Part shown: positions 1 through 64,000 of the stretch, one piece after another
How the letters are laid out: the number at the start of each line of letters is the position of its first letter
How positions within the stretch are numbered: the stretch's first letter is position 1
Origin: Ahrensia sp.
Lineage (GTDB): Bacteria; Pseudomonadota; Alphaproteobacteria; Rhizobiales; Rhizobiaceae
Direction: 5' to 3'
Assembly: GCA_028817895.1 (NCBI GenBank)
Contig: JAPPOQ010000020.1
Coordinates: 1 to 64,000, forward strand
Length of the DNA stretch: 64,000 nucleotides
Notes under the pieces: model-generated
Told to the model about the DNA's origin: nothing
The model's database searches: none
The model's input: only the letters and a program-made list of their open reading frames with translations
Translations under genes and position numbers: made by a program

Positions 1-18
1 CTATGCCAGTTTTGCAGT

Positions 19-449
19 GTTGCTGTTGGCCTGCGTTTTCTGAGCGGCTACACTATCGAACTGAAGTGTGTCAGCTGCGGTCCGTTGCTGTTGGCCTGCG
101 TTTTCTGAGCGGCTACACTGCGAATGGTGGAGCAGGCACTGCGGGACGCGTTGCTGTTGGCCTGCGTTTTCTGAGCGGCTACACTGCGAAAGAAATCGTC
201 CATTGTGTACGATTTGTTGCTGTTGGCCTGCGTTTTCTGAGCGGCTACACTAAAGAACGTGTTTTCTGACGGGCTGAAATGGTTGCTGTTGGCCTGCGTT
301 TTCTGAGCGGCTACACTGCAGGGCGCCAGAAACGAAATGTCGAATTGGTTGCTGTTGGCCTGCGTTTTCTGAGCGGCTACACTGATACCGGCTCTGCATA
401 TAGGTCGCCGCCTGTTGCTGTTGGCCTGCGTTTTCTGAGCGGCTACACT
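19..449 (+). CRISPR. Type II-C CRISPR array (7 repeats, left end outside window)
   Basis: Seven identical 36-bp repeats start at 19, 84, 150, 216, 282, 348 and 414. The spacers are 30 bp, except the first complete one (55-83), which is 29 bp; bases 1-18 are the tail of another spacer. The repeat begins GTTGCTGTTGG and ends GGCTACACT, which resembles the Neisseria II-C repeat (GTTG start, GCTACAAT end). The tracrRNA anti-repeat is complementary to the plus-strand repeat, so crRNA is read on the plus strand, converging on the cas operon. No repeat is degenerate at the cas2-proximal end. Long open frames across the array on both strands are repeat artefacts. Confidence 0.98.
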
Positions 450-521
450 GGTTGGAGCCATAAGTCTTTGTTTCGGCGAAGAATTATGCTCCTGCCAGTG
501 AGCCGAAACGCCCCAATTCGG
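450..521. other. Array-cas2 junction with inverted repeat
   Basis: This 72-bp non-coding junction lies between the last repeat and the cas2 stop codon. It contains an 8-bp perfect inverted repeat, GTTTCGGC (470-477) and GCCGAAAC (502-509). No T-run follows it, so it is not a classical terminator. It could mark the array boundary or limit read-through between the convergent array and cas transcripts; that role is inference. Confidence 0.4.
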
Positions 522-920
522 TCAAAAAAGTGCAAGTTGCCCCGGATTTTTTCTGCGGCTCCTGCGCGACTGATCCGAGAAGCGCACGATGTTTTCATAT
601 TGCCGGTCGGTAAATTGGAACAAAAAGACGTGTCCACTTTCTGGCAAATTGGCTTCGATCCGTCTCGCATAAGTGTCGAACTGTTCCTGTCCGTTGCAAA
701 AGCGCATATAGTTGGAAAGCTGACTCATCTCGAAACCCTGGTCCAGCAGAAAGTTGCGGAACTTTGTTGCCGCCTTGCGCTGCTTTTTCGTCTCGACTGG
801 TAGATCGAATGTCACCAACATCCACATCAGGCGGTACGCGCTGAGTTGAGTTGGTGCCGTGGGGCCTTCGATTGAAGGAGCAGCGATGTTGTGTCGCTCC
901 GATGATCTGCCAATTGCCAT
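522..920 (-). CDS. cas2: CRISPR-associated endoribonuclease Cas2
   Basis: Cas2 is the structural subunit of the Cas1-Cas2 spacer integrase. The 132-aa product has the Cas2 ferredoxin-like core starting near residue 28 (YRLMWMLVTFDLPV, with the conserved Asp after the first strand) and the following RKAATKFRNFLLDQGFEM segment. About 27 residues precede the core; similar N-terminal extensions are common in alphaproteobacterial II-C Cas2, and an internal start at Met32 (827) is the alternative. The start codon is 3 bp after the cas1 stop, so the two are probably translationally coupled. It is the last cas gene, with no cas4 or csn2, as expected for subtype II-C. Confidence 0.95.
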   Translation of the reverse strand: MAIGRSSERHNIAAPSIEGPTAPTQLSAYRLMWMLVTFDLPVETKKQRKAATKFRNFLLDQGFEMSQLSNYMRFCNGQEQFDTYARRIEANLPESGHVFLFQFTDRQYENIVRFSDQSRRSRRKNPGQLALF

Positions 921-923
921 GGT

Positions 924-1871
924 CTAACCATTGTTCCTGTCCAGAAGCTGATGGAAGCCTGCCATGGCAAGAGGCGAAAGCGGCAGAGGCAAATTGAGGC
1001 TTTCTGCCGAGGTCGGCACCGACCTATCAACGAGACATTCTGCCACCGCATGGACAACTCGACCAACATGAATGGATAGCGGGCTCCCCCCGGTGGGGGT
1101 GTCGATATCCAGGGCGGATAATCCCGCCAATGCTGCTTTTGCTTCCGAGGTTACATCCTCAATACCTGTCTCAATGAGGGTCAGGACCATGCGATCGACC
1201 AGCGGCCGGTATGGCTCCATGAGATCGTCAGCCAGCGGAAATGCATTGTTCTGATTTGCGTGATGAATGCCAAATGTCGGGTGCAGGCCAGCTGCGCAAA
1301 TGGCACGCGACACGATCGCCCGCAAAACGGTATATCCGTAGTTCAGAAGTGCGTTGGGGCCATTGCCATCGCGATCGCGACGAAACGCAGCGCCCATCAG
1401 CGCCGGCCAATATCGCCGCGCGGCTTGCGCTTCGAGATTGTCGGGGTCCCCGGAGCGGACCCGTCGTGCGATTGCATCGAGACCATCCCCTTGCTCTCCA
1501 GCCGAGCGGAGTACCGCAGCCTGCATGGCAATCTTCGATGAAACAATGCGCCGCCATATTTGCTTTTTCACCGGTTTGGGTGCCATCGCCTGGGCCCGCA
1601 TCCGGACGCTTTGGCGGTGGTGACCCTCCAGCGGCCAAAGACAAGTCACCGGTGCATGGTTCGTCGCGCACAACACGACCGGAACATCGCGTTTCGACAG
1701 TTGCACAAAAAGGTTGTTAGACCACGTTAGTCCATGAGCATGGGCAATGACTGCACCAATGTCATCCAGAGCGATGCGACCACGTTCTTCGCGGCCTTCG
1801 CTCACAGTCAAAAACCCTCTTGCAACTGCCAGATGCAGGCCATCAGTAGAAATATCGACTATCCGCTCCAT
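924..1871 (-). CDS. cas1: CRISPR-associated endonuclease Cas1
   Basis: Cas1 is the integrase that inserts new spacers together with Cas2. The 315-aa length is normal for type II Cas1. The C-terminal helical domain carries the family signatures NALLNYGYTVLRA (catalytic Glu region is just upstream), GIHHANQNNAFPLADDLMEPYRP (His and Asp metal ligands) in the usual order, so the active site looks intact. The gene sits 53 bp downstream of the cas9 stop and 3 bp upstream of cas2, giving a cas9-cas1-cas2 operon on the minus strand. Nothing suggests decay, so the locus should still be able to acquire spacers. Confidence 0.97.
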   Translation of the reverse strand: MERIVDISTDGLHLAVARGFLTVSEGREERGRIALDDIGAVIAHAHGLTWSNNLFVQLSKRDVPVVLCATNHAPVTCLWPLEGHHRQSVRMRAQAMAPKPVKKQIWRRIVSSKIAMQAAVLRSAGEQGDGLDAIARRVRSGDPDNLEAQAARRYWPALMGAAFRRDRDGNGPNALLNYGYTVLRAIVSRAICAAGLHPTFGIHHANQNNAFPLADDLMEPYRPLVDRMVLTLIETGIEDVTSEAKAALAGLSALDIDTPTGGSPLSIHVGRVVHAVAECLVDRSVPTSAESLNLPLPLSPLAMAGFHQLLDRNNG

Positions 1872-1924
1872 AGGGACAGTCTGCCGCAGAAAGTTTGTGT
1901 TTTTGGATCTATTTTTACTTATGC

Positions 1925-4900
1925 TTAATCACGGGGTCCGGGATCAGATACTGTTCCCAATTCATCTATGCGAATCTGACGGGCCTTCATTTTCCTCAAG
2001 CCACCGGCGGTTGGCGATATATATTTAAACGGGTCAAAGTCATCTGGAAATTTTGGGTGATTGTGATCAAGTTCGTTCGGCATCTCGTCGCGCTGTTTAA
2101 GGTTGCCGGCTTCCTGATGTGAAGCGAGTGTTATCTGGCCATTGGCGCCGAACTTCACGACGCGGGCAATAATGCGTTCTCCGTCCTTGTTCTCATAAGC
2201 AAGCATATCGTTTTGCTGGAGAGACAACACTTTCTTGGCCGTTGGATTGTTTGCTCGAACCGCCGATTGCCATCCGGGTTGGTGTACATCGAATGTCGAA
2301 ACGACCTCGGCAACCCACTTTCCATCCTTCAACTGCCAAACGTCATAGCGATAGTTGGAATCGCCCTTGTAACCCTTGAACACCTTCCCACTCTGATCGC
2401 GGATCGGGATTGTCTTGAGCGTTTCGAGAATTCTGACCCGTCTGATGCCTTGATACGGACCACCGGTGCTGGAGAAATCGATCAGGGCCTGAGTAAATTC
2501 CTTGCCGCTTGCATTGCGGGTCGCCTCCCAAAGCGCATCGCGGAGCTGCGGGTCGCGGATGTTCTGGATGTCTTTCGCCGAGAGGCTTTCCAGCGGTTTG
2601 CGACGCACAACCCGCGCTTGCCCCTTTTCATCCACTTCGTCCGTGGGGCCGTACGCGGTGTCGTTGTGCAACTGACCTGCAGTTTGATCGCTCCCTTTTT
2701 TCAAACCCGTTTTCGAAACCGTGCCGTGGTCAGGTTTGTGTGAGACGATCGTTGCGCGAACTTTCTCGCGCAATTCATTGCGAAAGCCATCCCATGGGTG
2801 CCTGAGGTCAGCGACCACGCGCTCCGCGCCCTCGCTTTCCAACTTAGCCGAGGCCGTCGCCATACGCTGCACGAGAGAACGCGATGTGCAGGCAATGACG
2901 GCCGCATCAATGGCGTGGTGACGATGGTCCTTGCGGTTCTTCTCCTTCACCGCCCAAGCGAAGTTATGATCCGGCAACAGGTCGTTCAATCCCCAGTTGC
3001 GGCGCAGCATTTCGGTCATCCGGCCAGGCAGCGCGCGAACCCGGCTGTGGTGGCGATATACGCCCTCGGCATCCGGTTCTTCGTAAGGGTAGAGCGAAGC
3101 GAGATAGGTTAGCCCCATCCGCGCGATGTATTGCATGTCCGTCAGCTGACGTGCTTCGAAGCCTTTCTCATCATCGAATATTTCCATCGCATTGGCCGCG
3201 AAGCGCCAGCGCTTGCTCCTTGGTAACGCCGAGGCGCGGGCAAGAATTTCGTCATAATGACTTGCCCAGGCGGCTACTTCCGCCGGAGCACGATTGCGCT
3301 TCTCCCGGTTGGCTTCAGCCAGGCACAAAAGACGGTTGGCCTGACTGTCGTCCAGGGTGCGCGAATAGGGCAGGATGTGATCGATATCGACGGCTTCTGT
3401 GAACAGTATCGACAGGGTGATTGGTTTGCCGAGATAGATGCAGACGCGCGCCTCGGGCTTCTCATGCAGTTCTTCCCAAAGCTTGAGCCGCAAGCGATTG
3501 TAGCCCGTATCGGGTTGGCCGAGTTCACGCAGTTTCTCGGACCGTCGCTCGGCATCGCGGGTGTTCTTACCGATGGTGCGGTTGATTTCGTCCTTCTGCT
3601 TGTCCGAAAGCTTGAGATCACGGCCCAGTTCGATGGAGATCTTGTCCGGCTTTCCGTGTCGCTTGATGACAGTATTCACGACGCGCCGCAGCTGATTGAG
3701 CGCGATATGCACCGTCGGATTGGTGATTCGGCCCATATAGTGGTCGTAGTGGGGATTTGAGGGGTCAATATCCTCCTCCGGCTTTCCGGTTCCCGGCGGA
3801 ATGTGGCGCTCCAGAACCTCCTGATATTTCGGCAACACATCATAACCCGGAAAATTATGATCACCCTGGCTGTTGGTGCGGCCATAGACATTGATGGCCG
3901 CCTGGGCTTCGGTGATCACCTTACCGTTTTCGTCGCGGCTGTTTGTCAATTCGTCGATCAACGACGTGAGTGCCGTCTCTCCAAGACGACCGTAGCCTTC
4001 GGGCAGAGCGATTTTCGATGCGGCGGCACGGCCATCGCCGTCGAGGCCTGTATTCTCACTAAGCCAATCGTCGAGAATATCAGGATCCTCGGTCTCACGC
4101 AGCTTCGAGACGATCTCCCATTGCCGCTCCATGTCGAAGGTGGTCCAGCCGTTTCCGAAAGCGTCCTTATGCGCCAGGGCGGCATGCACCTCGTCGCCCG
4201 TGAGCTTCGTGCGGTTATCGCTTTCCTTGTTGAAACGAAAATTGCGCGAGAGCTTCAGCGTCTTGCGAAGCGCGGCGAAATTGGCGGATTTCACCCCACG
4301 TAATTGCAGGACCAGGGCATCACGTTGATCCGGCGTCAGCTTGTGCGGAATTTCGTCCTCGCCGATGAGTGCGAGTTCGTTGACCTCCTTCAACAACCTA
4401 AATGTCTGAAACAACGGGTGTGCCTTTGGCAGCCGCATTTCATCCGGGTTGTAGGAGCAGCGTCCCGGAACGACGGGTTTCAAGGGACGTTGATAAAAGA
4501 TGATGATGCGCAGATGCTGAACGGCGTCTTTCGTCAGAAGTTCAGGATGATGCGTCGCCTGCACAGCGCAGATTTTGTCAAACTCATCTTCCAGATGTCC
4601 GCGAGACGGATAGAAGTCATAGCCGTCGCCCCGTGCGCCTTCGCCGGTTTCGGGGCGCAGCCGGGTGCGCACGGATTTTCGGTTCAACCGTCGTTTATGT
4701 AGGAACTCGCCGTAAGTCCGCGCGCCAGCCTCCATCATTGCCACGTCGAGCCGAGCAACACCGGTGACGATCTTTCCCGCCTCGTTGTCACCACCGTCGG
4801 TCTTGCGATTGGACTTGAAACCGCGGCGTTGGTCGAGTTGAAAGAGAATGCGCCCGATTTGCTGCGGCGAGAGCTTTTCATCGAGTGCTCTGGTGCGCAA

Positions 4901-5266
4901 GGCGTAGACATCCATGGAAACATCGCCGCCCTTGCGGTCTCCAGTTTCCTTTAGCAATTTCTTTCGCGCATCTTCATCGGGCGGCATCAGTTCATACTGA
5001 GTCAGTGCTTTGAGGAGGGCCTTTCGGCGGCGCAAATAGCGGTCTCGCCGCCGCCGTGCCGCCCGCGCATTGCGCCGCGCTACGGCAAGCGATTCGCCGG
5101 ATTTTGCATCGCGGCCAGCGCTTTCTGAGGACGAGAAGATGCGTGAGCCGATCGCGATGATGCGCCCCTGACGGGCTTCGGAACAGGGTTCCCCGGCGGA
5201 CTCGATGAGGCACCAGCCGAGCGAATTGGTGCCCAAGTCGATGCCCAGCGTTGTCAACTTGCTCAT
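1925..5266 (-). CDS. cas9: CRISPR-associated endonuclease Cas9, subtype II-C
   Basis: Cas9 is the RNA-guided DNA endonuclease that uses crRNA and tracrRNA. The 1113-aa size fits the compact II-C class. Visible parts in order: RuvC-I with GIDLGTNS (Asp10); an Arg-rich bridge helix near 63-85 (ARRNARAARRRRDRYLRRR); REC lobe; RuvC-II ISIELGRD (Glu546); HNH VDIDHILPYS (His630); RuvC-III HHAIDAAV (His784, Asp787); and a C-terminal PAM-interacting region. All catalytic residues are present. The start chosen is ATG 5266 because it gives the standard RuvC-I spacing and has a GAAAGTGG Shine-Dalgarno-like stretch; an in-frame TTG at 5281 would add five residues. PAM preference cannot be read from sequence. 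Confidence 0.98.
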   Translation of the reverse strand: MSKLTTLGIDLGTNSLGWCLIESAGEPCSEARQGRIIAIGSRIFSSSESAGRDAKSGESLAVARRNARAARRRRDRYLRRRKALLKALTQYELMPPDEDARKKLLKETGDRKGGDVSMDVYALRTRALDEKLSPQQIGRILFQLDQRRGFKSNRKTDGGDNEAGKIVTGVARLDVAMMEAGARTYGEFLHKRRLNRKSVRTRLRPETGEGARGDGYDFYPSRGHLEDEFDKICAVQATHHPELLTKDAVQHLRIIIFYQRPLKPVVPGRCSYNPDEMRLPKAHPLFQTFRLLKEVNELALIGEDEIPHKLTPDQRDALVLQLRGVKSANFAALRKTLKLSRNFRFNKESDNRTKLTGDEVHAALAHKDAFGNGWTTFDMERQWEIVSKLRETEDPDILDDWLSENTGLDGDGRAAASKIALPEGYGRLGETALTSLIDELTNSRDENGKVITEAQAAINVYGRTNSQGDHNFPGYDVLPKYQEVLERHIPPGTGKPEEDIDPSNPHYDHYMGRITNPTVHIALNQLRRVVNTVIKRHGKPDKISIELGRDLKLSDKQKDEINRTIGKNTRDAERRSEKLRELGQPDTGYNRLRLKLWEELHEKPEARVCIYLGKPITLSILFTEAVDIDHILPYSRTLDDSQANRLLCLAEANREKRNRAPAEVAAWASHYDEILARASALPRSKRWRFAANAMEIFDDEKGFEARQLTDMQYIARMGLTYLASLYPYEEPDAEGVYRHHSRVRALPGRMTEMLRRNWGLNDLLPDHNFAWAVKEKNRKDHRHHAIDAAVIACTSRSLVQRMATASAKLESEGAERVVADLRHPWDGFRNELREKVRATIVSHKPDHGTVSKTGLKKGSDQTAGQLHNDTAYGPTDEVDEKGQARVVRRKPLESLSAKDIQNIRDPQLRDALWEATRNASGKEFTQALIDFSSTGGPYQGIRRVRILETLKTIPIRDQSGKVFKGYKGDSNYRYDVWQLKDGKWVAEVVSTFDVHQPGWQSAVRANNPTAKKVLSLQQNDMLAYENKDGERIIARVVKFGANGQITLASHQEAGNLKQRDEMPNELDHNHPKFPDDFDPFKYISPTAGGLRKMKARQIRIDELGTVSDPGPRD

Positions 5267-5509
5267 AGCATCCACTTTCAACTCTCACAACGGCGACTAA
5301 GTATCGAAAAATTGCCTTCTATGGGTCAAATCTCTCGCATTACGGAGAATATAATAGTCCAACACACGCTCAAAATTGACGAATCAATAATAGAATGTTC
5401 AATAAAGAACGTGCAATTTGTGGATTTGCACACCAGCTTATATAAATCCAGCATGAATCAATAATACCATCAAACCATAGTCGCAATCGATATTTTTAGG
5501 GATTTCTTG
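5267..5509 (-). promoter_or_regulatory. AT-rich region upstream of cas9
   Basis: No gene is visible in this AT-rich stretch between cas9 and the tracrRNA locus, which is much lower in GC than its neighbours. It must hold the cas9 promoter: on the minus strand a TATTAT/ATATTC stretch around 5346-5356 is a possible -10 region, but no convincing -35 at ideal spacing is seen. A 12-bp direct repeat GAATCAATAATA occurs at 5381-5392 and 5455-5466. Confidence 0.45.
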
Positions 5510-5530
5510 ATTGAACTTGGCCTGCATTTT
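5510..5530 (+). repeat. Degenerate CRISPR repeat copy upstream of tracrRNA
   Basis: Bases 5510-5530 match the first 21 nt of the CRISPR repeat at 16 positions, including 13 of 14 in the block TTGGCCTGCATTTT (the repeat has G in place of A). The copy has the same orientation as the array repeats and is therefore complementary to the anti-repeat 60 bp downstream. A transcript starting upstream of it could fold the copy onto the tracrRNA anti-repeat. Whether such a transcript exists cannot be told from the sequence. Confidence 0.7.
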
Positions 5531-5545
5531 AATCAAGGAATTCCC

Positions 5546-5574
5546 TTGACTTGCAGCGTTATCCGTTGGATCTT
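5546..5574 (+). promoter_or_regulatory. Putative tracrRNA promoter
   Basis: A good -35 box TTGACT (5546-5551) is followed at 17 bp by a weak -10, GATCTT (5569-5574). Initiation about 6-7 bp further on would place the transcript start exactly at the anti-repeat (5581). The -35 and spacing support the call; the -10 is poor. Confidence 0.5.
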
Positions 5575-5692
5575 CGGTTTCTCAGAAAACGCAGGCCAGC
5601 CGTTAACAAGCTGTCCACAGCACCAGATAAGGATCAGGCTCCGGCCTGATCTCCCAAACAAAAAGGTCCGGCACGTGTGCTGGACCTTTTTT
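5575..5692 (+). ncRNA. tracrRNA
   Basis: Trans-activating CRISPR RNA that pairs with the crRNA repeat and is bound by Cas9. Bases 5581-5598 are an 18-nt perfect reverse complement of repeat positions 9-26. After a linker comes an 8-bp hairpin, GATCAGGC (5632-5639) with GCCTGATC (5644-5651) and a TCCG loop, then a long terminator hairpin ending in T6. This order (anti-repeat, nexus-like stem, terminator) is the standard tracrRNA architecture. The transcript is plus strand, divergent from cas9. The exact 5' end is inferred from the putative promoter. Confidence 0.92.
5661..5692 (+). terminator. Rho-independent terminator of tracrRNA
   Basis: The near-perfect stem AAAAGGTCCGGCAC / GTGCTGGACCTTTT continues into a run of six T. 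It forms the 3' end of the tracrRNA. Confidence 0.93.
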
Positions 5693-5731
5693 GTTCGCCG
5701 TTCAGCAAATAGTAGCTGTATTGTTGTTTCA

Positions 5732-6061
5732 TCACCAACGATTTGATGACAGGTTAGCCAAATTCAACGGGCAATCCCTGTCCTGATCCAGAGCACCAAC
5801 ACCTAGAACGTTACGATCCAGATTGATGCTGGGCAGTCCCATAGCTTCAACCAGATCGTCGCGAATCTTGCCGCAGGTCGAAAATACCCGGTGAAGCAAA
5901 GCTTCCTCATCGGGAGACAGATCAAGCCTGCCTCGCTCCAGCGCCTTAATTTGCGATGCGATGTACGCGCCAATACTCGTATCGCGCATCGCCTCACGCT
6001 CCAGCTGTTCGCGCTGCTCCGTTGTCATGCGCAGAGAGAAAGGGAGGGGCGTTTCTTGCAA
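5732..6061 (-). CDS. MobC-like ribbon-helix-helix protein, possibly decayed
   Basis: This 109-aa product starts with PLPFSLRMTTEQREQLEREA and GAYIASQI, the pattern of small ribbon-helix-helix DNA-binding proteins of the MobC/relaxosome type, which occur with plasmid or integrative-element relaxases. The C-terminal third (after about residue 75) does not look like the usual NLNQLA-type MobC ending, so the gene may be frameshifted or truncated. The TTG start at 6061 keeps the conserved PFSLR strand; ATG 6028 would remove it. No relaxase is nearby. It borders the CRISPR locus and may be a trace of the mobile element that brought it; this is inference. Confidence 0.45.
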   Translation of the reverse strand: MQETPLPFSLRMTTEQREQLEREAMRDTSIGAYIASQIKALERGRLDLSPDEEALLHRVFSTCGKIRDDLVEAMGLPSINLDRNVLGVGALDQDRDCPLNLANLSSNRW

Positions 6062-6218
6062 GGCTTGCCCTGATCAGCTGCCGCAACGCCAGCAAAAAAA
6101 CGCGCCAGTCAGATCACTTGAGACAACTGTCTTGCTCGCCCCATCATGGCTGAGGCTTCGAAAGATCGCATGCATCGCACTTGCCCGTTTTGAAGCGCTA
6201 CCCGCAAACTGGCCTTTG

Positions 6219-8375
6219 TCAGATATCCAGTTCGCGAACGAGTACTGCGCTGATACGTCTGAACGCTTCGCTGGCAAGGCTGACCCGTTTGGCCTCAACA
6301 AGCACGGTGCCACGATGCACCCGGTCGATTTGCACAGGGCTCGTCGTTTCAAAACGTGACAGATAGTAGGCGCCGTCGATGATGAGCGCGCCAGCGGGGT
6401 CACGTCGCACGGGTATGGCAGCCTGGTGTGTGGATGCGAGATAGGGGTGATCGATCGTGTCGCTGCGATTGATCTGCACATCAACCAGCCGGACTGGATG
6501 CTGCTCCATCATGATGTCTTCGGGCACAAATGTGCCGGTGCTGCCGGGGGTAACCCGGTCAAGGTCGCTGGCCGACACATATCCGTTGAGCTGGCTGGCT
6601 CGGTTGATCAGATCATTCGGCTCTTCCGTCGCGCCACCAAAAACGAACGCAACCGGTTGGCGGGCAGCAACCCATTGCCCCTCGACCATTCCTCGGGCGA
6701 GATCGACAAGCCGACCATCTACCGATGCTCGGATGGAGAGCCGCTCAATCTCCTCTTGCTTTCCGCGTCGCTGCGTTTGCAACAAGGCCAGCTGCTCGTT
6801 GGCCACGCGTGCCAGATGACGAGAATTGGGGTCCAGCAGTTTGAAACGCAGATCCGCCTGCGCTTCCGCAATCTGTGCGTTGATCAGATCCAGTTCGCGT
6901 GTCAGTTCATGCGATGACAGTTCGAAAAGGATATCGCCTTCATTGACCCAATCGCCGCGCTTCACATGGACATGGGTGACTTGCGCCGGGCGCGGCAGAT
7001 AGATGCGTTGATATTTGGCCGGTTGCAAAATTGCCGGCACCGAGACGCGCGTCTGGATTGGTATGAACAGAGCCGTCATCGCCAATGCACCGGTTGCGAA
7101 GGTGAGGGCGGTTCGGGTCCGGCTCGCATGGTTTTTAATGAGGGCGCGCCATCTGCTTACCTCCTGCCAAACCGGTCGGGCGATCAACCAGACGATTTCG
7201 ATAATGAACAGGATGATACCCAAGACCTTGAAGGTGAAGCTGTAGACCAGAATGGCGATGCCCAAATACAGCACGAGCCGATAAAGCCATGTGGTCCATG
7301 CATAGGCGATCAGGAAGTTGCGGCGACCGCGTGAAAGCGTCTCCGGGCATTCTGCCTTCGGCCGGAACAGGATTTCGCGCAGCTTCCAACGCCCAAGTTC
7401 AAAAGACCGTGGCTGGAGATTTTCAAAGTCCAGCAGGTCCGACAGCACATAGTAGCCGTCGAACTTCATGAAAGGATTGAGGTTGATGGCAAGCGAAAGG
7501 GTCCATGTCGTTGTAGCCAGGATGAACATGACCGACCGCAAATAGCCGTCAGGCAGGAAAATCCAGACCAGAGTCGCCAGAACTGCTATGTAGAGTTCGA
7601 CGGCAATCCCGCCGAGATCAATGGCTAGACGCTTTCTGCGATCCTGCAACTGCCAGGATTCGGACGTGTCGGTGTAGAGCACTGGAAACAGCAGCAAGAA
7701 CGCAACGCCCATGGAGGGGATGCGGCAGCCATATCTCACCGTCATATAGGCGTGGCCGAGTTCGTGGACGATTTTCACGCCCACAAGAGCAGCGATATAG
7801 ATTGCGAGGAAGTCGAGCGTGAAATGCTCGACAAACGTCGTGGCGATCTGTTCCCAGCGTTGCGATGCCAGATAAAGTGCCAGAATGCCGAGCAGCGCCA
7901 TGATGCTCATCATGGTGCGACCCAAGAACGGGCGCACCAGCGGCAGTGTGAATTCTAGAAATCTGTTGGGGTAGACCAAGGGCAGGCGAAAAAACAGATA
8001 GGAGTGAATCGTCTGCGACAGAACTGACTTTCTGGAGTGCTTTTTCTTGGCGGCCAGCCTGTGCCAGCCATCGCCCTCATTGGCTTCAGCCAAGTTCTGA
8101 TGGCGCAGAAAGCGATCAAATTCAGTCACTTCTGTTATGTCGATCTCAACACCATGCTCGGCGTGAAACGCTTCAACAAGGCTCTCCGCATCGTCGTGGA
8201 CCGGCCAGAGCTGCAGCAGCTCGTAGGCGTTGTCATTCAGCTTGTGATAGCTGTTTTTGATCGGGTCAAACAGCAACCAGCCCTCGCCGCCAGCCTTAAC
8301 TCTTGAACCGGCAAGGGTCTTGATGTCGCTGCGAATCTTGCAGATGGCGGTGCGTGGCTTTTCTATATCGTTCAT
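6219..8375 (-). CDS. PqqD-like / M50 site-2 protease / HlyD fusion protein
   Basis: A polytopic membrane protein of 718 aa. Residues about 20-95 resemble a PqqD-type peptide-binding domain (WLLFDPIKNSYHKLNDNAYE). Then come several membrane segments holding an intact S2P-type zinc protease core: HELGH at about 204-208 and LNPFMKFDGYY with the third-ligand Asp near 306. The C-terminal half is a HlyD-like adaptor with a hairpin and lipoyl-type half-motifs. ATG 8375 is chosen over the upstream GTG (8384) because GGAG sits 8 bp before it. It is the last gene of a TolC/HlyD cassette. The likely role is a protease-linked export or adaptor module; the substrate is unknown. Confidence 0.8.
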   Translation of the reverse strand: MNDIEKPRTAICKIRSDIKTLAGSRVKAGGEGWLLFDPIKNSYHKLNDNAYELLQLWPVHDDAESLVEAFHAEHGVEIDITEVTEFDRFLRHQNLAEANEGDGWHRLAAKKKHSRKSVLSQTIHSYLFFRLPLVYPNRFLEFTLPLVRPFLGRTMMSIMALLGILALYLASQRWEQIATTFVEHFTLDFLAIYIAALVGVKIVHELGHAYMTVRYGCRIPSMGVAFLLLFPVLYTDTSESWQLQDRRKRLAIDLGGIAVELYIAVLATLVWIFLPDGYLRSVMFILATTTWTLSLAINLNPFMKFDGYYVLSDLLDFENLQPRSFELGRWKLREILFRPKAECPETLSRGRRNFLIAYAWTTWLYRLVLYLGIAILVYSFTFKVLGIILFIIEIVWLIARPVWQEVSRWRALIKNHASRTRTALTFATGALAMTALFIPIQTRVSVPAILQPAKYQRIYLPRPAQVTHVHVKRGDWVNEGDILFELSSHELTRELDLINAQIAEAQADLRFKLLDPNSRHLARVANEQLALLQTQRRGKQEEIERLSIRASVDGRLVDLARGMVEGQWVAARQPVAFVFGGATEEPNDLINRASQLNGYVSASDLDRVTPGSTGTFVPEDIMMEQHPVRLVDVQINRSDTIDHPYLASTHQAAIPVRRDPAGALIIDGAYYLSRFETTSPVQIDRVHRGTVLVEAKRVSLASEAFRRISAVLVRELDI

Positions 8376-8399
8376 ATGGGGCACTCCGCATTGACCGGG

Positions 8400-9902
8400 C
8401 TACAGGCCAGTGAACTGGCGGATCGCCGAAAGCGGTTTGCGAAACAGGTAGAGGTAAAGCGGAACCTCGTCGCCCATGAGAAGGGCGGTTCCGTGACCGC
8501 CAAGTCGAGGCGCTGCATGGGGCGAAGCTGGGTCAAGGTCGGCGACGACCTCATAAGCAAGAACACCGTCGCTCAATTCGGTCGCCTCGAAAGAGGAATA
8601 GCGAATGGTCCCGTTGAGAGGACGCAGCGGAGACTCGTCCATGAAGAAACGGACCTTACGCTCTTGTGACAAGATGATTGCATCGCCGACCGGAACTTCG
8701 ATCTTGAACTCGATTTTGCCGGGATCAGCCAATTGCATGATCTGCTCGCCGATCTGCACCGGCCTGCCTGACCAGCGGCTGCGTTCATTTACGATCGCGA
8801 TGCCATCACGCTGCGCGCGAATATTGGTGCGCTCCAGATTGGCTTCGGCGTGCATGAGTTCGGCGCGTCTTGTGTTGACGCGCGCAACCGCAGTTCGCAA
8901 CTCGCGTTTGGAATCGGAGCTTGAAAAGGCGGACTTTGTCAGACTGGCCAGATTGGCTTCCGCCTCCGCGAGTTTTTGTTGTGCGGTCTCGACCGCGTTG
9001 CGCAACGCCTCATCGTCAAGCTTCACAATGATGTCGCCCTTGCGTACAGGCGCGTTCGGCCGGGCGCTGATCTGTTGCACCACGCCATCAAGCGTTGCGT
9101 TTACTGACACACCGTCGCGTGGCACTACGGAGACTGGCGCCATGGTGGACATCGTGACCGGCATGAACATCGCAGCGCCGATCAGCGTTCCAAGCGTCAT
9201 GGCGCACATTTTTGCGATTCCGAGCCGCTTTGCGCGGTTCAGTTTGGTCTCAAAACGCGAAATGCCGAATGCGTAGACCCGCGCTAGATGTTCGAAGCGG
9301 GAACTGTCGGTTTCTTCCCATGCTGTCTCGCGTGCCATGAGAAGCCCGCCGATCAGCGCGCCGTCGGCGGCCTTTAGCGGAGCCCATGCCATGAACGGAA
9401 ATGGGTATGTTTTTTGATCTTCGGATCCGGAAATCGAATATTCACTCGTTGAGAAACGGCGAATTTCATCTCTGTTGGATTGCGGCAGCGCCTTGTTGGC
9501 CACTGATGTCAGCCATTGAACAAAAAGGCTCGTCGGATCAACACGTTCCATCGAACTGATGGCATTGATCATCAATCGCTTGCGATTGTCGAGCAGGCAA
9601 ACAAACACCTGTCTTGCACCGACTAGCTTGCGGCTCTCATTGGCCGCCAGCATGTAAATGTCGTCAACGCTTTCGCATTGTCGAATGCTTTCTTCCAGCT
9701 TCAGGAGCGCGCTCAGCAAGCTGATTTCGCGCTGCTGGTCCTTGTCGACAACGGACAGATGCTCGTTGGGCTTCTTCCTGGGTGGTTTGACAGTCGCACT
9801 GGTGTCGATCTTGTCGAAAACCGTACCGCTGAATGTCGGCCTCAGTTTTTTTGGGGTTGGGGAAGACACCATACTCGATACAAGTCCATACGCAGTACTC
9901 AC
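8400..9902 (-). CDS. GAF-like domain / HlyD-family adaptor fusion
   Basis: A 500-aa protein with three parts: an N-terminal cytoplasmic GAF-like domain (about residues 60-215, including EESIRQCESVDDIYMLAANE and GALIGGLLMARE), one membrane segment near 230-255 (MCAMTLGTLIGAAMFMP), and a periplasmic HlyD-type adaptor (about 260-495) with split lipoyl motifs around a coiled-coil hairpin. GTG 9902 is the likely start, with AGGCGG upstream. It lies 25 bp before the M50/HlyD gene. The GAF part could let the adaptor sense a cytosolic ligand, an unusual idea for membrane fusion proteins; this is inference from domain order. Confidence 0.75.
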   Translation of the reverse strand: MSTAYGLVSSMVSSPTPKKLRPTFSGTVFDKIDTSATVKPPRKKPNEHLSVVDKDQQREISLLSALLKLEESIRQCESVDDIYMLAANESRKLVGARQVFVCLLDNRKRLMINAISSMERVDPTSLFVQWLTSVANKALPQSNRDEIRRFSTSEYSISGSEDQKTYPFPFMAWAPLKAADGALIGGLLMARETAWEETDSSRFEHLARVYAFGISRFETKLNRAKRLGIAKMCAMTLGTLIGAAMFMPVTMSTMAPVSVVPRDGVSVNATLDGVVQQISARPNAPVRKGDIIVKLDDEALRNAVETAQQKLAEAEANLASLTKSAFSSSDSKRELRTAVARVNTRRAELMHAEANLERTNIRAQRDGIAIVNERSRWSGRPVQIGEQIMQLADPGKIEFKIEVPVGDAIILSQERKVRFFMDESPLRPLNGTIRYSSFEATELSDGVLAYEVVADLDPASPHAAPRLGGHGTALLMGDEVPLYLYLFRKPLSAIRQFTGL

Positions 9903-10091
9903 TTACCGCCTTCGCAGACGGTGCGCGTCTGAACAATCAAGCCGCTAACTCAACTCATCTGCCGCCAAGCCCCATACATGGGTTGACAAACGCGCCATGT
10001 CAGTGTGCTGGCAAAAACTCAAAAAGGTCTTAACCATGCCCGGTTGCGCAGTTCGCGTTGGCCGGACGCGAGAACTCGGGGTTTCCGAGTG

Positions 10092-10880
10092 CTATCGCGT
10101 TCCGCGGGTCACTTCGACCAGGCCACTCATTCCCGGCAAGATCTTGCCGTTGGAGACATCGATACGTCCGTAGACCGTCAACGTTTGACTCACCGCATCG
10201 ATATTTGCACCCAGCCGATCGACCGTTCCGCCGAAACTTCGGTCCAGTTCGTCAACATGCATATTAAAGCTGCTGCCGACGTCCAGCCAGATCAGCCAAG
10301 ATGACGGCACGATCATTTCCACTTCCAGCGTCTCATTGGAAACGAGACGCAGAATTGAAGTGCCCTGGGTGGGTGTTTGAAGCCGCTTGACATTGATTTC
10401 CGCAAAACTGCCGGAAAAGGGGGCTTCAATGACGCATTGCTTCAATTGCTCGGCAGAGCTTTGCAGATCAGCGGTTGCCTTACCCACGGCGAGTTGTGAC
10501 ATCGCAACATCATGGCGGGCAATCGCCCCACGCTTTTGCAAGAGCTGGTTGTTCTTGTGCTGAGCAATGGCGATGTCGCGTTCGATCCTGGTGCTTTGAT
10601 GGGCCGCTTCCAACTGTCCACAATCAAATATTACGAGCGGATCACCGATCTGGAAGCTGTCGCCAGGCCTACCGCGAATCTCTTTGACCGGCACCGCGAT
10701 GTTGGTCGACACAATCGCTTCATCGATGGCGCGAATGACGCCACGCACGGGTATTTCGGAACTGGCCAGACTGCCAGTTCTGACAGCTTCGTCCGAAGCA
10801 TTCGCCGGGATCGAAACAGACGCAAGGGCAATCGTCGCCAGCGTTGCCACGATCCCGTTCTTCATAATTTCGGGTTTCAT
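10092..10880 (-). CDS. Periplasmic HlyD/RND-type adaptor subunit
   Basis: A 262-aa membrane-fusion protein: a Sec signal peptide (MKNGIVATLATIALASVSIPANA), then lipoyl half-motifs (VPVKEIRGRPGDSFQIGDPL; IEAPFSGSFAEINVKR) flanking a short alpha-hairpin and a beta-barrel end. It would link an inner-membrane component to the TolC-like protein coded upstream. ATG 10880 is chosen because GGAG lies 8 bp ahead; ATG 10865 is an alternative. It is shorter than typical RND adaptors and lacks the membrane-proximal domain. The gene is 80 bp downstream of the TolC gene and 189 bp before the GAF-HlyD gene. Confidence 0.8.
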   Translation of the reverse strand: MKPEIMKNGIVATLATIALASVSIPANASDEAVRTGSLASSEIPVRGVIRAIDEAIVSTNIAVPVKEIRGRPGDSFQIGDPLVIFDCGQLEAAHQSTRIERDIAIAQHKNNQLLQKRGAIARHDVAMSQLAVGKATADLQSSAEQLKQCVIEAPFSGSFAEINVKRLQTPTQGTSILRLVSNETLEVEMIVPSSWLIWLDVGSSFNMHVDELDRSFGGTVDRLGANIDAVSQTLTVYGRIDVSNGKILPGMSGLVEVTRGTR

Positions 10881-10960
10881 ATCGACGGCTCCCAGCACAA
10901 GGCTTTTCGAATCAGCGTGATAGCTGGCTGGCAGCATGCGTCGAAAGGCTTGCGGCAGCC

Positions 10961-12634
10961 TTAACGCGAGTGGTTCGCGGTTCTGTCCTGGTTGGCCGTG
11001 GCGGTAACAGGCGTGCGAACTGCCAGCGATAATGCGCGTCGATCAGCGTTTGCGCGATCAGGGCGTCGGGTTGGCGCGGTCACAAACGCGTGCTTTGCCA
11101 CCGATCCCGTTACGATGTCATGACTTTCGGAGGGTGCGGACTGCAATTGGCCTGCTTCGCGCTCCTTCCAAGCCCGCGAAATGTGCGCTGACAGCTCACT
11201 CAGGCTCAGTTCGTCGTGCTCACGGGTTGTCAGCAGGTCAACGCCAATCGAAGCATAGATGTTAGCATAGGCGTTTTGCATCTCTGCATAGGCAATGTCG
11301 TAGCGAACCTCGGCGGCGAGAGTGTTCATTTCTTCTCGCGTGATTTCCTGTTCGGTTGTGCGGTCAACTTCATAGGCGGCCTTCAGCTTTTTCAGCAAAC
11401 GGCGCTGCACATCAAGATATTGCCTCGCTGTCTGCAACTCCCGTCTCGAATGGATGAATTTGGCGCGGGCAACCTGAACTTGCGTCATGATTGCCAGCAC
11501 CAGCGCCTGAGCTCGAACTTTTATCAGTTCTTCCTGCCTGTTGATGAGGCCGCGTCTTGTGGGCAGCTGCAAAACGCGGATCAGGTTCCAACTCACATTG
11601 GCGGCAATCGAGACCCAATCATTGTTGAAAAGCAAACTGTTACTGCTCGCATCCGAGGCGCCGGTAATGCGAATGCCGGGCAGAGCTTCCAGCATCGCTG
11701 CGGTAAACTCTTTCTCGTTGATGCGGTGCTCATATGCGATCTGTCTGATCTCGGGGCGATTGGCTAAGGCAACCTGAACAAGCTCGTCATAATCGTTGAC
11801 CAGTTTGGGCACATGGTGACGCTGATGCGAGAGCGTGAACTTTGTTCCCGGCTCCAGGTTCATAAGGGTTCCAAGCTGCGTTTTGGCCAAACGAAGCGAC
11901 CCTTCCAGGCCTTGAATGTCGCGCCTGATCGACAACAATTCGCGCTCGTATCGAAGAGCAATCACCGGATCGACTTCAAACTGGGAAGATTGCAGGCGCG
12001 AGTTGCTCAAAGCGCTTTCGACCCGGCGCTCCAAGCGCTTCAACCGACCCAACAAACGCTGACCGGACAGGGCCCGCCAAAAGGAAGTGCGAACGTCCTC
12101 GACAATCCGGTTGACGATACGGCGTTTCGCTTCTTCGGCGATCAGGACGCGATCGGCGTTCTGGAGTGCGCGCACTCGCGATAGACCGAAATCAAGGATG
12201 TTCCAGCTCAGTTTGACATTGCGGGTGATGATTTCGCGGTCCTGAGATGACGAGGACGTCAGACTTTCACCGCCAAGCGTGTCCGAATCGAGAATCTGTC
12301 GACTCTGACCGCCCGAAAAATTGTCGCGATTGTAATAGTCGGCGCCGGCAACAAGCGAGGGCAACTGGTTCAGTTCAGAAACGCGTAGCTTCGCGAACTC
12401 GGCCAGTTTGCCGTTCAACTCGACGCGATAATCGAGATTGTATTTGAGTGCACGTGCAAGCGCGTCGTACAGCGTGATCGGCGCGCCAACTTCAACGTGG
12501 CTGTCGCGAAGCTCATCGACGCGGTCGGCGGTGTAAAGCTCAAGATCGACAGGCGTAATCGACTGCGGCGTAATCGTGCACGCAGACAGCGCGACCGAAA
12601 CGGTCATGGCCATACATATTCTGCGCCAGCTCAT
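10961..12634 (-). CDS. TolC-family outer membrane efflux lipoprotein
   Basis: A 557-aa outer-membrane factor. The N-terminus is a lipoprotein signal ending LSAC, with Cys19 as lipidation site. Two tandem helical repeats with long coiled coils are visible (for example LKYNLDYRVELNGKLAEFAK and VARAKFIHSRRELQTARQYL), as in TolC/OprM. The C-terminal 80 residues are a basic, low-complexity tail beyond the usual TolC end. It is the first gene of the minus-strand exporter cassette, so its upstream region should carry the operon promoter. No ABC ATPase or RND pump lies in the cassette. Confidence 0.85.
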   Translation of the reverse strand: MSWRRICMAMTVSVALSACTITPQSITPVDLELYTADRVDELRDSHVEVGAPITLYDALARALKYNLDYRVELNGKLAEFAKLRVSELNQLPSLVAGADYYNRDNFSGGQSRQILDSDTLGGESLTSSSSQDREIITRNVKLSWNILDFGLSRVRALQNADRVLIAEEAKRRIVNRIVEDVRTSFWRALSGQRLLGRLKRLERRVESALSNSRLQSSQFEVDPVIALRYERELLSIRRDIQGLEGSLRLAKTQLGTLMNLEPGTKFTLSHQRHHVPKLVNDYDELVQVALANRPEIRQIAYEHRINEKEFTAAMLEALPGIRITGASDASSNSLLFNNDWVSIAANVSWNLIRVLQLPTRRGLINRQEELIKVRAQALVLAIMTQVQVARAKFIHSRRELQTARQYLDVQRRLLKKLKAAYEVDRTTEQEITREEMNTLAAEVRYDIAYAEMQNAYANIYASIGVDLLTTREHDELSLSELSAHISRAWKEREAGQLQSAPSESHDIVTGSVAKHAFVTAPTRRPDRANADRRALSLAVRTPVTATANQDRTANHSR

Positions 12635-13007
12635 AACACCAGATCCCAGGCACCACGCCTTACCTTTGCCGCCGACCTTCCGGGATTCAAGTTAACGAAG
12701 GATTAGGCCGGGGCGGCTCGGCCGCACGCTATTCGTCGATTTTTGACACAAAAGTCAAATTTTTCGGCACATGAATTAAATTGTGAGACGATTTTCGTTC
12801 AGATTGTGGACAATTTGTTTGAGAATGGCACTTGTGGCGCGTTTTTTGATCGCTGGGAGCCGGAAACGAAACAGGTGCTGCGACGTCTTGCCCGTTGGAA
12901 ATGAGCTGATGGCCAAAGCAGTGGCTTTGGACTGGAAAACAATGCCTTCGGCTTCATGAGGCAGCTGGAGCGGTGGTCTCGTATTTTTTGAAGCAGGGAG
13001 TTGTGTG
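12635..13007. promoter_or_regulatory. Divergent intergenic region between TolC cassette and GST gene
   Basis: No gene is supported in these 373 bp. The AT-rich core (12736-12800) contains an inverted repeat TTTGAC (12742-12747) / GTCAAA (12754-12759) with a 6-bp spacer, a possible operator or overlapping -35 elements serving both directions. The part nearest the GST gene has a GGGAG ribosome-binding site at 12996-13000. Confidence 0.4.
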
Positions 13008-13619
13008 ATGAAGCTTTATGATGGTGGGAAGGCGCCCAATCCGCGCCGTGTACGTATTTTTCTGGCTGAGAAGGGACTATCGGTGCCGCTCGTCCCGATT
13101 GATATGAGCGCGTTGGAGCACCGAGACACACAGATTGCCGGTCTCAACCCGCTGCGTCGTCTGCCGGTGCTGGAACTGGATAATGGCACGGCAATTTCAG
13201 AAAGCGTTGCCATATGCCGCTATTTTGAAGAACTGCATCCAGATCCGCCGCTTATGGGGGAAGGGCCCGTCGGCAAGGCGCAGGTTGAAATGTGGCAGCG
13301 ACGTATGGAGATGCACTTGCTTTTGTTTGTCGCCAACGTGTTTCGTCATGCCCATCCGGCCATGAAAGACTGGGAGGTGCCTCAGATTACCCAATTCAGT
13401 GAAGCCAACCGACCAAAAGTAATGGAAAGCCTGGTGTGGCTCGATTCCGAGTTGCAGGAGCGGGACTTCATTGCAGGTGACGTTTTCACCATCGCCGATA
13501 TAACCGCGATGATCGCCATCGATTTCATGAAACCGGCCCGGCTGGCCGTTCCGGATGAGTGCTCTGCGGTGCTCGAATGGTATGCACGCGTCAAAGCGCG
13601 TCCATCCGCCGATGCCTGA
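13008..13619 (+). CDS. Glutathione S-transferase family protein
   Basis: A 203-aa cytosolic GST. The N-terminal thioredoxin-like domain has MKLYDGGKAPNPRRVRIFLAEKG, the cis-Pro segment RRLPVLELDNG and the Glu-Ser glutathione-binding pair ISESVAICRYFEE (about residues 64-76). The C-terminal all-helical domain includes FTIADITAMIAIDF, the usual Asp-containing helix N-cap motif. ATG 13008 is preferred over GTG 13005 because GGGAG is 7 bp ahead. The substrate is not predictable. It overlaps the following glycosylase gene by 8 bp, so the two are probably co-transcribed. Confidence 0.9.
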   Translation: MKLYDGGKAPNPRRVRIFLAEKGLSVPLVPIDMSALEHRDTQIAGLNPLRRLPVLELDNGTAISESVAICRYFEELHPDPPLMGEGPVGKAQVEMWQRRMEMHLLLFVANVFRHAHPAMKDWEVPQITQFSEANRPKVMESLVWLDSELQERDFIAGDVFTIADITAMIAIDFMKPARLAVPDECSAVLEWYARVKARPSADA

Positions 13620-14250
13620 CGTGGAAGAAGCGATCAAACAGCTTCAACGCAACATTGAAGCCTGCCATCTCTGTATCACGAACCCGATCAAAGGCCCGCT
13701 GCCGCATGAGCCTCGCCCGGTTGTGAGGCTTTCAAGCACGGCACGCCTCTGCATTGCCGGGCAGGCGCCGGGGCTGCGAGTGCATGAATCGGGAATACCT
13801 TTTGATGATCGATCCGGTGACAGGCTGCGCCAGTGGATGGGGTTGGATCGAGATCAGTTTTACGATCGGTCGAAGCTTGCCATCGTGCCGATGGGTTTCT
13901 GTTTCCCCGGTTATAATGCGTCCGGATCGGACCTTCCTCCGCGCAAGGAATGTCAGGCGGCGTGGCATGATCTTATCTTCATTGCCATGCCACAGATCGA
14001 ACTGGTCCTGACGATAGGCCAATATGCGCAGGCCTATCATCTGGGCTCCAACAAGGCTGCGACCGTTACGGATACGGTGCGCAGTTGGCGCAAGGTAATG
14101 GATCGAGCGTCCGTGCCACGTTTTCTGCCATTGCCGCACCCGTCATGGCGCAACACGGGCTGGCTGAAGAAGAATCCGTGGTTTGAGACGGACTTGCTGC
14201 CCGTCCTTCGTAGCGAAGTGCGGCGCCTGATGAAATCGAGTTCCCTATAA
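13612..14250 (+). CDS. Uracil-DNA glycosylase superfamily protein
   Basis: A 212-aa protein of the uracil-DNA glycosylase superfamily, predicted to excise damaged bases. Motifs seen are CIAGQAPGLRVHESGIPFDD (motif 1 / catalytic loop) near residue 47-66 and PLPHPSWRN (motif 2-type loop) near 175, with an intervening core strand LVLTIGQYAQAYHL. It has only one CxxC near the N-terminus (EACHLC), so an Fe-S cluster as in family 4 is not certain. ATG 13612 overlaps the GST stop region by 8 bp; an upstream in-frame ATG would lie deep inside the GST gene. Confidence 0.85.
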   Translation: MPDVEEAIKQLQRNIEACHLCITNPIKGPLPHEPRPVVRLSSTARLCIAGQAPGLRVHESGIPFDDRSGDRLRQWMGLDRDQFYDRSKLAIVPMGFCFPGYNASGSDLPPRKECQAAWHDLIFIAMPQIELVLTIGQYAQAYHLGSNKAATVTDTVRSWRKVMDRASVPRFLPLPHPSWRNTGWLKKNPWFETDLLPVLRSEVRRLMKSSSL

Positions 14251-14366
14251 CGACAGAACCGAGACAAGTTATTGTCGTTCTTTGCATGCTATTTGCATAA
14301 TCTGGCAAAACTGTTCTATTGAGCGGCGTCACCGGGCTGTTCCAAACATTCGCCAAGGGGGAAGCC

Positions 14367-14840
14367 ATGGATCAAATCGACAAACGCCTGCTCACTCTAT
14401 TGCAGCAGGATTCAACCACACCCGTTGCGGAACTTGGGCGGCGCGTCGGTCTGTCGACCACGCCGTGCTGGCGCAGAATTCAGAAACTGGAAGAAGATGG
14501 TGTGATCAAGAAACGCGTGGCCGTTCTTGATCCTGAAGCGGTCAATGCGCGCGTCACTGTTTTCGTGTCGATCAGAACGGCTTCACACAGCACAGAGTGG
14601 CTCAAACGATTTTCTGAAGTCGTTCAGAAGTTTCCGGAAGTCGTCGAACTGTACCGTATGAGCGGTGATGTCGATTATCTGATGCGGATCGTTGTGCCTG
14701 ATATCGCGGCTTATGATGACTTTTATCAGCGCCTGATCGCGCAGGTCGACATTCGCGACGTCAGTTCATCTTTCGCTATGGAGCAAATGAAGTACACAAC
14801 GCAACTGCCGCTGGATTACCTGCTGGCGGAGAAGTCCTGA
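14367..14840 (+). CDS. Lrp/AsnC-family transcriptional regulator
   Basis: A 157-aa regulator with the standard layout: an N-terminal winged helix-turn-helix (MDQIDKRLLTLLQQDST, VAELGRRVGLSTTPCWRRIQ) and a C-terminal RAM/ACT-like ligand domain (VVELYRMSGDVDYLMRIVV). AAGGGGGAAG is a strong ribosome-binding site before ATG 14367. Such proteins sense amino acids and often control a neighbouring transport or catabolic gene, but here the downstream DNA is transposase debris, so its original partner may be lost. Confidence 0.93.
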   Translation: MDQIDKRLLTLLQQDSTTPVAELGRRVGLSTTPCWRRIQKLEEDGVIKKRVAVLDPEAVNARVTVFVSIRTASHSTEWLKRFSEVVQKFPEVVELYRMSGDVDYLMRIVVPDIAAYDDFYQRLIAQVDIRDVSSSFAMEQMKYTTQLPLDYLLAEKS

Positions 14841-14895
14841 CCCTGGGAGAACGGATATATAGAACGCTTCAACGAGACGCTGCGCGAGCCGAGAA
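14841..14895 (+). pseudogene. IS3-family transposase (OrfB) C-terminal scrap
   Basis: Read in the frame starting at 14841, the DNA codes for PWENGYIERFNETLRE, the classic IS3-family OrfB segment around the last catalytic Glu. Similarity stops within about 20 residues and no upstream transposase exists: the fragment begins immediately after the Lrp stop codon. It is a small remnant of an old insertion. Confidence 0.75.
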
Positions 14896-15200
14896 TGTCA
14901 ACTCGCCTTATCTTCGGTCTCGCTTCAGATGGCTTCCTATGCAAACCGCACAACACGCAAACTCATCATATGTGAGATCATTCTTGCGCGCTCGAATGGC
15001 CAAAGCGGACAGGCCGCGCCGTCCGGTGTAGGCCAAGGGCACGACGACATTGAAGTTGTCGCTCGACCGATCGAGGCTGGGACTGTTTGTTGACACGAAA
15101 AGTACCCGCAACTGGTTTGCACACCGGTTCAGACCCAAGTGTCATTCGCGAAAATTTTCAGAGGGTTGCTTGGATACCTCCAATATCGGGCGGCGGTCTA
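14896..15200. other. Non-coding debris after IS remnant
   Basis: About 300 bp with no supported gene. A 76-codon open frame on the minus strand (14908-15138) has no recognisable domain and no good ribosome-binding site. The stretch is probably what remains of the insertion and deletion that left the IS3 fragment. Confidence 0.4.
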
Positions 15201-16088
15201 CTAACCTTTTCCCTTCCCGCTGGCCTCCAACCTTGCCAACAGGCTGGACGTATCCCAGCGATTGCCGCCCATGCGCTGCACTTCCGCGTAGAATTGATCC
15301 ACAAGAGCAGCGACCGGGAGGCTGACGCCGCGCGCTTCCGCTTCTTCCAGACAAATCTTCAGATCCTTGCGCATCCAATCGACCGCAAAACCATGCTCAT
15401 ACTCACCGCTGTCCATGGTCGCGTGTCGATTGACCATCTGCCACGAGCCGGCCGCGCCTTGCGAGATCACGTCAACAACCTTGGCGATATCGAGACCCGC
15501 TGCTTTTCCCAGATGCAGCGCTTCGGCAAGCCCCTGGACGAGACCGGCGATGCAAATCTGGTTCATCATCTTGGTGAGTTGGCCAGCGCCTGTGCCGCCC
15601 ATCAAGCCAATGGTCTTGGCGTAGCATTCGATTACCGATTTTGCCTTTTCGAAGGTTGCTTCATCGCCACCGATCATCACGGAAAGTACGCCGTTTTCAG
15701 CGCCCGCCTGACCGCCTGAGACCGGTGCATCCAGAAAGCCGAATCCTTTTTGACTGGCGATCGCCGCCAACTCTTGCGCCACATTGGCGGAGGCTGTGGT
15801 GTTGTCGATGAAGATCGCACCGGATTTGATGGTTTCAAATGCGCCATCGGCGCCGATTGTTACCGAACGCAGATCATCGTCATTGCCGACACAGCAGAAA
15901 ACATAGTCTGCGCCATCCGCAGCCTCCGCTGGCGTGTTGGCTGCCGTGCCACCAAACTCCTCGGCCCATTTTTGAGCTTTTGCGGCGGTGCGATTGTAGA
16001 CCGTGACGTCATGGCCGCCTCGGTTCTTCAAATGCCCGGCCATCGGATAGCCCATAACACCAAGACCGATAAACGCCACGCTTGCCAT
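15201..16088 (-). CDS. 3-hydroxyisobutyrate dehydrogenase-family oxidoreductase
   Basis: A 295-aa beta-hydroxyacid dehydrogenase. The N-terminal Rossmann fold has GLGVMGYPMAGHL (residues 8-20); the substrate motif DAPVSGGQAGAENG follows near 120, and the catalytic Lys lies in GAGQLTKMMNQ. It would oxidise a 3-hydroxy acid such as 3-hydroxyisobutyrate (valine breakdown) or reduce tartronate semialdehyde; the exact substrate is not fixed by motif alone. ATG 16088 has AGAGGA upstream. The gene is divergent from the penicillin acylase gene across only 52 bp. Confidence 0.88.
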   Translation of the reverse strand: MASVAFIGLGVMGYPMAGHLKNRGGHDVTVYNRTAAKAQKWAEEFGGTAANTPAEAADGADYVFCCVGNDDDLRSVTIGADGAFETIKSGAIFIDNTTASANVAQELAAIASQKGFGFLDAPVSGGQAGAENGVLSVMIGGDEATFEKAKSVIECYAKTIGLMGGTGAGQLTKMMNQICIAGLVQGLAEALHLGKAAGLDIAKVVDVISQGAAGSWQMVNRHATMDSGEYEHGFAVDWMRKDLKICLEEAEARGVSLPVAALVDQFYAEVQRMGGNRWDTSSLLARLEASGKGKG

Positions 16089-16140
16089 TGCTGATTGTCC
16101 TCTGTCACAAAGCCGCCAACTGGCAACGGGTCTTATCGCA

Positions 16141-18570
16141 ATGCGCAGATTGGTCAAATGGGTTGGACGCGGTTTGGCGGGTCTTGTCGTTCTCGTTTTG
16201 CTGTTGGCGCTCGCCGGATACGCTTATCTGCGAAACGGTGTGCAGCCTATGTCCGGCAATATGGACATTGCTGGGTTGAGCGCGCCGGTCGACATCGTGC
16301 GTGACGCAAACGCGGTGGTGCATATTTCGGCGCAAAGCAAGGCGGATGCTTATGCCGCGCTGGGCTTCGCCCATGCTCAGGATCGCCTGTGGCAGATGGA
16401 AGTGCTGCGCATGAGCGGGCAGGGGCGCCTGTCGGAAATGTTCGGTGAACCAACGGTCGAGATCGACCGATTTCTGCGCGCTCTTGGGTTCATGCAACAG
16501 GCGGAGAGCAGCTACGCCGCCCTTTCATCGAAACACAAGGCGGAGATCGATGCCTATGCGGCGGGCGTGAATGCGTTTCTGACTCGCGAGACCGGTGTCT
16601 TTGAACCGAAACTTCCGCCGGAATATTTGATTTTGGGTCATCAGCCTGAACCATGGCAGCCCGCGCATTCACTGCTGGTTCTGAAAATGATGTCGCTGCA
16701 GCTGTCTATGAACCGGTCGCGCGAAATGCGCAGGCTCAAACTCGCCGCGCAGGGTTTTTCTCCTGCGGAGATAGCTGACATCGTGCCCGTTCATCGCGAC
16801 GATGATCCGCCGCCGCTGCCGGATTTGCGGGCAATGTATGATCTGAAGTCCTGGACCGGAGAAAAGGAAGAGGAGACGGCTTCAATCACGGACCTCTTCG
16901 AGGGCGCGTTCTCGCAAGAGCACTTCGCGTCAAATAACTGGGTTTTTGCCGGCTCGCGCACGGAGAGCGGCAAGCCGATCCTCGCCAACGATCCGCATCT
17001 TGGTTTTACCGCGCCAAGCCTTTGGTATCTGGCGCATCTGTCTTGGCAGGATAAGAGTGGCAGGCAGCGCAATGTGATCGGCGCGACGATCCCCGCCTTT
17101 CCGACCGTGTTGCTTGGCCGTACGGACAGTGTGGCCTGGGGCTTCACCAATGCAGGCGCTGACGTTCAGGACATCTTTATCGAGCAGGTCGATCCCGACA
17201 ATCCTGCCCGTTACCGAACACCGGATGGCTGGCGCGAGTTCGAAACCCGCGAGGAACGCATCATCGTGAGGGGTGGAGACGATGTCCTGGAAACCATGCG
17301 TCGAACCCGTCACGGCCCGGTTCTGCCGGAAAGCTATGCCGATCTCTGGGAGATTTTGCCGGACAATCATGTCGCGGCATTGGCCTGGACAGGGCTCAGT
17401 GATCGCGATCCATCCTTCGCGATGGCATCGTCGCTTGCGGACGCGGAAACGGTCGCGGACTTTCGTGAAAGCGTCTCACAAAGTATCGCGCCCATGCAGG
17501 CCATCGTCGTTGCCGACGCAGATGGGAACATAGCACTGATGACCCCGGCTGCTGTACCGGTTCGCAACCCGCAGAACCAGATTTCCGGTCGCGCACCGGT
17601 GCCAGGCTGGGATGCACGTTACGACTGGTGGAGCACGGTGAACGGGAACCAGCTCATTGATATTGAAAACCCGTTATCCGGCGCGTTGGGAACGGCCAAT
17701 TCACGTCTTCCCGTGGAGAGTCAGTCATCATTCTACACCTATGATTGGGACGAACCCTATCGAACTGACCGGGTGCAAAATACGATTGTCGACTCAAACA
17801 CGCCGCATACGGTACAGGCGTCCATTGCTGGTCAGCTGGACAGTTTCTCGCCACCGCTGGTTGACCTACGCGACCGAATGGCAAATCTGGAAAGCGTCAA
17901 TCTGCCCGAAACGCTCCGGGATTGGGATGGGCGCATGTCGGCAGAAAATGCTGCACCGCATATCCTGACGGCTTTCCACCGCAATCTGCTCTCAATAGTA
18001 TTCAAGGACGAGTTAGGCAACAATCTGGAAGCGACCTATGCGGCTTCTGGCATTGTCGTTTTGAGAGCGCTCGATGGGGCTTCGGCACGCAATTGGTGCG
18101 ATGACGTCTCGACGCCAGCGGAAGAAAGCTGTGATCAGGCCATGCGCTCTGCTTGGGAGATAACGCGCACGGAACTTGGCGACAATCCGCCCAACTGGGG
18201 CGAAGTGCACACCGTTCTTAACGAGCACCGGCCTTTCTCCAGCGTTTGGCCGTTGTCCAAGTTGTTCACCATTGAGCGCCCAACGTCTGGCGGCAATTTT
18301 GCTTTGTTGCGAGCCGAAAGCGACTTTGCCAATGATGACCACCCCTATCGGGCAGTACACGGTGCCGGATATCGTGCGGTTTATGATTTCACCGATCTGG
18401 ACGCATCGATCTTCGTTCAAACAACCGGGCAGTCCGGCAACCCGTTCTCGCGGCACTATGACGACATGGCTGATCTTTGGGCGCAGGGCCGTTATTTGCC
18501 GATGAGCACCAAGCCAGCCGACTATGAAGCCGGTGCGCTTGGGCGCTGGACGCTAACGCCTGCTCAATAA
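16141..18570 (+). CDS. Penicillin acylase family protein (Ntn hydrolase)
   Basis: An 809-aa Ntn-hydrolase precursor with an N-terminal membrane anchor (GLAGLVVLVLLLALAGYAYL). The alpha-chain segment includes FAHAQDRLWQME. The predicted self-cleavage and nucleophile site is Ser264 in ASNNWVFAGSRT, followed by the beta-chain hallmarks LANDPHLGF and WGFTNAGADVQD. Family members hydrolyse amides such as acyl-homoserine lactones or beta-lactam side chains in the periplasm; which one is unknown. Length and motif order are normal. Its 3' end nearly touches the convergent moeA stop (3 bp apart). Confidence 0.92.
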   Translation: MRRLVKWVGRGLAGLVVLVLLLALAGYAYLRNGVQPMSGNMDIAGLSAPVDIVRDANAVVHISAQSKADAYAALGFAHAQDRLWQMEVLRMSGQGRLSEMFGEPTVEIDRFLRALGFMQQAESSYAALSSKHKAEIDAYAAGVNAFLTRETGVFEPKLPPEYLILGHQPEPWQPAHSLLVLKMMSLQLSMNRSREMRRLKLAAQGFSPAEIADIVPVHRDDDPPPLPDLRAMYDLKSWTGEKEEETASITDLFEGAFSQEHFASNNWVFAGSRTESGKPILANDPHLGFTAPSLWYLAHLSWQDKSGRQRNVIGATIPAFPTVLLGRTDSVAWGFTNAGADVQDIFIEQVDPDNPARYRTPDGWREFETREERIIVRGGDDVLETMRRTRHGPVLPESYADLWEILPDNHVAALAWTGLSDRDPSFAMASSLADAETVADFRESVSQSIAPMQAIVVADADGNIALMTPAAVPVRNPQNQISGRAPVPGWDARYDWWSTVNGNQLIDIENPLSGALGTANSRLPVESQSSFYTYDWDEPYRTDRVQNTIVDSNTPHTVQASIAGQLDSFSPPLVDLRDRMANLESVNLPETLRDWDGRMSAENAAPHILTAFHRNLLSIVFKDELGNNLEATYAASGIVVLRALDGASARNWCDDVSTPAEESCDQAMRSAWEITRTELGDNPPNWGEVHTVLNEHRPFSSVWPLSKLFTIERPTSGGNFALLRAESDFANDDHPYRAVHGAGYRAVYDFTDLDASIFVQTTGQSGNPFSRHYDDMADLWAQGRYLPMSTKPADYEAGALGRWTLTPAQ

Positions 18571-18573
18571 TGG

Positions 18574-19854
18574 TCAGTCAAAGGCGCTGAACGGCAGGAA
18601 ATTGATCAGCTCACCAGCCGTTAACGCGGTCATCTCTTCGGGCAGTTCGGCCAGACCATCGGCAAAGGTGAGCGAAGAAATCAGGCCGGAGCCGTCGCGG
18701 TCGAACTTTTCAAGCGCTGGAAGCCCCTCCCTGTCGCGCGCGAGGCGACAGCGCACGAATTCGCGCCGATCCGGTTTCTTCTTTGTGATGTCGAATCCGG
18801 CAGCGACTTGAAACCGCGCGGGTTCGGCCCATTGCGCTCCGCTCAACCTCAAAAGGGCAGGGCGCGTGTAGAGCAAGAAGCACACCATGGCGGCGACGGG
18901 ATTTCCAGGAAGGCCAAAGAACAGACAATCGTTGTGTTTTGCGGACCGCGCGATCTGTCCAAACATCATCGGGCGACCCGGTTTGACCGCCAACTGCCAC
19001 AAATGCCGTTTTCCCAGACGATCAAGCACGGTGAGCATGTGATCTTCCACCCCACGCGATGCACCGCCCGTGGTGATAATCGCATCGCAATCGCCAGCGG
19101 CCTTTTCCAGCGAGCGTTGCACCTGGATTTCATCGTCGGGAAGGATGCCGCCGTCGCGCAGGTCTACTGGCATCGTTTGCATCACAGCGGACAGTAGAGG
19201 CCAGTTTGCATCGTAGACTTCGCCGACGCGCAACGTATTGTCTGTACTTCCGGCACGCCGCATCTCATCACCGCTGGAAAAATACGCCACGCGCAGTCGC
19301 TTGAAGACGGGCAGTTGAGGCAAGCCGATTGAGGCAAGGGCGGCAAGATCGGCTGCCTTCAGTCTGCGACCGGTTTCAAAAATCACATCACCCTCGGTAC
19401 GGTCCTCTCCGGCCAGGCGACAATTTGCACCGCGTCTCAGTCCCCTTGGCAGGTCAACTTGCCCATCGGCTTCCTCGCAATCCTCCTGCATCGCGACCGT
19501 TTCTGCGCCTGGCGGCATCGTCGCGCCGGTAAAGATGCGAACCGCAGTTCCCGGTGTGAGGGGAGATGGTTCAAGGTGACCCGCCGTTATCTGGCCCACC
19601 ACCGGCAGGGGAGACTGAGCTAGATCGACATGGGCAAAGGCATAGCCGTCAACCGCGGCATTGGTGTGCAACGGAACATTGTGGGGCGCGAGGATGTCGT
19701 GACACACAACCCGCCCCAGCGCGTCTGACAAAGCGACCGTCTCCTCGCCGACGACAGGTGCCAACCGCGCTTGCAGCAAGGCAAGAGCCTCGTCATGGCG
19801 CATTCGGTCCTTGTCGTGCAGGAAACAGTCATCGATGAGGGACGCGCTGCTCAT
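18574..19854 (-). CDS. moeA: Molybdopterin molybdenumtransferase MoeA
   Basis: MoeA inserts molybdenum into adenylylated molybdopterin, the last common step of Moco synthesis. In the 426-aa product, MoeA_N signatures are DALGRVVCHDILAPHNVPLHTNAAVDGYA, IFTGATMPPGAETV and the central MoCF_biosynth domain GGASRGVEDHMLTVLDRLG, VKPGRPMMFGQI and FGLPGNPVAAMVCF. ATG 19854 overlaps the mobB stop as ATGA, so translation is coupled. It is the last gene of the fdhD-mobA-mobB-moeA operon, which joins Moco maturation with formate dehydrogenase activation. Confidence 0.95.
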   Translation of the reverse strand: MSSASLIDDCFLHDKDRMRHDEALALLQARLAPVVGEETVALSDALGRVVCHDILAPHNVPLHTNAAVDGYAFAHVDLAQSPLPVVGQITAGHLEPSPLTPGTAVRIFTGATMPPGAETVAMQEDCEEADGQVDLPRGLRRGANCRLAGEDRTEGDVIFETGRRLKAADLAALASIGLPQLPVFKRLRVAYFSSGDEMRRAGSTDNTLRVGEVYDANWPLLSAVMQTMPVDLRDGGILPDDEIQVQRSLEKAAGDCDAIITTGGASRGVEDHMLTVLDRLGKRHLWQLAVKPGRPMMFGQIARSAKHNDCLFFGLPGNPVAAMVCFLLYTRPALLRLSGAQWAEPARFQVAAGFDITKKKPDRREFVRCRLARDREGLPALEKFDRDGSGLISSLTFADGLAELPEEMTALTAGELINFLPFSAFD

Positions 19855-20360
19855 ACGCGAAGCCCCAGTCGCTCCGTGATGTAGTCTGCGATGTCTCCGA
19901 TTGCGGAAATGTCGAAATGGGGAAGGGGAGCTTCCGCGTCCGGTGCAGGCGAAGCGATGGCGACTACAGACTTGTTTGATGTCCAGATCGGGGCTTGACT
20001 GCTTTGTGCGTCCAGAATGCACTCGATTTTGGGGATAGGGCTGGACTTATACCCCTCGACCAGAACCAGATCGCAGGTGGAAAGTCTGGCAAGCATCGTT
20101 TCTAGAGTGGGCGCTGCGCCGCGACTTGTGGCTTCATGCATGATCGCCCATCGCTTGGGTGATGCTATGGCGACCTCATGCGCTCCGGCTTCGCGATGGG
20201 CGAAGCTGTCCGTCCCGACATGGTCGATGTCGAAATCCTCATGGGCGTGCTTGATGGTGCTGACACGCAGCCCAAACGACACAAAATGGGAGACGAGATT
20301 ACGCGTCAACGTAGTCTTGCCCGTGTCTTTCCATCCGGTGATGCCAAATAATTCAGCCAA
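19851..20360 (-). CDS. mobB: Molybdopterin-guanine dinucleotide biosynthesis adaptor MobB
   Basis: MobB is a P-loop GTP-binding adaptor that assists MobA in forming MGD. The 169-aa product begins LAELFGITGWKDTGKTTLTR, a Walker A motif in the typical MobB context, then STIKHAHEDFDIDHVGTDSF and LVEGYKSSPIPKIE, both conserved in MobB. The start is taken as TTG 20360, because it places the P-loop at the right distance from the N-terminus and overlaps the mobA stop by a few bases; longer in-frame starts would run far into mobA. TTG starts are uncommon, so expression may be low. Confidence 0.88.
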   Translation of the reverse strand: MAELFGITGWKDTGKTTLTRNLVSHFVSFGLRVSTIKHAHEDFDIDHVGTDSFAHREAGAHEVAIASPKRWAIMHEATSRGAAPTLETMLARLSTCDLVLVEGYKSSPIPKIECILDAQSSQAPIWTSNKSVVAIASPAPDAEAPLPHFDISAIGDIADYITERLGLRV

Positions 20361-20961
20361 CGGTTTCCGCCTCCAGATGCCGTTTCGCTTCGGCCAGATC
20401 GTCGGGCGTGTTGATATTGAAAAACGGATCAAGGTTGTCGTTTAGGAACTGCTCTTCATGCAGATCGTAGCGCTCGGCGAATTCGAGGATCTTCCGTTTG
20501 TCCTCAACCACAAGGAAGTCCTCAAGCGCATCTGCCAACGACACGGGCCACAGCGCGCAAACCGGATGGACGCGCCCACCACTTGATGCCATGACGATTG
20601 ACGTTTCTGTTGCTGCCTTTGACCTCAGTCGAGGCACCAGATCATACGGAAAGAAAGGCGTATCCGCAGCAACCGTCGCGATATGTGTCAATCTGCGTTC
20701 GGCGGCCCAACGCATGCCGGTCAGTACGCCAGCCAATGGCCCCACATGGCCCGGTACTGTGTCCGAGATCACGGGGCATTCTGCTTCCTGAAATCGCTCT
20801 GCGTCTCCATTGGCGTTGATGGCGATATCCGCCACTTGTTCGCGCAATCGTTCGGCGACGCGTGAAATAAGTGTAGCTCCATTGAGGATTAGAAGACTCT
20901 TTTCAGGTCCCTGCATGCGGCGTGAAAGTCCGCCGGCAAGAACAATGCCCGCCGGTTTCAT
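20353..20961 (-). CDS. mobA: Molybdenum cofactor guanylyltransferase MobA
   Basis: MobA transfers GMP from GTP to Mo-molybdopterin to make the guanine dinucleotide cofactor used by DMSO-reductase-family enzymes such as formate dehydrogenase. The 202-aa protein shows the nucleotidyltransferase signature GIVLAGGLSRRMQGPEKSLL (residues 5-24), GPLAGVLTGMRWA and the metal-binding VAADTPFFP. The C-terminal FFNINTPDDLAEA is also typical. ATG 20961 overlaps the fdhD stop as ATGA. Its end overlaps the mobB TTG start. Confidence 0.94.
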   Translation of the reverse strand: MKPAGIVLAGGLSRRMQGPEKSLLILNGATLISRVAERLREQVADIAINANGDAERFQEAECPVISDTVPGHVGPLAGVLTGMRWAAERRLTHIATVAADTPFFPYDLVPRLRSKAATETSIVMASSGGRVHPVCALWPVSLADALEDFLVVEDKRKILEFAERYDLHEEQFLNDNLDPFFNINTPDDLAEAKRHLEAETVG

Positions 20962-21842
20962 CTTGTGGCCGCCTTGCGGTTGAATCGATCCTCTTCGATC
21001 TCAGCATCAGTGGAACTGCTGTCGAATTCGACCCTCTCTTCTCCTGCCAACACCACGAAGCGCGCGCCGCGAGCCCGGCCGATCAAAGTCAGGCCCGCCT
21101 TGCTTGCAAGTTCGACGCCCCAGGCAGTGAAACCGGAACGGGAAACCAGGATCGGAATGCCCATCATGACTGTTTTGATTACCATCTCGCTGGTCAGACG
21201 ACCGGTTGTGTAGAAGATCTTGTCGTCACCTCTTTCGCCGTTTCGCGCCATCCAGCCGGCAATCTTGTCGACGGCATTGTGGCGGCCGACATCCTCCATA
21301 TAGACAAGGGGCTTATCCTCGCGGCACAGCACACAACCGTGGATCGCGCCCGCTTCCAGATAGAGACTGGGTGTCGTGTTGATCTGTTTGGTGAGGCTTG
21401 CCAGCCATGATGTTTTCAAAACAGCGTTGCTGTCCAGCCGCACATCGTCAAAGGCTTCGATCACATCGCCAAAGACCGTCCCTTGTGCGCAACCGGAGGT
21501 CCGAACTTTCTTCTTCAGCTTTTCCTCAAAGCGGGTTTGATGAGCCGTTCGCAGGATGACCACACCAAGATCATCATCAAACTCAATGCCGGTCACGGGA
21601 TCATCGGCTTTCAGCATGTTCTGATTGATCAGATAGCCGAGTGCGAGCAGATCGGGGTGGTCGCCAATCGTCATCATGGTGACGATCTCCTGCCCGTTCA
21701 GAAAGAGCGTTAGCGGGCGTTCGGTCACAACACGCAGATCGACGGCCTGACCGGTTTGGTCCAAGCCGGTCACGGCTTGCGACAAGCCCGGGTCGTTCGG
21801 ATTGGGCCGCACCAGATAGGAAGGGGATAATCTGTCGCTCAT
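20958..21842 (-). CDS. fdhD: Formate dehydrogenase accessory sulfurtransferase FdhD
   Basis: FdhD moves sulfur from a cysteine desulfurase to the Mo-bisMGD cofactor of formate dehydrogenase. The 294-aa protein has ERPLTLFLNGQEIVTMM, GYLINQ, YTTGRLTSEMVIKT and SRSGFTAWGVELASKAGLTL in family order. The loop that carries CxxC in Escherichia coli FdhD reads SGCAQGTVFG here, with a single Cys; a separate CVLC motif occurs later. No formate dehydrogenase structural genes are in the window. It is first in the operon leading to mobA, mobB and moeA. Confidence 0.92.
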   Translation of the reverse strand: MSDRLSPSYLVRPNPNDPGLSQAVTGLDQTGQAVDLRVVTERPLTLFLNGQEIVTMMTIGDHPDLLALGYLINQNMLKADDPVTGIEFDDDLGVVILRTAHQTRFEEKLKKKVRTSGCAQGTVFGDVIEAFDDVRLDSNAVLKTSWLASLTKQINTTPSLYLEAGAIHGCVLCREDKPLVYMEDVGRHNAVDKIAGWMARNGERGDDKIFYTTGRLTSEMVIKTVMMGIPILVSRSGFTAWGVELASKAGLTLIGRARGARFVVLAGEERVEFDSSSTDAEIEEDRFNRKAATR

Positions 21843-21909
21843 GCGGTGTCAGTAACCGCTTTCTCCGCTCGATCAAGCCCAATGGCTGCCCAACGCGTTG
21901 CGGCGGGAA

Positions 21910-23142
21910 TCAGCCTGGCTGTTCGCCTTCTATCGAGCGGCTGCGGCGATACATCAGCCAGGCAATGGCCGCGGCGATGAAGGATGAGAAAAACATGATG
22001 ATGTAAAGCGGCATGCCCTGATTGGCCTGCGTGATCAGCAAACCGGAAAGCGTCGCAAGAGCAGCGCCGCCGCCGATCTGCAAGAAGCCGCCAAGCCCGG
22101 AGGCGGACCCAGCAAGGTCTGGCCGCACGCTGATTGCGCCGGCATTGGCATTTGGCAGTGTCATGCCATTCCCCACGCCCACCAACATCATTGGCAAAAA
22201 GAGATAAGTTGCATGGGGCGTTAACAGGCTCATCAGCAGCAGCGACACAGCCACGCCGAAAGACGCAATCAGCCCTCCATAAAGCATCATCGGCTCGATA
22301 CCGATGCGCTCCGAGCAGCGTCCTGAAAGGAAGTTGCCGAACATGTAGCCCAAAGCCACGAAGGCGAAATAGGCCCCCAGGACAGACGGGGTGAGGCCCA
22401 GAACTTTATTTCCAATGAAGGGCGCTCCGCCCAGAAAGGCGAAATAGGCACCGGATGCGAAAGAGGAGCACAAAAAATAGCCCCAGACCATGGGTTCCCG
22501 CAGCAAAGAGCCATAGGCAGCCATTTGGGCACGCATGGAACCCTGCGAGGGGGTGTAGGTCTCACCCAGATCGAACCAAACAACTGCAAACATGACGATT
22601 CCGACGCCAAGCAGTGTGACAAAGGAACTGCGCCATCCGCAGGCTTCCCCGAGCAGACCTCCAAGCGTGGGCGAAACCATGGGGATGACCGCCATGGCCA
22701 TGGTCACATAACCGATCATGCTGGCCGCTTTTGAACGGCTGTATAGATCGCGCAGGATCGCCCGGCTCAACGCCATGCTGGCGGCAGAGCTGGCCTGCAG
22801 CACGCGGCCAAACAGCAACATCTCGATACTTGTTGCGAAAATGCAGATGACGGTGGCTGCGACGAAAACCCCAATCGCGGCCAAAAGAACAGGGCGGCGC
22901 CCGAACCGGTCCGCCATCGGACCAATAAACAGTTGGAAAATGCCGGTCGCGGCGAGAAAAAGTGTGACCACATATTGCGTTATGGCGGGCGTGGTGTGCA
23001 GATCCTGCGCAATCTGCGGCAGCATGGGCAAAAAGATGTTCATCGCCATCACTGCCGAACCGGCGAGGAAGACCAGCGTCGCGATGTGAGGAGGCGTTGT
23101 TGCTGCACCCAGCATTCCGGGCGAGACTTTAGCGGGCGGCAT
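21910..23142 (-). CDS. Bcr/CflA-family MFS multidrug transporter
   Basis: A 410-aa major facilitator with about 12 membrane segments. MFS motif A is seen between helices 2 and 3 (GPMADRFGRRPVLLAAIGVF), and the motif-C-like stretch MVSPTLGGLLGEACGWRSSF is typical of the drug:H+ antiporter-1 Bcr/CflA group. It probably exports drugs or small metabolites. ATG 23142 is chosen; the longer frame adds 25 non-membrane residues that do not fit the family start. It lies 67 bp upstream of fdhD on the same strand, but a functional link is not evident. Confidence 0.9.
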   Translation of the reverse strand: MPPAKVSPGMLGAATTPPHIATLVFLAGSAVMAMNIFLPMLPQIAQDLHTTPAITQYVVTLFLAATGIFQLFIGPMADRFGRRPVLLAAIGVFVAATVICIFATSIEMLLFGRVLQASSAASMALSRAILRDLYSRSKAASMIGYVTMAMAVIPMVSPTLGGLLGEACGWRSSFVTLLGVGIVMFAVVWFDLGETYTPSQGSMRAQMAAYGSLLREPMVWGYFLCSSFASGAYFAFLGGAPFIGNKVLGLTPSVLGAYFAFVALGYMFGNFLSGRCSERIGIEPMMLYGGLIASFGVAVSLLLMSLLTPHATYLFLPMMLVGVGNGMTLPNANAGAISVRPDLAGSASGLGGFLQIGGGAALATLSGLLITQANQGMPLYIIMFFSSFIAAAIAWLMYRRSRSIEGEQPG

Positions 23143-23283
23143 GAAATGGCTCTTCGGGAAACTGAACAACCGCCTTACGCCGAAAGTATCGATCTGGCCA
23201 GAGGAGCGGTCGGACAAATCCAGCCCACAAAATGGGGTTGACCCAGCCTGGTTGCCGGGTCAACCGAGTTCAATTATTCTGAC

Positions 23284-23439
23284 TCAGCCTTCACCGAGGC
23301 GCCGCGCTATGCGGCCTTTGCCAGTGAGGCGGTCAAACAGGCCCCAAAAAACCTTGGAACGCTCGACATGCGCCTTTTCGATGCCGACTTGGATTAAGGC
23401 ATTGAAATTCTGATTGGCACTCATGGAATTGTAGCTCAT
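23284..23439 (-). CDS. Small 51-aa protein of unknown function
   Basis: A short ORF that is easily missed: MSYNSMSANQNFNALIQVGI, then a charged helix and a basic end (RLTGKGRIARRLGEG). ATG 23439 has AAGGG about 8 bp ahead, and the stop is at 23284. Codon use looks like the surroundings. The composition (amphipathic helix, basic C-terminus, no membrane segment) suggests a small structural or nucleic-acid/membrane-surface protein. I do not recognise a family. It is divergent from the LysR gene across 124 bp and may be its target. Confidence 0.6.
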   Translation of the reverse strand: MSYNSMSANQNFNALIQVGIEKAHVERSKVFWGLFDRLTGKGRIARRLGEG

Positions 23440-23563
23440 CTTCGGGCCCTTTCGCTTGATTGTCGCCTGTCTGCGTTCCTGTTGAAGGCAAACTATCCAT
23501 TGACAGCCCTTTCGACAAACGCGTAATCCTGACGCTTCAGATCAAATTATTAAAAGTGACGTC

Positions 23564-24511
23564 ATGGCTTTTCGTCTGCCTTCGCTTAATGCACTGCGCG
23601 CATTTGAAGCTGCTGCCCGCAATATGAGCTTCCAGAAAGCGGCGCAGGAGCTTTTCGTCACGCCGTCTGCGTTGAGCTATCAGATCAAGCAGTTGGAAGA
23701 TCAGCTGCAAATGCCGCTGTTTGAAAGGCTTAACCGGTCCGTGGCGCTTACCGACGCCGGCCAAAGGCTATATCCCGGGGTGCATGAGGGCTTTGAGCGC
23801 ATGCAGGGAGCGGTGCGTGCCATGGGGCGAACGGCGCAGGACAAAGTGCTTGTCGTGTCGAGCGGTCCCGCCTTCGCAGCAAAATGGCTTGCACCGCGTG
23901 TCTATCGTTTCGTCGATCAGCATCCGCAGATTGAGTTGCGCATCGCGGCGAGCCTCAAACTTGCCGATTTCAACGTTGACGAGGTCGATCTCGGGTTACG
24001 ATTTGGCTCGGGCGACTATCCTGGACTGTTCGTGGAACCGTTGTTTGATGAGGCGGTTCTGCCGCTTGCCAGCCCTGACTATATGGCGCGTTTCGAAGGT
24101 CGTCCGCTTGATGATTGCCTGACCGAGGCAACCCTGCTGCATGATGATTCAACCAGTTTCATGCAACAGCAATCCAACTGGAAACGCTGGCTGGATGAAC
24201 GCGGTATAGACACGGTTGATCCGAACCGTGGTCCGCGGTTCAGCCATGCCGATCATGGTTTGGATGCGGCGGTAGACGGGGCCGGTATTGTGCTTGGCCG
24301 CTTGTCTTTGGCCATGCGGGACATTCGTTCCGGCCGATTGGTTGCGCCATTCGAACACTATCTGAAGGCGCGTGCGGGCTTTTACTTTGTTGCTCCCCCG
24401 GCTGGAATGGAGTTGCCGAGGGTGCAGCTCTTCCATCAGTGGTTGCGTGAGGAGGCACGGTTGGAAGCGGCGGAAATTTCTCGCCTTCTGGCAACCAAAC
24501 GCTCTCTGTAA
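23564..24511 (+). CDS. LysR-family regulator, GcvA-like
   Basis: A 315-aa LysR-type regulator. The N-terminal helix-turn-helix (LPSLNALRAFEAAARNMSFQ, KAAQELFVTPSALSYQIKQL) is the GcvA/AmpR type. The C-terminal effector domain spans about 92-300, with GLRFGSGDYPGL and GIVLGRLSLAMRDI, also GcvA-like. The target is unknown; the divergent small ORF and MFS gene are the candidates. Its last 76 bp overlap the convergent DMT transporter gene tail to tail, an unusually deep overlap. Confidence 0.92.
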   Translation: MAFRLPSLNALRAFEAAARNMSFQKAAQELFVTPSALSYQIKQLEDQLQMPLFERLNRSVALTDAGQRLYPGVHEGFERMQGAVRAMGRTAQDKVLVVSSGPAFAAKWLAPRVYRFVDQHPQIELRIAASLKLADFNVDEVDLGLRFGSGDYPGLFVEPLFDEAVLPLASPDYMARFEGRPLDDCLTEATLLHDDSTSFMQQQSNWKRWLDERGIDTVDPNRGPRFSHADHGLDAAVDGAGIVLGRLSLAMRDIRSGRLVAPFEHYLKARAGFYFVAPPAGMELPRVQLFHQWLREEARLEAAEISRLLATKRSL

Positions 24512-25362
24512 AATGCAAAGAGGCCGCTTGCCACCACGACTATCGAACCGATCACGGCCAAAAGGTCGGGCACGTCTCCGAAAAGAAAAAATCCGATGAT
24601 GAGTGCAAATATCAGGATTGAGTAGCGAAATGGCGAAACGAAACTGACATCGCCAACCCGCATGGTGGAAATCGAAAAGATATAGCCAATGTTCAATATG
24701 CCCGCTGCAGCCGCAAGCAGGGCAACCTCTCCGGCGCTGGGAAGGCGCGTTGGCTGAAAAAGCATGCCGACGCCGCCAAAGCCCATGATTGCGATGGCAG
24801 TTAGCAGGCTGACTGGTAGGGTGGGGATGGCAACATCCATCCTGCGCGTCACCAGGTCTCGCAGAGTGATGAATGCCACCGCGATGAGCGCATAAATCGC
24901 ATAGACATCAAACTCGCTTGTACCCGGCCTCAAGATCAAGACCACACCGGCAAAGCCCGCAAAGATCGCGAGATATCTGGGCAAGCCGACCTTCTCTCCC
25001 AGCAACCAGGCCGCCATCAGGGTCACGGTCAAAGGCAAGATTTGAAGCACCGCTGTCACATTGGCGATTGGCATATGGGACAGCGCTGTCAGAAAGAAGT
25101 AGGTGCCGCCGACTTCGGCCACTACGCGCAGTCGAACATTGCGGTCCTTGAACAGTCGAGACACGATGGCCTGCGAGATCACCCGCATATGCCAGCACAA
25201 GGCCAAAAGAAAAATGCTCGCAAAGATCCCGCGAATGAAAAGCGACTGGAAGAAAGGCAGTTTCTCCAGCACCAGTTTCATGAGCGCATCGTTGAGCACA
25301 TAGCCGGCCATGGCCAGCATCATGAATGCGGCGCCTTGCGCATTGGGTGACCACGATTTCAT
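24436..25362 (-). CDS. DMT-family (EamA) transporter
   Basis: A 308-aa inner-membrane protein with about 10 hydrophobic segments in two EamA repeats; each half ends in the typical Pro/Gly-rich pattern (LPLTVTLMAAWLLGEKVGLPRYLAIFAGFAGVVLILRP and FRYSILIFALIIGFFLFGDVPDLLAVIGSIVVVASGLFAFYRER are the repeat ends by position). It probably exports amino acids or metabolites. ATG 25362 is used; 11 extra codons upstream are possible. The final 25 residues are basic and lie within the region overlapping the LysR gene. Confidence 0.88.
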   Translation of the reverse strand: MKSWSPNAQGAAFMMLAMAGYVLNDALMKLVLEKLPFFQSLFIRGIFASIFLLALCWHMRVISQAIVSRLFKDRNVRLRVVAEVGGTYFFLTALSHMPIANVTAVLQILPLTVTLMAAWLLGEKVGLPRYLAIFAGFAGVVLILRPGTSEFDVYAIYALIAVAFITLRDLVTRRMDVAIPTLPVSLLTAIAIMGFGGVGMLFQPTRLPSAGEVALLAAAAGILNIGYIFSISTMRVGDVSFVSPFRYSILIFALIIGFFLFGDVPDLLAVIGSIVVVASGLFAFYRERLVARRREISAASNRASSRNH

Positions 25363-25393
25363 GACACCGTCTCGATTTACCCTTTCAGAACGC

Positions 25394-25428
25394 AAAAAAA
25401 GAGGCGCGAACCGTTTGGTTCACGCCTC
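25394..25428 (-). terminator. Rho-independent terminator of L,D-transpeptidase gene
   Basis: On the minus strand GAGGCGTGAACC pairs with GGTTCGCGCCTC around an AAAC loop, followed by a T7 run. It lies 38 bp past the transpeptidase stop and separates it from the DMT gene. Confidence 0.93.
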
Positions 25429-25465
25429 CCAGAACCGAATTGTCGGTATCAGATCAGTATCGACC

Positions 25466-26089
25466 TTAATGACGCACGATCACGCGTGAGCCAATTTTGA
25501 CGCGTGCATACAGGTCTTCAACATCATCGTTGGCAAGACGAATGCAACCCGATGACATCGCCTGACCAATGGTCCAGGGCTGATTGGTTCCGTGGATGCG
25601 GTAAATCGTTGAGCCGATGTACAGGGCACGGGCTCCAAGTGGATTGTTGGGGCCGCCGGGATAGAAGCCCTTGAGCGTCTTGCCAGTCTCGCGTTTCACA
25701 CGTGCAATCATACGCTTGGGAGGTGTCCAGCCCGGCCATTCTGCTTTGCGCGAAATGCGGTGTGTGCCGGTCCACTGGAAGCCGTCGCGTCCAACGCCGA
25801 TGCCGTATTTCATGGCGCGGCCACGCTTCATGACATAATAGAGGCGACGCTCGGACGTATCGACGATAATCGTGCCGGGGCGGTATTTGTTCTCAATCGA
25901 AACGACGCGCTTGCGGATTGGCGAGCGATTGGATGCATAGCCGGTGCGCCGGTTCACGCGATGCTGGCGCAATTCGCCGCTGGTGACATCGCGATACCAT
26001 TCGCCTTCTTTTTTGGCGGCGTAGGCGGCACCGCCGAAACCCATTGCGGCCACGACAAAGGCGAGACCGAATTTCAAGAATGTTTTCAA
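25466..26089 (-). CDS. L,D-transpeptidase (YkuD family), periplasmic
   Basis: A 207-aa exported enzyme that makes 3-3 peptidoglycan cross-links or attaches proteins to peptidoglycan. It has a cleavable signal peptide (FLKFGLAFVVAAMGFGGAAYA) and a YkuD domain from about residue 75: VDTSERRLYYV, GVGRDGFQWTGTHRI, then the catalytic IHGTNQPWTIGQAMSSGCIR with Cys182 and the upstream His. The segment PGGPNNPLGARALYIG is characteristic of the ErfK/YbiS type. It is a single gene ending in its own terminator. Confidence 0.94.
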   Translation of the reverse strand: MKTFLKFGLAFVVAAMGFGGAAYAAKKEGEWYRDVTSGELRQHRVNRRTGYASNRSPIRKRVVSIENKYRPGTIIVDTSERRLYYVMKRGRAMKYGIGVGRDGFQWTGTHRISRKAEWPGWTPPKRMIARVKRETGKTLKGFYPGGPNNPLGARALYIGSTIYRIHGTNQPWTIGQAMSSGCIRLANDDVEDLYARVKIGSRVIVRH

Positions 26090-26292
26090 CGCTTCTCTCC
26101 TGTTTTCCCTCGAAAGTGTCTGTCAACGACAGCCCCAGAAAGACCCGAACTATATCAGAACGAATCTGCCGCTGCCGCCTTATAGACGAATTTGCGCCAC
26201 AAAAAATTCACGATTGCTTAATCGGCACGGTGAATCTGTCGCCTGTGACATAAGATCAACAGTCGGTCGTCCGGTTGATGGATGCAGGGGTG

Positions 26293-27921
26293 TCAACCCA
26301 GCTTCAGTTCCTGGAAAAAGTCGTTGCCCTTATCATCGATAACGATAAAGGCTGGAAAATTCTCGACGTCGATCTTCCAGACGGCTTCCATCCCGAGTTC
26401 TGGATATTCAACGACCTCGACCTTTTTGATGCAGTCTTGCGCGAGCCGTGCTGCAGGGCCGCCAATGGACCCAAGGTAGAAGCCGCCATGCGCCTTGCAG
26501 GCTTCCCTCACCTGGCGGGATCGGTTGCCCTTGGCGAGCATCACCATGGAGCCGCCGAAGGACTGGAACTGATCGACATAGGAGTCCATGCGTCCGGCTG
26601 TTGTGGGGCCGAAGGAACCGGAAGCCATGCCTTCGGGCGTTTTGGCCGGGCCGGCATAGTAGACCGGATGATCCTTCATATATTGCGGCATGACTTCGCC
26701 CGCTTCCAGACGCGCGCGGATCTTCGAATGCGCAAGATCGCGCGCGACGATGATGGTGCCGGTCAGGGAAAGGCGGGTCTTGACCGGGTGTTTGGTCAAT
26801 TCCGCGAGAATGGCTTCCATCGGTTGTTCAAGATCGATGGAGACAACGCCGCCTTCAAACTCACTTTCGTCAATGTCCGGCATGTATTTGGCCGGCTCGG
26901 TCTCCAGCTTCTCCAGAAAGATACCGTCTTTCGTGATTTTGCCTTTCGCCTGACGATCGGCCGAGCATGAGACGCCAAGGCCGATGGGCAGCGAGGCCCC
27001 ATGGCGCGGCAGACGAACCACTCGCACGTCATGACAGAAATATTTGCCGCCGAACTGGGCACCAACGCCCATATTCCGCGTCAGTTTGTGGACTTCTTCT
27101 TCCATTGCAAGATCGCGAAAGGCTCGCCCGGTGTCGCTGCCTTCGGTCGGCAATTCGTCGAGATACTTGGTGGAGGCAAGTTTTACAGTCTTCAGGCATT
27201 GTTCGGCCGATGTGCCACCGATGACTATTGCAAGATGGTAGGGAGGGCAGGCCGCCGTGCCCAAAGTGAGGATTTTCTCGGCCAGAAAGTCGAGCATCCG
27301 GTCATGCGTCAGCAGCGATGGCGTACCCTGGTAAAAATAGGTCTTGTTGGCTGACCCTCCGCCCTTCGCGACATACAAAAACTTGTATGCGTCTTCGCCC
27401 TCGGAATAGACGTCGATCTGGGCAGGCAGATTGTTGCGGGTGTTCTGCTCCTCAAACATGGAAAGCGGGGCCAGTTGCGAATAGCGCAGGTTCTTTTTCT
27501 CATAGGCGTCGCGAATGCCCGTGCTGATCGCCGCTTCATCGGCTCCGCTGGTTAGAACTGCGCGACCGCGCTTGGCCATCACGATGGCTGTTCCCGTGTC
27601 CTGACACATGGGAAGGACGCCACCGGCGGCGATGTTTGCATTTTTCAGAAGATCGAACGCGACAAAGCGGTCGTTTTGCGTGGCTTCCTCGTCTTCGAGA
27701 ATTTTTGCGAGTTGTTTCAAATGAGCCGGGCGCAGCAGATGGTTGATGTCCATAAAGGCCTGTTCAGCCAGCAAACGGATTCCCTCGTCATCCACTTCCA
27801 AAAAGGCGCGATCGCCCAGTGTCACTTCCCGCACATGATCGGAGGTAAGCTTGCGATAGGGGGTGGTGTCCGCGCCAATCGGAAGCAGATCGACATGCGG
27901 TGAGGAGGGAGTGTCGAGCAT
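26293..27921 (-). CDS. fumA: Class I fumarate hydratase (Fe-S dependent)
   Basis: This enzyme interconverts fumarate and malate in the TCA cycle using a [4Fe-4S] cluster. The 542-aa protein has the alpha part with [17 protein letters not shown] (first cluster Cys), [16 protein letters not shown] and [16 protein letters not shown], and the beta part with [17 protein letters not shown] and [16 protein letters not shown]. Length and motif order are normal for the fused class I enzyme. ATG 27921 is preferred; GTG 27933 would add four residues. Class I enzymes are oxygen-sensitive, and no class II fumarase lies nearby. Confidence 0.95.
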
Positions 27922-28048
27922 GATGTGGGCCACCAGTTGAGTTTGTCTCGTGTGTAGCGCTGCGCGCCGCTGCCGATCAAGGCCCGTACAGGCCGCACTG
28001 TCAGGACTTTAGGGTCAAACACGCCTCTGTGTCGCCGTTGTTTGCGCC

Positions 28049-28477
28049 TCATACATAGGCATAGGCGCAAGTGGAAACGGCACCGATCTTCTCTTCGCCC
28101 TTTTGGCGCGCTTCGATGCGCACGGTGGCCATGCGACGCCCATTCGACACAATGCTTGCCGTGATATCGAGCGGTCCCAGAAAAAGTGGGCGCGTGAAAT
28201 GAGTAGTCATGTCCACCGTGGTCATTTCGCGCGCCGGTGCGTTATGAGCACTCAGCGCCAACACACCGACCGTATCGGCGATCGCCGCGATGGCCTGACC
28301 GCAAATGATATCGCCGCCCCTGACAATATCGGCGTTCTGCGGAACTTCGAACCGTGCGCCATCGCCCGTTATCTCAATGGGTGTGATGTTCATGGCCTGG
28401 ATCATTGGTGCAAAAACGTCTGCGAGCATGTCATTGAGCAAGGCTATCCGTGCCTCGGAGTTCGGCTTGTCTGGCAT
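28049..28477 (-). CDS. PaaI-like hotdog-fold thioesterase
   Basis: A 142-aa single-domain hotdog protein of the PaaI/acyl-CoA thioesterase type, predicted to hydrolyse an acyl- or aryl-CoA. The central helix and strands are visible (VRGGDIICGQAIAAIADTVG, then TTVDMTTHFTRPLFLGPLDI and RMATVRIEARQKG). The usual catalytic Asp region corresponds to ADTVGVLA. Substrate is unknown. The gene is divergent from secE, and 128 bp separate it from the fumarase start downstream. Confidence 0.82.
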   Translation of the reverse strand: MPDKPNSEARIALLNDMLADVFAPMIQAMNITPIEITGDGARFEVPQNADIVRGGDIICGQAIAAIADTVGVLALSAHNAPAREMTTVDMTTHFTRPLFLGPLDITASIVSNGRRMATVRIEARQKGEEKIGAVSTCAYAYV

Positions 28478-28545
28478 GGGTAAGGGGTCCGCAGTGTCGC
28501 AATCATGACAGCTTGCGCGCGGCGCGCTGAGCCGTCAAATCACCC

Positions 28546-28620
28546 TTGCACTTGTGGCGACCCATCTATAGATAGTACTTTACAGGGTGCGTTGGGGAAT
28601 TCCTCACACGCACCCCTTTT
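28546..28620 (+). promoter_or_regulatory. secE-nusG promoter and leader hairpin
   Basis: A -35 TTGCAC (28546-28551), a 17-bp spacer and a -10 TAGATA (28569-28574) predict a start near 28581. Just inside the transcript GGGTGCGT (28585-28592) pairs with ACGCACCC (28608-28615), followed by CTTTT, a terminator-like hairpin. No plus-strand gene precedes it, so it may be an attenuator controlling secE-nusG; that function is inference. Confidence 0.55.
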
Positions 28621-28676
28621 CTGTCTGGACGTGCCCGTGGTGAATGTCGCTGCGTTGCACCATCGAGGAAGACATC

Positions 28677-28868
28677 GTGGCCAAAACGACCAATCCATTC
28701 ACTTTTTTGCAGCAGGTGCGTGCAGAAATTTCGAAAGTCGTGTGGCCCACGCGTCGCGAAACGGTGGTCACCACCATCATGACGCTCATACTCGTCTTTC
28801 TGACAGCGGTCTTTTTCTTTCTTGTCGATCAGGTTTTGAGCTACGGCACGAGCCTGATTTTCGGCTAG
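28677..28868 (+). CDS. secE: Preprotein translocase subunit SecE
   Basis: SecE is the small inner-membrane clamp of the SecYEG channel. The 63-aa product has the conserved amphipathic segment TFLQQVRAEISKVVWPTRRE and a single membrane helix (TIMTLILVFLTAVFFFLVDQV), as expected for non-enteric bacteria. GTG 28677 is chosen as start because GAGGAA lies 6 bp ahead; the ATG at 28644 has no such site and adds unrelated residues. nusG follows after 21 bp. Confidence 0.95.
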   Translation: MAKTTNPFTFLQQVRAEISKVVWPTRRETVVTTIMTLILVFLTAVFFFLVDQVLSYGTSLIFG

Positions 28869-28889
28869 CAAGCGGCGAGCACTTTCAAC

Positions 28890-29420
28890 ATGGCAATGCG
28901 GTGGTACATCATTCACGCCTATTCGAATTTCGAGAACAAGGTGGTGGAATCGATCAAGGACGGCGCCCGTCAAAAGGGTCTTGAGTATCTGTTTGAAGAG
29001 GTGTTGGTGCCAACCGAGAAAGTTGTCGAAGTGCGCAAAGGCAAAAAGGTTGATGCAGAGCGCAAGTTTTTCCCCGGCTATGTGCTGGCGAAAATGCAGA
29101 TGACCGATGAAGCCTTCTCGCTGATCAAGAATACGCCGAAGGTGACGGGTTTTCTGGGCTCAGACAACAAACCGATGCCTATTCCCGATGCCGAGGCAGC
29201 GCGCATTCTCGACCAGGTGCAGGAAGGTGTGGAACGGCCCAAACCTTCTGTCATGTTTGAGGTCGGTGAGAATGTACGTGTGTCGGACGGTCCGTTCGCC
29301 TCGTTTAGCGGCACGGTGGAAGAGGTGGACGAAGAACGCGCCCGTCTCAAAGTGGAAGTTTCGATCTTCGGGCGCGCAACGCCGGTTGATCTTGAATACT
29401 CTCAGGTTGAAAAGGTCTGA
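28890..29420 (+). CDS. nusG: Transcription termination/antitermination protein NusG
   Basis: NusG binds RNA polymerase, Rho and ribosomal S10 to control elongation. The 176-aa protein has the NGN domain (RWYIIHAYSNFENKVVESI, ERKFFPGYVLAKM, TPKVTGFLG) and the C-terminal KOW domain (GENVRVSDGPFASFSGTVEE and FGRATPVDLEYSQVEKV). This is the standard partner of secE and precedes rplK in the usual order. Confidence 0.98.
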   Translation: MAMRWYIIHAYSNFENKVVESIKDGARQKGLEYLFEEVLVPTEKVVEVRKGKKVDAERKFFPGYVLAKMQMTDEAFSLIKNTPKVTGFLGSDNKPMPIPDAEAARILDQVQEGVERPKPSVMFEVGENVRVSDGPFASFSGTVEEVDEERARLKVEVSIFGRATPVDLEYSQVEKV

Positions 29421-29610
29421 GGACAGGGGCTTCGGCCTCATCTTGGCGCAGGCGATCAGCTTTGGCTGATCTGCCGTGAGCGCAAAACTGCGTGGGAGGG
29501 GAGGTGGTCTGGCCGACCATTGAAACCGCACCACGCAGGTCTTTTGAAACCGGGCATGTTCGCATGTCCAAAGAGTGGTAGCTGATGCTGTCACAAGGAA
29601 AGGCAAGACA
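29421..29610 (+). promoter_or_regulatory. rplK leader region
   Basis: 190 bp between nusG and rplK with no gene. It contains a hairpin GATCAG/CTGATC (about 29456-29471) and a larger GCGTGG...CCACGC inverted repeat (about 29492-29536). In other bacteria ribosomal protein L1 represses the L11 operon through this leader; I cannot confirm the L1 site by eye. Confidence 0.4.
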
Positions 29611-30039
29611 ATGGCCAAGAAAATTCAGGGTTACCTGAAATTGCAGGTGCCTGCTGGCAATGCATCCCCTTCACCCCCCATCGGACCGGCTCTCGGTCAG
29701 CGCGGGCTCAACATCATGGAGTTCTGCAAGGCGTTCAATGCGGCCTCGCAGGAGATGGAAAAGGGCGCTCCCGTGCCCGTGACCATCACGATTTTCCAGG
29801 ACAAGTCCTTCACCTTCAAGATGAAGACGCCTCCGGCGTCCTTCCTGCTCAAGAAGGCGGCTGGCCTGAAATCCGGCTCCAAAGAGCCCGGTCGTTCCAG
29901 CGCCGGATCTGTCACCCGCGCGCAGGTTCAGGAAATCGCTGAACTGAAGATGAAAGATTTGAACGCCAATACGATCGAGCAGGCCATGCTGATGATCGAA
30001 GGCTCGGCCCGGTCCATCGGCCTGAAAGTGGAGGGCTGA
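29611..30039 (+). CDS. rplK: Large ribosomal subunit protein L11
   Basis: L11 forms the GTPase-associated centre with the stalk proteins. In the 142-aa product the N-terminal domain [20 protein letters not shown] is followed by [20 protein letters not shown] and the C-terminal rRNA-binding domain with [17 protein letters not shown] and [12 protein letters not shown], all highly conserved. ATG 29611 is used rather than an upstream GTG frame that adds non-homologous residues. It is 4 bp ahead of rplA, so the pair is coupled. Confidence 0.98.
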
Positions 30040-30043
30040 GGAC

Positions 30044-30745
30044 ATGGCACGCATTCAAAAACGTATGAAGGCCGCGCGTGAGGAAATTGATCGCGCCAAG
30101 CTTTATGACGTCGGAGAGGCCGTCGCGCTTCTCAAGAAGCACTCCAATGTGAAATTCGACGAGACCGTTGAAATCGCGATGAATTTGGGTGTCGACCCCC
30201 GTCATGCCGACCAGATGGTGCGCGGCGTGGTCACGCTGCCAAACGGCACGGGCCGCGACATGCGCGTTGCCGTTTTCGCCCGCGACGCCAAGGCCGAGGA
30301 GGCAACCGCCGCCGGGGCTGATCGTGTCGGCGCCGAAGACCTGATGGAAGAGATGCAGGCTGGCAAGATCGATTATGACCGCGTGATCGCCACGCCGGAC
30401 ATGATGGCGCTTGTGGGACGTCTTGGTAAGGTGCTCGGGCCCCGCGGCCTGATGCCGAATCCGCGCGTTGGCACCGTGACGCCCGACGTCACCCAGGCGG
30501 TGAAAGACGCCAAGGGCGGCGCTGTGGAGTTTCGCGTTGAGAAGGCCGGCGTCATCCATGCCGGCGTTGGCAAGGTGAGCTTCGAGCCGACCGCGATCGA
30601 GGAAAACATCAAGGCCTTTGCTGATGCGGTGATGAAGGCCAAGCCTTCCGGCGCGAAGGGGACCTATCTGAAGCGCGTCGCCGTGACCTCGACCATGGGG
30701 CCGGGCGTGAAGGTGAACCCGTCAAGCGTGCTCGCCGAAGCGTAA
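30044..30745 (+). CDS. rplA: Large ribosomal subunit protein L1
   Basis: L1 builds the mobile L1 stalk and usually represses its own operon. The 233-aa protein has [67 protein letters not shown] and [20 protein letters not shown], all in normal order. A strong terminator follows 45 bp after the stop. The normal next gene, rplJ, is displaced about 3.5 kb downstream by an accessory insert. Confidence 0.98.
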
Positions 30746-30790
30746 GTACTGCGGGCTGATCATGGCCTGAACAGATTGAGACGAATGCGA

Positions 30791-30818
30791 AACCCCGGTC
30801 GCAAGGCCGGGGTTTTTG
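30791..30818 (+). terminator. Rho-independent terminator after rplA
   Basis: AACCCCGG pairs with CCGGGGTT around a TCGCAAGG loop, followed by TTTTGTTT. It ends the secE-nusG-rplK-rplA transcript. Confidence 0.92.
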
Positions 30819-30861
30819 TTTGGGGCGTGGTGTCGTCGGGAGTGATGCCGACCGTCTAAAC

Positions 30862-31230
30862 TTAGTAAGGGCGCATCAGTCCATCAAACATCGGAAAATC
30901 CCGTACATTCAGGGTCGCTAATGGCCGGTCATAGTGCTGGCTTGAGGCCGCGATACATGCATCAGCGAGGCCCAGATTGTGACTCTTTGAAAAACGCCAA
31001 CGCATCTCCCCGGCCAGGAGGGCGACGTCATGGGTGATGGGGAGAACCTCAAAAACTGCGAACATGTTTTGAAAGAACGGGCGCTCTGCGTCACGCACGC
31101 CTTGGATGATCTCAGTTACGGTGATGACCGAGACGCAGGGCACAGCGGTGAGGCTTTCAATAAAGCCCGCAGCACCAGATTTCTCTCGCGAATAGTCAAT
31201 GATGATATTGGTGTCGAGAAGAACACTCAT
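30862..31230 (-). CDS. vapC: VapC-type PIN-domain toxin ribonuclease
   Basis: A 122-aa PIN-domain RNase, the toxin of a type II toxin-antitoxin pair. The four acidic positions are seen: Asp6 in LLDTNIIIDYS, Glu near 40 in TVTEIIQG, Asp near 91 in LGLADACIAA and a further Asp in LNVRDFPMFDG. The RNA target (often initiator tRNA or rRNA) is unknown. It follows the antitoxin gene by 5 bp. The module lies between rplA and rplJ, inside what is normally a continuous ribosomal protein cluster. Confidence 0.93.
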   Translation of the reverse strand: MSVLLDTNIIIDYSREKSGAAGFIESLTAVPCVSVITVTEIIQGVRDAERPFFQNMFAVFEVLPITHDVALLAGEMRWRFSKSHNLGLADACIAASSQHYDRPLATLNVRDFPMFDGLMRPY

Positions 31231-31235
31231 CCCAA

Positions 31236-31499
31236 CTATTCGACGTCCATTGATCGATCAAAACTGTTTCGAGCGTCGCGGATTCGACCCTCGACACCAC
31301 TATCGTCCTTCAACAGGCCTTTGATTTTCCGCATTTCGACCAGCCAATCCTGCGAGCGATTGTTGTCTTCAATCACCATGTCGATGCCGCGCCGCACCAA
31401 CTCGGCCGGTTTGGTATTCAAGCGCTTCGCCAACGCTTTCAACGCCATATCCTGATCGTGGCGAACATAGTAGTGGCGGTCAATCATCGTGTTTTTCAT
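31236..31499 (-). CDS. vapB: Antitoxin of VapBC pair (ribbon-helix-helix)
   Basis: An 87-aa antitoxin with an N-terminal ribbon-helix-helix-like segment (RHYYVRHDQDMALKALAKRL, NTKPAELVRRGIDMVIEDNN) and an acidic C-terminal tail that would wrap the VapC toxin (DDSGVEGRIRDARNSFDRS). The ATG at 31499 is itself part of a 10-bp inverted repeat operator. The promoter places the transcription start at or next to this ATG, so the mRNA may have no leader. The assignment to VapB rests on pairing with the PIN toxin. Confidence 0.85.
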   Translation of the reverse strand: MKNTMIDRHYYVRHDQDMALKALAKRLNTKPAELVRRGIDMVIEDNNRSQDWLVEMRKIKGLLKDDSGVEGRIRDARNSFDRSMDVE

Positions 31500-31534
31500 A
31501 TGTCCATATTATGTGGACATATGTACGTGGTCAA
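31497..31534 (-). promoter_or_regulatory. vapBC promoter with embedded palindromic operator
   Basis: On the minus strand TTGACC (31534-31529), a 17-bp spacer and TAATAT (31511-31506) form a near-consensus sigma-70 promoter. A perfect 10-bp inverted repeat, CATATGTCCA (31497-31506) and TGGACATATG (31514-31523), covers the -10 and the start codon. It is the obvious autoregulation site for the VapB-VapC complex. The distance from the -10 to the ATG is 6 bp. Confidence 0.85.
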
Positions 31535-31616
31535 TTTGGGGTCGCAAAACTCGACTGCTGATTGAGCGACGGAAGTGCCCAACGACCCGACTGGAGCTGC
31601 AACCAGTCACCATCCG

Positions 31617-31646
31617 CGTCATTGTCGGGCTTGTCCCGACAATCTG
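31617..31646. repeat. Palindromic repeat, half unit
   Basis: A 30-bp sequence beginning CGTCAT and containing the hairpin TTGTCGGG-CTTG-TCCCGACAA. An identical 30-bp copy starts at 31866. It looks like one arm of the larger cloverleaf element found twice just downstream. Confidence 0.8.
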
Positions 31647-31669
31647 CGAAAGGGGCAATCATTACCATT

Positions 31670-31736
31670 CGTCATGCCGGGGCCTGTCCCCGATATCCAG
31701 CGCTTCTGGATTCCGGCAACACGTGCCGGAATGACG
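31670..31736. repeat. Cloverleaf-like palindromic repeat, copy 1
   Basis: A 67-bp element with nested pairing: outer CGTCAT/ATGACG, inner ATCCAG (31695-31700) / CTGGAT (31706-31711), and between them two arm hairpins (CGGGG-CCTG-TCCCCG and CCGGC/GCCGG). It is followed by GCGGGGCG, shared with copy 2. Such elements are known as dispersed palindromic repeats in alphaproteobacterial genomes. Confidence 0.75.
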
Positions 31737-31865
31737 GCGGGGCGTAAGAGATATCGGGGCGTTTTTTGGGCCGTTCCAGACAGTGTGGCGTGCCGCAACC
31801 AGTCGCCATGGGTCGCTGTTAGGCTTGCTTAGGCTTTCCGGTGTGTGACACAGCCAGTTACCTCC

Positions 31866-31999
31866 CGTCATTGTCGGGCTTGTCCCGACAATCTGGTGAG
31901 CAGCAGCGGAAGGATCGGTCGAGAGAAGCAAGTGTCGCTTACGGTGAGTACGTACTTGCTTCATCGCACCAGATCCTCGGAACAAGTCCGAGGATGACG
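31866..31999. repeat. Cloverleaf-like palindromic repeat, copy 2 (long)
   Basis: The same plan as copy 1 but longer: outer CGTCAT (31866-31871) / ATGACG (31994-31999), inner ATCTGGTG (31891-31898) / CACCAGAT (31967-31974), arm hairpins GTCGGG/CCCGAC and CCTCGG/CCGAGG, and a central AGCAAGT/ACTTGCT stem. The remainder of the 548-bp gap between vapB and the 610-aa gene (31535-32047) shows no gene. Confidence 0.75.
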
Positions 32000-32047
32000 G
32001 CGGGGCGGGTGGGTTACGCTCGCAGGATTGCACTCAATACGCTGTGG

Positions 32048-33871
32048 CTAGCGGCCACTGTCATCCGAATCCGTATCGATGGGGTCATCGTTTGGGAGCT
32101 TGGGCAACACTTTGTTTATAGTTGCTCCGATTACCTTGTATGGTGAAACAAAGAGTGCAATCGCGCTGATCGGTCCCACGAGAGAGGCCAGAGGCAAAAA
32201 AAAGCCAAACCGGAACGCAAGCATTCTAGTAGCATCGATATCGCCATCAGAAACTCTGCGGATATGGTACAGTTCGTTCTTGGCCGCGTCATTTAGAGTT
32301 TCTCGAGCTGACTTTACGACCAAGGCCGCAAAATTTCGCACCACCAACAACTGATCGGCCATCTCCTTTGCGCGAAGCTCAATTGCTTTGGCTCGGAGGT
32401 CTCCATTTCGGGCATCGGCTATTGCATCTGACAGAGATCGGATATCAGCATCGGCTTCCGTCAGCGCCTCGACGGCACTTGCATCCACTACCGGGCTTTG
32501 CTCGGCAATCGCGATGATTTCAGCAATCGGCTCTATCGCCGCATCGACCTGATCGGATTGCAGGCTGTTGGCGAGTGCTGACGCTTTGATTTCGCTGAGT
32601 TTTGGATGCGCCCCGATCAAGTCTTCAAGACTTGCAGCCGCGTCCAGCATCATGGAGACGACTTCGGGATCGACTTCCTTGAGCACCTCTTCCTGCCGAT
32701 ATGTGACGACGTCCGCTTCGAGGCTGCGTTGGCGCGAGAGCAATGTGCCGGGTTTCAACTCCGCCGGTGTATCACCAAGAGCGTCCAACAGTCGGGTGAT
32801 CGTATCCGATATGCGTTTTGGGGCCTGCGTGCGCTCGATCCGCTCGCGCAACTCTGAAAACTTTTCGAGCAGGTCCTGGTGCAGTTCGGCGACGATACCC
32901 TCATCGATGGCAGGAGCGTCGAAGGGAACAGCGACAATCCTGTCGTTCCGCTCGGCAAATGTGTATCGCGCCGGAACCTGCGCTAGCGCTTCATCTTCAT
33001 CGATTTGCTCAAACGGCCAGTCCACCAGATCGGCAACGCGTTGCATGATCTCATCGGGGTCCGGATTGTCATCGTCATCGCCCCAGAATGTGCCGTCCTG
33101 CATGGCGAGTTCGATGTCCTTTTCTTCGCCGAACAGGCTGCGGCTTGGATCGGCCTGCAAATTCTCCCACCAAGCCAACCACAGGTTCCAATGCGGTTTT
33201 CCGGCGTCAACGGCGAAATCCGGCATGGCGCGCAGGCTTTCGACATGCGACAGTACGATATCCCGCATGCCCTCGGCGTCAGCCCAGAGCGGACGGGAAA
33301 GGACAGCGATGGCGTCTTTGCAACGGCTGGCATATTCTGCATCCGAAACACCTATGGAGTAAGCGGCCTTCCAAGCGACCGATGTGGAGGAGATACTTGA
33401 GGAAGAACGCACAACCTCTGTCATCAAATGAAGTGTCGAGAGTGCATTCTCGATGCCATAAAGTGCAGACTCCGAGACGCAACGATTCGCAAATCTGATC
33501 GCGGCAGGATCAGCATTGTGAGCGGCAGAACCTCCAGTGAAACGAGTATTGCCTCCGACTGCGGAACTTGCAGCAAACATAGCGGCTTGCGCTGCTTCAA
33601 CACTTGCATCCGCCGGATATTTGCGCGTTGCCCAAGACACGAAGGCAGCACGATATGTGTTCAGCACGATGAGGCGAACAGTGGTGCTTTCCCAAGGACC
33701 GGTTGGCAGAACAGCGACCGGCGTGCAGCGAAGAGCGCTGCGTGCACTCAGTACCCGCCTGGCAGGATTGGGTATCGCCTCGAGCAAATTCTCGTAGTAA
33801 CGCCATTCAGCGTCTCGATCCGACAAGCTTTGTTTCTGCCCCCGTTTGGACGCTACATATTCGTCACCCAT
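32048..33871 (-). CDS. Orphan 607-aa protein with C-terminal membrane segment
   Basis: I do not recognise a family. The N-terminal half (to about 300) is mixed helical with several Trp residues and an acidic patch (WGDDDDNPDPDEIM). The middle (about 320-530) is strongly helical and acidic, consistent with coiled coil or a bundle. Near the C-terminus a hydrophobic stretch (FGFFLPLASLVGPISAIALF) could be a membrane segment, followed by an Asp/Ser-rich tail. ATG 33871 is the likely start. The gene is the largest cargo of the insert that splits rplA from rplJ and is lower in GC than the ribosomal genes, suggesting transfer. Function unknown; defence or stress roles are only guesses. Confidence 0.7.
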   Translation of the reverse strand: MGDEYVASKRGQKQSLSDRDAEWRYYENLLEAIPNPARRVLSARSALRCTPVAVLPTGPWESTTVRLIVLNTYRAAFVSWATRKYPADASVEAAQAAMFAASSAVGGNTRFTGGSAAHNADPAAIRFANRCVSESALYGIENALSTLHLMTEVVRSSSSISSTSVAWKAAYSIGVSDAEYASRCKDAIAVLSRPLWADAEGMRDIVLSHVESLRAMPDFAVDAGKPHWNLWLAWWENLQADPSRSLFGEEKDIELAMQDGTFWGDDDDNPDPDEIMQRVADLVDWPFEQIDEDEALAQVPARYTFAERNDRIVAVPFDAPAIDEGIVAELHQDLLEKFSELRERIERTQAPKRISDTITRLLDALGDTPAELKPGTLLSRQRSLEADVVTYRQEEVLKEVDPEVVSMMLDAAASLEDLIGAHPKLSEIKASALANSLQSDQVDAAIEPIAEIIAIAEQSPVVDASAVEALTEADADIRSLSDAIADARNGDLRAKAIELRAKEMADQLLVVRNFAALVVKSARETLNDAAKNELYHIRRVSDGDIDATRMLAFRFGFFLPLASLVGPISAIALFVSPYKVIGATINKVLPKLPNDDPIDTDSDDSGR

Positions 33872-34233
33872 CTTGCACATTCACCCGCACTCTGCCATAT
33901 GCCCTACCGTGCAACGGCTCTGCCGTTCGCGCGCGGGTGGCCTTTGTCATCCATCCTGTCCGAGACTGTAGGTGAGAGCGTGCCGCTTCGGTGCCTTTCT
34001 TAATGGCCTGCACAGACGGTGAGAACATTTTTCGGCTGTTGCGATGCGTCACGCGCGCTTCGGTCGGTTCGAACACAAACCTTGTTTCTTTTCAGAACCA
34101 AGGGGGCAGGAACTTCGCGTCGCAGGGCCTTTCGCTTTGCGACACATCGTAACCGCCCCCAGGGCTGTGCCGTGGCTGTGTCTCTTTTCGATGCGGCTTC
34201 ATACGGCCCAAAGGGCTTATCTGGAGAGACAAA
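33872..34233 (+). promoter_or_regulatory. rplJ-rplL promoter and L10 leader
   Basis: About 360 bp without a gene. A TTGCAC at 33873-33878, overlapping the start of the divergent orphan gene, could be a -35. The part from about 34080 to 34220 is rich in inverted segments (for example CCCAAAGGG) and corresponds in position to the long rplJ mRNA leader where L10-L7/L12 binds and represses translation in other bacteria. GGAGAGAC precedes the TTG start. Confidence 0.5.
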
Positions 34234-34749
34234 TTGGATAGAGCGGAAAAACGCGAATTTGTCGCTGCAATGAAGGAGACGCTTTCGGGCGCAGGCTCCG
34301 TTGTGGTGGCACACTATGCCGGTCTCACCGTGGCAGATATGACGGCCCTTCGCGCCGACATGCGCGCTGCGGGCGGAACCGTCAAAGTGGCGAAGAACCG
34401 TCTCGTCAAGCTTGCTCTTGAGGGAACCGAAGCTGAGCATATGTCGGACCTGTTTGCCGGTCCGACCCTGATTGCCTATGCCGAAGACCCGGTGGCAGCG
34501 CCGAAAGCGGCCAGCGAATATGCCAAGAAGAACGACAAGCTCGTCATTCTTGGCGGCGCGATGGGCGCAACCAATCTCGATGCCGATGGTGTGAAGGCGC
34601 TTGCCTCGCTGCCGTCGCTCGACGAATTGCGCGGCAAGATCGTCGGTCTGGTCAACGCACCGGCCCAGCGCATCGCCATGGTCACCAAGGCGCCTGCTGG
34701 TCAGGTGGCGCGGGTTATCGGCGCCTATTCCTCAAAAGAAGCTGCGTGA
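34234..34749 (+). CDS. rplJ: Large ribosomal subunit protein L10
   Basis: L10 anchors L7/L12 dimers to the ribosome. The 171-aa protein begins [20 protein letters not shown], then [39 protein letters not shown] and the C-terminal helix [19 protein letters not shown] that binds L7/L12. The start codon is TTG (34234) with GGAGAGAC upstream, a known feature of some alphaproteobacterial rplJ genes. rplL follows after 67 bp. Confidence 0.97.
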
Positions 34750-34816
34750 GCGCATTCTTCACCCAATTTATCAAGACAACCGAACAAAACGTTCGAACCT
34801 ATGAAGGATTATGAAA

Positions 34817-35191
34817 ATGGCTGATCTGCAAAAGATCGTGGACGACCTCTCCCAGCTGACCGTGATGGAAGCTGCTGAACTGTCAAAAATGCTGGAAGAG
34901 CATTGGGGCGTTTCCGCCGCGGCTCCTGTCGCTGTTGCTGCTGCCGGTGGCGCGGCTCCGGCTGAAGCTGCTGAAGAAAAAGACGAGTTCGACGTCATTC
35001 TGGCTGCCGCTGGCGACAAGAAAATCAACGTCATCAAGGAAGTGCGCGGCATCACCGGTCTTGGCCTGAAAGAAGCTAAAGACTTGGTGGAAGGCGCGCC
35101 GAAGCCGGTTAAGGAAGGCATTTCCAAAGGCGAAGCCGAAGAGTTGAAGAAGAAGCTCGAAGAAGCCGGTGCAACTGTCGAGCTGAAGTAA
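34817..35191 (+). CDS. rplL: Large ribosomal subunit protein L7/L12
   Basis: The acidic stalk protein that recruits translation factors. The 124-aa product has the N-terminal dimer domain [20 protein letters not shown], an Ala/Gly/Pro-rich hinge, and the C-terminal domain [43 protein letters not shown] 34817 is preferred to ATG 34811 because GAAGGA then stands 8 bp away. rpoB, the usual next gene, is absent; a terminator and unrelated genes follow. Confidence 0.98.
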
Positions 35192-35214
35192 CCGGTTCGT
35201 CCGTTGACGGATTT

Positions 35215-35245
35215 GACCCCGCTCGGGAAACCGGGCGGGGTCTTT
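35215..35245 (+). terminator. Rho-independent terminator after rplL
   Basis: GACCCCGC pairs with GCGGGGTC, continuing partly through CGGG and ACCGGG, followed by TTTGTGT. It closes rplJ-rplL and lies just before the convergent membrane protein gene. Confidence 0.85.
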
Positions 35246-35250
35246 GTGTC

Positions 35251-35691
35251 TCACACAGTTTGCTGTTCTTGCGCGGGCCAGAGGATGGGCAGCGCAATGA
35301 GTAGAAGGAAGGTGAGGTTCAGGATCACATTGAACCAACCGCCACTGCTCGACAGGATGGAGCCGAGACTGTCGACGACGAACCAGCTTGCGATGCCCGC
35401 CAGCATGATGCGCCCGCCAAGTTTGGCGTCGCTCGGGTAAACCGTCGTCGCCAGCAGATAGAGCATTATGCCCAATCCGACTGTCAGACCAGCGACGATG
35501 GCGGTGAGAAGCCGGGCGCTTGGGCTGATCAAATCGTAAGCCCCATCCGCCGGCGGCCAAATGGCGAGATCGAGAAACAGGCCCATCACCGCGCTGAGTG
35601 GGGAAACCAGCGACAAAAGCGTGATGATGCCGAACGCGATGATCGCGCCGCTGCCGAATTTCAGGGCCGTTATTCTGCTTGTCTGAGTCAT
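35251..35691 (-). CDS. Four-helix membrane protein of unknown function
   Basis: A 146-aa integral membrane protein with four hydrophobic segments: near 14-38 (SGAIIAFGIITLLSLVSPLS), 60-83 (LLTAIVAGLTVGLGIMLYLL), 92-110 and 118-138 (WFNVILNLTFLLLIALPILW). No family is recognised. It is divergent from the XRE/MmyB-type regulator gene across 152 bp, an arrangement that suggests the regulator controls it. Its stop is only 6 bp from the rplL terminator. Confidence 0.75.
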   Translation of the reverse strand: MTQTSRITALKFGSGAIIAFGIITLLSLVSPLSAVMGLFLDLAIWPPADGAYDLISPSARLLTAIVAGLTVGLGIMLYLLATTVYPSDAKLGGRIMLAGIASWFVVDSLGSILSSSGGWFNVILNLTFLLLIALPILWPAQEQQTV

Positions 35692-35843
35692 GATGATGCG
35701 CTCCTTGATGCGAATGGCTGTGTGTTATCTCGCAACACATTTTATCGGCCGGTGAGGTTGCGCAATTACCTCGCAGGTCATTGTGCAAAGGCAGCCTGAT
35801 CCGGCATTCATTGCGCGACGACGACCACGACGGAGAAGTCGGC

Positions 35844-36641
35844 ATGACGCAGTTTGGAGCATCTCTGAAACACTGGCGCACACAGAGGCGCATGAGCCAG
35901 CTTGATCTCGGGCTCGGGGCGGATGTTTCGGCGCGGCATATTTCGTTTCTGGAAACCGGCCGCTCGCGCCCCAGCCGCGCCATGGTCTTGCAATTGTGCG
36001 AAGAGCTCGACGTCCCGCGCGCCGCGCGCAACGCCATGCTCAATCAGGCCGGTCTCGCGGCGGCCTATGAGGAACGCTCGCTTTCCGATGAAGACATGGC
36101 GCCGGTGCAATCGGCAATTGGCTGGATGTTGGACCGTCACGCGCCGTATCCCGCGCTTGCTTTGGACCGGCACTGGAGAATCGTCGATCTCAACGTGCCC
36201 GCAAAGACGCTTCTTGGCGCATTGGGCATAGGGGAGGGCGGTTCACTCGTTGCGGCGCTGATCGAGACGCCAGCGCTGCAAGAAGCCATTGCGAACTTGG
36301 CGGAAGTCATTGCGCATCTGCGTCATCGCCTGCGCACGGAAAGCGCGCATTATGGTGGCGACACCGTTCTTGATACTCTGGAGCGCGACCTGGCTCAGAT
36401 TGGCGGGCAGGACAGCGGCGACGAAGCGACAATCCGTCCGGCCTTCGTTCCCACACGATACAGATTTGGTGGCAGCGAGTTGTCGCTTCTATCCACTTTT
36501 GCGCAATTTGGCACGGCAGAAGACATCGCGCTTAATGAATTGCGCATCGAATTGATGTTCCCGGCGGACGAAGCGACGCGTCTGGCGCTGCTCGCGCTAA
36601 GCCAACATCCGGAAAGAGGCAGCGAAGAGCTGCATCAATAG
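35844..36641 (+). CDS. XRE-family regulator with MmyB-like ligand domain
   Basis: A 265-aa regulator. The N-terminal helix-turn-helix (FGASLKHWRTQRRMSQLDLG, VSARHISFLETGRSRPSRAM) is typical XRE. The C-terminal MmyB-like PAS-type domain has YPALALDRHWRIVDLNVPAK and the later FELRI-like segment IALNELRIELMFPADEATR. In other bacteria MmyB-like regulators bind fatty acyl ligands. ATG 35844 has GGAGAAG upstream. The likely target is the divergent membrane protein gene. Confidence 0.9.
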   Translation: MTQFGASLKHWRTQRRMSQLDLGLGADVSARHISFLETGRSRPSRAMVLQLCEELDVPRAARNAMLNQAGLAAAYEERSLSDEDMAPVQSAIGWMLDRHAPYPALALDRHWRIVDLNVPAKTLLGALGIGEGGSLVAALIETPALQEAIANLAEVIAHLRHRLRTESAHYGGDTVLDTLERDLAQIGGQDSGDEATIRPAFVPTRYRFGGSELSLLSTFAQFGTAEDIALNELRIELMFPADEATRLALLALSQHPERGSEELHQ

Positions 36642-36691
36642 GCGTCTTTTGCTTGATTACGTCCGAACCAACAGGCTATGAGCGGATTCGG

Positions 36692-36781
<90 letters not shown>

Positions 36782-36824
36782 CCGACCTAACGAAAATAAT
36801 TACCGCGTTGGTGGTCTCGCGCCC

Positions 36825-37355
36825 TCAACTGCGTCGTTTCTTGCGGCTGCGTTTTTCGTAGAAGGCGTTGCCTCCTGCTTCCAACACGTAATGCATGTTG
36901 GTGTAGGGGAAGGTGAGACCCGCCGTGTGAAAGAACTTCGCCTTCTTGACGCCCAGATGACGTTTTCCGGCAAGGATCGCATCGGCAAGGTCGGCGAGTT
37001 CCTGCCTGTCGCCACGCACCTTGCGGGTGAGCACGCCGGGCGCGAATTGTCGCTTCTGACCAACAACACCGCAGACGGTGTTTGGAAATTTAGGCGATTC
37101 AACCCGGTTCATCACCACCGTGCCTACGGCCAGAAGACCTTCGCGGCTGGATCGGATCGATTCAAAATACATGGCCCGGACAAGACATTCGCGGGCGCCA
37201 TGGGCGGCGCGATGCGGTTTGGCACTGGCTTCGGCCTTTGGCAGATAGTGCGAGATGGAGTGGCTGCTTAAACAGGCTGACAAGGCCAGAGTGCCGATCA
37301 GCAGCATGAAAGCACCCGCTCGTATGGGTGCAAGGATGGATATCGAGACGGGCAT
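36825..37355 (-). CDS. Cell wall hydrolase of SleB family, lipoprotein
   Basis: A 176-aa exported lipoprotein (signal LLIGTLALSAC, Cys about 28). The SleB/hydrolase_2 domain covers most of the mature part: CLVRAMYFESIRSSREGLLA contains the conserved catalytic Glu, followed by VGTVVMNRVESPKFPNTVCG and FFHTAGLTFPYTNMHYVLEAG. It is predicted to cleave peptidoglycan glycan strands as a lytic transglycosylase-type enzyme. The tail is basic (KRSRKKRRS). It stands alone between the tRNA and the TerB genes. Confidence 0.87.
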   Translation of the reverse strand: MPVSISILAPIRAGAFMLLIGTLALSACLSSHSISHYLPKAEASAKPHRAAHGARECLVRAMYFESIRSSREGLLAVGTVVMNRVESPKFPNTVCGVVGQKRQFAPGVLTRKVRGDRQELADLADAILAGKRHLGVKKAKFFHTAGLTFPYTNMHYVLEAGGNAFYEKRSRKKRRS

Positions 37356-37540
37356 GCGACGGCACCCTGCGGCGAATAGGACGCGGCAGGCTAAGACATC
37401 GTCGTTAAATGCGCGTTGATGAGCCCATTAACCCAGTCAGGTTCCCCCGTGCTGTCCATGCCCCACTTGTGTCGATGCGCGAAACGCCTCACAAACAGCT
37501 GTTCAGGTGCTGTTCACGTCTCAGGGGGCACAGAAAGACC

Positions 37541-37963
37541 ATGCGTGTGCTTGATGCCATTGCCGATTTGCTCAACCGGAAATCATCGGTCCAAATGGTG
37601 GCCGATGATCCGCAAATGTCTGCGGAGTTGCTGCTTCTGATCCGCACCATGTTTGCCGATGGTGAGATGAACGAAAAGGAGGTGGCAGCCTTTCAAGACA
37701 TGTGCTCTTCAGTGTTCGAAATTCCATCAAAAGACGTACCGGAAGTTATACGTTTTCTGAAGGATTACGGATACGAAACGAGTTCCGAACAGTCGGCGGC
37801 CTTGTTCGCCGACATGCCGAAAGAGCGCAAGAGCGAACTGGTTAGTCGCCTTCTCGTGATGGCCATGGCGGACGCAAAATTTCACGACCGTGAAAAGGCT
37901 ATGATCACTCGTGTGGCGCAGACGGTGGGGCTTTCTGATGAAGATATGCGCGCATTGTCGTAG
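37541..37963 (+). CDS. TerB-like protein 1
   Basis: A 140-aa all-helical TerB-family protein. Signatures are LLLIRTMFADGEMNEKEVAA and VSRLLVMAMADAKFHDREKAM, the duplicated acidic helices that line a metal-binding surface in TerB. The family is linked to tellurite resistance and stress, but most chromosomal members lack a known function. ATG 37541 is the likely start; longer frames add 44 unrelated residues. A second TerB gene follows 114 bp downstream, apparently a tandem pair. Confidence 0.82.
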   Translation: MRVLDAIADLLNRKSSVQMVADDPQMSAELLLLIRTMFADGEMNEKEVAAFQDMCSSVFEIPSKDVPEVIRFLKDYGYETSSEQSAALFADMPKERKSELVSRLLVMAMADAKFHDREKAMITRVAQTVGLSDEDMRALS

Positions 37964-38077
37964 GGTTTTGACCTTGAGTCAGGACCCATTTAACCCAATC
38001 AATGGGCGCGCGGCTTACTCCAAGCCATGCGAGATGAGTTGGAACATGATGCGGCTGCGCAGCCGGTTGGGGGTGTG

Positions 38078-38467
38078 ATGTTCGAAAAGGTAATGTCCTG
38101 GCTTCAGTCCTCGGACCGTGACCACACGGATGAAGATGTGAAAGTCGCCGTGGCGGCCCTATACTACCATATGATGGTTGTCGATGGCCTGCTGCTGCGC
38201 AGCGAAGTTGAAAAATATGAAGAACTGCTGACATCGCGTTTCAATCTGTCTGAAGCGCAGTTGGAAGCGCTGTCTCGCCAGGCCATCGACGCTGAGTCGG
38301 GTTCGGTGAGCCTGTTTCCCTTCACCGTTATCTTGAAGCGCGACTTGGATGCGGAACAGCAGCGCCAGGTGCTACATGCACTTCAGGAACTGGCCGACGC
38401 CGATGGGGTGCGTCATGAGGCGGAAATGCACATGATCGACGATGTCGCGGATCTTCTGGAAGCCTGA
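38078..38467 (+). CDS. TerB-like protein 2
   Basis: A 129-aa TerB-family protein with the two acidic helical segments VAVAALYYHMMVVDGLLLRS and LQELADADGVRHEAEMHMID. It resembles but is clearly diverged from the TerB protein upstream, so the pair is either an old duplication or two subfamilies. ATG 38078 follows GGGGGTGTG. The family is often found with membrane or tellurium-resistance genes, but none is near; a cobalamin riboswitch follows. Confidence 0.85.
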   Translation: MFEKVMSWLQSSDRDHTDEDVKVAVAALYYHMMVVDGLLLRSEVEKYEELLTSRFNLSEAQLEALSRQAIDAESGSVSLFPFTVILKRDLDAEQQRQVLHALQELADADGVRHEAEMHMIDDVADLLEA

Positions 38468-38564
38468 GCAGCCGGATTTGCTCTGGAGTTGTCCTGTCGC
38501 GATTGCGCCCCACGACTTCGCATTGGCGTTTGCCTCGGTTGGTGAAAGCGTTTAACCCACATTC

Positions 38565-38675
38565 ATTCGATGGTGCCTCGCTTGAGAGGATGAAAACGAT
38601 TGTGGTGCGGCCGACCCAAACAGGGGGCCAAGTCCGCAACCGTCGCAAAGCGGACCCTGTATGGTCTCGCCGCCT
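38565..38675 (+). promoter_or_regulatory. Cobalamin riboswitch (probable)
   Basis: Upstream of the cbiX operon the leader has GGTGCC (38572-38577), a short P2-like stem, the GGATGAAAACG stretch, GTGGTGCGGCC and GTCCGCAACCGTC, which correspond in order to the GGTGCC, GGGAA, GGTG and CCCGCAACTGT blocks of cobalamin riboswitches. The final B12-box is not canonical and the element is short, so it may be a class II variant. It would turn off the operon when cobalamin is plentiful. Confidence 0.65.
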
Positions 38676-38703
38676 TCGTTCGTGCGATTTTGAATGAGAG
38701 GCG

Positions 38704-39846
38704 ATGATGAGCAAGCTCGGCATCATGATCTGCGGCCATGGCAGCCGCAATCAAAATGCGATGAAAGAATTCGCAAAGCTCTCGGAAGGTCTCAAAGGCC
38801 GTTTCGGTGAGGCTCCGGTGGAATATGGCTATCTGGAATTTGCCAATCCAGTGATCGCGCAAGGTCTTGACCGGCTGCGCGAGCAAGGCTGCACACGCAT
38901 TCTTGCGGTGCCGGGCATGCTGTTTGCCGCCGGTCATGCGAAGAACGACATCCCGTCAGTGCTCAACACCTATCAGGCGCAGCATGAGGGCGTGGAGATC
39001 ATCTATGGCCGGGAACTGGGCGTCGATCTGAAAATGATCCGTGCCGCTGCGGCGCGCATTCAAGAAGCCATTGATGCGGCTCCAGGCGAGGTGGCACCCC
39101 ATGAAACGCTTCTGATGGTTGTCGGGCGCGGCTCATCTGACCCGGATGCCAACTCCAATATCAGCAAGATTATGCGCATGTTGTGGGAAGGATTTGGTTT
39201 TGGGTGGGGTGAGGTGTGCTATTCCGGCGTGACCTTTCCGCTTGTCGAACCGGGGCTGGAACATGCTGCCAAGCTTGGCTATCGGCGCATCGTCGTCTTT
39301 CCCTATTTTCTGTTCACCGGCGTCCTGATCAAGCGCATTTACGCCTACACCGACGCCGTGGCCGACCGGCATGGCGACATTGAGTTTCTCAAGGCCGGTT
39401 ATCTCAACGATCACGAGCTGGTGCTTTCGACCTTCGAGGATCGTGTCAACGAGATCGATGCAGGCTTGAATGTGATGAACTGCCAGATGTGCAAATATCG
39501 CGAACAGGTTCTGGGTTTTGAAGACCAGGTTGGTCTGGCTCAGGAAAGCCATCACCATCATGTCGAAGGCATTGGCGGCGGGCTGGAAAACTGTCCCTGC
39601 CAGGGTGATTGCGATGCGTCTTGTCGGGACCGCGACTTCTGCAAAAAGCACGGCCTGCCTTGGACACCGGTTCACAGCCATGCCTCGCCCGGGCCGTTGG
39701 AGCACGATCATCATCATCACGCGCACGGGCATGATCACAGCCACAGCCATGATCACCATCATGATCACGGGCACGATCATCACCACCATCCCTATCCGCA
39801 TGCCGATCATCCGCTTGGACCGCGATCGATGGAGAAGGGCAGCTAG
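38704..39846 (+). CDS. cbiX: Sirohydrochlorin cobaltochelatase CbiX, long form
   Basis: CbiX inserts cobalt into sirohydrochlorin, opening the cobalt-early cobalamin route. The 380-aa protein has two chelatase halves: GIMICGHGSRNQNAMKEF with catalytic His about 12, PGMLFAAGHAKNDIP, and in the second half LLMVVGRGSSDPDANSNI and FPYFLFTGVLIKRI. Then come Cys clusters (NCQMCKYR; CPCQGDCDASC) that could bind an Fe-S cluster, and an extremely His-rich tail (residues about 335-370) likely to hold cobalt. It is the first gene of the operon behind the riboswitch. Confidence 0.95.
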   Translation: MMSKLGIMICGHGSRNQNAMKEFAKLSEGLKGRFGEAPVEYGYLEFANPVIAQGLDRLREQGCTRILAVPGMLFAAGHAKNDIPSVLNTYQAQHEGVEIIYGRELGVDLKMIRAAAARIQEAIDAAPGEVAPHETLLMVVGRGSSDPDANSNISKIMRMLWEGFGFGWGEVCYSGVTFPLVEPGLEHAAKLGYRRIVVFPYFLFTGVLIKRIYAYTDAVADRHGDIEFLKAGYLNDHELVLSTFEDRVNEIDAGLNVMNCQMCKYREQVLGFEDQVGLAQESHHHHVEGIGGGLENCPCQGDCDASCRDRDFCKKHGLPWTPVHSHASPGPLEHDHHHHAHGHDHSHSHDHHHDHGHDHHHHPYPHADHPLGPRSMEKGS

Positions 39847-39849
39847 CTG

Positions 39850-40485
39850 GTGGAGGCATTTGATTATCTGCGTGATCCCGCCGCGATCTATCGCCAGTCC
39901 TTCGCGACGATTGAAGCCGAGGCGGATTTTGCGGGTCTCGATGCCGACGCGCTCGCGCTCGCCACTCGCATGATCCATGCTTGCGGTATGGTCGATATCG
40001 TCAAGGATATCGAAATGTCGCGCGGTGCCGTCGCGCAGGGTCGGCGGGCTTTGGGGGATGGTGCCGTCATCTTTTGCGACGTGGAGATGGTTCGACACGG
40101 CATCATTCGCCGCAATCTCCCCAAGTCGAACGATGTCATCTGCACGCTTGATCAGCCCCGCTTGCAGGAGCATGCGGAGGCGCATGAAACCACGCGGTCT
40201 GCCGCTGCGGTCGATTTTTGGGATCATCGTCTGGCGGGCAGCGTGGTTGTGATCGGCAATGCGCCTACGGCTTTGTTTCGTCTGCTGGAGCGCATCGCCG
40301 GGGGTGGCCCGAAGCCGGCGCTCATCATCGGCGTGCCGGTTGGTTTCGTTGGGGCAATTGAGTCAAAACAAGCGCTTGCAACGCAATCTTTCGATGTTTC
40401 TTTCATAACGCTTCATGGGCGCCGCGGTGGGTCTGCGCTTGCCGCTGCGGCGCTGAATGCCGTTGCCGTGGGGCTTGCCACATGA
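39850..40485 (+). CDS. cobH: Precorrin-8X methylmutase (CobH/CbiC)
   Basis: This enzyme moves a methyl from C11 to C12 to form hydrogenobyrinate or cobyrinate. The 211-aa product has ATRMIHACGMVDIVKDIEMS with the catalytic His near 43, FCDVEMVRHGIIR, and GNAPTALFRLLE and GVPVGFVGAIESK, all characteristic. It starts at GTG 39850, 3 bp after the cbiX stop, and overlaps cobL as ATGA, so translation is coupled along the operon. Confidence 0.95.
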   Translation: MEAFDYLRDPAAIYRQSFATIEAEADFAGLDADALALATRMIHACGMVDIVKDIEMSRGAVAQGRRALGDGAVIFCDVEMVRHGIIRRNLPKSNDVICTLDQPRLQEHAEAHETTRSAAAVDFWDHRLAGSVVVIGNAPTALFRLLERIAGGGPKPALIIGVPVGFVGAIESKQALATQSFDVSFITLHGRRGGSALAAAALNAVAVGLAT

Positions 40486-41693
40486 GCGCGCGCTGGCTCG
40501 ACATTGTCGGCATCGGCGAAGACGGCATGGCCGGGTTGTCGCCAGAAGCGAAGCGGGTGGTAACAGGCGCCGACATCATCATCGGCGGGGACCGGCATCA
40601 CAGCCTTTCCGGTAACGTAGCAGCCGAACGCATCAACTGGCCATCGCCCTTCGATGCGATGATCGAGACCATTCGTTCTTATCGGGGCAGGCGGCTTGTC
40701 ATTCTGGTGACGGGCGATCCGCTCTGGTATTCGGTCGGCGCGCGCATCACCAAGGCCATTCCCGCCGACGAGATTCGTTTCCATCCGCAACTGTCGGCCT
40801 TTCAATGGGCGGCCTGCCGCATGGGGTGGAGCCTGGCCGATTGCGAAACGCTCACCGTACATGGCCGGGCGGACAGCCAGATACTCCCGCATCTGGCTCC
40901 CAATATTCGTCTGCTGATCCTCACGCAGAACGGGCAGACGCCTGCGGCGCTTGCAGATCTGCTCGTGTCACGCGGTTTTGGCGACAGCCGCATGGTGGCG
41001 CTTGCAGCACTTGGTGGACCCGATGAGGCACGTTTTGACGGCACAGCCGCACGATGGTCGCATAATGTGCCGGACTTTCACACATTGGCAGTTGAGTGCG
41101 TCGCAGGGCCGGATGCGCGTTGGTATCCACGGACGGGCGGCTTGCCGGACGATGCCTTCGAACATGACGGACAACTGACCAAACGCGATGTTCGAGCTGT
41201 GACACTGGCGAAGCTCGCCCCTTACCCCGACGCCCTGCTTTGGGACATCGGCGCGGGTTGCGGTTCGGTGAGCATCGAATGGATGCGCGCAGCGCGCGGG
41301 GCGCAGGCGGTTGCCATCGAACCGGTCGCGGAACGATGCGCAATGATCAAGACCAATGCGCAGGCACTTGGAACCGAGAAAATCGATCTGGTGCAGGGAC
41401 GCGCTCCTGAAGCGCTCGCAGGACTGGCGCAACCGGACGCCGTCTTCATCGGCGGTGGCTTGAGCGGTGAGGGCGTCTTTGAGGCGGCCTGGGGCGCCCT
41501 TCGCCCGCATGGTCGGTTGGTGGCCAATGCGGTGACGCTGGAAAGCGAATCGAGACTGGCGCAACTGCACAAGATGTGGGGCGGCGAATTGGTGCGGATT
41601 GCCGTTCAGCATGCGCAGGAGGTCGGACCCTATCGTGGCTGGCGCGCGGCCATGCCGGTCACGCAATGGTGCGTTGAAAAGCCGGGTTCATGA
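40482..41693 (+). CDS. cobL: Precorrin-6Y C5,15-methyltransferase (CobL; CbiE-CbiT fusion)
   Basis: The bifunctional enzyme methylates C5 and C15 and removes the C12 acetate carboxyl. The N-terminal CbiE half (1-200) has the tetrapyrrole methylase motif IVGIGEDGMAGLSPEAKRVV and ILVTGDPLWYSVGARI; the C-terminal CbiT half has the SAM-binding WDIGAGCGSVSIEWMRAARG and AVFIGGGLSGEGVFE. The length, 403 aa, is normal for the fusion. Start and stop overlap cobH and cobI. Confidence 0.95.
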   Translation: MSARWLDIVGIGEDGMAGLSPEAKRVVTGADIIIGGDRHHSLSGNVAAERINWPSPFDAMIETIRSYRGRRLVILVTGDPLWYSVGARITKAIPADEIRFHPQLSAFQWAACRMGWSLADCETLTVHGRADSQILPHLAPNIRLLILTQNGQTPAALADLLVSRGFGDSRMVALAALGGPDEARFDGTAARWSHNVPDFHTLAVECVAGPDARWYPRTGGLPDDAFEHDGQLTKRDVRAVTLAKLAPYPDALLWDIGAGCGSVSIEWMRAARGAQAVAIEPVAERCAMIKTNAQALGTEKIDLVQGRAPEALAGLAQPDAVFIGGGLSGEGVFEAAWGALRPHGRLVANAVTLESESRLAQLHKMWGGELVRIAVQHAQEVGPYRGWRAAMPVTQWCVEKPGS

Positions 41694-42433
41694 CGACAAG
41701 GCGGGGCACACTTTATGGCATCGGCGTTGGCCCGGGTGACCCCGAATTGCTGACGCTGAAGGCGCATAGGCTCATCACAACGACGCGTGTGATCGCCTAT
41801 CCGGCTCCTGATACGGGTGAGAGTTTCGCGCGTTCGATCGTTTCGCAATGGCTGGATGCTGACAAGCATGAGATCGCCATCACGATTCCCATGCGTGTTG
41901 AGCGGTTTCCGGCAAAAGACGTGTATGATCAGGCCGCTATCGACATCGCCTCACATCTTGAATCGGACGAAGACGTGGTTGTTCTGTGCGAAGGCGATCC
42001 GTTCTTCTATGGCTCCTTCATGTATCTGTTTGAGCGGTTGGCCGCGTCACACACATGCGAAATCGTGCCCGGAGTGTCGTCGTTGATGGCATCTGCTGCC
42101 GCGGCCGGAAGACCGCTAGCCGCCCGCAACGATGTGTTGAGCGTGGTTGCCGGGCCGAGCGAAGATGCAACCATCGCGCACTATCTGAAACAAGGTGACG
42201 CCATCGCCATCATCAAGGTGGGGCGGCATCTTGCGCGTCTTCGGGGGCTCATTGAAAAAGCCGGATTGCTGGATCGGGCGATCTATCTGGAACGGGTTAC
42301 TCTGGGCGAACAGAAGGTGATGCCACTGGCGCAGGTTGGTGCGGATGCAGCGCCCTATTTTTCGATGATCCTGATCTATCGCGGTGCCGAAAGCTGGATC
42401 GACAATCTGCCAATCGCGGGCGATGAGATGTGA
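41690..42433 (+). CDS. cobI: Precorrin-2 C20-methyltransferase (CobI/CbiL)
   Basis: Methylates C20 of (cobalt-)precorrin-2 with SAM. The 247-aa protein starts GTLYGIGVGPGDPELLTLKA (the SUMT-type glycine loop) and has VVLCEGDPFFYGSFMYLFER and EIVPGVSSLMASAAAAGRPL, typical of the family. In the cobalt-early route it acts right after CbiX. Overlaps cobL by 4 bp; the next gene starts within a few bases of its stop. Confidence 0.95.
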   Translation: MTTRRGTLYGIGVGPGDPELLTLKAHRLITTTRVIAYPAPDTGESFARSIVSQWLDADKHEIAITIPMRVERFPAKDVYDQAAIDIASHLESDEDVVVLCEGDPFFYGSFMYLFERLAASHTCEIVPGVSSLMASAAAAGRPLAARNDVLSVVAGPSEDATIAHYLKQGDAIAIIKVGRHLARLRGLIEKAGLLDRAIYLERVTLGEQKVMPLAQVGADAAPYFSMILIYRGAESWIDNLPIAGDEM

Positions 42434-42437
42434 ACTC

Positions 42438-44297
42438 ATGACACATTCACCCACAGACCATTCTCTCACGGTAGAGGCACCCGCCATCGTGGTGCTGAAC
42501 AAACTGAGCGTGCCGCTGGGTCGGCAGATCGCCTCCCTGTTCGACGGTGAATTGCACGGGCTTTCCAGTCGCGTGGAAGAGGCCGATAGCAGCTTTGATG
42601 ACACCGCGAAGCATCTTGCAGCCTTGTTCGAACAGGGGCAGCCCATTATTGCGATCATGGCGGCGGGCGCCATTGTCCGTTTGCTCGCCCCGCATCTGCG
42701 CGACAAACATTCGGAGCCGCCGGTTATCGCGGTTGGTGAAGACGGAGCCAGCGTTGTGCCACTTCTTGGCGGACATCACGGTGCCAATGCGATGGCCAGA
42801 ACGATTGCAGTCGCGATTGACGGTCATGCCGCGGTAACCACGGCTGGCGATCTGCGCTTTCAGGTCGCGCTTGATGAACCGCCGCAGGGCTGGGTGCTGG
42901 CCAATCCCGATGATGCAAAAGCGGTCATGGCGCGATTGCTCAATGGCGAGACGGCTCGCATCGAGGGAAACCTCGCGCCAAAGGCTGGCTGGCTGACATC
43001 GAGCGGGTTGCCGCATTCCGATGACGCTTCGATCAGACTCACTTGCACCAACCGGCCGGTCGATGCCGACGACGGACAATTGGTCTATCACTGTAAGGAC
43101 TGCGTGCTCGGTATTGGCTGCGAACGCGGCACCGACCCGGCTGAAGTGTTTGAGCTCGCGCAAAGCGTGCTGGCGCAGGCAGATCTGTCCCCGCATGCGC
43201 TGGCCTGCATTGCGAGCTTGGACGTCAAAGCGGACGAGGCAGCCATGCAAGCCTTGGCAACCGAATTTGACGTGCCGTTGCGCTTTGCGGATGCACCGAC
43301 GTTGGAAGCCTGCGCGGACCGGCTGAAAAACCCGTCGGATATCGTTTTCGCCGAGGTTGGCTGCCATGGCGTTGCGGAGGGCGCCGCGCTCGCTGCGAGC
43401 GGTGAAGACGGCGTGCTTCTGGTGGAGAAGACGAAGTCGAAACGCGCGACGGCGGCCATCGCGCGTGGGTCTCACCTCATCGACCCGGCCTCCTTCGGGC
43501 GCCCGCAAGGCAGGCTTTTCGTTGTCGGCATCGGGCCCGGGAGCGAGGCCTGGCGATCTCCCGAAGTCACGAGCATGGTGAGTGAAGCCACCGATCTTGT
43601 CGGTTATCATCTTTATCTCGATCTGCTCGGCCCACTGGTCGACGGCAGAACGCGCCATGATTTCGATCTCGGCAAGGAAGAGGATCGCGTGCGCCATGCG
43701 ATGGAACTTGCCGGGCAGGGCAGGTCTGTCGCGCTGGTTTGCTCCGGCGATGCGGGCATCTACGCCATGGCGACGCTGGTCTTCGAACTTCTGGATCATG
43801 GCGGATTGTCCGATGCTGCGAGTCGGATCGCCATTGACGTATCGCCCGGCATTTCCGCGCTTCAAGCGGCTGCGGCGCGCGCGGGAGCGCCCTTGGGGCA
43901 TGATTTTTGCACCATCTCGTTGTCGGATTTGCTCACCCCATGGGAAGATATCAAGCGCCGTGTGACCGCCGCCGCCTCGGGTGATTTCGTTATCGCTTTC
44001 TACAATCCCGTGTCGCGTCGTCGCCGCACCCAGCTTGCCTATGCCAAGGATTTGCTTCTCGCGCATCGCCCGGCCGATACGCCGGTCATTCTGGCGACCA
44101 ATCTCGGGCGCGACGGCGAAACTGTGCGTGTCGTTTCGTTGCAGGATCTCGTCATTGATGACGTCGACATGCTGACGGTCGTCATTGTCGGGTCATCGCA
44201 GACACGGACGGTTGCGACCGGTTCGGGCAAGAGCTGGGTCTATACACCGCGCGGCTATGGCGACAAGGCAGGCACAAAGATTGGGAGCGCTGCATGA
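42438..44297 (+). CDS. cobJ: CbiG-CobJ fusion: cobalt-precorrin-5A hydrolase / precorrin-3B C17-methyltransferase
   Basis: A 619-aa two-enzyme protein. Residues about 1-345 are CbiG, which opens the lactone of cobalt-precorrin-5A: MAAGAIVRLLAPHLRDKHSE, VIAVGEDGASVVPLLGGHHG, and CVLGIGCERGT. Residues about 365-610 are CobJ, the ring-contracting C17 methylase: FVVGIGPGSEAWRSPEVTSM, LVCSGDAGIYAMATLVFELL and DFVIAFYNPVSRRRRTQL. The N-terminal CbiG points to the cobalt-early pathway. ATG 42438 is used; ATG 42423, overlapping cobI, would add five residues. Confidence 0.93.
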   Translation: MTHSPTDHSLTVEAPAIVVLNKLSVPLGRQIASLFDGELHGLSSRVEEADSSFDDTAKHLAALFEQGQPIIAIMAAGAIVRLLAPHLRDKHSEPPVIAVGEDGASVVPLLGGHHGANAMARTIAVAIDGHAAVTTAGDLRFQVALDEPPQGWVLANPDDAKAVMARLLNGETARIEGNLAPKAGWLTSSGLPHSDDASIRLTCTNRPVDADDGQLVYHCKDCVLGIGCERGTDPAEVFELAQSVLAQADLSPHALACIASLDVKADEAAMQALATEFDVPLRFADAPTLEACADRLKNPSDIVFAEVGCHGVAEGAALAASGEDGVLLVEKTKSKRATAAIARGSHLIDPASFGRPQGRLFVVGIGPGSEAWRSPEVTSMVSEATDLVGYHLYLDLLGPLVDGRTRHDFDLGKEEDRVRHAMELAGQGRSVALVCSGDAGIYAMATLVFELLDHGGLSDAASRIAIDVSPGISALQAAAARAGAPLGHDFCTISLSDLLTPWEDIKRRVTAAASGDFVIAFYNPVSRRRRTQLAYAKDLLLAHRPADTPVILATNLGRDGETVRVVSLQDLVIDDVDMLTVVIVGSSQTRTVATGSGKSWVYTPRGYGDKAGTKIGSAA

Positions 44298-45076
44298 CAG
44301 TCTACTTTATCGGCGCCGGGCCGGGCGCCGCCGACCTCATAACAGTGCGGGGCCTGCGCCTGATCGAACATTGCCCCGTCTGTCTTTACGCTGGGTCACT
44401 CGTGCCGCCGGAAATCGTTGATGCCGCGCCGGAAGGGGCACATGTGCTGGACACGGCGCCCATGCATCTCGACGCGATCATCGACGAAATGATCAAGGCG
44501 CATGAGGCGGGAAAGGATGTCGCTCGCGTGCATTCCGGTGATCCTTCCATCTATGGTGCCACGGCGGAGCAGATGCGGCGTCTCGATGCGCTTGGTATCG
44601 ACTATGAGATCGTGCCGGGCGTACCGGCTTTTGCAGCCGCTGCCGCTGCGTTGAAAACAGAACTCACGCTTCCCGAAATCGCTCAAACCGTGATCGTCAC
44701 CCGCACCGGCATGAAAGCATCTTCCATGCCGGAGGGCGAAAGGTTGGAAGAGCTTGGTCGATCCGGCGCAACGCTTGCCATTCATCTCTCCATCCGAAAC
44801 CTTGCTTACATCCGCGAAAGCCTTGCGCCCTATTACGGCGATGACTGTCCCGTGGTCATTGCCTATCGTGCGACCTGGCCGGACGAGCGCTATATCCATA
44901 CGACCCTTGGCGGCATGAAGGATGCGGTGCGCGAGGCCAAAATCACACGCACGGCGCTTGTTCTCGTGGGACCAGTTTTCGGGAGGGTCGATTTTCGCGA
45001 CAGTGATCTCTATAATCCTGATTACGCGCATGTTTTGCGCAACAAGGGCAAGAAGAAAGACCGGATAGAAGCGTGA
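44294..45076 (+). CDS. cobM: Precorrin-4 C11-methyltransferase (CobM/CbiF)
   Basis: Methylates C11 of (cobalt-)precorrin-4. The 260-aa protein has VYFIGAGPGAADLITVRGLR, ARVHSGDPSIYGATAEQMRR, YEIVPGVPAFAAAAAALKTE and VVIAYRATWPDERYIHTTLG, all diagnostic of CbiF/CobM. ATGA overlap with cobJ; the stop overlaps the following SDR gene start by 4 bp, so the SDR is translationally coupled. Confidence 0.96.
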   Translation: MTVYFIGAGPGAADLITVRGLRLIEHCPVCLYAGSLVPPEIVDAAPEGAHVLDTAPMHLDAIIDEMIKAHEAGKDVARVHSGDPSIYGATAEQMRRLDALGIDYEIVPGVPAFAAAAAALKTELTLPEIAQTVIVTRTGMKASSMPEGERLEELGRSGATLAIHLSIRNLAYIRESLAPYYGDDCPVVIAYRATWPDERYIHTTLGGMKDAVREAKITRTALVLVGPVFGRVDFRDSDLYNPDYAHVLRNKGKKKDRIEA

Positions 45077-45879
45077 GCAAAAGAGTTTTGATCACCGGTG
45101 CCGCAGGTGGCATCGGGCAGGCAACTTGTCGCTATTTTGAATCGCGCGGCTACACGGTTTTGTGCCATGCGCGAAAGCGTGGGCAGGCCGAAACCATGGC
45201 CGTTGGCAGCCGCATTGGCGTTTATGGTGATTTGACCGAACCCCAAGAGCTGACGGCGCTGGCGCAGCAAGTCGAGAAAAGCGGTCCGCTTGATGTGCTT
45301 GTTCACAATGCCGGTGTCTTGTCGACATCGACACGGAAAGGTCCGGCGGGCCTTGGCATTCAGGCTGAAGTCAATGTGGTTGCGCCCTATGCACTCACGC
45401 AGGCTCTTGCGCAGCACATGCAATCGTCGGGTGATGATCCGGCTGTGGTTGTCGTGGCGTCGAAGGCCGCAAACATGCATCGCGGGAACAGCTATCTGGA
45501 TCTGGCGGAACCTGACGGGTCTGCTCTGTTTGGCCATTATTCGCTCAGCAAGTCTGCTGCCAATGCCGTCGTTGTGGCCATGGCCGAGAAATGGCCTGAT
45601 TTGCGCATCTATTCAACGGAACCCGGTTTCGTGAAAACCAAGATGACGGTGGCGAACTCCTCCATGCCGGGCTTGATGGCGTTTCTCGCCAGATTCGTAT
45701 CGAGATCGCCAGAGAGTGGGGCACAGCGTGCCTTTGACTTTCTCTTTCAAGCGCAGGCTCCGAGCGGCAGCGTGGTTCAGGGCGGGCGTGTGATCGACTC
45801 AACGGGCCGCAATTGGGTGAAAGCCGAGCATCAGGCGCAGTTGCGTGAGCTGCTTTCCATGGCGGGGCACGAGGTGTAG
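45073..45879 (+). CDS. SDR-family oxidoreductase coupled to cobM
   Basis: A 268-aa short-chain dehydrogenase: the cofactor loop TGAAGGIG at 9-16, the NNAG-equivalent VHNAGVLS, and the catalytic YxxxK in HYSLSKSAANAV (Tyr about 156). The Ser of the triad is in VVVVASKAANM. Its GTG start overlaps the cobM stop by 4 bp, so it is made in step with cobalamin enzymes. No SDR is part of the known pathway, apart from the unrelated CobK fold. Its role may be in cofactor, lower-ligand or aminopropanol supply, but that is a guess. Confidence 0.85.
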   Translation: MSKRVLITGAAGGIGQATCRYFESRGYTVLCHARKRGQAETMAVGSRIGVYGDLTEPQELTALAQQVEKSGPLDVLVHNAGVLSTSTRKGPAGLGIQAEVNVVAPYALTQALAQHMQSSGDDPAVVVVASKAANMHRGNSYLDLAEPDGSALFGHYSLSKSAANAVVVAMAEKWPDLRIYSTEPGFVKTKMTVANSSMPGLMAFLARFVSRSPESGAQRAFDFLFQAQAPSGSVVQGGRVIDSTGRNWVKAEHQAQLRELLSMAGHEV

Positions 45880-45885
45880 CGGGAG

Positions 45886-47046
45886 TCAACTATCTGCCGC
45901 CGGCACCGTGAGCGGTCCTCGAAACGCCCATCCGGCGAAAGCGACATCACCAGCGAGCTTGAGGCCCGGAAAGCGCTCAAACAGCATGGGCAACGCAACC
46001 TGAGCAATCAATGTGCGGGAAGCTGCGGCTCCTGCGCAAAAATGAGGTCCTGCGCCGAAGCTGACGGCCTTTGATGTATCGCGTGTCACATCAAACAGAT
46101 CAGCTGCGTCGAACACGCGCTCGTCGCGATTGGCGGAACTGAACATCAGGAAAATCCGCTGGTCGGTTTGCAAATCCAAGCCTTGCCAAGAGAAGTCTTT
46201 CGCGATCCTGCGCGGAGACATGCCGATGGGTGAAATCCAACGGGCATATTCGTCAAAGACCTGTGACCAGTTTGCTGTGCCGGAACGCAGTTGCGCAAGT
46301 TGGTCGGAGTGAGTCAGCAAGGCCCAAACGGCTCCTGCGATGGCGTCTCGTGGCTCATTTTGTCCGCCGGATATTGCGAGCTTCACATTGGCCCGAATGC
46401 TCTCAACGACCTGCCCGGCGCGGCTGAGAACCGCGACCATGCTTTGATCATCGCTCTGTAGTGTCGAGGCGAGGCGCTCATCGATCGCCGCATCGAGAAG
46501 GGCGGTGGCCTCGTGGCATCGCGCCTCAATCTGCTTATCGCCCTGATAATTGCCCACGCCGTCGATCATGGCCTGCGATGTCGCATCGATCTGCTCTGCA
46601 GAAAGCTGGGTGAGCCCGGTCATGTGCCGCAGGGCATTGCCGCACACCGGGAGGGCGAAGTCTCGCACGACATCGAAAGTCTCCGCTTCGGCCAAACCAT
46701 CCAGGATCGCGCGTGTATCGTCCTCGAATCGCGCCTGCCAGACATCGCGTACCGTACGCGGCGATAATGCGGGGAAGGCCTGTTTGCGCTCGCGCTGGTG
46801 GTCTTCGCCATCCTTGCGCATCATGTTCTCGCCCATCAGCACGGTCATCAGGCCGCCCGGTTGAACAGAGGAGAAGACGTCGATGTTTTTCTCGCAGGTG
46901 AAAATATCATCGCGCCGCGTCATCAGCAGAGCGTTCAACTGCGGCACGTCTACGATGGCGGCCGTTGCCCGCATCTCTTTCAGCGCAGGATACGGGTCTG
47001 CGTGAAAGGCGATGGGGTCGATGTCGAAACGCGGTGGCGCTGTCAT
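45886..47046 (-). CDS. Cytochrome P450 coupled to cobK
   Basis: A 386-aa soluble bacterial P450. The heme-binding loop FGAGPHFCAG (Cys337), the ExxR-type K helix region, and the I helix SGGQNEPRDAIAG (about 225-237) are seen. The I helix lacks the usual acid-Thr pair for oxygen activation, having Asn-Glu-Pro instead; related P450s with this GG-x-NEP pattern are known, some using altered oxygen activation. ATG 47046 overlaps the cobK stop by 4 bp, so P450 and CobK are translated together. No redox partner is adjacent. The substrate is unknown. Confidence 0.9.
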   Translation of the reverse strand: MTAPPRFDIDPIAFHADPYPALKEMRATAAIVDVPQLNALLMTRRDDIFTCEKNIDVFSSVQPGGLMTVLMGENMMRKDGEDHQRERKQAFPALSPRTVRDVWQARFEDDTRAILDGLAEAETFDVVRDFALPVCGNALRHMTGLTQLSAEQIDATSQAMIDGVGNYQGDKQIEARCHEATALLDAAIDERLASTLQSDDQSMVAVLSRAGQVVESIRANVKLAISGGQNEPRDAIAGAVWALLTHSDQLAQLRSGTANWSQVFDEYARWISPIGMSPRRIAKDFSWQGLDLQTDQRIFLMFSSANRDERVFDAADLFDVTRDTSKAVSFGAGPHFCAGAAASRTLIAQVALPMLFERFPGLKLAGDVAFAGWAFRGPLTVPAADS

Positions 47047-47717
47047 GGTTCGGGCCTCTCAATCATGATGACGGTTCTGCCGCTACGCCTTGCAGCCTCG
47101 ATTTTCGCGTAGGCACCCGCTCCGCCGGAGTTTCGTGACAGGATATGGCTTACCCGATGCCGGTCGAACAGATCACGCTCGTCACGCCAATCAGAAGATG
47201 GTCGCGCGAGGATGATATCATGCGAGGCGAGTGCGAGAGGTGTGTCCGGCGGATCGATCATGCGGACGATGAAATGGACATCAACGCGCCTTTGAAATGG
47301 AGCAATGTGCTGGCGACCGAGCGCGAGCAGAACGCGCGCATCCGTGGGTATGGCATCAACCGCAGCGTCGACATCGGGCACAGAGTGCCAGTCATCGCCT
47401 TCACATTTCGGCCAGGGCGGGCGCTCATGCAGCTCCAGTTCAATACCGGTGGTGGCGCTGGCTAGCTTGGCATTGTGACTGATTTGCAGCGCGAAGGGGT
47501 GCGTCGCATCGACCAGTCGCTCAATGCTGTGTTCGATCAGCCAGCGCGCAAGCCCATCCGTGCCGCCGAAGCCTCCGATGCGCACATCGCCCGCAACGGG
47601 CCTCGGTTCCCGCGTTCTCCCGGCCAGCGACGTGATGACGTTGTGACCCTGGGCATGCAACCGCCCGGCGAGGTCCGCCGCTTCTTTCGTGCCGCCGAGA
47701 ATAAGAATGCGAGTCAT
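47043..47717 (-). CDS. cobK: Precorrin-6A reductase (CobK/CbiJ)
   Basis: Reduces (cobalt-)precorrin-6A to 6B with NADPH. The 224-aa protein starts TRILILGGTKEAADLAGRLH and has VRIGGFGGTDGLARWL, LVDATHPFALQISHNAKLA and VLLALGRQHIAPF, and ends with an SGGAGAYAKIEAA loop, all CobK signatures. ATG 47717 is 1 bp after the cbiD stop. The minus-strand order is cbiD-cobK-P450. Confidence 0.94.
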   Translation of the reverse strand: MTRILILGGTKEAADLAGRLHAQGHNVITSLAGRTREPRPVAGDVRIGGFGGTDGLARWLIEHSIERLVDATHPFALQISHNAKLASATTGIELELHERPPWPKCEGDDWHSVPDVDAAVDAIPTDARVLLALGRQHIAPFQRRVDVHFIVRMIDPPDTPLALASHDIILARPSSDWRDERDLFDRHRVSHILSRNSGGAGAYAKIEAARRSGRTVIMIERPEP

Positions 47718-47718
47718 C

Positions 47719-48822
47719 TCAGCCGCTTCGCGCGAGAATTTCGCCTTGCCGGTCAACCACGATCAGTTCCACCGCCACCGGGGCACCGCGCAATACGCCA
47801 AGCGCCGTATCTCTTGCCAGTTGCGCCACGCGTGTTGGCAGCTCTATGCCGTTTTCACGAGTCATCTCAAGCACCTGCGCTGCCGTGTTGGCATTCAGAA
47901 TCGCCTGTTTGAGATTTTGATTCAACGAGCCTGAAAGCGCTTGCGCCTGTTCCGCCAGCCATTCGAAATCCACCTGGCTGCGGCCCGAATGCAGATCAAG
48001 CGCGCCCTGAGCGAGCTTCACCATTTTGGCAAAACCGCCCGCCAGCGTGAGCGCCGGAACCGGGTGATCTCGCAGATATTTCAACAGCCCACCGGCAAAG
48101 TCTCCCATGTCGAGCAAGGCGGTTTCGGGCAAATCATACAGCTTTTGTGCGGCGGCTTCTGACGTGGATCCCGTCGCTGCGATGACACGTTCAAAGCCAT
48201 TGGCGCGGGCGACATCGATGCCGCGATGGATGGAGTGAATCCATGCCGAACAGGAGAAGGGATGCACTACGCCGGTCGTGCCGAGGATTGACAGGCCACC
48301 CTCGATTCCCAGTCTCGGATTCCATGTCTTGTGTGCAATCTCTTCGCCACCGGGAATGCTGATCGTCACGCGAAGGTCTGTCGGCAGGAGATGCTCCGCG
48401 CAGATTTCGCCGATCACATCGCGCATCATCTGGCGTGGAACAGGGTTGATGGCGGCTTCGCCGGGCGGCAGTGGCAAGCCGGGTTTGGTGATCGTACCGA
48501 CCCCGTCTCCGGCTTTGAAAACAACACCTGATCCGGGCGGCAGCGGCACGACATGCGAGATGATCGTCGCCCCATGCGTCACGTCGGGATCATCGCCCGC
48601 ATCCTTGACGATTCCCGCAAACGCACCGGCATCGTTCAGCGCCTCGTAGCATAGCGGGAAATGCGGGGCGTCGCCCTTCGGCAGCAGGATCGCCACGGGA
48701 TCGGGAAACTTGCCCGTTATCAGGCCGGTCAGCGCCGCCTTTGTGGCGGCTGTCGCGCAGGCACCCGTTGTCCAGCCGCGACGCAGCGGTCCGGAAGGTT
48801 TGTCTTGGCGCGATCCCGTCAT
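47719..48822 (-). CDS. cbiD: Cobalt-precorrin-5B C1-methyltransferase CbiD
   Basis: CbiD methylates C1 in the cobalt-early pathway; the aerobic route uses CobF instead. The 367-aa protein has RRGWTTGACATAATKAALTG, GGEEIAHKTWNPRLGIEGGL, SILGTTGVVHPFS and LAGGFAKMVKLAQG, the standard CbiD set. It is the first gene of the minus-strand operon and divergent from cobA across 74 bp. Confidence 0.95.
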   Translation of the reverse strand: MTGSRQDKPSGPLRRGWTTGACATAATKAALTGLITGKFPDPVAILLPKGDAPHFPLCYEALNDAGAFAGIVKDAGDDPDVTHGATIISHVVPLPPGSGVVFKAGDGVGTITKPGLPLPPGEAAINPVPRQMMRDVIGEICAEHLLPTDLRVTISIPGGEEIAHKTWNPRLGIEGGLSILGTTGVVHPFSCSAWIHSIHRGIDVARANGFERVIAATGSTSEAAAQKLYDLPETALLDMGDFAGGLLKYLRDHPVPALTLAGGFAKMVKLAQGALDLHSGRSQVDFEWLAEQAQALSGSLNQNLKQAILNANTAAQVLEMTRENGIELPTRVAQLARDTALGVLRGAPVAVELIVVDRQGEILARSG

Positions 48823-48896
48823 TGGCGTTCTATAGGCGACACGCGCATGCCGCGAAAGCGGTGGAGTCTGTCGCGGTCGTGTCGCATACTACCGTC

Positions 48897-49733
48897 ATGG
48901 ACGTTCAATTCGATACTTTGCCTAATTTCGAGGCCGGATGGGTCTGGCTCGTGGGGGCTGGTCCGGGGGATCCCGGCCTGCTCACGCTGCATGCGCTCAA
49001 CGCTCTGCGGCAGGCGGATGTGGTCGTCTATGATGCGCTGGTGAATGAAGGCGTGCTGGGCTTCGCAAAGACGGGCGCATTGCTGGAATATGCGGGGAAA
49101 CGCGGTGGAAAGCCGTCTCCGCAGCAGCGTGACATCTCCTTGCGGCTGGTTGATCTTGCCCGCGCGGGTAGGCGCGTGTGCCGTTTGAAAGGCGGCGATC
49201 CGTTTGTGTTTGGTCGCGGCGGTGAAGAGGCACTGGCGCTGGTCGAACATGGCATCCCTTTTCGCGTCGTGCCGGGCATTTCGGCTGGCATTGGTGGTTT
49301 GGCCTATGCGGGCATTCCGGTCACGCATCGCGACACCAATCACAACGTTACTTTTCTGACGGGCCATGATGCGGGTGGCGTTGTCCCAGACGCGATAGAT
49401 TGGGACAGCGTGTCCAAAGGATCGTCCGTCATCGTGATGTATATGGCGATGAAACATGCCCATGCGATCGCAGCCAAGCTGATGGCGGCAGGGCGTTCGC
49501 CGGATGAACCGATGGCCTTTGTTTGCAATGCCACCACTGAGGCCATGCAAGTGCATGAAACAACGCTCGGCTCGATTGGTGATCTTGAGGCGCTGGGCCT
49601 GTCACCGCCCGCAATCGTGGTGCTGGGCGAAGTTGTACGGTTGCGCTCGGCGCTGGACTGGATCGGCGCCATGCAGGGCAGGGTGCTGAAAGCAGACCCG
49701 CTCGCGACACGGACCGTCAGCCAATCGGCGTGA
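48897..49733 (+). CDS. cobA: Uroporphyrinogen-III C-methyltransferase
   Basis: Converts uroporphyrinogen III to precorrin-2, the branch point for cobalamin and siroheme. The 278-aa single-domain enzyme has WLVGAGPGDPGLLTLHALNA, VCRLKGGDPFVFGRGGEEAL, VVPGISAGIGGLAYAGIPVT and PAIVVLGEVVRLRS. It lacks the CysG oxidase/ferrochelatase part. ATG 48897 is chosen by family start; longer frames have no homology. It begins the cobA-cobB-cobC-cbiB operon. Confidence 0.95.
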   Translation: MDVQFDTLPNFEAGWVWLVGAGPGDPGLLTLHALNALRQADVVVYDALVNEGVLGFAKTGALLEYAGKRGGKPSPQQRDISLRLVDLARAGRRVCRLKGGDPFVFGRGGEEALALVEHGIPFRVVPGISAGIGGLAYAGIPVTHRDTNHNVTFLTGHDAGGVVPDAIDWDSVSKGSSVIVMYMAMKHAHAIAAKLMAAGRSPDEPMAFVCNATTEAMQVHETTLGSIGDLEALGLSPPAIVVLGEVVRLRSALDWIGAMQGRVLKADPLATRTVSQSA

Positions 49734-49752
49734 CGACCAACCGGCAAAGCTG

Positions 49753-51069
49753 ATGCCCTTCAACGGATTTCTCATCGCCGCACCCCAATCCGGCAACGGC
49801 AAAACCATCGTGACCTTTGGTCTCCTGCGCGCCCTGAAGCGGCGCGGCGTTGCTGTGATGTCGGCGAAGTCCGGACCGGACTATATCGACCCGACTTTCC
49901 ACAGCCTTGCGAGCGGGCAGAATTGCACAAGTCTTGACGCATGGGCGATGCGTCCGGCGCTGATCGGGCATCTGGTGAAGGACGCTCGTGACGGGTTGCT
50001 GATTGTCGAAGGCGCAATGGGTCTCTTCGACGCCGCCGCAGATGGAACGGGTTCCAGTGCTGATCTCGCCAGCATGCTCGGGCTGCCAGTCGTTCTGGTT
50101 GTGGATTGCGGCGGCCAGTCGCATTCCATCGCTGCCGTGGTTGCGGGCTTTCGTGACTTTCGTCCTGATGTGAGCGTGACCGGGGTCATTTTAAACCGAG
50201 TTGGCAGCGAACGGCACGAGGCCATGCTTCGGGAGGCGCTGGCGAAAATAGGCATGCCAGTCCACGGGGCGCTTCGTCGAAGTGAGACGATGGCTCTGCC
50301 TTCCCGGCATCTGGGACTGGTGCAGGCGCAGGAGCAGGCCGACCTCGATGCGCTGATGGATCGTCTGGCCGATGAGATGGAAGCCAGCCTGGACATCGAT
50401 GGCTTGCTCGAACTGCCAAACAGGCAAAATCCGGCCAATTCTTCTGCGGGCGCGAGAAGTTTGGCTCCGCCAACTCCACCGCTTGGGCAGCGCATTGCGG
50501 TGGCGCTCGATGTGGCTTTCGGCTTCTTTTATTCCCACATCGCAAAGGGCTGGCGTGAGGCTGGGGCCGAGATCAGCTTCTTCTCACCGCTTGCCGACGA
50601 AGCACCGCCCGGCCATTGCGACGCGGTTTTTCTGCCCGGCGGGTATCCTGAACTGCACGCCGCCCAAATTTCGTCAAACCGCAACTTTTTGAATGCACTG
50701 CGAAAGGCGGCTGATGCGTCGATTCCGATTTATGGCGAGTGTGGTGGCTATATGGTGCTGGGCAAAACGCTGACGGATGCGGAGGGTGTTGGCCACGACA
50801 TGGCTGGTCTTCTGGAGCTTGAGACGAGCTTTGCAAAGCGTCGCCTGCATCTGGGTTATCGCAATGTCTCGCTGCGCGATGATGGGCCGCTTGGCGAGCA
50901 GAATCAGGACTTTGCGGCCCATGAGTTTCACTATTCCACCGCAATCCGGGAGGAGGGAGCACCGTTGCTGACAGCGCGTGATGCTCTGGGCGAGGAGCTT
51001 GGACCAAAGGGCCTTAGAGCTGGATCGGTGTTCGGTTCTTACATGCATCTGATCGACAGGCGCCCATGA
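49753..51069 (+). CDS. cobB: Cobyrinate a,c-diamide synthase (CobB/CbiA)
   Basis: Amidates the a and c side chains with glutamine and ATP. The 438-aa product has the P-loop GFLIAAPQSGNGKTIVTFGL, KSGPDYIDPTFHS, LIVEGAMGLFD, and a C-terminal glutamine amidotransferase domain with DAVFLPGGYPELHA and the nucleophile IYGECGGYMVLGKTL (Cys about 332). The substrate form (cobyrinate or hydrogenobyrinate) depends on the pathway; the CbiX/CbiG/CbiD set argues for cobyrinate. It overlaps cobC by 4 bp. Confidence 0.95.
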   Translation: MPFNGFLIAAPQSGNGKTIVTFGLLRALKRRGVAVMSAKSGPDYIDPTFHSLASGQNCTSLDAWAMRPALIGHLVKDARDGLLIVEGAMGLFDAAADGTGSSADLASMLGLPVVLVVDCGGQSHSIAAVVAGFRDFRPDVSVTGVILNRVGSERHEAMLREALAKIGMPVHGALRRSETMALPSRHLGLVQAQEQADLDALMDRLADEMEASLDIDGLLELPNRQNPANSSAGARSLAPPTPPLGQRIAVALDVAFGFFYSHIAKGWREAGAEISFFSPLADEAPPGHCDAVFLPGGYPELHAAQISSNRNFLNALRKAADASIPIYGECGGYMVLGKTLTDAEGVGHDMAGLLELETSFAKRRLHLGYRNVSLRDDGPLGEQNQDFAAHEFHYSTAIREEGAPLLTARDALGEELGPKGLRAGSVFGSYMHLIDRRP

Positions 51070-52073
51070 GCGGCGAACCGCTCCATCACGGTGGTCGTCT
51101 TGATGCTGCCATCGCCCGTTTTGGCGGGGAAAGAGGCGACTGGCTGGATTTGTCCACGGGCATCAACCGAAATGCCTATCCTGTGCCGCAGCTCGTTCCA
51201 AATGTCTGGAACGATCTGCCCGATGCCGTCGCAACCGAGATCGCAACCCAGGCTGTGCGAGCGGCCTATGATGCGCCGGACGATGCTGCCGTGTCGCTCG
51301 CCGCTGGTTCGCAAGCGCACATTCAGCTTCTGCCGTGGCTGTTTGCAGCTCAAGACGTTGCGGTGGTCGGCACGACTTATCAGGAACATGCAGCATGCTG
51401 GCGGCGTGCGGGGCATGAGGTCACGACAGCGGACGGGCTGGAGAGCGCAGAAGCCAGTGCGCGTATCGTGATCGTCGTCAATCCCAACAATCCCGACGGG
51501 CAGCAAAATGAACCCAAGGACTTGATCGAACTCGCCCGCCGTCTGGCGTCGCGCGGCGGCATGCTGGTGGTGGACGAAGCTTTCGGGGACGTGGCTCCGC
51601 AGCTTTCCATCGCCGCCGCTGCAGGAAAGCCGGGGCTCGCCGTGCTAAAATCACTTGGCAAGTTTTACGGACTGGCGGGTATTCGCTTCGGTGCTTTGCT
51701 GACCAATCCAAAACTGGCCGAGCAGGTTGACGAGCGCCTTGGACCATGGGCCGTGTCCGGGCCTGCTTTGGATGTGGCGGCGAAGGCGCTCACCAATGCG
51801 GAGTGGCGCGATCGGGCTCGCGTGGAACTGAAAGCCATGCGCAAAAAGCTTGAGGACGCCTTGAGCAAAGCCTCGTTCGACATTGAAGGACATACGGACC
51901 TGTTCGTTCTGGCGTCGCATTCTGAAGGCCCCGCGATCTGGGAGCACCTTGCGCGGAACCACATTCTGGTCCGCAGCTTTGTGGATCGACACAATTGGCT
52001 GCGCTTTGGGCTTCCCGCAAATGCCGGTGAGCTAATGCGGCTGAAAGCTGCGCTCAAGGCTTTCGAGGGCTGA
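51066..52073 (+). CDS. cobC: Threonine-phosphate decarboxylase / CobC (PLP)
   Basis: A class I/II aminotransferase-fold PLP enzyme that supplies (R)-1-amino-2-propanol phosphate for the nucleotide loop linker. The 335-aa protein opens with HGGRLDAAIARFG, DLSTGINRNAYPVP, and has VIVVNPNNPDGQQNEP and the PLP-Lys motif VLKSLGKFYGLAGIRFG. This is CobC in the Pseudomonas denitrificans scheme and CobD in Salmonella. It overlaps cobB at its start and precedes cbiB by 6 bp, matching their joint role. Confidence 0.93.
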   Translation: MSGEPLHHGGRLDAAIARFGGERGDWLDLSTGINRNAYPVPQLVPNVWNDLPDAVATEIATQAVRAAYDAPDDAAVSLAAGSQAHIQLLPWLFAAQDVAVVGTTYQEHAACWRRAGHEVTTADGLESAEASARIVIVVNPNNPDGQQNEPKDLIELARRLASRGGMLVVDEAFGDVAPQLSIAAAAGKPGLAVLKSLGKFYGLAGIRFGALLTNPKLAEQVDERLGPWAVSGPALDVAAKALTNAEWRDRARVELKAMRKKLEDALSKASFDIEGHTDLFVLASHSEGPAIWEHLARNHILVRSFVDRHNWLRFGLPANAGELMRLKAALKAFEG

Positions 52074-52079
52074 CCGAAC

Positions 52080-53027
52080 ATGGCTGTGCTGGCAATCGCG
52101 CTCATCCTCGACTGGTGGATCGGCGACCCGGATTGGCTGTGGCGGCGCATCAAACACCCGGTCGTCTGGTTCGGGGCTGTTATAGACGCCTTTGATAAGA
52201 AACGGTCGAATGCAACCGCCTTGCTATTTGGCGTTCTGCTGCTGATCGCCCTGCTTTTGCTGTGCCTTATTGCCAGCGTGCCCGTCTGGTTCACTGTCAG
52301 CCTTTTCGGACCGTTGGCGTTGTTGCTGGAAGCTTTGGTGATTTCCGTGTTTCTCGCTCAAAAGAGCCTGCGCGATCACGTGTCACGCGTCGAGGTTGCC
52401 CTTCGAGAGGAGGGCATTGAGGCCGGGCGTCGCAGCGTCGCCATGATCGTTGGGCGGGATGTCTCAAGGCTTGATCAAAGCGGTGTTGCAAAGGCTGCGA
52501 TTGAAAGCCTTGCCGAGAACTTTTCCGATGGGGTGACCGCGCCGGCATTCTGGTATGCGATTGCCGGTCTGCCGGGCCTGTTTTTCTTCAAGGCGGTCAA
52601 CACGGCGGATTCCATGATCGGCCACCGCAACGAACGCTACGAACGGTTTGGCAAGGCCGCAGCTCGGCTTGATGATGTGATGAACTGGATCCCGGCGCGG
52701 CTCTCGCTGTTGCTGGTGGTTGCCGTCGTCGCGATAGGAAACGGACCAAACAGCGCAATCCGCGTTTGGCACTTCGCGCGCCAAGATGCGCCGAGACATC
52801 GTTCGCCCAATGCCGGCTGGCCCGAAGCCGGTTTTGCCGGTGCGCTTGATCTAAGGCTGGGCGGGCCGCGCGCTTACGGAAACGAGACGGTGAGCGGCGT
52901 CGTGCTCAATGAACCCGGCCGCAGTCACGCGTCAGTTCACGATATCACCGACGCGCTCGCTCTGTTCCGATGGATTTGCCTGCTCTTGTTGGTCCTCGTT
53001 GGTGGGATCGCCCTGATCTTCACCTGA
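52080..53027 (+). CDS. cbiB: Adenosylcobinamide-phosphate synthase (CbiB/CobD)
   Basis: A 315-aa integral membrane enzyme that joins adenosylcobyric acid with aminopropanol phosphate. Motifs seen are IGDPDWLWRRIKHPVVWFGA, IVGRDVSRLDQSGVAKAAIE, SLAENFSDGVTAPAFWYAIA, KAVNTADSMIGHRNERYERF and ARLDDVMNWIPARLS. Several membrane helices flank them. It is the last gene of the cluster; its final 96 bp overlap the convergent hydrolase gene. Confidence 0.95.
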   Translation: MAVLAIALILDWWIGDPDWLWRRIKHPVVWFGAVIDAFDKKRSNATALLFGVLLLIALLLLCLIASVPVWFTVSLFGPLALLLEALVISVFLAQKSLRDHVSRVEVALREEGIEAGRRSVAMIVGRDVSRLDQSGVAKAAIESLAENFSDGVTAPAFWYAIAGLPGLFFFKAVNTADSMIGHRNERYERFGKAAARLDDVMNWIPARLSLLLVVAVVAIGNGPNSAIRVWHFARQDAPRHRSPNAGWPEAGFAGALDLRLGGPRAYGNETVSGVVLNEPGRSHASVHDITDALALFRWICLLLLVLVGGIALIFT

Positions 53028-53918
53028 GAGCAGAACCGCTGCAATGTCGGCCTCGTCCGGGTCGGGAATGTCGGAGGTTTCCGTTGGACTTTCAACGAGT
53101 TCAACGACGCGCTTTACCATGCGGCTTCCCGAACGCGTCAGATCGTCGATGATGGTGAAGTGGTTGGTGCCGGGTAGGCTGACATAATTGGTGGGTGTGC
53201 CAAGAAGGTTCCAGCGATCGGCAAGTTCCCGGCTTTGGCGATGGTATTCGTCGGATTCATCGCCGCCGACCCAGGCTTCGAACCGATGGGTTGCATCCGG
53301 CACCCAGGCAATCGGGCTGGCTGATGCGGCATGCGCTTCGTCCATGCCAAGAGCGTCGTTTACGGGTGTCTTGAGCAGTGGCGTGAGATCGTAAAGCCCC
53401 GACACGCCCATACCGGAAGAGATGAGGTCATGCGGCAGGTCTTCGTGGATCGTGTCCCATTGCGTTGCCAACATGCAGGCCGCCAAATGCCCGCCGGCGG
53501 AATGGCCCACCACGGTGAGTTTGCGCTCCAGCGTCTGGTACAGCGTTATGCAGGCGCGCCGCATTTCGTTGATGATCGTCTCGACGGTGGCCTTTGGCGC
53601 CAAAGTGTAGGAAGGCATCGCAACGGCCATGCCGTGGTCGTTCAGGCCCTTGGCCATGTGGCTGAACGTCTTGCGATCAAGGCTTTGCCAGTAGCCCCCA
53701 TGAATGAAAATGACGACCGGACAGTCGCGGTCTTCGCTGGGCCAGAACATGTCGAGCTTGTTGCGCTCTTCCGGTCCATAGGCGAGATCGTAATGGGCAA
53801 ATTTCGCGGTTTCCCGGAACGCCATGGCGTTGATGGGATAGGCGTCCTTAAGCTGTGCTGAATTGGCGACCCGTCCCGAATTGTCGTATTCGGCGGCATA
53901 GTCGATGGGCTCAGCCAT
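52932..53918 (-). CDS. Alpha/beta hydrolase (kynurenine formamidase/BD-FAE-like)
   Basis: A 328-aa alpha/beta hydrolase. The oxyanion motif is FIHGGYWQSLD, the nucleophile elbow is VVGHSAGGHLAA (Ser about 139), and the His is in LPGTNHFTIIDDL. This HGGYW type is shared with arylformamidases and small esterases. The last 60 residues are an acidic, Gln/Glu/Ser-rich tail beyond the fold; most of this tail is the part that overlaps cbiB convergently. ATG 53918 overlaps the ABC ATPase stop by 8 bp, so it is in the transporter operon and may act on an imported peptide-like compound. Confidence 0.87.
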   Translation of the reverse strand: MAEPIDYAAEYDNSGRVANSAQLKDAYPINAMAFRETAKFAHYDLAYGPEERNKLDMFWPSEDRDCPVVIFIHGGYWQSLDRKTFSHMAKGLNDHGMAVAMPSYTLAPKATVETIINEMRRACITLYQTLERKLTVVGHSAGGHLAACMLATQWDTIHEDLPHDLISSGMGVSGLYDLTPLLKTPVNDALGMDEAHAASASPIAWVPDATHRFEAWVGGDESDEYHRQSRELADRWNLLGTPTNYVSLPGTNHFTIIDDLTRSGSRMVKRVVELVESPTETSDIPDPDEADIAAVLLSGEDQGDPTNEDQQEQANPSEQSERVGDIVN

Positions 53919-55563
53919 GGGTTTGCTCCAATTTCTTGATACGCGAGGCGAGCGCGCGCTTCAGGTCCGGTGTTGCCTTTACAAGGTCACGCGCCGCTTG
54001 CGATTGCGGCGCATCGAACACCTGATCAACCGGTCCACGCTCCACAAGGCGCCCGGATTGCATCACGAGCACCTCGTCGCAGATGGCGCGAACAACACCC
54101 AGATCGTGACTGATAAACAGATAGGCGATGCCGAGCCGATCACGCAACTGCGCAAACAAATCGAGCACCTTTGCGCGGATTGACACGTCAAGTGCCGACA
54201 CAGGTTCGTCTGCAACGATCAGGGCAGGGCGGGTGATCAGGGCACGGGCGATGGCAAGTCTTTGCCGCTGGCCGCCCGAAAATTCGTGCGGGTATTTTTG
54301 CATCGCATCCGCACTCAATCCGACTTCCTCCAACGCCTGAGCAACGCGGTCGCGCCTTTCGGCATCGTTCAGTCCGGCTTCCAAATAGAGCGGCTCGGCA
54401 ACGAGCCTTTCGACCCGGTGGCGCGGGTTGAAGCTGGCATAGGGATCTTGAAACACGACCTGAACCTGCCGCCGCACATCTTGCATGGCTTGGGGGGAAG
54501 CGCTCGCCAGATCGGTCCCGCTCAAAGTGATTTGCCCGGCGGTCGGCGCATCGAGACCCAGAACCATTCGTGCCAAGGTGGATTTTCCGCAGCCTGACTC
54601 ACCCACCAGTCCAAGGCTTTGGTAGGGATACAGATTGAATGAGACATGGTCGACGGCGCGAAAGGGTTCCGATGGTGCAAACAGTGATTTGCGCGCGGTT
54701 GGATAGTCACGCACCACCTCCTTGACGCTCAAGAGCGGCGTTTCGGCTGCGCTTTCCCGCTCGTGAGTGATGATTGGAGGCTTTTGCCGTTCAGGTCTGT
54801 GCGATGAGGCCTCCGCGAGTTGGCGCGTGTAGGGATGGCTGATGTTGCGCAGGACGTCGAGCGTTGAGCCTTGATCCACGATATGCCCATCTTTCATGAC
54901 GACGATGTCGTCGGCCATGTCCGCAACCACCGCGAGGTCATGGCTGATCAGCACCAGTCCCATACCGGTGTCGTCGACAAGATGGCGCAGGAGGGCAAGG
55001 ATTTGCGCTTGCAGGGTGACGTCCAGCGCCGTTGTCGGTTCATCGGCAATCAGCAGTTTGGGGCTGAGCGCGCAGGCCATGGCGATCATCACCCGCTGCC
55101 GTTGGCCGCCGGAAAGCTGGTGCGGATAGCGCGAAAGTGGATAGCGCGACGCGGGCAAGCCGACCCTTTCCAGCATCTGTTCGGCGTGCGTCGTCGCGTC
55201 GGCGCGCGATGTGCCCATGTGTAGCATGATGCCTTCGGAAATCTGGTCGCCGATTGTATGAACCGGATTGAGCGCTGTCATCGGCTCCTGAAAGATCATG
55301 CCGATGTCGTTGCCGCGCAGAGCCATCATTGTATCTTCATCCGCATTGGCAAGCTGATATCCGTCGAACTCAATCGAACCGGACAGGTGCGATCCGTGCG
55401 GCAGCAACCGCATGGCGGAAAGCGCGGTCATGGATTTGCCGGACCCGGATTCGCCGACAATGGCGAGCACGCGACCGGGCGCAAGCGACAGGGAAATGTC
55501 ATGCAGGATCGGTGTTTCGCCGATGCTGAGGCTCACCTCTTCGATGGCCAAAAGGCTGATCAT
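53911..55563 (-). CDS. Dipeptide-type ABC transporter, fused double ATPase
   Basis: A 550-aa protein with two ABC ATPase domains in one chain, equivalent to DppD plus DppF. Half 1 has Walker A GESGSGKS, signature [14 protein letters not shown] and Walker [13 protein letters not shown]; half 2 has [22 protein letters not shown] and [12 protein letters not shown]. It energises uptake through the permeases coded just upstream. One base separates it from the DppC-type gene. Confidence 0.95.
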
Positions 55564-55564
55564 C

Positions 55565-56410
55565 TCAGTTGCGCGCCCTTGTCAGTTTCGGGTCGAGTAC
55601 ATCTCTCAAACCGTCACCAAGAAGGTTCAGCCCGAACACGGTGATGACAATGGCAAGGCCGGGCACGATGGCCATATGCGGGGCGAAACTCATCATGGTC
55701 TGGGCTTCGTTGAGCATCTTACCCCAGGAGGGGAAGGGCGGTTGTGTCCCAAGGCCCACATAAGCGAGCCCCGCCTCCTGCAAGATGCCGAGCGCGAAAG
55801 CGATGGTCGCCTGCACCACCAGAATGTTGGCCATGTTCGGCACGATATGTTCCACAGTGATGCGCAGAGGGTTTTTTCCGGCAGCGCGCGCGGCCAGAAT
55901 GAACTCGCGCTGCCAAAGCGACAAAGCTTCGCCTCGCGCCAGTCTCGCGAAGACGGGGATGTTGAAAATGCCGATGGCAATGATGGCGTTGATCGCACCG
56001 GGGCCAAAGATCGCGGTGATCATGACCGCCGAGAGCAGGGCGGGAAAGGCGAAGATGATGTCATTACCGCGCATCAGGATTTCGTCCGGCAGTCCGCTGT
56101 GCGTCGCCGCCCAGCAGCCTATGGGAACGCCGATGCCAACGCCGATCACCACCGCGACGAGCGCAACCGCAATCGAATTACGGGCGCCGACCATGATCAT
56201 CGAGAATATGTCGCGCCCGAAATGATCCGTGCCGAACCAGTGGTCGGCGGTCGGTCCCTTCAACTTGCCCGCAATATTGAGCTGCGTCACATCGTAGGGC
56301 GTCCACACATAGGACATCGCTGCCATGGCGATAATGATGAGCGTGATGGCCAGACCCAGCACGAAATTGCGGTTGCGCGATGCCGCTAGCCAGAAGTCCG
56401 CAGCTTTCAT
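55565..56410 (-). CDS. ABC transporter permease, DppC type
   Basis: A 281-aa inner-membrane permease with the OppC/DppC N-terminal helix and WFGTDHFGRDIFSMIMVGAR, followed by the EAA-type loop EFILAARAAGKNPLRITVEHI and ILNEA-type ending GLNLLGDGLRDVLDPKL. ATG 56410 overlaps the upstream permease stop as ATGA; a longer frame is not needed. It pairs with the DppB-type permease to form the channel for peptides or similar solutes. Confidence 0.94.
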   Translation of the reverse strand: MKAADFWLAASRNRNFVLGLAITLIIIAMAAMSYVWTPYDVTQLNIAGKLKGPTADHWFGTDHFGRDIFSMIMVGARNSIAVALVAVVIGVGIGVPIGCWAATHSGLPDEILMRGNDIIFAFPALLSAVMITAIFGPGAINAIIAIGIFNIPVFARLARGEALSLWQREFILAARAAGKNPLRITVEHIVPNMANILVVQATIAFALGILQEAGLAYVGLGTQPPFPSWGKMLNEAQTMMSFAPHMAIVPGLAIVITVFGLNLLGDGLRDVLDPKLTRARN

Positions 56411-57357
56411 GCTGTGCGCGACCGCAGGCGCGGATCGACCCACAAATAAGCGAGATCGACGAGAAAGTTGATGGCAATCACGGTGGCGACGAGCATCATC
56501 ACGACGCTTTCAACCACGATGAGATCACGCAAGGCGATGGCCTGAAAGACCAGCCGTCCAAGACCGGGAAGATAGAAAACGTTCTCGATGATGATCGTTC
56601 CCGCTAGCAGATAGGCGAATTGCAGACCCATGATCGTGAGAACCGGAATAAGCGCGTTGCGCAAAGCGTGGTTCCAAAGCGTTGCGCGATGCGACAGGCC
56701 CTTGGCACGGGCGGTACGGATGTAATCCTCCCCGAGTGTCTCCAGCAGCGCAGAGCGGGTCACGCGGGCCAAAATCGCAGCCTGCGGCAGAGCGAGTGCA
56801 ATGGCCGGCAGTAGCAAGGCAGACAGGGCCGAGCCGAGCCCGGTATCCCAGCCCGGAAAGCCGCCCGCCGGGACGAGTTGCAGCCAGATTGCCAGCACAT
56901 AGACCATTAAAAGGGCGAACCAGAAATTGGGGATCGCGATGCCGAGTTGTGTCAGCCCCATGATGGATGTATCGGCCAGGCTCCCGCGTTTGGCGGCGGC
57001 AAATAGCCCGACGGGTATCGCGATCAGCGTTGAAAGCGCCAATGCCAGCAGGGCCAGCGGCAGGCTCACCACCACGCGCTCCACCACGAGGTCCGTCACC
57101 GGTTCGGCAAACGTGTAGCTGGTGCCGAAATCCCCAACGACCATGCCGCCGATCCAGGCAAAATAGCGCTCGATGGGTGGTCTGTTCAGCCCGAGTTGCT
57201 CCCGCAAGGCGGCAACGGCTTCATCGGTCGCGTTGATACCGAGCATCACCTGCGCCGGATCGCCTGGCACAACTTCAAGTGCAAAGAATATGATGAGGGA
57301 CGCCACGGCGAGTGTCGCGATGGCCCAGGCCAGCTTTCGGATCAGAAAGACCGCCAT
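56407..57357 (-). CDS. ABC transporter permease, DppB type
   Basis: A 316-aa permease. The N-terminal segment FLIRKLAWAIATLAVASLII, the VVPGDPAQVMLG loop, and the EAA loop YIRTARAKGLSHRATLWNHA with HALRNALIPVLTIMG are typical of DppB/OppB. ATG 57357 is 10 bp downstream of the yafQ stop codon; TTG 57366 is an alternative. The solute-binding protein gene that normally precedes it lies beyond a toxin-antitoxin module. Confidence 0.94.
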   Translation of the reverse strand: MAVFLIRKLAWAIATLAVASLIIFFALEVVPGDPAQVMLGINATDEAVAALREQLGLNRPPIERYFAWIGGMVVGDFGTSYTFAEPVTDLVVERVVVSLPLALLALALSTLIAIPVGLFAAAKRGSLADTSIMGLTQLGIAIPNFWFALLMVYVLAIWLQLVPAGGFPGWDTGLGSALSALLLPAIALALPQAAILARVTRSALLETLGEDYIRTARAKGLSHRATLWNHALRNALIPVLTIMGLQFAYLLAGTIIIENVFYLPGLGRLVFQAIALRDLIVVESVVMMLVATVIAINFLVDLAYLWVDPRLRSRTA

Positions 57358-57366
57358 CACCCGCAA

Positions 57367-57645
57367 TCAGTCAAACAAATCCGCATGCGTTCCCGTCCGA
57401 TAAAGAAGCAGCGTGTCCTCATCCAAATAGGAATAGATCAAAAGCCAGTCCGGCGCGATATGGCATTCCCAATAGCCGGAGTATTGGCCTTTCAAGAGGT
57501 GGGGCCGGGCGGCGGGCGGAAGTGGGGTGTCGTTCTCCAGCAATTGCAGGAACACCCGAAATCTCTTCATGTCGAGACCGCGCTTTATGCATCTTTTGGT
57601 GTCTCGCCGGAACCGCGAGGTCAGTTTGCTTCGGCGGACAGTCAA
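57367..57645 (-). CDS. yafQ: YafQ/RelE-family mRNA interferase toxin
   Basis: A 92-aa toxin: KLTSRFRRDTKRCIKRGLDM, PPAARPHLLKGQYSGYWECH, IAPDWLLIYSYLDEDTLLLY and a C-terminal THADLF with the conserved His and Phe match the YafQ branch of RelE toxins, which cleave mRNA on the ribosome. It is preceded by its antitoxin with no gap and sits between a solute-binding protein gene and its permeases, so it is probably an insertion into the dpp-type operon. Confidence 0.92.
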   Translation of the reverse strand: MTVRRSKLTSRFRRDTKRCIKRGLDMKRFRVFLQLLENDTPLPPAARPHLLKGQYSGYWECHIAPDWLLIYSYLDEDTLLLYRTGTHADLFD

Positions 57646-57930
57646 CTATGCCCGCTCCATTTCCTCAGATGCATATTCGGCCTCGATGTCATCCAGCATT
57701 TCATCCACGCTCGAATAGCTTTGGAGCTGCGACACATCCTCGTTCAGCGCGGCAATGGTTTCGGCGTTGAAGGTGCGGGCTTCGAAGGGGACACCCTGGC
57801 GCATCACCAATTGGCGCAGGGACATGCGAACATATTCAGTGGCCGACAGGCCGATATCGGCCAGCACGGCTTCTGCATCCGCCTTCAGTTTTTCATCAAG
57901 CCTGACTTGGATTTGCGCAGTCTTGGCCAT
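57646..57930 (-). CDS. dinJ: DinJ/RelB-family antitoxin
   Basis: A 94-aa antitoxin. The N-terminal ribbon-helix-helix (QIQVRLDEKLKADAEAVLAD, IGLSATEYVRMSLRQLV) is typical DinJ; the acidic C-terminus (SVDEMLDDIEAEYASEEME) would neutralise YafQ. ATG 57930 has GGAG upstream. A 13-bp palindromic operator lies 37 bp before the start. The pair is a complete type II module. Confidence 0.93.
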   Translation of the reverse strand: MAKTAQIQVRLDEKLKADAEAVLADIGLSATEYVRMSLRQLVMRQGVPFEARTFNAETIAALNEDVSQLQSYSSVDEMLDDIEAEYASEEMERA

Positions 57931-57964
57931 GATGCACTCCGTTCAATGACGCATTCATGGATCC

Positions 57965-57996
57965 AATGTATTGCAAATGAATGCATTTGCAATACA
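57965..57996 (-). promoter_or_regulatory. dinJ-yafQ promoter and operator
   Basis: A perfect 13-bp inverted repeat, TGTATTGCAAATG (57967-57979) and CATTTGCAATACA (57984-57996), with a 4-bp centre. On the minus strand TTGCAA (57992-57987) and TACATT (57970-57965) at 16 bp spacing form a promoter inside it, the normal design for DinJ-YafQ autorepression. Confidence 0.88.
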
Positions 57997-58049
57997 ACGC
58001 CCGCGATCAGAACCGTGGGCGCTGCTCAGTACTGGTTAGGCCCGACAGA

Positions 58050-59549
58050 TCAATCCGACCAGCTGACACCGGTCAGATCATTGGCCTGAACGGGCGAGTT
58101 TTCCCACAGACCCTGAACCTTCGCGTTCCAGACACCGGATTTGGCGAGTTGAAAGAGATAGCCATTGACCGCATCGGCTGAGATGATTTCCTGCGCTTCC
58201 CGCATCAGAGCGTAGCGCGCATCAGTATCGGTCTCAGCATTCAGCTTTGCCATCACATCTTTGAACGTGTCGCTATTGTAGTTGAAGTAGTAGTCGTCGC
58301 GCCCGTAAATGCCGATGTCGAAGGGCTCGGTATGCGACACGATGGTCAGATCGTAGTCCTTGCCCTGGAAGACTTCGGGCACCCAAACACCCCATTCGAC
58401 CGGAATGATTTCCAGGTCGATGCCGATTTCCCGCAGTTGCGCGGCGATAATCTCACCGCCACGGCGCGCATAGGAAGGTGGCGGCAGCTTCAATGTCGCC
58501 TTGATACCATCGCCATGTCCGGCTTCCTCCAGCAATGCCTTGGCCTTCTCGATATTCATCTCATATTTGTCGACCAGGTCTACATAGGCGGGGTGATGGG
58601 GGGCAAAATGCGTGCCGATGGGTGTGCCCTGTCCGAACATCGCGCCGTCAATGATGGCTTGACGGTCAATCGCATGCGCGATGGCTTGCCGCACGCGGAT
58701 GTCGTCGAAAGGTGGCTTGGCGTTGTTGGTTGAAAGGATCGTCTCGCCTTCGGTCGAGCCGATGATGACGGAGAAGCGCGGATCAGCCTGCAATTGAGGG
58801 ATCGATTCCGGTGCCGGAAAATTCGCGAAAGCGTCTACATCGCCTGCCAGAACCGCGGCAAGCGCGGCGGCCGGGTCTGAGATGAACTTGAATGTTGCTT
58901 TCTCAAGCGCGACCGCGTCGCCCCAATAGGCCTCGTTGCGCACAAGGTCGAGCGATGATCCCTTCGCCCAATTTGAGAAGGTGAATGGGCCAGTGCCGAC
59001 TGGATTGGCCTTGTTTCCCTCTGCCGATTCCGGGGCGACGATCACCGCGTCACCCCAACCCATATTGAACAGGAAATTGCCGGTCGGGGCAGAAAGCGCC
59101 ACTTTCACTGTGGTCGCATCAACCACTTCGACGGACGCGATCGCTGCAAACAGCGCCTTTTGGGCGTTGACGGAACCCTCGGCGCGCGCACGGTCGAGCG
59201 AGAACTTCACATCGGAGGCGTCGAAATCGCTGCCATCGTGGAATTTCACGCCACTGCGCAATTTGAACGTGTAAACGGTTCCGTCGTCGGAAATCTCCCA
59301 GCTTTCCGCCAGGGCAGGCTGCACTGCACCGGTCTGGTCGATCCGTGTCAGCCCCTCGAAAACATTGGCATAGACGACCTCGTCGATGGCAGCCGGGGCG
59401 CCTGCGGTTGGGTCAAGATGCGGTGGTTCGAGAACCATGCCCATGGTCAGGCTAGTTTTTGCCGCCCAGGCCGTGCTGCCGGGCCATGCGACCGACATGG
59501 CCGCCGCCACAGCCGTTGCCACAGCCATTGTCCGAACAATTCGCTTCAT
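58050..59549 (-). CDS. Peptide-type ABC transporter solute-binding protein
   Basis: A 499-aa periplasmic family-5 binding protein with signal peptide (TAVAAAMSVAWPGSTAWA). Seen are LEPPHLDPTAGAPAAIDEVV, YTFKLRSGVKFHDGSDFDAS (the SBP_bac_5 signature), PVGTGPFTFSNWAKGSSLDL and DDIRVRQAIAHAIDRQAIID. It should deliver a peptide or similar solute to the permeases. The gene is first in the operon but is cut off from them by dinJ-yafQ, whose own promoter may now add transcription of the permeases. Confidence 0.94.
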   Translation of the reverse strand: MKRIVRTMAVATAVAAAMSVAWPGSTAWAAKTSLTMGMVLEPPHLDPTAGAPAAIDEVVYANVFEGLTRIDQTGAVQPALAESWEISDDGTVYTFKLRSGVKFHDGSDFDASDVKFSLDRARAEGSVNAQKALFAAIASVEVVDATTVKVALSAPTGNFLFNMGWGDAVIVAPESAEGNKANPVGTGPFTFSNWAKGSSLDLVRNEAYWGDAVALEKATFKFISDPAAALAAVLAGDVDAFANFPAPESIPQLQADPRFSVIIGSTEGETILSTNNAKPPFDDIRVRQAIAHAIDRQAIIDGAMFGQGTPIGTHFAPHHPAYVDLVDKYEMNIEKAKALLEEAGHGDGIKATLKLPPPSYARRGGEIIAAQLREIGIDLEIIPVEWGVWVPEVFQGKDYDLTIVSHTEPFDIGIYGRDDYYFNYNSDTFKDVMAKLNAETDTDARYALMREAQEIISADAVNGYLFQLAKSGVWNAKVQGLWENSPVQANDLTGVSWSD

Positions 59550-59580
59550 AACTCTTCTCCCCTTTTGGTCGTCCTGTTCC

Positions 59581-60216
59581 TCAGCGCGCCGACAGGAGCG
59601 AGACCTGCAGGCGTCTCACCTTTGCGCGAGGACTGGCCTCGCGCCTGTCAAAGCGTGCATGTTCACGTTGCGCCTGCCTTTGCAGTTTTGCAATGCGTTT
59701 GGAGGCTCGATCGCCAAAGTCCGCGCAGTTGCGCCGCGCATTGCCTTTCATGCGCCGCAATTCGCGATACATGCGCTTGGCGTATTTCTTTGAGATCGCA
59801 CCATGTCTCTGCTCGTGTCGATTGACCCGTGCCGCAAACGCATTCCAGACCTTGCGCAGGTTCTTCGACACCCGTCTGCTGTTGCGCAGCCGCGGCAAAG
59901 TGTAGGTGAGGTTGACGATGAGATCGGCGCTCACCACCACACATTTGCGACCACGAATCTTGGTTCGCAGATTGCGCACGCGCATATCGGTGCGCGTGGT
60001 GGCGATGGCATGGCCGCGTTGCGGGCCTCGTCTGCCGATGGAGCGGAACAACTGCTTACCCGTGGCGCCGGACACGGAATAATATTTGGTGCGTTCCTTG
60101 ATGCGAAGTCCCGCCTGCGCCGGAAGACTGGAGATGATGGCAAACAGACCTGCTGCCATTGCCGCCCATATCCATTGCCTCGACGATTTATTCCCGAAAG
60201 ACCAACTGAAAACCAT
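59581..60216 (-). CDS. DUF922 putative secreted zinc protease
   Basis: A 211-aa exported protein with signal-like segment (WAAMAAGLFAIISSLPAQAG). The DUF922 domain includes KYYSVSGATGKQLFRSIGRR and the zinc-type motif NRHEQRHG (HExxH at about 135-139), expected in this family. The C-terminal 70 residues are very rich in Arg and Lys, unusual for a periplasmic enzyme and suggesting binding to acidic polymers or nucleic acid. It stands alone, 31 bp from the solute-binding protein start. Confidence 0.83.
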   Translation of the reverse strand: MVFSWSFGNKSSRQWIWAAMAAGLFAIISSLPAQAGLRIKERTKYYSVSGATGKQLFRSIGRRGPQRGHAIATTRTDMRVRNLRTKIRGRKCVVVSADLIVNLTYTLPRLRNSRRVSKNLRKVWNAFAARVNRHEQRHGAISKKYAKRMYRELRRMKGNARRNCADFGDRASKRIAKLQRQAQREHARFDRREASPRAKVRRLQVSLLSAR

Positions 60217-60331
60217 AAGACGCTCCCACCTTAACTCTCTGGTAAGGGGTGAGTGTTCGTCAGGGTTCAGGTGCCGTCAACCGCTCCGGGCGAGTTTTAA
60301 GACAAACAGTTAAGTGATGTGAGGAAGTGAT

Positions 60332-61690
60332 TCAGCATGTCGCGGCTGGGTGCAGCAGGCGCTCAATTGCGCGCGCCATCACTTTTGCTGACTGGATCAT
60401 GTCGTCGATGCCGACATATTCATCGGCCATATGGGCCAGATCGAGGATGCCGGGGCCGTAAGCAATGCAATCATGCAAATGGCCGATCCGCGCAATGTGC
60501 TTCTGGTCATAAGTGCCGGGCGAAATAACATAATCCGGTTCCTGCCCAAGCACGTCACGAATGCCGTCTCGTACCGCTTTGACAACGGGCGCATCGCGCT
60601 CCGTCATGGTCGGCAGTACCTCCATGATGTCTTTGATGGTGTAGTCGAACTGTTCGCGATCCGCTTTCAGCGCATCGAGAATGCCGGTCACCTCGCGCTT
60701 GACCGTGGCGAGATCCTCTTCGATCAAAAAGCGGCGATCGATGATCATGCTGCATGAGTCCGGCACATTCGGGCTGGGGAGGCCGTCATAATCATCGGGT
60801 TTGCCGCTCGATCCTGGTTCGTTTTCACCGCCATGGATCGAATTGATGTTCAGGGTCGATTGTTTCGCACCTTCCGGCACAACCGGCATGTTGGTGCGTT
60901 TCGCTGCGAGTTGCGGGTAGAGATCGGCCTCGAAGGCGTTCAGCACGGCACCCATATGGCGGATGGCACAATCCCCCAGAAAGGGCATGGACCCGTGTGC
61001 CTGCACGCCAAACGTTTCAATCTGCGCCCACCAGACGCCGCGATGTCCAAGGCAGATACGGTCCTTGTTGAGCGGTTCGGGGATGATGACATGATCGACG
61101 CGCGGCTTTGAAAACAGGCCCTTGCTGGCCAGATGCGCAACGCCGCCAAAGCCGCCAGATTCCTCGTCCACCGTGCCGGAAATCTCGATGGCGCCGGAAA
61201 AATCAGGCCGTTCAGCGATATAGCACTCCGCGGCGATGATCGATGCCGCCAATCCGCCTTTCATGTCGCATGTGCCGCGGCCATATATTTTGCCGTCACA
61301 CGCCTCACCGCCGAACGGATCGAAGGTCCAGCCTGAGCCGACTTCCACGACATCGATATGGGAGTTGAAGTGGATGGTCTTGCCGGGGCGTTTGCCCTCA
61401 AATCTCGCGATCACATTGGTGCGCGGATAGCGGTCGCTGTCTCCTGGTGTGTCGTGGGCGCGCACATAATCAACATCAAAGCCGAAACGCTTCAGCCGGT
61501 CGCCAATGAGTTGCGCGCAGGGCGTGTAAGCGTCGCCCGGCGGATTAATGGTTGGGATGCGCACCAGCGCCTGGGTCAACGTCACCAGCTCGTCGCGGCT
61601 TCCATCAATGCGGCGGTCTACGGCGTCCTGCAACAGTCTGATCCGTCGTGACTTTTGCGCAACTGTTTCATCCTTTGGCGAAACGGGCAA
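60332..61690 (-). CDS. M20-family deacylase/peptidase (ArgE/DapE-like)
   Basis: A 452-aa metallopeptidase-type amidohydrolase. The zinc site elements are seen: HFNSHIDVVEVG (first His and Asp), GRGTCDMKGGLAA (bridging Asp), SGTVDEESGGFGG (catalytic Glu-Glu), and a distal His in AHMADEYVG. The lid domain carries QAHGSMPFLG. It would hydrolyse an N-acyl or peptide bond; substrate unknown. The start is taken as TTG 61690 with AAGGGC upstream, as no Met occurs early; start uncertain. Confidence 0.88.
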   Translation of the reverse strand: MPVSPKDETVAQKSRRIRLLQDAVDRRIDGSRDELVTLTQALVRIPTINPPGDAYTPCAQLIGDRLKRFGFDVDYVRAHDTPGDSDRYPRTNVIARFEGKRPGKTIHFNSHIDVVEVGSGWTFDPFGGEACDGKIYGRGTCDMKGGLAASIIAAECYIAERPDFSGAIEISGTVDEESGGFGGVAHLASKGLFSKPRVDHVIIPEPLNKDRICLGHRGVWWAQIETFGVQAHGSMPFLGDCAIRHMGAVLNAFEADLYPQLAAKRTNMPVVPEGAKQSTLNINSIHGGENEPGSSGKPDDYDGLPSPNVPDSCSMIIDRRFLIEEDLATVKREVTGILDALKADREQFDYTIKDIMEVLPTMTERDAPVVKAVRDGIRDVLGQEPDYVISPGTYDQKHIARIGHLHDCIAYGPGILDLAHMADEYVGIDDMIQSAKVMARAIERLLHPAATC

Positions 61691-61787
61691 ATTTTGCCCT
61701 TGTGATCGCGTGGTGACTGTTGTGAACTCAAAGGAGGATGGCTGTCCGAGGCGGGGGACTTACGCTCATTCGACCTGTGCGAAATGA

Positions 61788-61803
61788 CATAGTGTTCACT
61801 ATG
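61788..61803. promoter_or_regulatory. Palindrome upstream of M20 deacylase
   Basis: CATAGTG-TT-CACTATG, a perfect 7-bp inverted repeat in the 262-bp divergent gap between the deacylase and the second L,D-transpeptidase gene. It may be an operator for a dimeric regulator. The remainder of the gap shows no gene. Confidence 0.45.
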
Positions 61804-61952
61804 AATTCTCGTGAAGGGTAGGCGAGACGCCTTTTTTGCCGTTTGTCACAAATCACAAATGGCTTGGCGTCATGATCGAGGCGTTGCGGCGGCTGGGCTG
61901 GTTGCTGTGGCGTGAATGAGGGGCGACCGAAACACCCAGAGAGGGGAGAACA

Positions 61953-62612
61953 ATGAAAAAGTTTCTTGTATGCATTGCGTTTCTGGCGGGGCTCATCGCC
62001 TCCCCGGTTTTCGCCGAAGAGGTCAAGCATGAGCCGGTGAGGGTTGAAAGCAAGACCAGCACCTATGACGATGACTACTGGACCCGGGTCTGGTATCAAA
62101 AACAGGCTGCCAAAGGCATCCACTACAAGAACCACGTCTATCGCAACGGCAAGCGCGTCAATAAGAAATACAGCAAAGGCAGCAGCAAAAAGCGCCGCAG
62201 CGCAAAGAAGCGCAACCGCTCCAGAAAAGTCGCCGCCTATCGCCCGTCGGCACGTGACGGTGGTCGCGTCGTTGCCCGCGTAAGCCTGTCTCGCCAGCGC
62301 ATGGATGTCTATCGCGGCGGTCGTCTGCTGCACACATGGAAAGTGTCAACCGGCCGCTCCGGCTACAGCACGCCACGCGGCACGTGGCGCATCCACCGCA
62401 TGCACAAGCGCTACTTCTCGCGCAAATACAACAATGCGCCGATGCCGCATGCCATGTTCTACCATCGCGGTTTCGCCATTCATGGCACCAACTCGATTAG
62501 TCGTCTTGGCCGTCGCGCTTCGCATGGCTGCGTGCGCTTGCACCCGTCCAATGCGGCCCGGCTGTTCGCCATGGTGCGTCGCCATGGCGGTACGGTACGC
62601 GTGACCAACTGA
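61953..62612 (+). CDS. L,D-transpeptidase (YkuD family) with basic linker
   Basis: A 219-aa exported enzyme with signal peptide (FLVCIAFLAGLIASPVFA). A strongly basic Lys/Arg/Ser-rich linker (about 65-90) precedes a YkuD domain from about 105: VSLSRQRMDVYRGGRLLHTW, VSTGRSGYSTPRGTWRIHRM, and the active site FAIHGTNSISRLGRRASHGC with Cys193. Compared with the other transpeptidase in the window it has the SHGCVRL active site type and a different N-terminus. It ends in its own terminator. Confidence 0.94.
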   Translation: MKKFLVCIAFLAGLIASPVFAEEVKHEPVRVESKTSTYDDDYWTRVWYQKQAAKGIHYKNHVYRNGKRVNKKYSKGSSKKRRSAKKRNRSRKVAAYRPSARDGGRVVARVSLSRQRMDVYRGGRLLHTWKVSTGRSGYSTPRGTWRIHRMHKRYFSRKYNNAPMPHAMFYHRGFAIHGTNSISRLGRRASHGCVRLHPSNAARLFAMVRRHGGTVRVTN

Positions 62613-62644
62613 TCGCGCTGCCGATCATTCTGCATTAGCTATCT

Positions 62645-62677
62645 GGAAAGGGCTTGCCGTTTGGCGGGCCCTTTTCC
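62645..62677 (+). terminator. Rho-independent terminator after second L,D-transpeptidase
   Basis: GAAAGGGC pairs with GCCCTTTTC, with an inner GCC/GGC stem around GTTT, followed by a short T-rich tail. It lies 33 bp after the stop codon. Confidence 0.8.
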
Positions 62678-62827
62678 TTGCGCGCACTCGTTCTGCGACG
62701 AGTATGACCGCGCATGGTGGCACGCTGGACTCAACTGGAAAATTCAACTGGCACCTTCGAGCGTCTGTTCATTGCGCTGCGATTCTGGTGAAATGCGCTT
62801 CGACATCAGCGGTTCGGAGCTTTGATC

Positions 62828-64000
62828 ATGAACATTCACGTTGGCGAAAATGACATCAGCCACGTTGTCTCGGCAGACAAGGCGCATGTTTGGCATCATC
62901 TCACTCAGCATGCGAAGTTTGATGCTGTTGACCCGCTGATCATCGTGGAAGGAAAGGGGCTGCGGGTCTGGAACCAGGCAGGCCGTGAGCATCTTGATGC
63001 GGTGTCCGGCGGCGTGTGGACGGTGAATGTCGGCTATGGCCGCGCAACGATCGCCGACGCCGTGCGCGATCAACTCGTCAAGATGAACTTTTTTGGTGGG
63101 ACGATGGGAAGCGTGCCCGCCGCACTGTTTTCGCAGCGATTGGTTGAAAAAATGCCTGGCATGAGCCGCGTTTACTATTCAAGCTCCGGTTCCGAGGCTA
63201 ATGAGAAGGCTTACAAGATCGTGCGTCAGATCGCGCACAACACTTATGGCGGCAAGAAGCACAAGATCCTGTATCGCGAGCGTGACTATCACGGAACGAC
63301 CATCACGGCCTTGTCGTCTGGCGGGCAGAATGAACGGCGCGATCAGTACGGCCCTTACACTCCGGGTTTTGTCGAAGTTCCGCATTGCCTGGAATACCGC
63401 TCGCAATGGGGTGACGTCGACGACTACGGCGTCCGCGCGGCCAATGCGATTGAGGAGATCATCCTACGCGAAGGCCCCGATACGGTTGGTGGTCTCATTC
63501 TCGAACCCATAACGGCCGGCGGTGGCGTCATCACGCCACCCAGAGGCTATTGGGAGCGCGTGCAGGAGATTTGCCGCAAGTATGATGTTCTGCTGATCAT
63601 CGATGAAGTCGTTTGCGGCATGGGGCGCACCGGCACGTGGTTTGGGTATCAGCACTATGGCGTTGAGCCGGATATTGTGACCATGGCCAAGGGCGTGGCG
63701 TCCGGTTATGCGGCGATTTCCTGTACGGTGACGACGGAGAAGGTCTTTCAGATGTTCCGGTCGGACCCAGATGACCATATGAGCTATTTCCGCGATATTT
63801 CCACGTTTGGCGGATGCACCGCCGGTCCGGCAGCGGCGCTCGAAAATCTTCGTATTCTGGAAGACGAAAGGCTGCTGGAAAACTGCACCGCGATGGGCGA
63901 ATACATGCTTGGTCGGCTTGGCGAGTTGAAAGAAAAACATGCCATGATCGGGGATGTACGCGGCAAGGGTCTGTTTTTGGGCGCCGAACTGGTCGCGGAT
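62828..64000 (+). CDS. tpa: Class III aminotransferase, taurine-pyruvate type (partial)
   Basis: The frame opens at ATG 62828 and runs off the window end (391 codons). It is a PLP-dependent class III aminotransferase: SSSGSEANEKAYKIVRQ, YHGTTITALSSGG, DEVVCGMGRTGTWFGYQHYG and the PLP lysine in TMAKGVASGYAAIS. The N-terminal VSADKAHVWHHLTQHAKF and SGGVWTVNVGYGR resemble taurine-pyruvate aminotransferase, which makes sulfoacetaldehyde from taurine; other omega-amino acid substrates are possible. CGGAG is the ribosome-binding site. No taurine genes are visible before the window ends. Confidence 0.75.
   Translation, partial: MNIHVGENDISHVVSADKAHVWHHLTQHAKFDAVDPLIIVEGKGLRVWNQAGREHLDAVSGGVWTVNVGYGRATIADAVRDQLVKMNFFGGTMGSVPAALFSQRLVEKMPGMSRVYYSSSGSEANEKAYKIVRQIAHNTYGGKKHKILYRERDYHGTTITALSSGGQNERRDQYGPYTPGFVEVPHCLEYRSQWGDVDDYGVRAANAIEEIILREGPDTVGGLILEPITAGGGVITPPRGYWERVQEICRKYDVLLIIDEVVCGMGRTGTWFGYQHYGVEPDIVTMAKGVASGYAAISCTVTTEKVFQMFRSDPDDHMSYFRDISTFGGCTAGPAAALENLRILEDERLLENCTAMGEYMLGRLGELKEKHAMIGDVRGKGLFLGAELVAD

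Follow-up and report, generated by a model that had tools for sequence, protein, structure and literature searches.

In the type II-A system of Streptococcus pyogenes, the available text of one study (PMC11417352) describes a tracrRNA with two promoters, giving a long and a short form, in which the extension of the long form (tracr-L) has 11 nt of complementarity to the cas promoter, at a site next to an NGG PAM; according to the same text, a separate crRNA with 11 matching nucleotides also represses when combined with the short tracrRNA. The scaRNA of Francisella (type II-B) is a small repeat-bearing RNA from outside the array that is partly complementary to the tracrRNA, and type II-C scaRNAs have been predicted as units upstream of the array in Neisseria and Pasteurella, with no cas9 target named in the available part of that source (PMC6199352). 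The target given for the Neisseria scaRNA, in the portion available of its report, is the efeO mRNA (PMC13431127). RNAs of the CreR kind, which regulate cas genes, are stated for types I-B, I-E and V-A in the accessible text of PMC13131331, and that of a review of CRISPR regulation (PMC10013973) holds nothing on guides that target cas9 in type II-C. No report of such guides appeared among the literature matches listed, which were mostly from non-subscription sources. A 2023 survey of CRISPR repeat-like elements by Shmakov and others is said to concern mostly type I and type V-A systems.

Here we describe a degenerate copy of the CRISPR repeat between cas9 and the tracrRNA of a type II-C locus in Ahrensia sp., within a stretch of 64,000 nucleotides that we call the window. 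With a probability of about 0.6, this copy (5510-5530) is what remains, after decay or divergence, of a self-control guide beside cas9 of a kind that some related II-C loci retain.

The type II-C locus

The locus occupies the first 5.7 kb of the window in the order array, cas2, cas1, cas9 and tracrRNA. With all of these components and neither csn2 nor cas4 within the 5.7 kb, it belongs to type II-C, and cas2, cas1 and cas9 leave little space from the array to the cas9 start. Its features are as follows.

19-449, plus strand: CRISPR array with seven copies of a 36-nt repeat and six spacers, truncated by the contig start
522-920, minus strand: cas2 (profile TIGR01573, 63.8 bits)
924-1871, minus strand: cas1 of type II (profile TIGR03639, 242.7 bits)
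1925-5266, minus strand: cas9, 1113 aa in translation (profile TIGR01865, 597.9 bits)
5300-5329, minus strand: candidate cas9 promoter TTGACC-18-GATACT (consensus scan, one found against 1.0 expected by chance)
5490-5509, plus strand: guide slot preceding the repeat copy, with 5499-5509 as counterpart of the relatives' 11-nt seed
5510-5530, plus strand: degenerate repeat copy (16/21; core 5517-5530, 13/14)
5499-5512, plus strand: left arm of an inverted repeat around the copy
5531-5545, plus strand: right arm of that inverted repeat
5546-5574, plus strand: possible short-tracrRNA promoter TTGACT-17-GATCTT, proposed by eye and by analogy with relatives, and not found by the consensus scan
5581-5598, plus strand: tracrRNA anti-repeat, 18/18 complementary to repeat positions 9-26
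5601-5692, plus strand: remaining tracrRNA, including GTTAACAAG, its hairpins taken from fold prediction

The remainder of the tracrRNA contains a stem-loop at about 5632-5651 and, at about 5660-5692, a hairpin with a T run, which looks like a terminator by eye and received no score in the scan. The consensus scan scored no plus-strand promoter anywhere in 5200-5800, the presumed tracrRNA promoter included. An Rfam search returned one tRNA in the window and no match in five relatives. The AT-rich region upstream of cas9 also contains, by eye, a 12-nt direct repeat, GAATCAATAATA, at 5381-5392 and 5455-5466.

A degenerate repeat copy and its hairpin

A preliminary description of this DNA held that 5510-5530 matches the repeat at 16 of 21 positions in array orientation, and this is correct: the stretch is identical to positions 1-21 of the array repeat at 16 of them, and the best other 21-mer on the plus strand between 6001 and 63990 reaches 15/21. 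The core of the copy, TTGGCCTGCATTTT (5517-5530), agrees with repeat positions 8-21 at 13 of 14 bases, and four of the first seven repeat bases are changed. Dinucleotide shuffling of 5267-5578 produced an equally good local match to the repeat in 3 of 2000 cases, and none of 370 other 312-nt windows, both strands included, contained one. The copy exceeds chance, and it lies beside a normal type II-C tracrRNA. Its described ability to pair with the anti-repeat holds too, with a shift of one base in the partner (5586-5599 rather than 5587-5600): 5517-5530 can form 13 of 14 pairs there, a partial complementarity to the tracrRNA of the scaRNA kind. Copy and anti-repeat share one strand with no terminator scored between them, as in tracr-L, and no terminator of its own, as for a scaRNA, was scored after the copy.

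The inverted repeat formed by 5499-5512 and 5531-5545, which is absent from the preliminary description, brackets the copy. The segment 5498-5546 has a predicted folding energy of -20.2 kcal/mol, a stability equalled by no window (sampled every 3 nt) in 200 shuffles of 5401-5580, which suggests some selection on the hairpin. Its left arm spans the last 11 positions of the guide (5499-5509), and the 13/14 match to the portion of the repeat that pairs lies in the loop of the stem. When 5490-5700 is folded freely, this hairpin is retained (-79.1 kcal/mol); a fold constrained to pair copy with anti-repeat has -75.3 kcal/mol, which is 3.8 kcal/mol worse.

Target searches with the guide slot of the window

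The preliminary description saw no match to 5490-5509 in the DNA upstream of cas9, and guide scans of the cas9 5' region agree with it. No anchored guide match was found near cas9 (220 of 283 random guides equalled the best), and no PAM-flanked match above the null was found within 12 kb; the window thus yielded no guide of the tracr-L kind, which would match the cas promoter over about 11 nt beside a PAM. The own-genome search with the guide that the same description had suggested returned two matches with one mismatch, against two in the control. Another candidate, a shifted guide ending at 5516 that matches 5397-5409 on the minus strand at 12 of 13 positions, was rejected: its flank, ATTCTAT (T at positions 2 and 3, A at position 6), is unlike the PAM of the relatives, and its score was also attained by 1 of 20 null sets.

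Repeat copies and guides in related loci

The Cas9 of the window has matches in one of 15 genomes sampled from the genus, in 33 of 394 from the family, in 43 of 397 from the order and in 61 of 385 from the class (overlapping samples). DNA was taken for the best ~30 matches per genome search plus five named loci, so that the resulting 83 loci represent the nearer part of the matches; three genus searches around relatives gave no additional full cas9 locus. The closest cas9 among the matches listed is 66% identical to that of the window and, since none above this value was found, loss of the element cannot be dated. Arrays and repeats were read in 40 larger stretches and in some of the first loci, after which sense copies of each locus's own repeat were sought near the anti-repeat; for 12 loci in which no array was read, the repeat was borrowed from a relative. 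Some loci have two identifiers (L066 = L009, L069 = L014, L070 = L016, L072 = L018, L077 = L026, L089 = L048, L099 = L060, L002 = L011, L003 = L012, L004 = L015). Repeat copies are present in several loci, with identities of up to 27/27 (L016) and 32/32 (L060).

Fourteen copies, chosen by repeat similarity (a few of them weak, and with L071 outside the scan), were scanned for guides. Six have an exact seed of at least 10 nt (10-11 nt) that ends at the repeat and is found in the cas9 5' region, and three more (L016, L018 and L026) match with one or two G-to-A differences, which could be tolerable through G-T pairing. Random guides equalled these three in 0, 1 and 0 of ~285 cases, and across all nine matches same-locus random guides were as good in 0-2 of ~280. 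The five copies without a clear match are those of the window, L014 (no target found near cas9), L009 (a weak match, with 24 of 286 random guides equally good), L060 (9 nt plus a mismatch, without GG) and L048. Six further loci (L019, L022, L024, L038, L041 and L045) were added by a wider pair search, and L029 and L055 by an untargeted test.

The untargeted test called for an exact match of at least 10 nt that precedes a repeat 5' end, recognised by 9 of 13 motif positions, and is repeated near the cas9 start; five loci were dropped from it as their upstream DNA or cas9 5' end was missing. Sixteen of 83 alphaproteobacterial loci were positive, against a mean of 1.0 and a maximum of 2 in 20 shuffled runs, and 14 of the 16 look genuine; the pairs in L109 and L127 appear to be due to chance. 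Relaxing the motif to 7 or 8 of 13 positions gave 33 and 21 positives among the 83 loci, against null means of 11.2 and 3.9, and GG was present in 5 of the 33 and 10 of the 21. Among curated copies, 14 of 21 match their own cas9 region, a proportion that counts the window among the 21 and both near twins, L022 and L029, among the 14, and that is partly circular because some curated copies were found via their match; the untargeted test and the cross-locus control are free of this circularity. In that control 2 of 1722 pairings matched, both between the near twins, which, set against 14 of 21 at home, speaks against either a shared operator or biased sequence as the cause. The guides of the relatives differ between loci and match within a locus.

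The 14 exact matches measure 10, 10, 11 (nine times), 12, 14 and 15 nt. Targets in 17 loci range from 6 nt inside the cas9 start to 211 nt upstream of it, and three of the 17 overlap the promoter with the best score, the promoter calls upstream of cas9 being ambiguous. For L012, labelled weak, the match was seen by eye, and an exact 8-nt match was not found computationally. By raw count, which we do not rely on, the best stem ends 8-17 nt ahead of the repeat in 16 of the 21 copies. The near twins share an identical guide and a near-identical target, but their PAMs differ (GGG versus GGT); the cas9 match of L029 spans residues 7-715 only and ends near the contig end.

PAM pattern

Next to the 14 exact matches, PAM position 2 is always G, position 3 is G in 11, A in 2 and T in 1 (a purine in 13/14), position 5 is A in 7, G in 5 and T in 2, and position 6 is T in 9, C in 4 and A in 1 (a pyrimidine in 13/14). 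GG occupies positions 2-3 in 11 of the 16 positives of the untargeted test, which did not require a PAM. The Cas9 of another alphaproteobacterium, Defluviimonas (DfCas9), has a measured requirement for NNRNAY according to the available text of PMC7708072; as given there, positions 3 and 6 agree with the pattern of the relatives, and position 5 does so in half of the cases. Protospacer searches of plasmids (with the L089 and L006 arrays) and of phages (with the L006 array) returned one record only, a Sphingobium plasmid with eight places at 70.9%, perhaps another array.

Layouts

The distance from the copy to the tracrRNA GTTAACAAG is 64-95 nt in 13 loci, including the window (91 nt), with no terminator scored (compact layout), and 119-187 nt in seven loci (spaced layout). 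The compact loci have, by eye only, a possible inner promoter for a short tracrRNA, with TTGA.. and TA.. boxes. In L014, L016 and L018 the scan scored a terminator-like hairpin following the copy, and similar hairpins that it left unscored were seen by eye in L009 and L010. The tracrRNA of L026 lies on the opposite strand, convergent with a stand-alone copy that retains its near match to the cas9 5' region, and the scored hairpin is on the tracrRNA side. Given that strand arrangement and the terminators in three loci, a guide RNA in these loci would act in trans, and because a separate crRNA with short tracrRNA represses in S. pyogenes, the spaced layout could work in that way.

Extra repeat-like sequences of other kinds were also seen. 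L090 and L091 each have a second repeat-like copy, ~250-280 nt from the cas9 start and immediately in front of the anti-repeat; by eye it contains TTGACC together with a TATC box, which would fit a tracrRNA promoter derived from a CRISPR repeat. In addition to its anti-repeat, L071 has 20 nt of the repeat (borrowed from L072) in reverse orientation, 93-113 nt from the cas9 start, and L068 has a second array past the tracrRNA with a near-identical repeat in opposite orientation.

Distribution on the Cas9 tree

A Cas9 tree of 81 rows was built by a quick method, with L057 and L120 left out as short. All 11 exact-match loci with GG, together with three near matches, fall in one set of 38 rows (SH-aLRT 86), in which 17 rows are labelled exact, near or weak; L030 and L055 fall elsewhere in the tree. 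The window belongs to a set of nine rows (SH-aLRT 100), and five other members (L009, L010, L012, L014 and L016) have a copy between cas9 and the tracrRNA: one with an exact match (L010), one near (L016, one difference), two weak and one without a target. In the remaining three, L008, L011 and L015, no copy was seen and the tracrRNA is close to cas9. The conservation among close relatives with an intact tracrRNA that the preliminary description had named as a test is therefore found in five loci of this set and fails in three. In the next larger starred set, of 29 rows, 15 are labelled as without the element, including the window and L014. Although the Cas9 proteins of L011 and L012 are closely related (end branches 0.04), the anti-repeat is 104 nt from cas9 with no copy seen in the former and 386 nt away with a copy present in the latter, so that the element seems easily lost.

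Interpretation and alternatives

From the copies, the guide-target matches, the PAM pattern and the layouts, all of which are read from the DNA itself, we infer for the relatives a course of transcription, loading, binding without cutting and repression of cas9. In relatives with a match, a guide of ~11 nt runs right up to the first base of a repeat copy that sits between cas9 and the tracrRNA, and it matches a site with a PAM-like flank in the promoter, leader or start region of cas9. In the compact layout, guide and copy would be joined with the tracrRNA in a single transcript; in the spaced layout, the guide RNA would pair with the tracrRNA in trans. Either RNA would bring Cas9 to its own gene, where ~11 paired bases would let it bind without cutting, and cas9 expression would fall. 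We consider it likely that cas9 is often regulated in this way among the II-C systems of one alphaproteobacterial group, via a dedicated ~11-nt guide beside the tracrRNA. The layout would be either compact, and readable into the tracrRNA, or spaced, where some loci would make a distinct crRNA-like RNA with its own terminator; guides and targets would be specific to each locus, and the window would be a decaying example.

For the window, the preliminary description had proposed a natural single-guide RNA or a member of the scaRNA class. The relatives, with guides that match the cas9 5' region beside a shared PAM, lend strong support to that class, but the window itself speaks against membership, with no target found near cas9, four of the first seven repeat bases different and the guide slot held in a hairpin. 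The core survives, but given the missing target and the damaged 5' end of the repeat, the element is probably inactive on cas9. The decay is deduced from missing parts, and a distant or poorly pairing target could be missed; the sister copies of L009 and L014, which lack a clear target, suggest that the copy may have another role.

A working single-guide RNA of the tracr-L type, aimed at cas9 or at another gene through an unrecognised match, is unlikely: the compact layout without a scored terminator, shared with 12 relatives, and a guide-like fold merely 3.8 kcal/mol above the free fold would suit it, but the anchored search near cas9, the PAM-flanked search over 12 kb and the own-genome search all ended at the level of their controls, and the repeat is altered at its 5' end. 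Also unlikely is a passive remnant, either of the inverted repeat pair that founded the tracrRNA or of a displaced array unit, that never guided Cas9. Extra copies of other kinds near the tracrRNA, such as the promoter-like ones of L090 and L091, fit such an origin; the matching guides of the sister loci L010 (exact) and L016 (one difference), at a similar place, argue against it.

Quite unlikely, in our judgement, is a guide-free decoy, an RNA hairpin that would show the repeat core in its loop, sequester the tracrRNA and reduce crRNA loading. The placement of the 13/14 match in the loop of the stem is what such a decoy would need, whereas the scan that scored no plus-strand promoter around the copy counts against it, with the caveat that it misses the presumed tracrRNA promoter as well. 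A chance match to the repeat is highly improbable: the few shuffles that attain the score speak for it, but none of the 370 real windows does so, and the copy has the orientation of the relatives' copies and a similar place.

If the mechanism proposed for the relatives is true, Cas9 self-control via a too-short guide recurs in type II-C at the same 11-nt length and is not a peculiarity of type II-A. The loci would then be natural tests of the number of paired bases that permits Cas9 to bind without cutting, their self-targets would expose the PAM preference of uncharacterised Cas9 enzymes with no protospacer needed, and stray repeat copies retained beside the tracrRNA would be accounted for.

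Comparison with known systems

The CreR RNAs, as far as the available text on them goes, resemble the guides described here in that a guide RNA partly matches a cas promoter, and differ in belonging to types I-B, I-E and V-A. With the scaRNA of Francisella, the loci share a repeat copy outside the array that is partly complementary to the tracrRNA; the predicted II-C scaRNAs, in contrast, lie beside the array, whereas the copies of the relatives lie between cas9 and the tracrRNA. Relative to tracr-L, the relatives are of type II-C and from Alphaproteobacteria, their two promoters are seen by eye only, a terminator is scored between guide RNA and tracrRNA in three loci, L026 has its tracrRNA on the opposite strand, and the copy of the window is without a target found. 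The likeness of the relatives with a compact layout to tracr-L lies in the order of guide, repeat and tracrRNA, in the 11-nt match and in the G-rich PAM.
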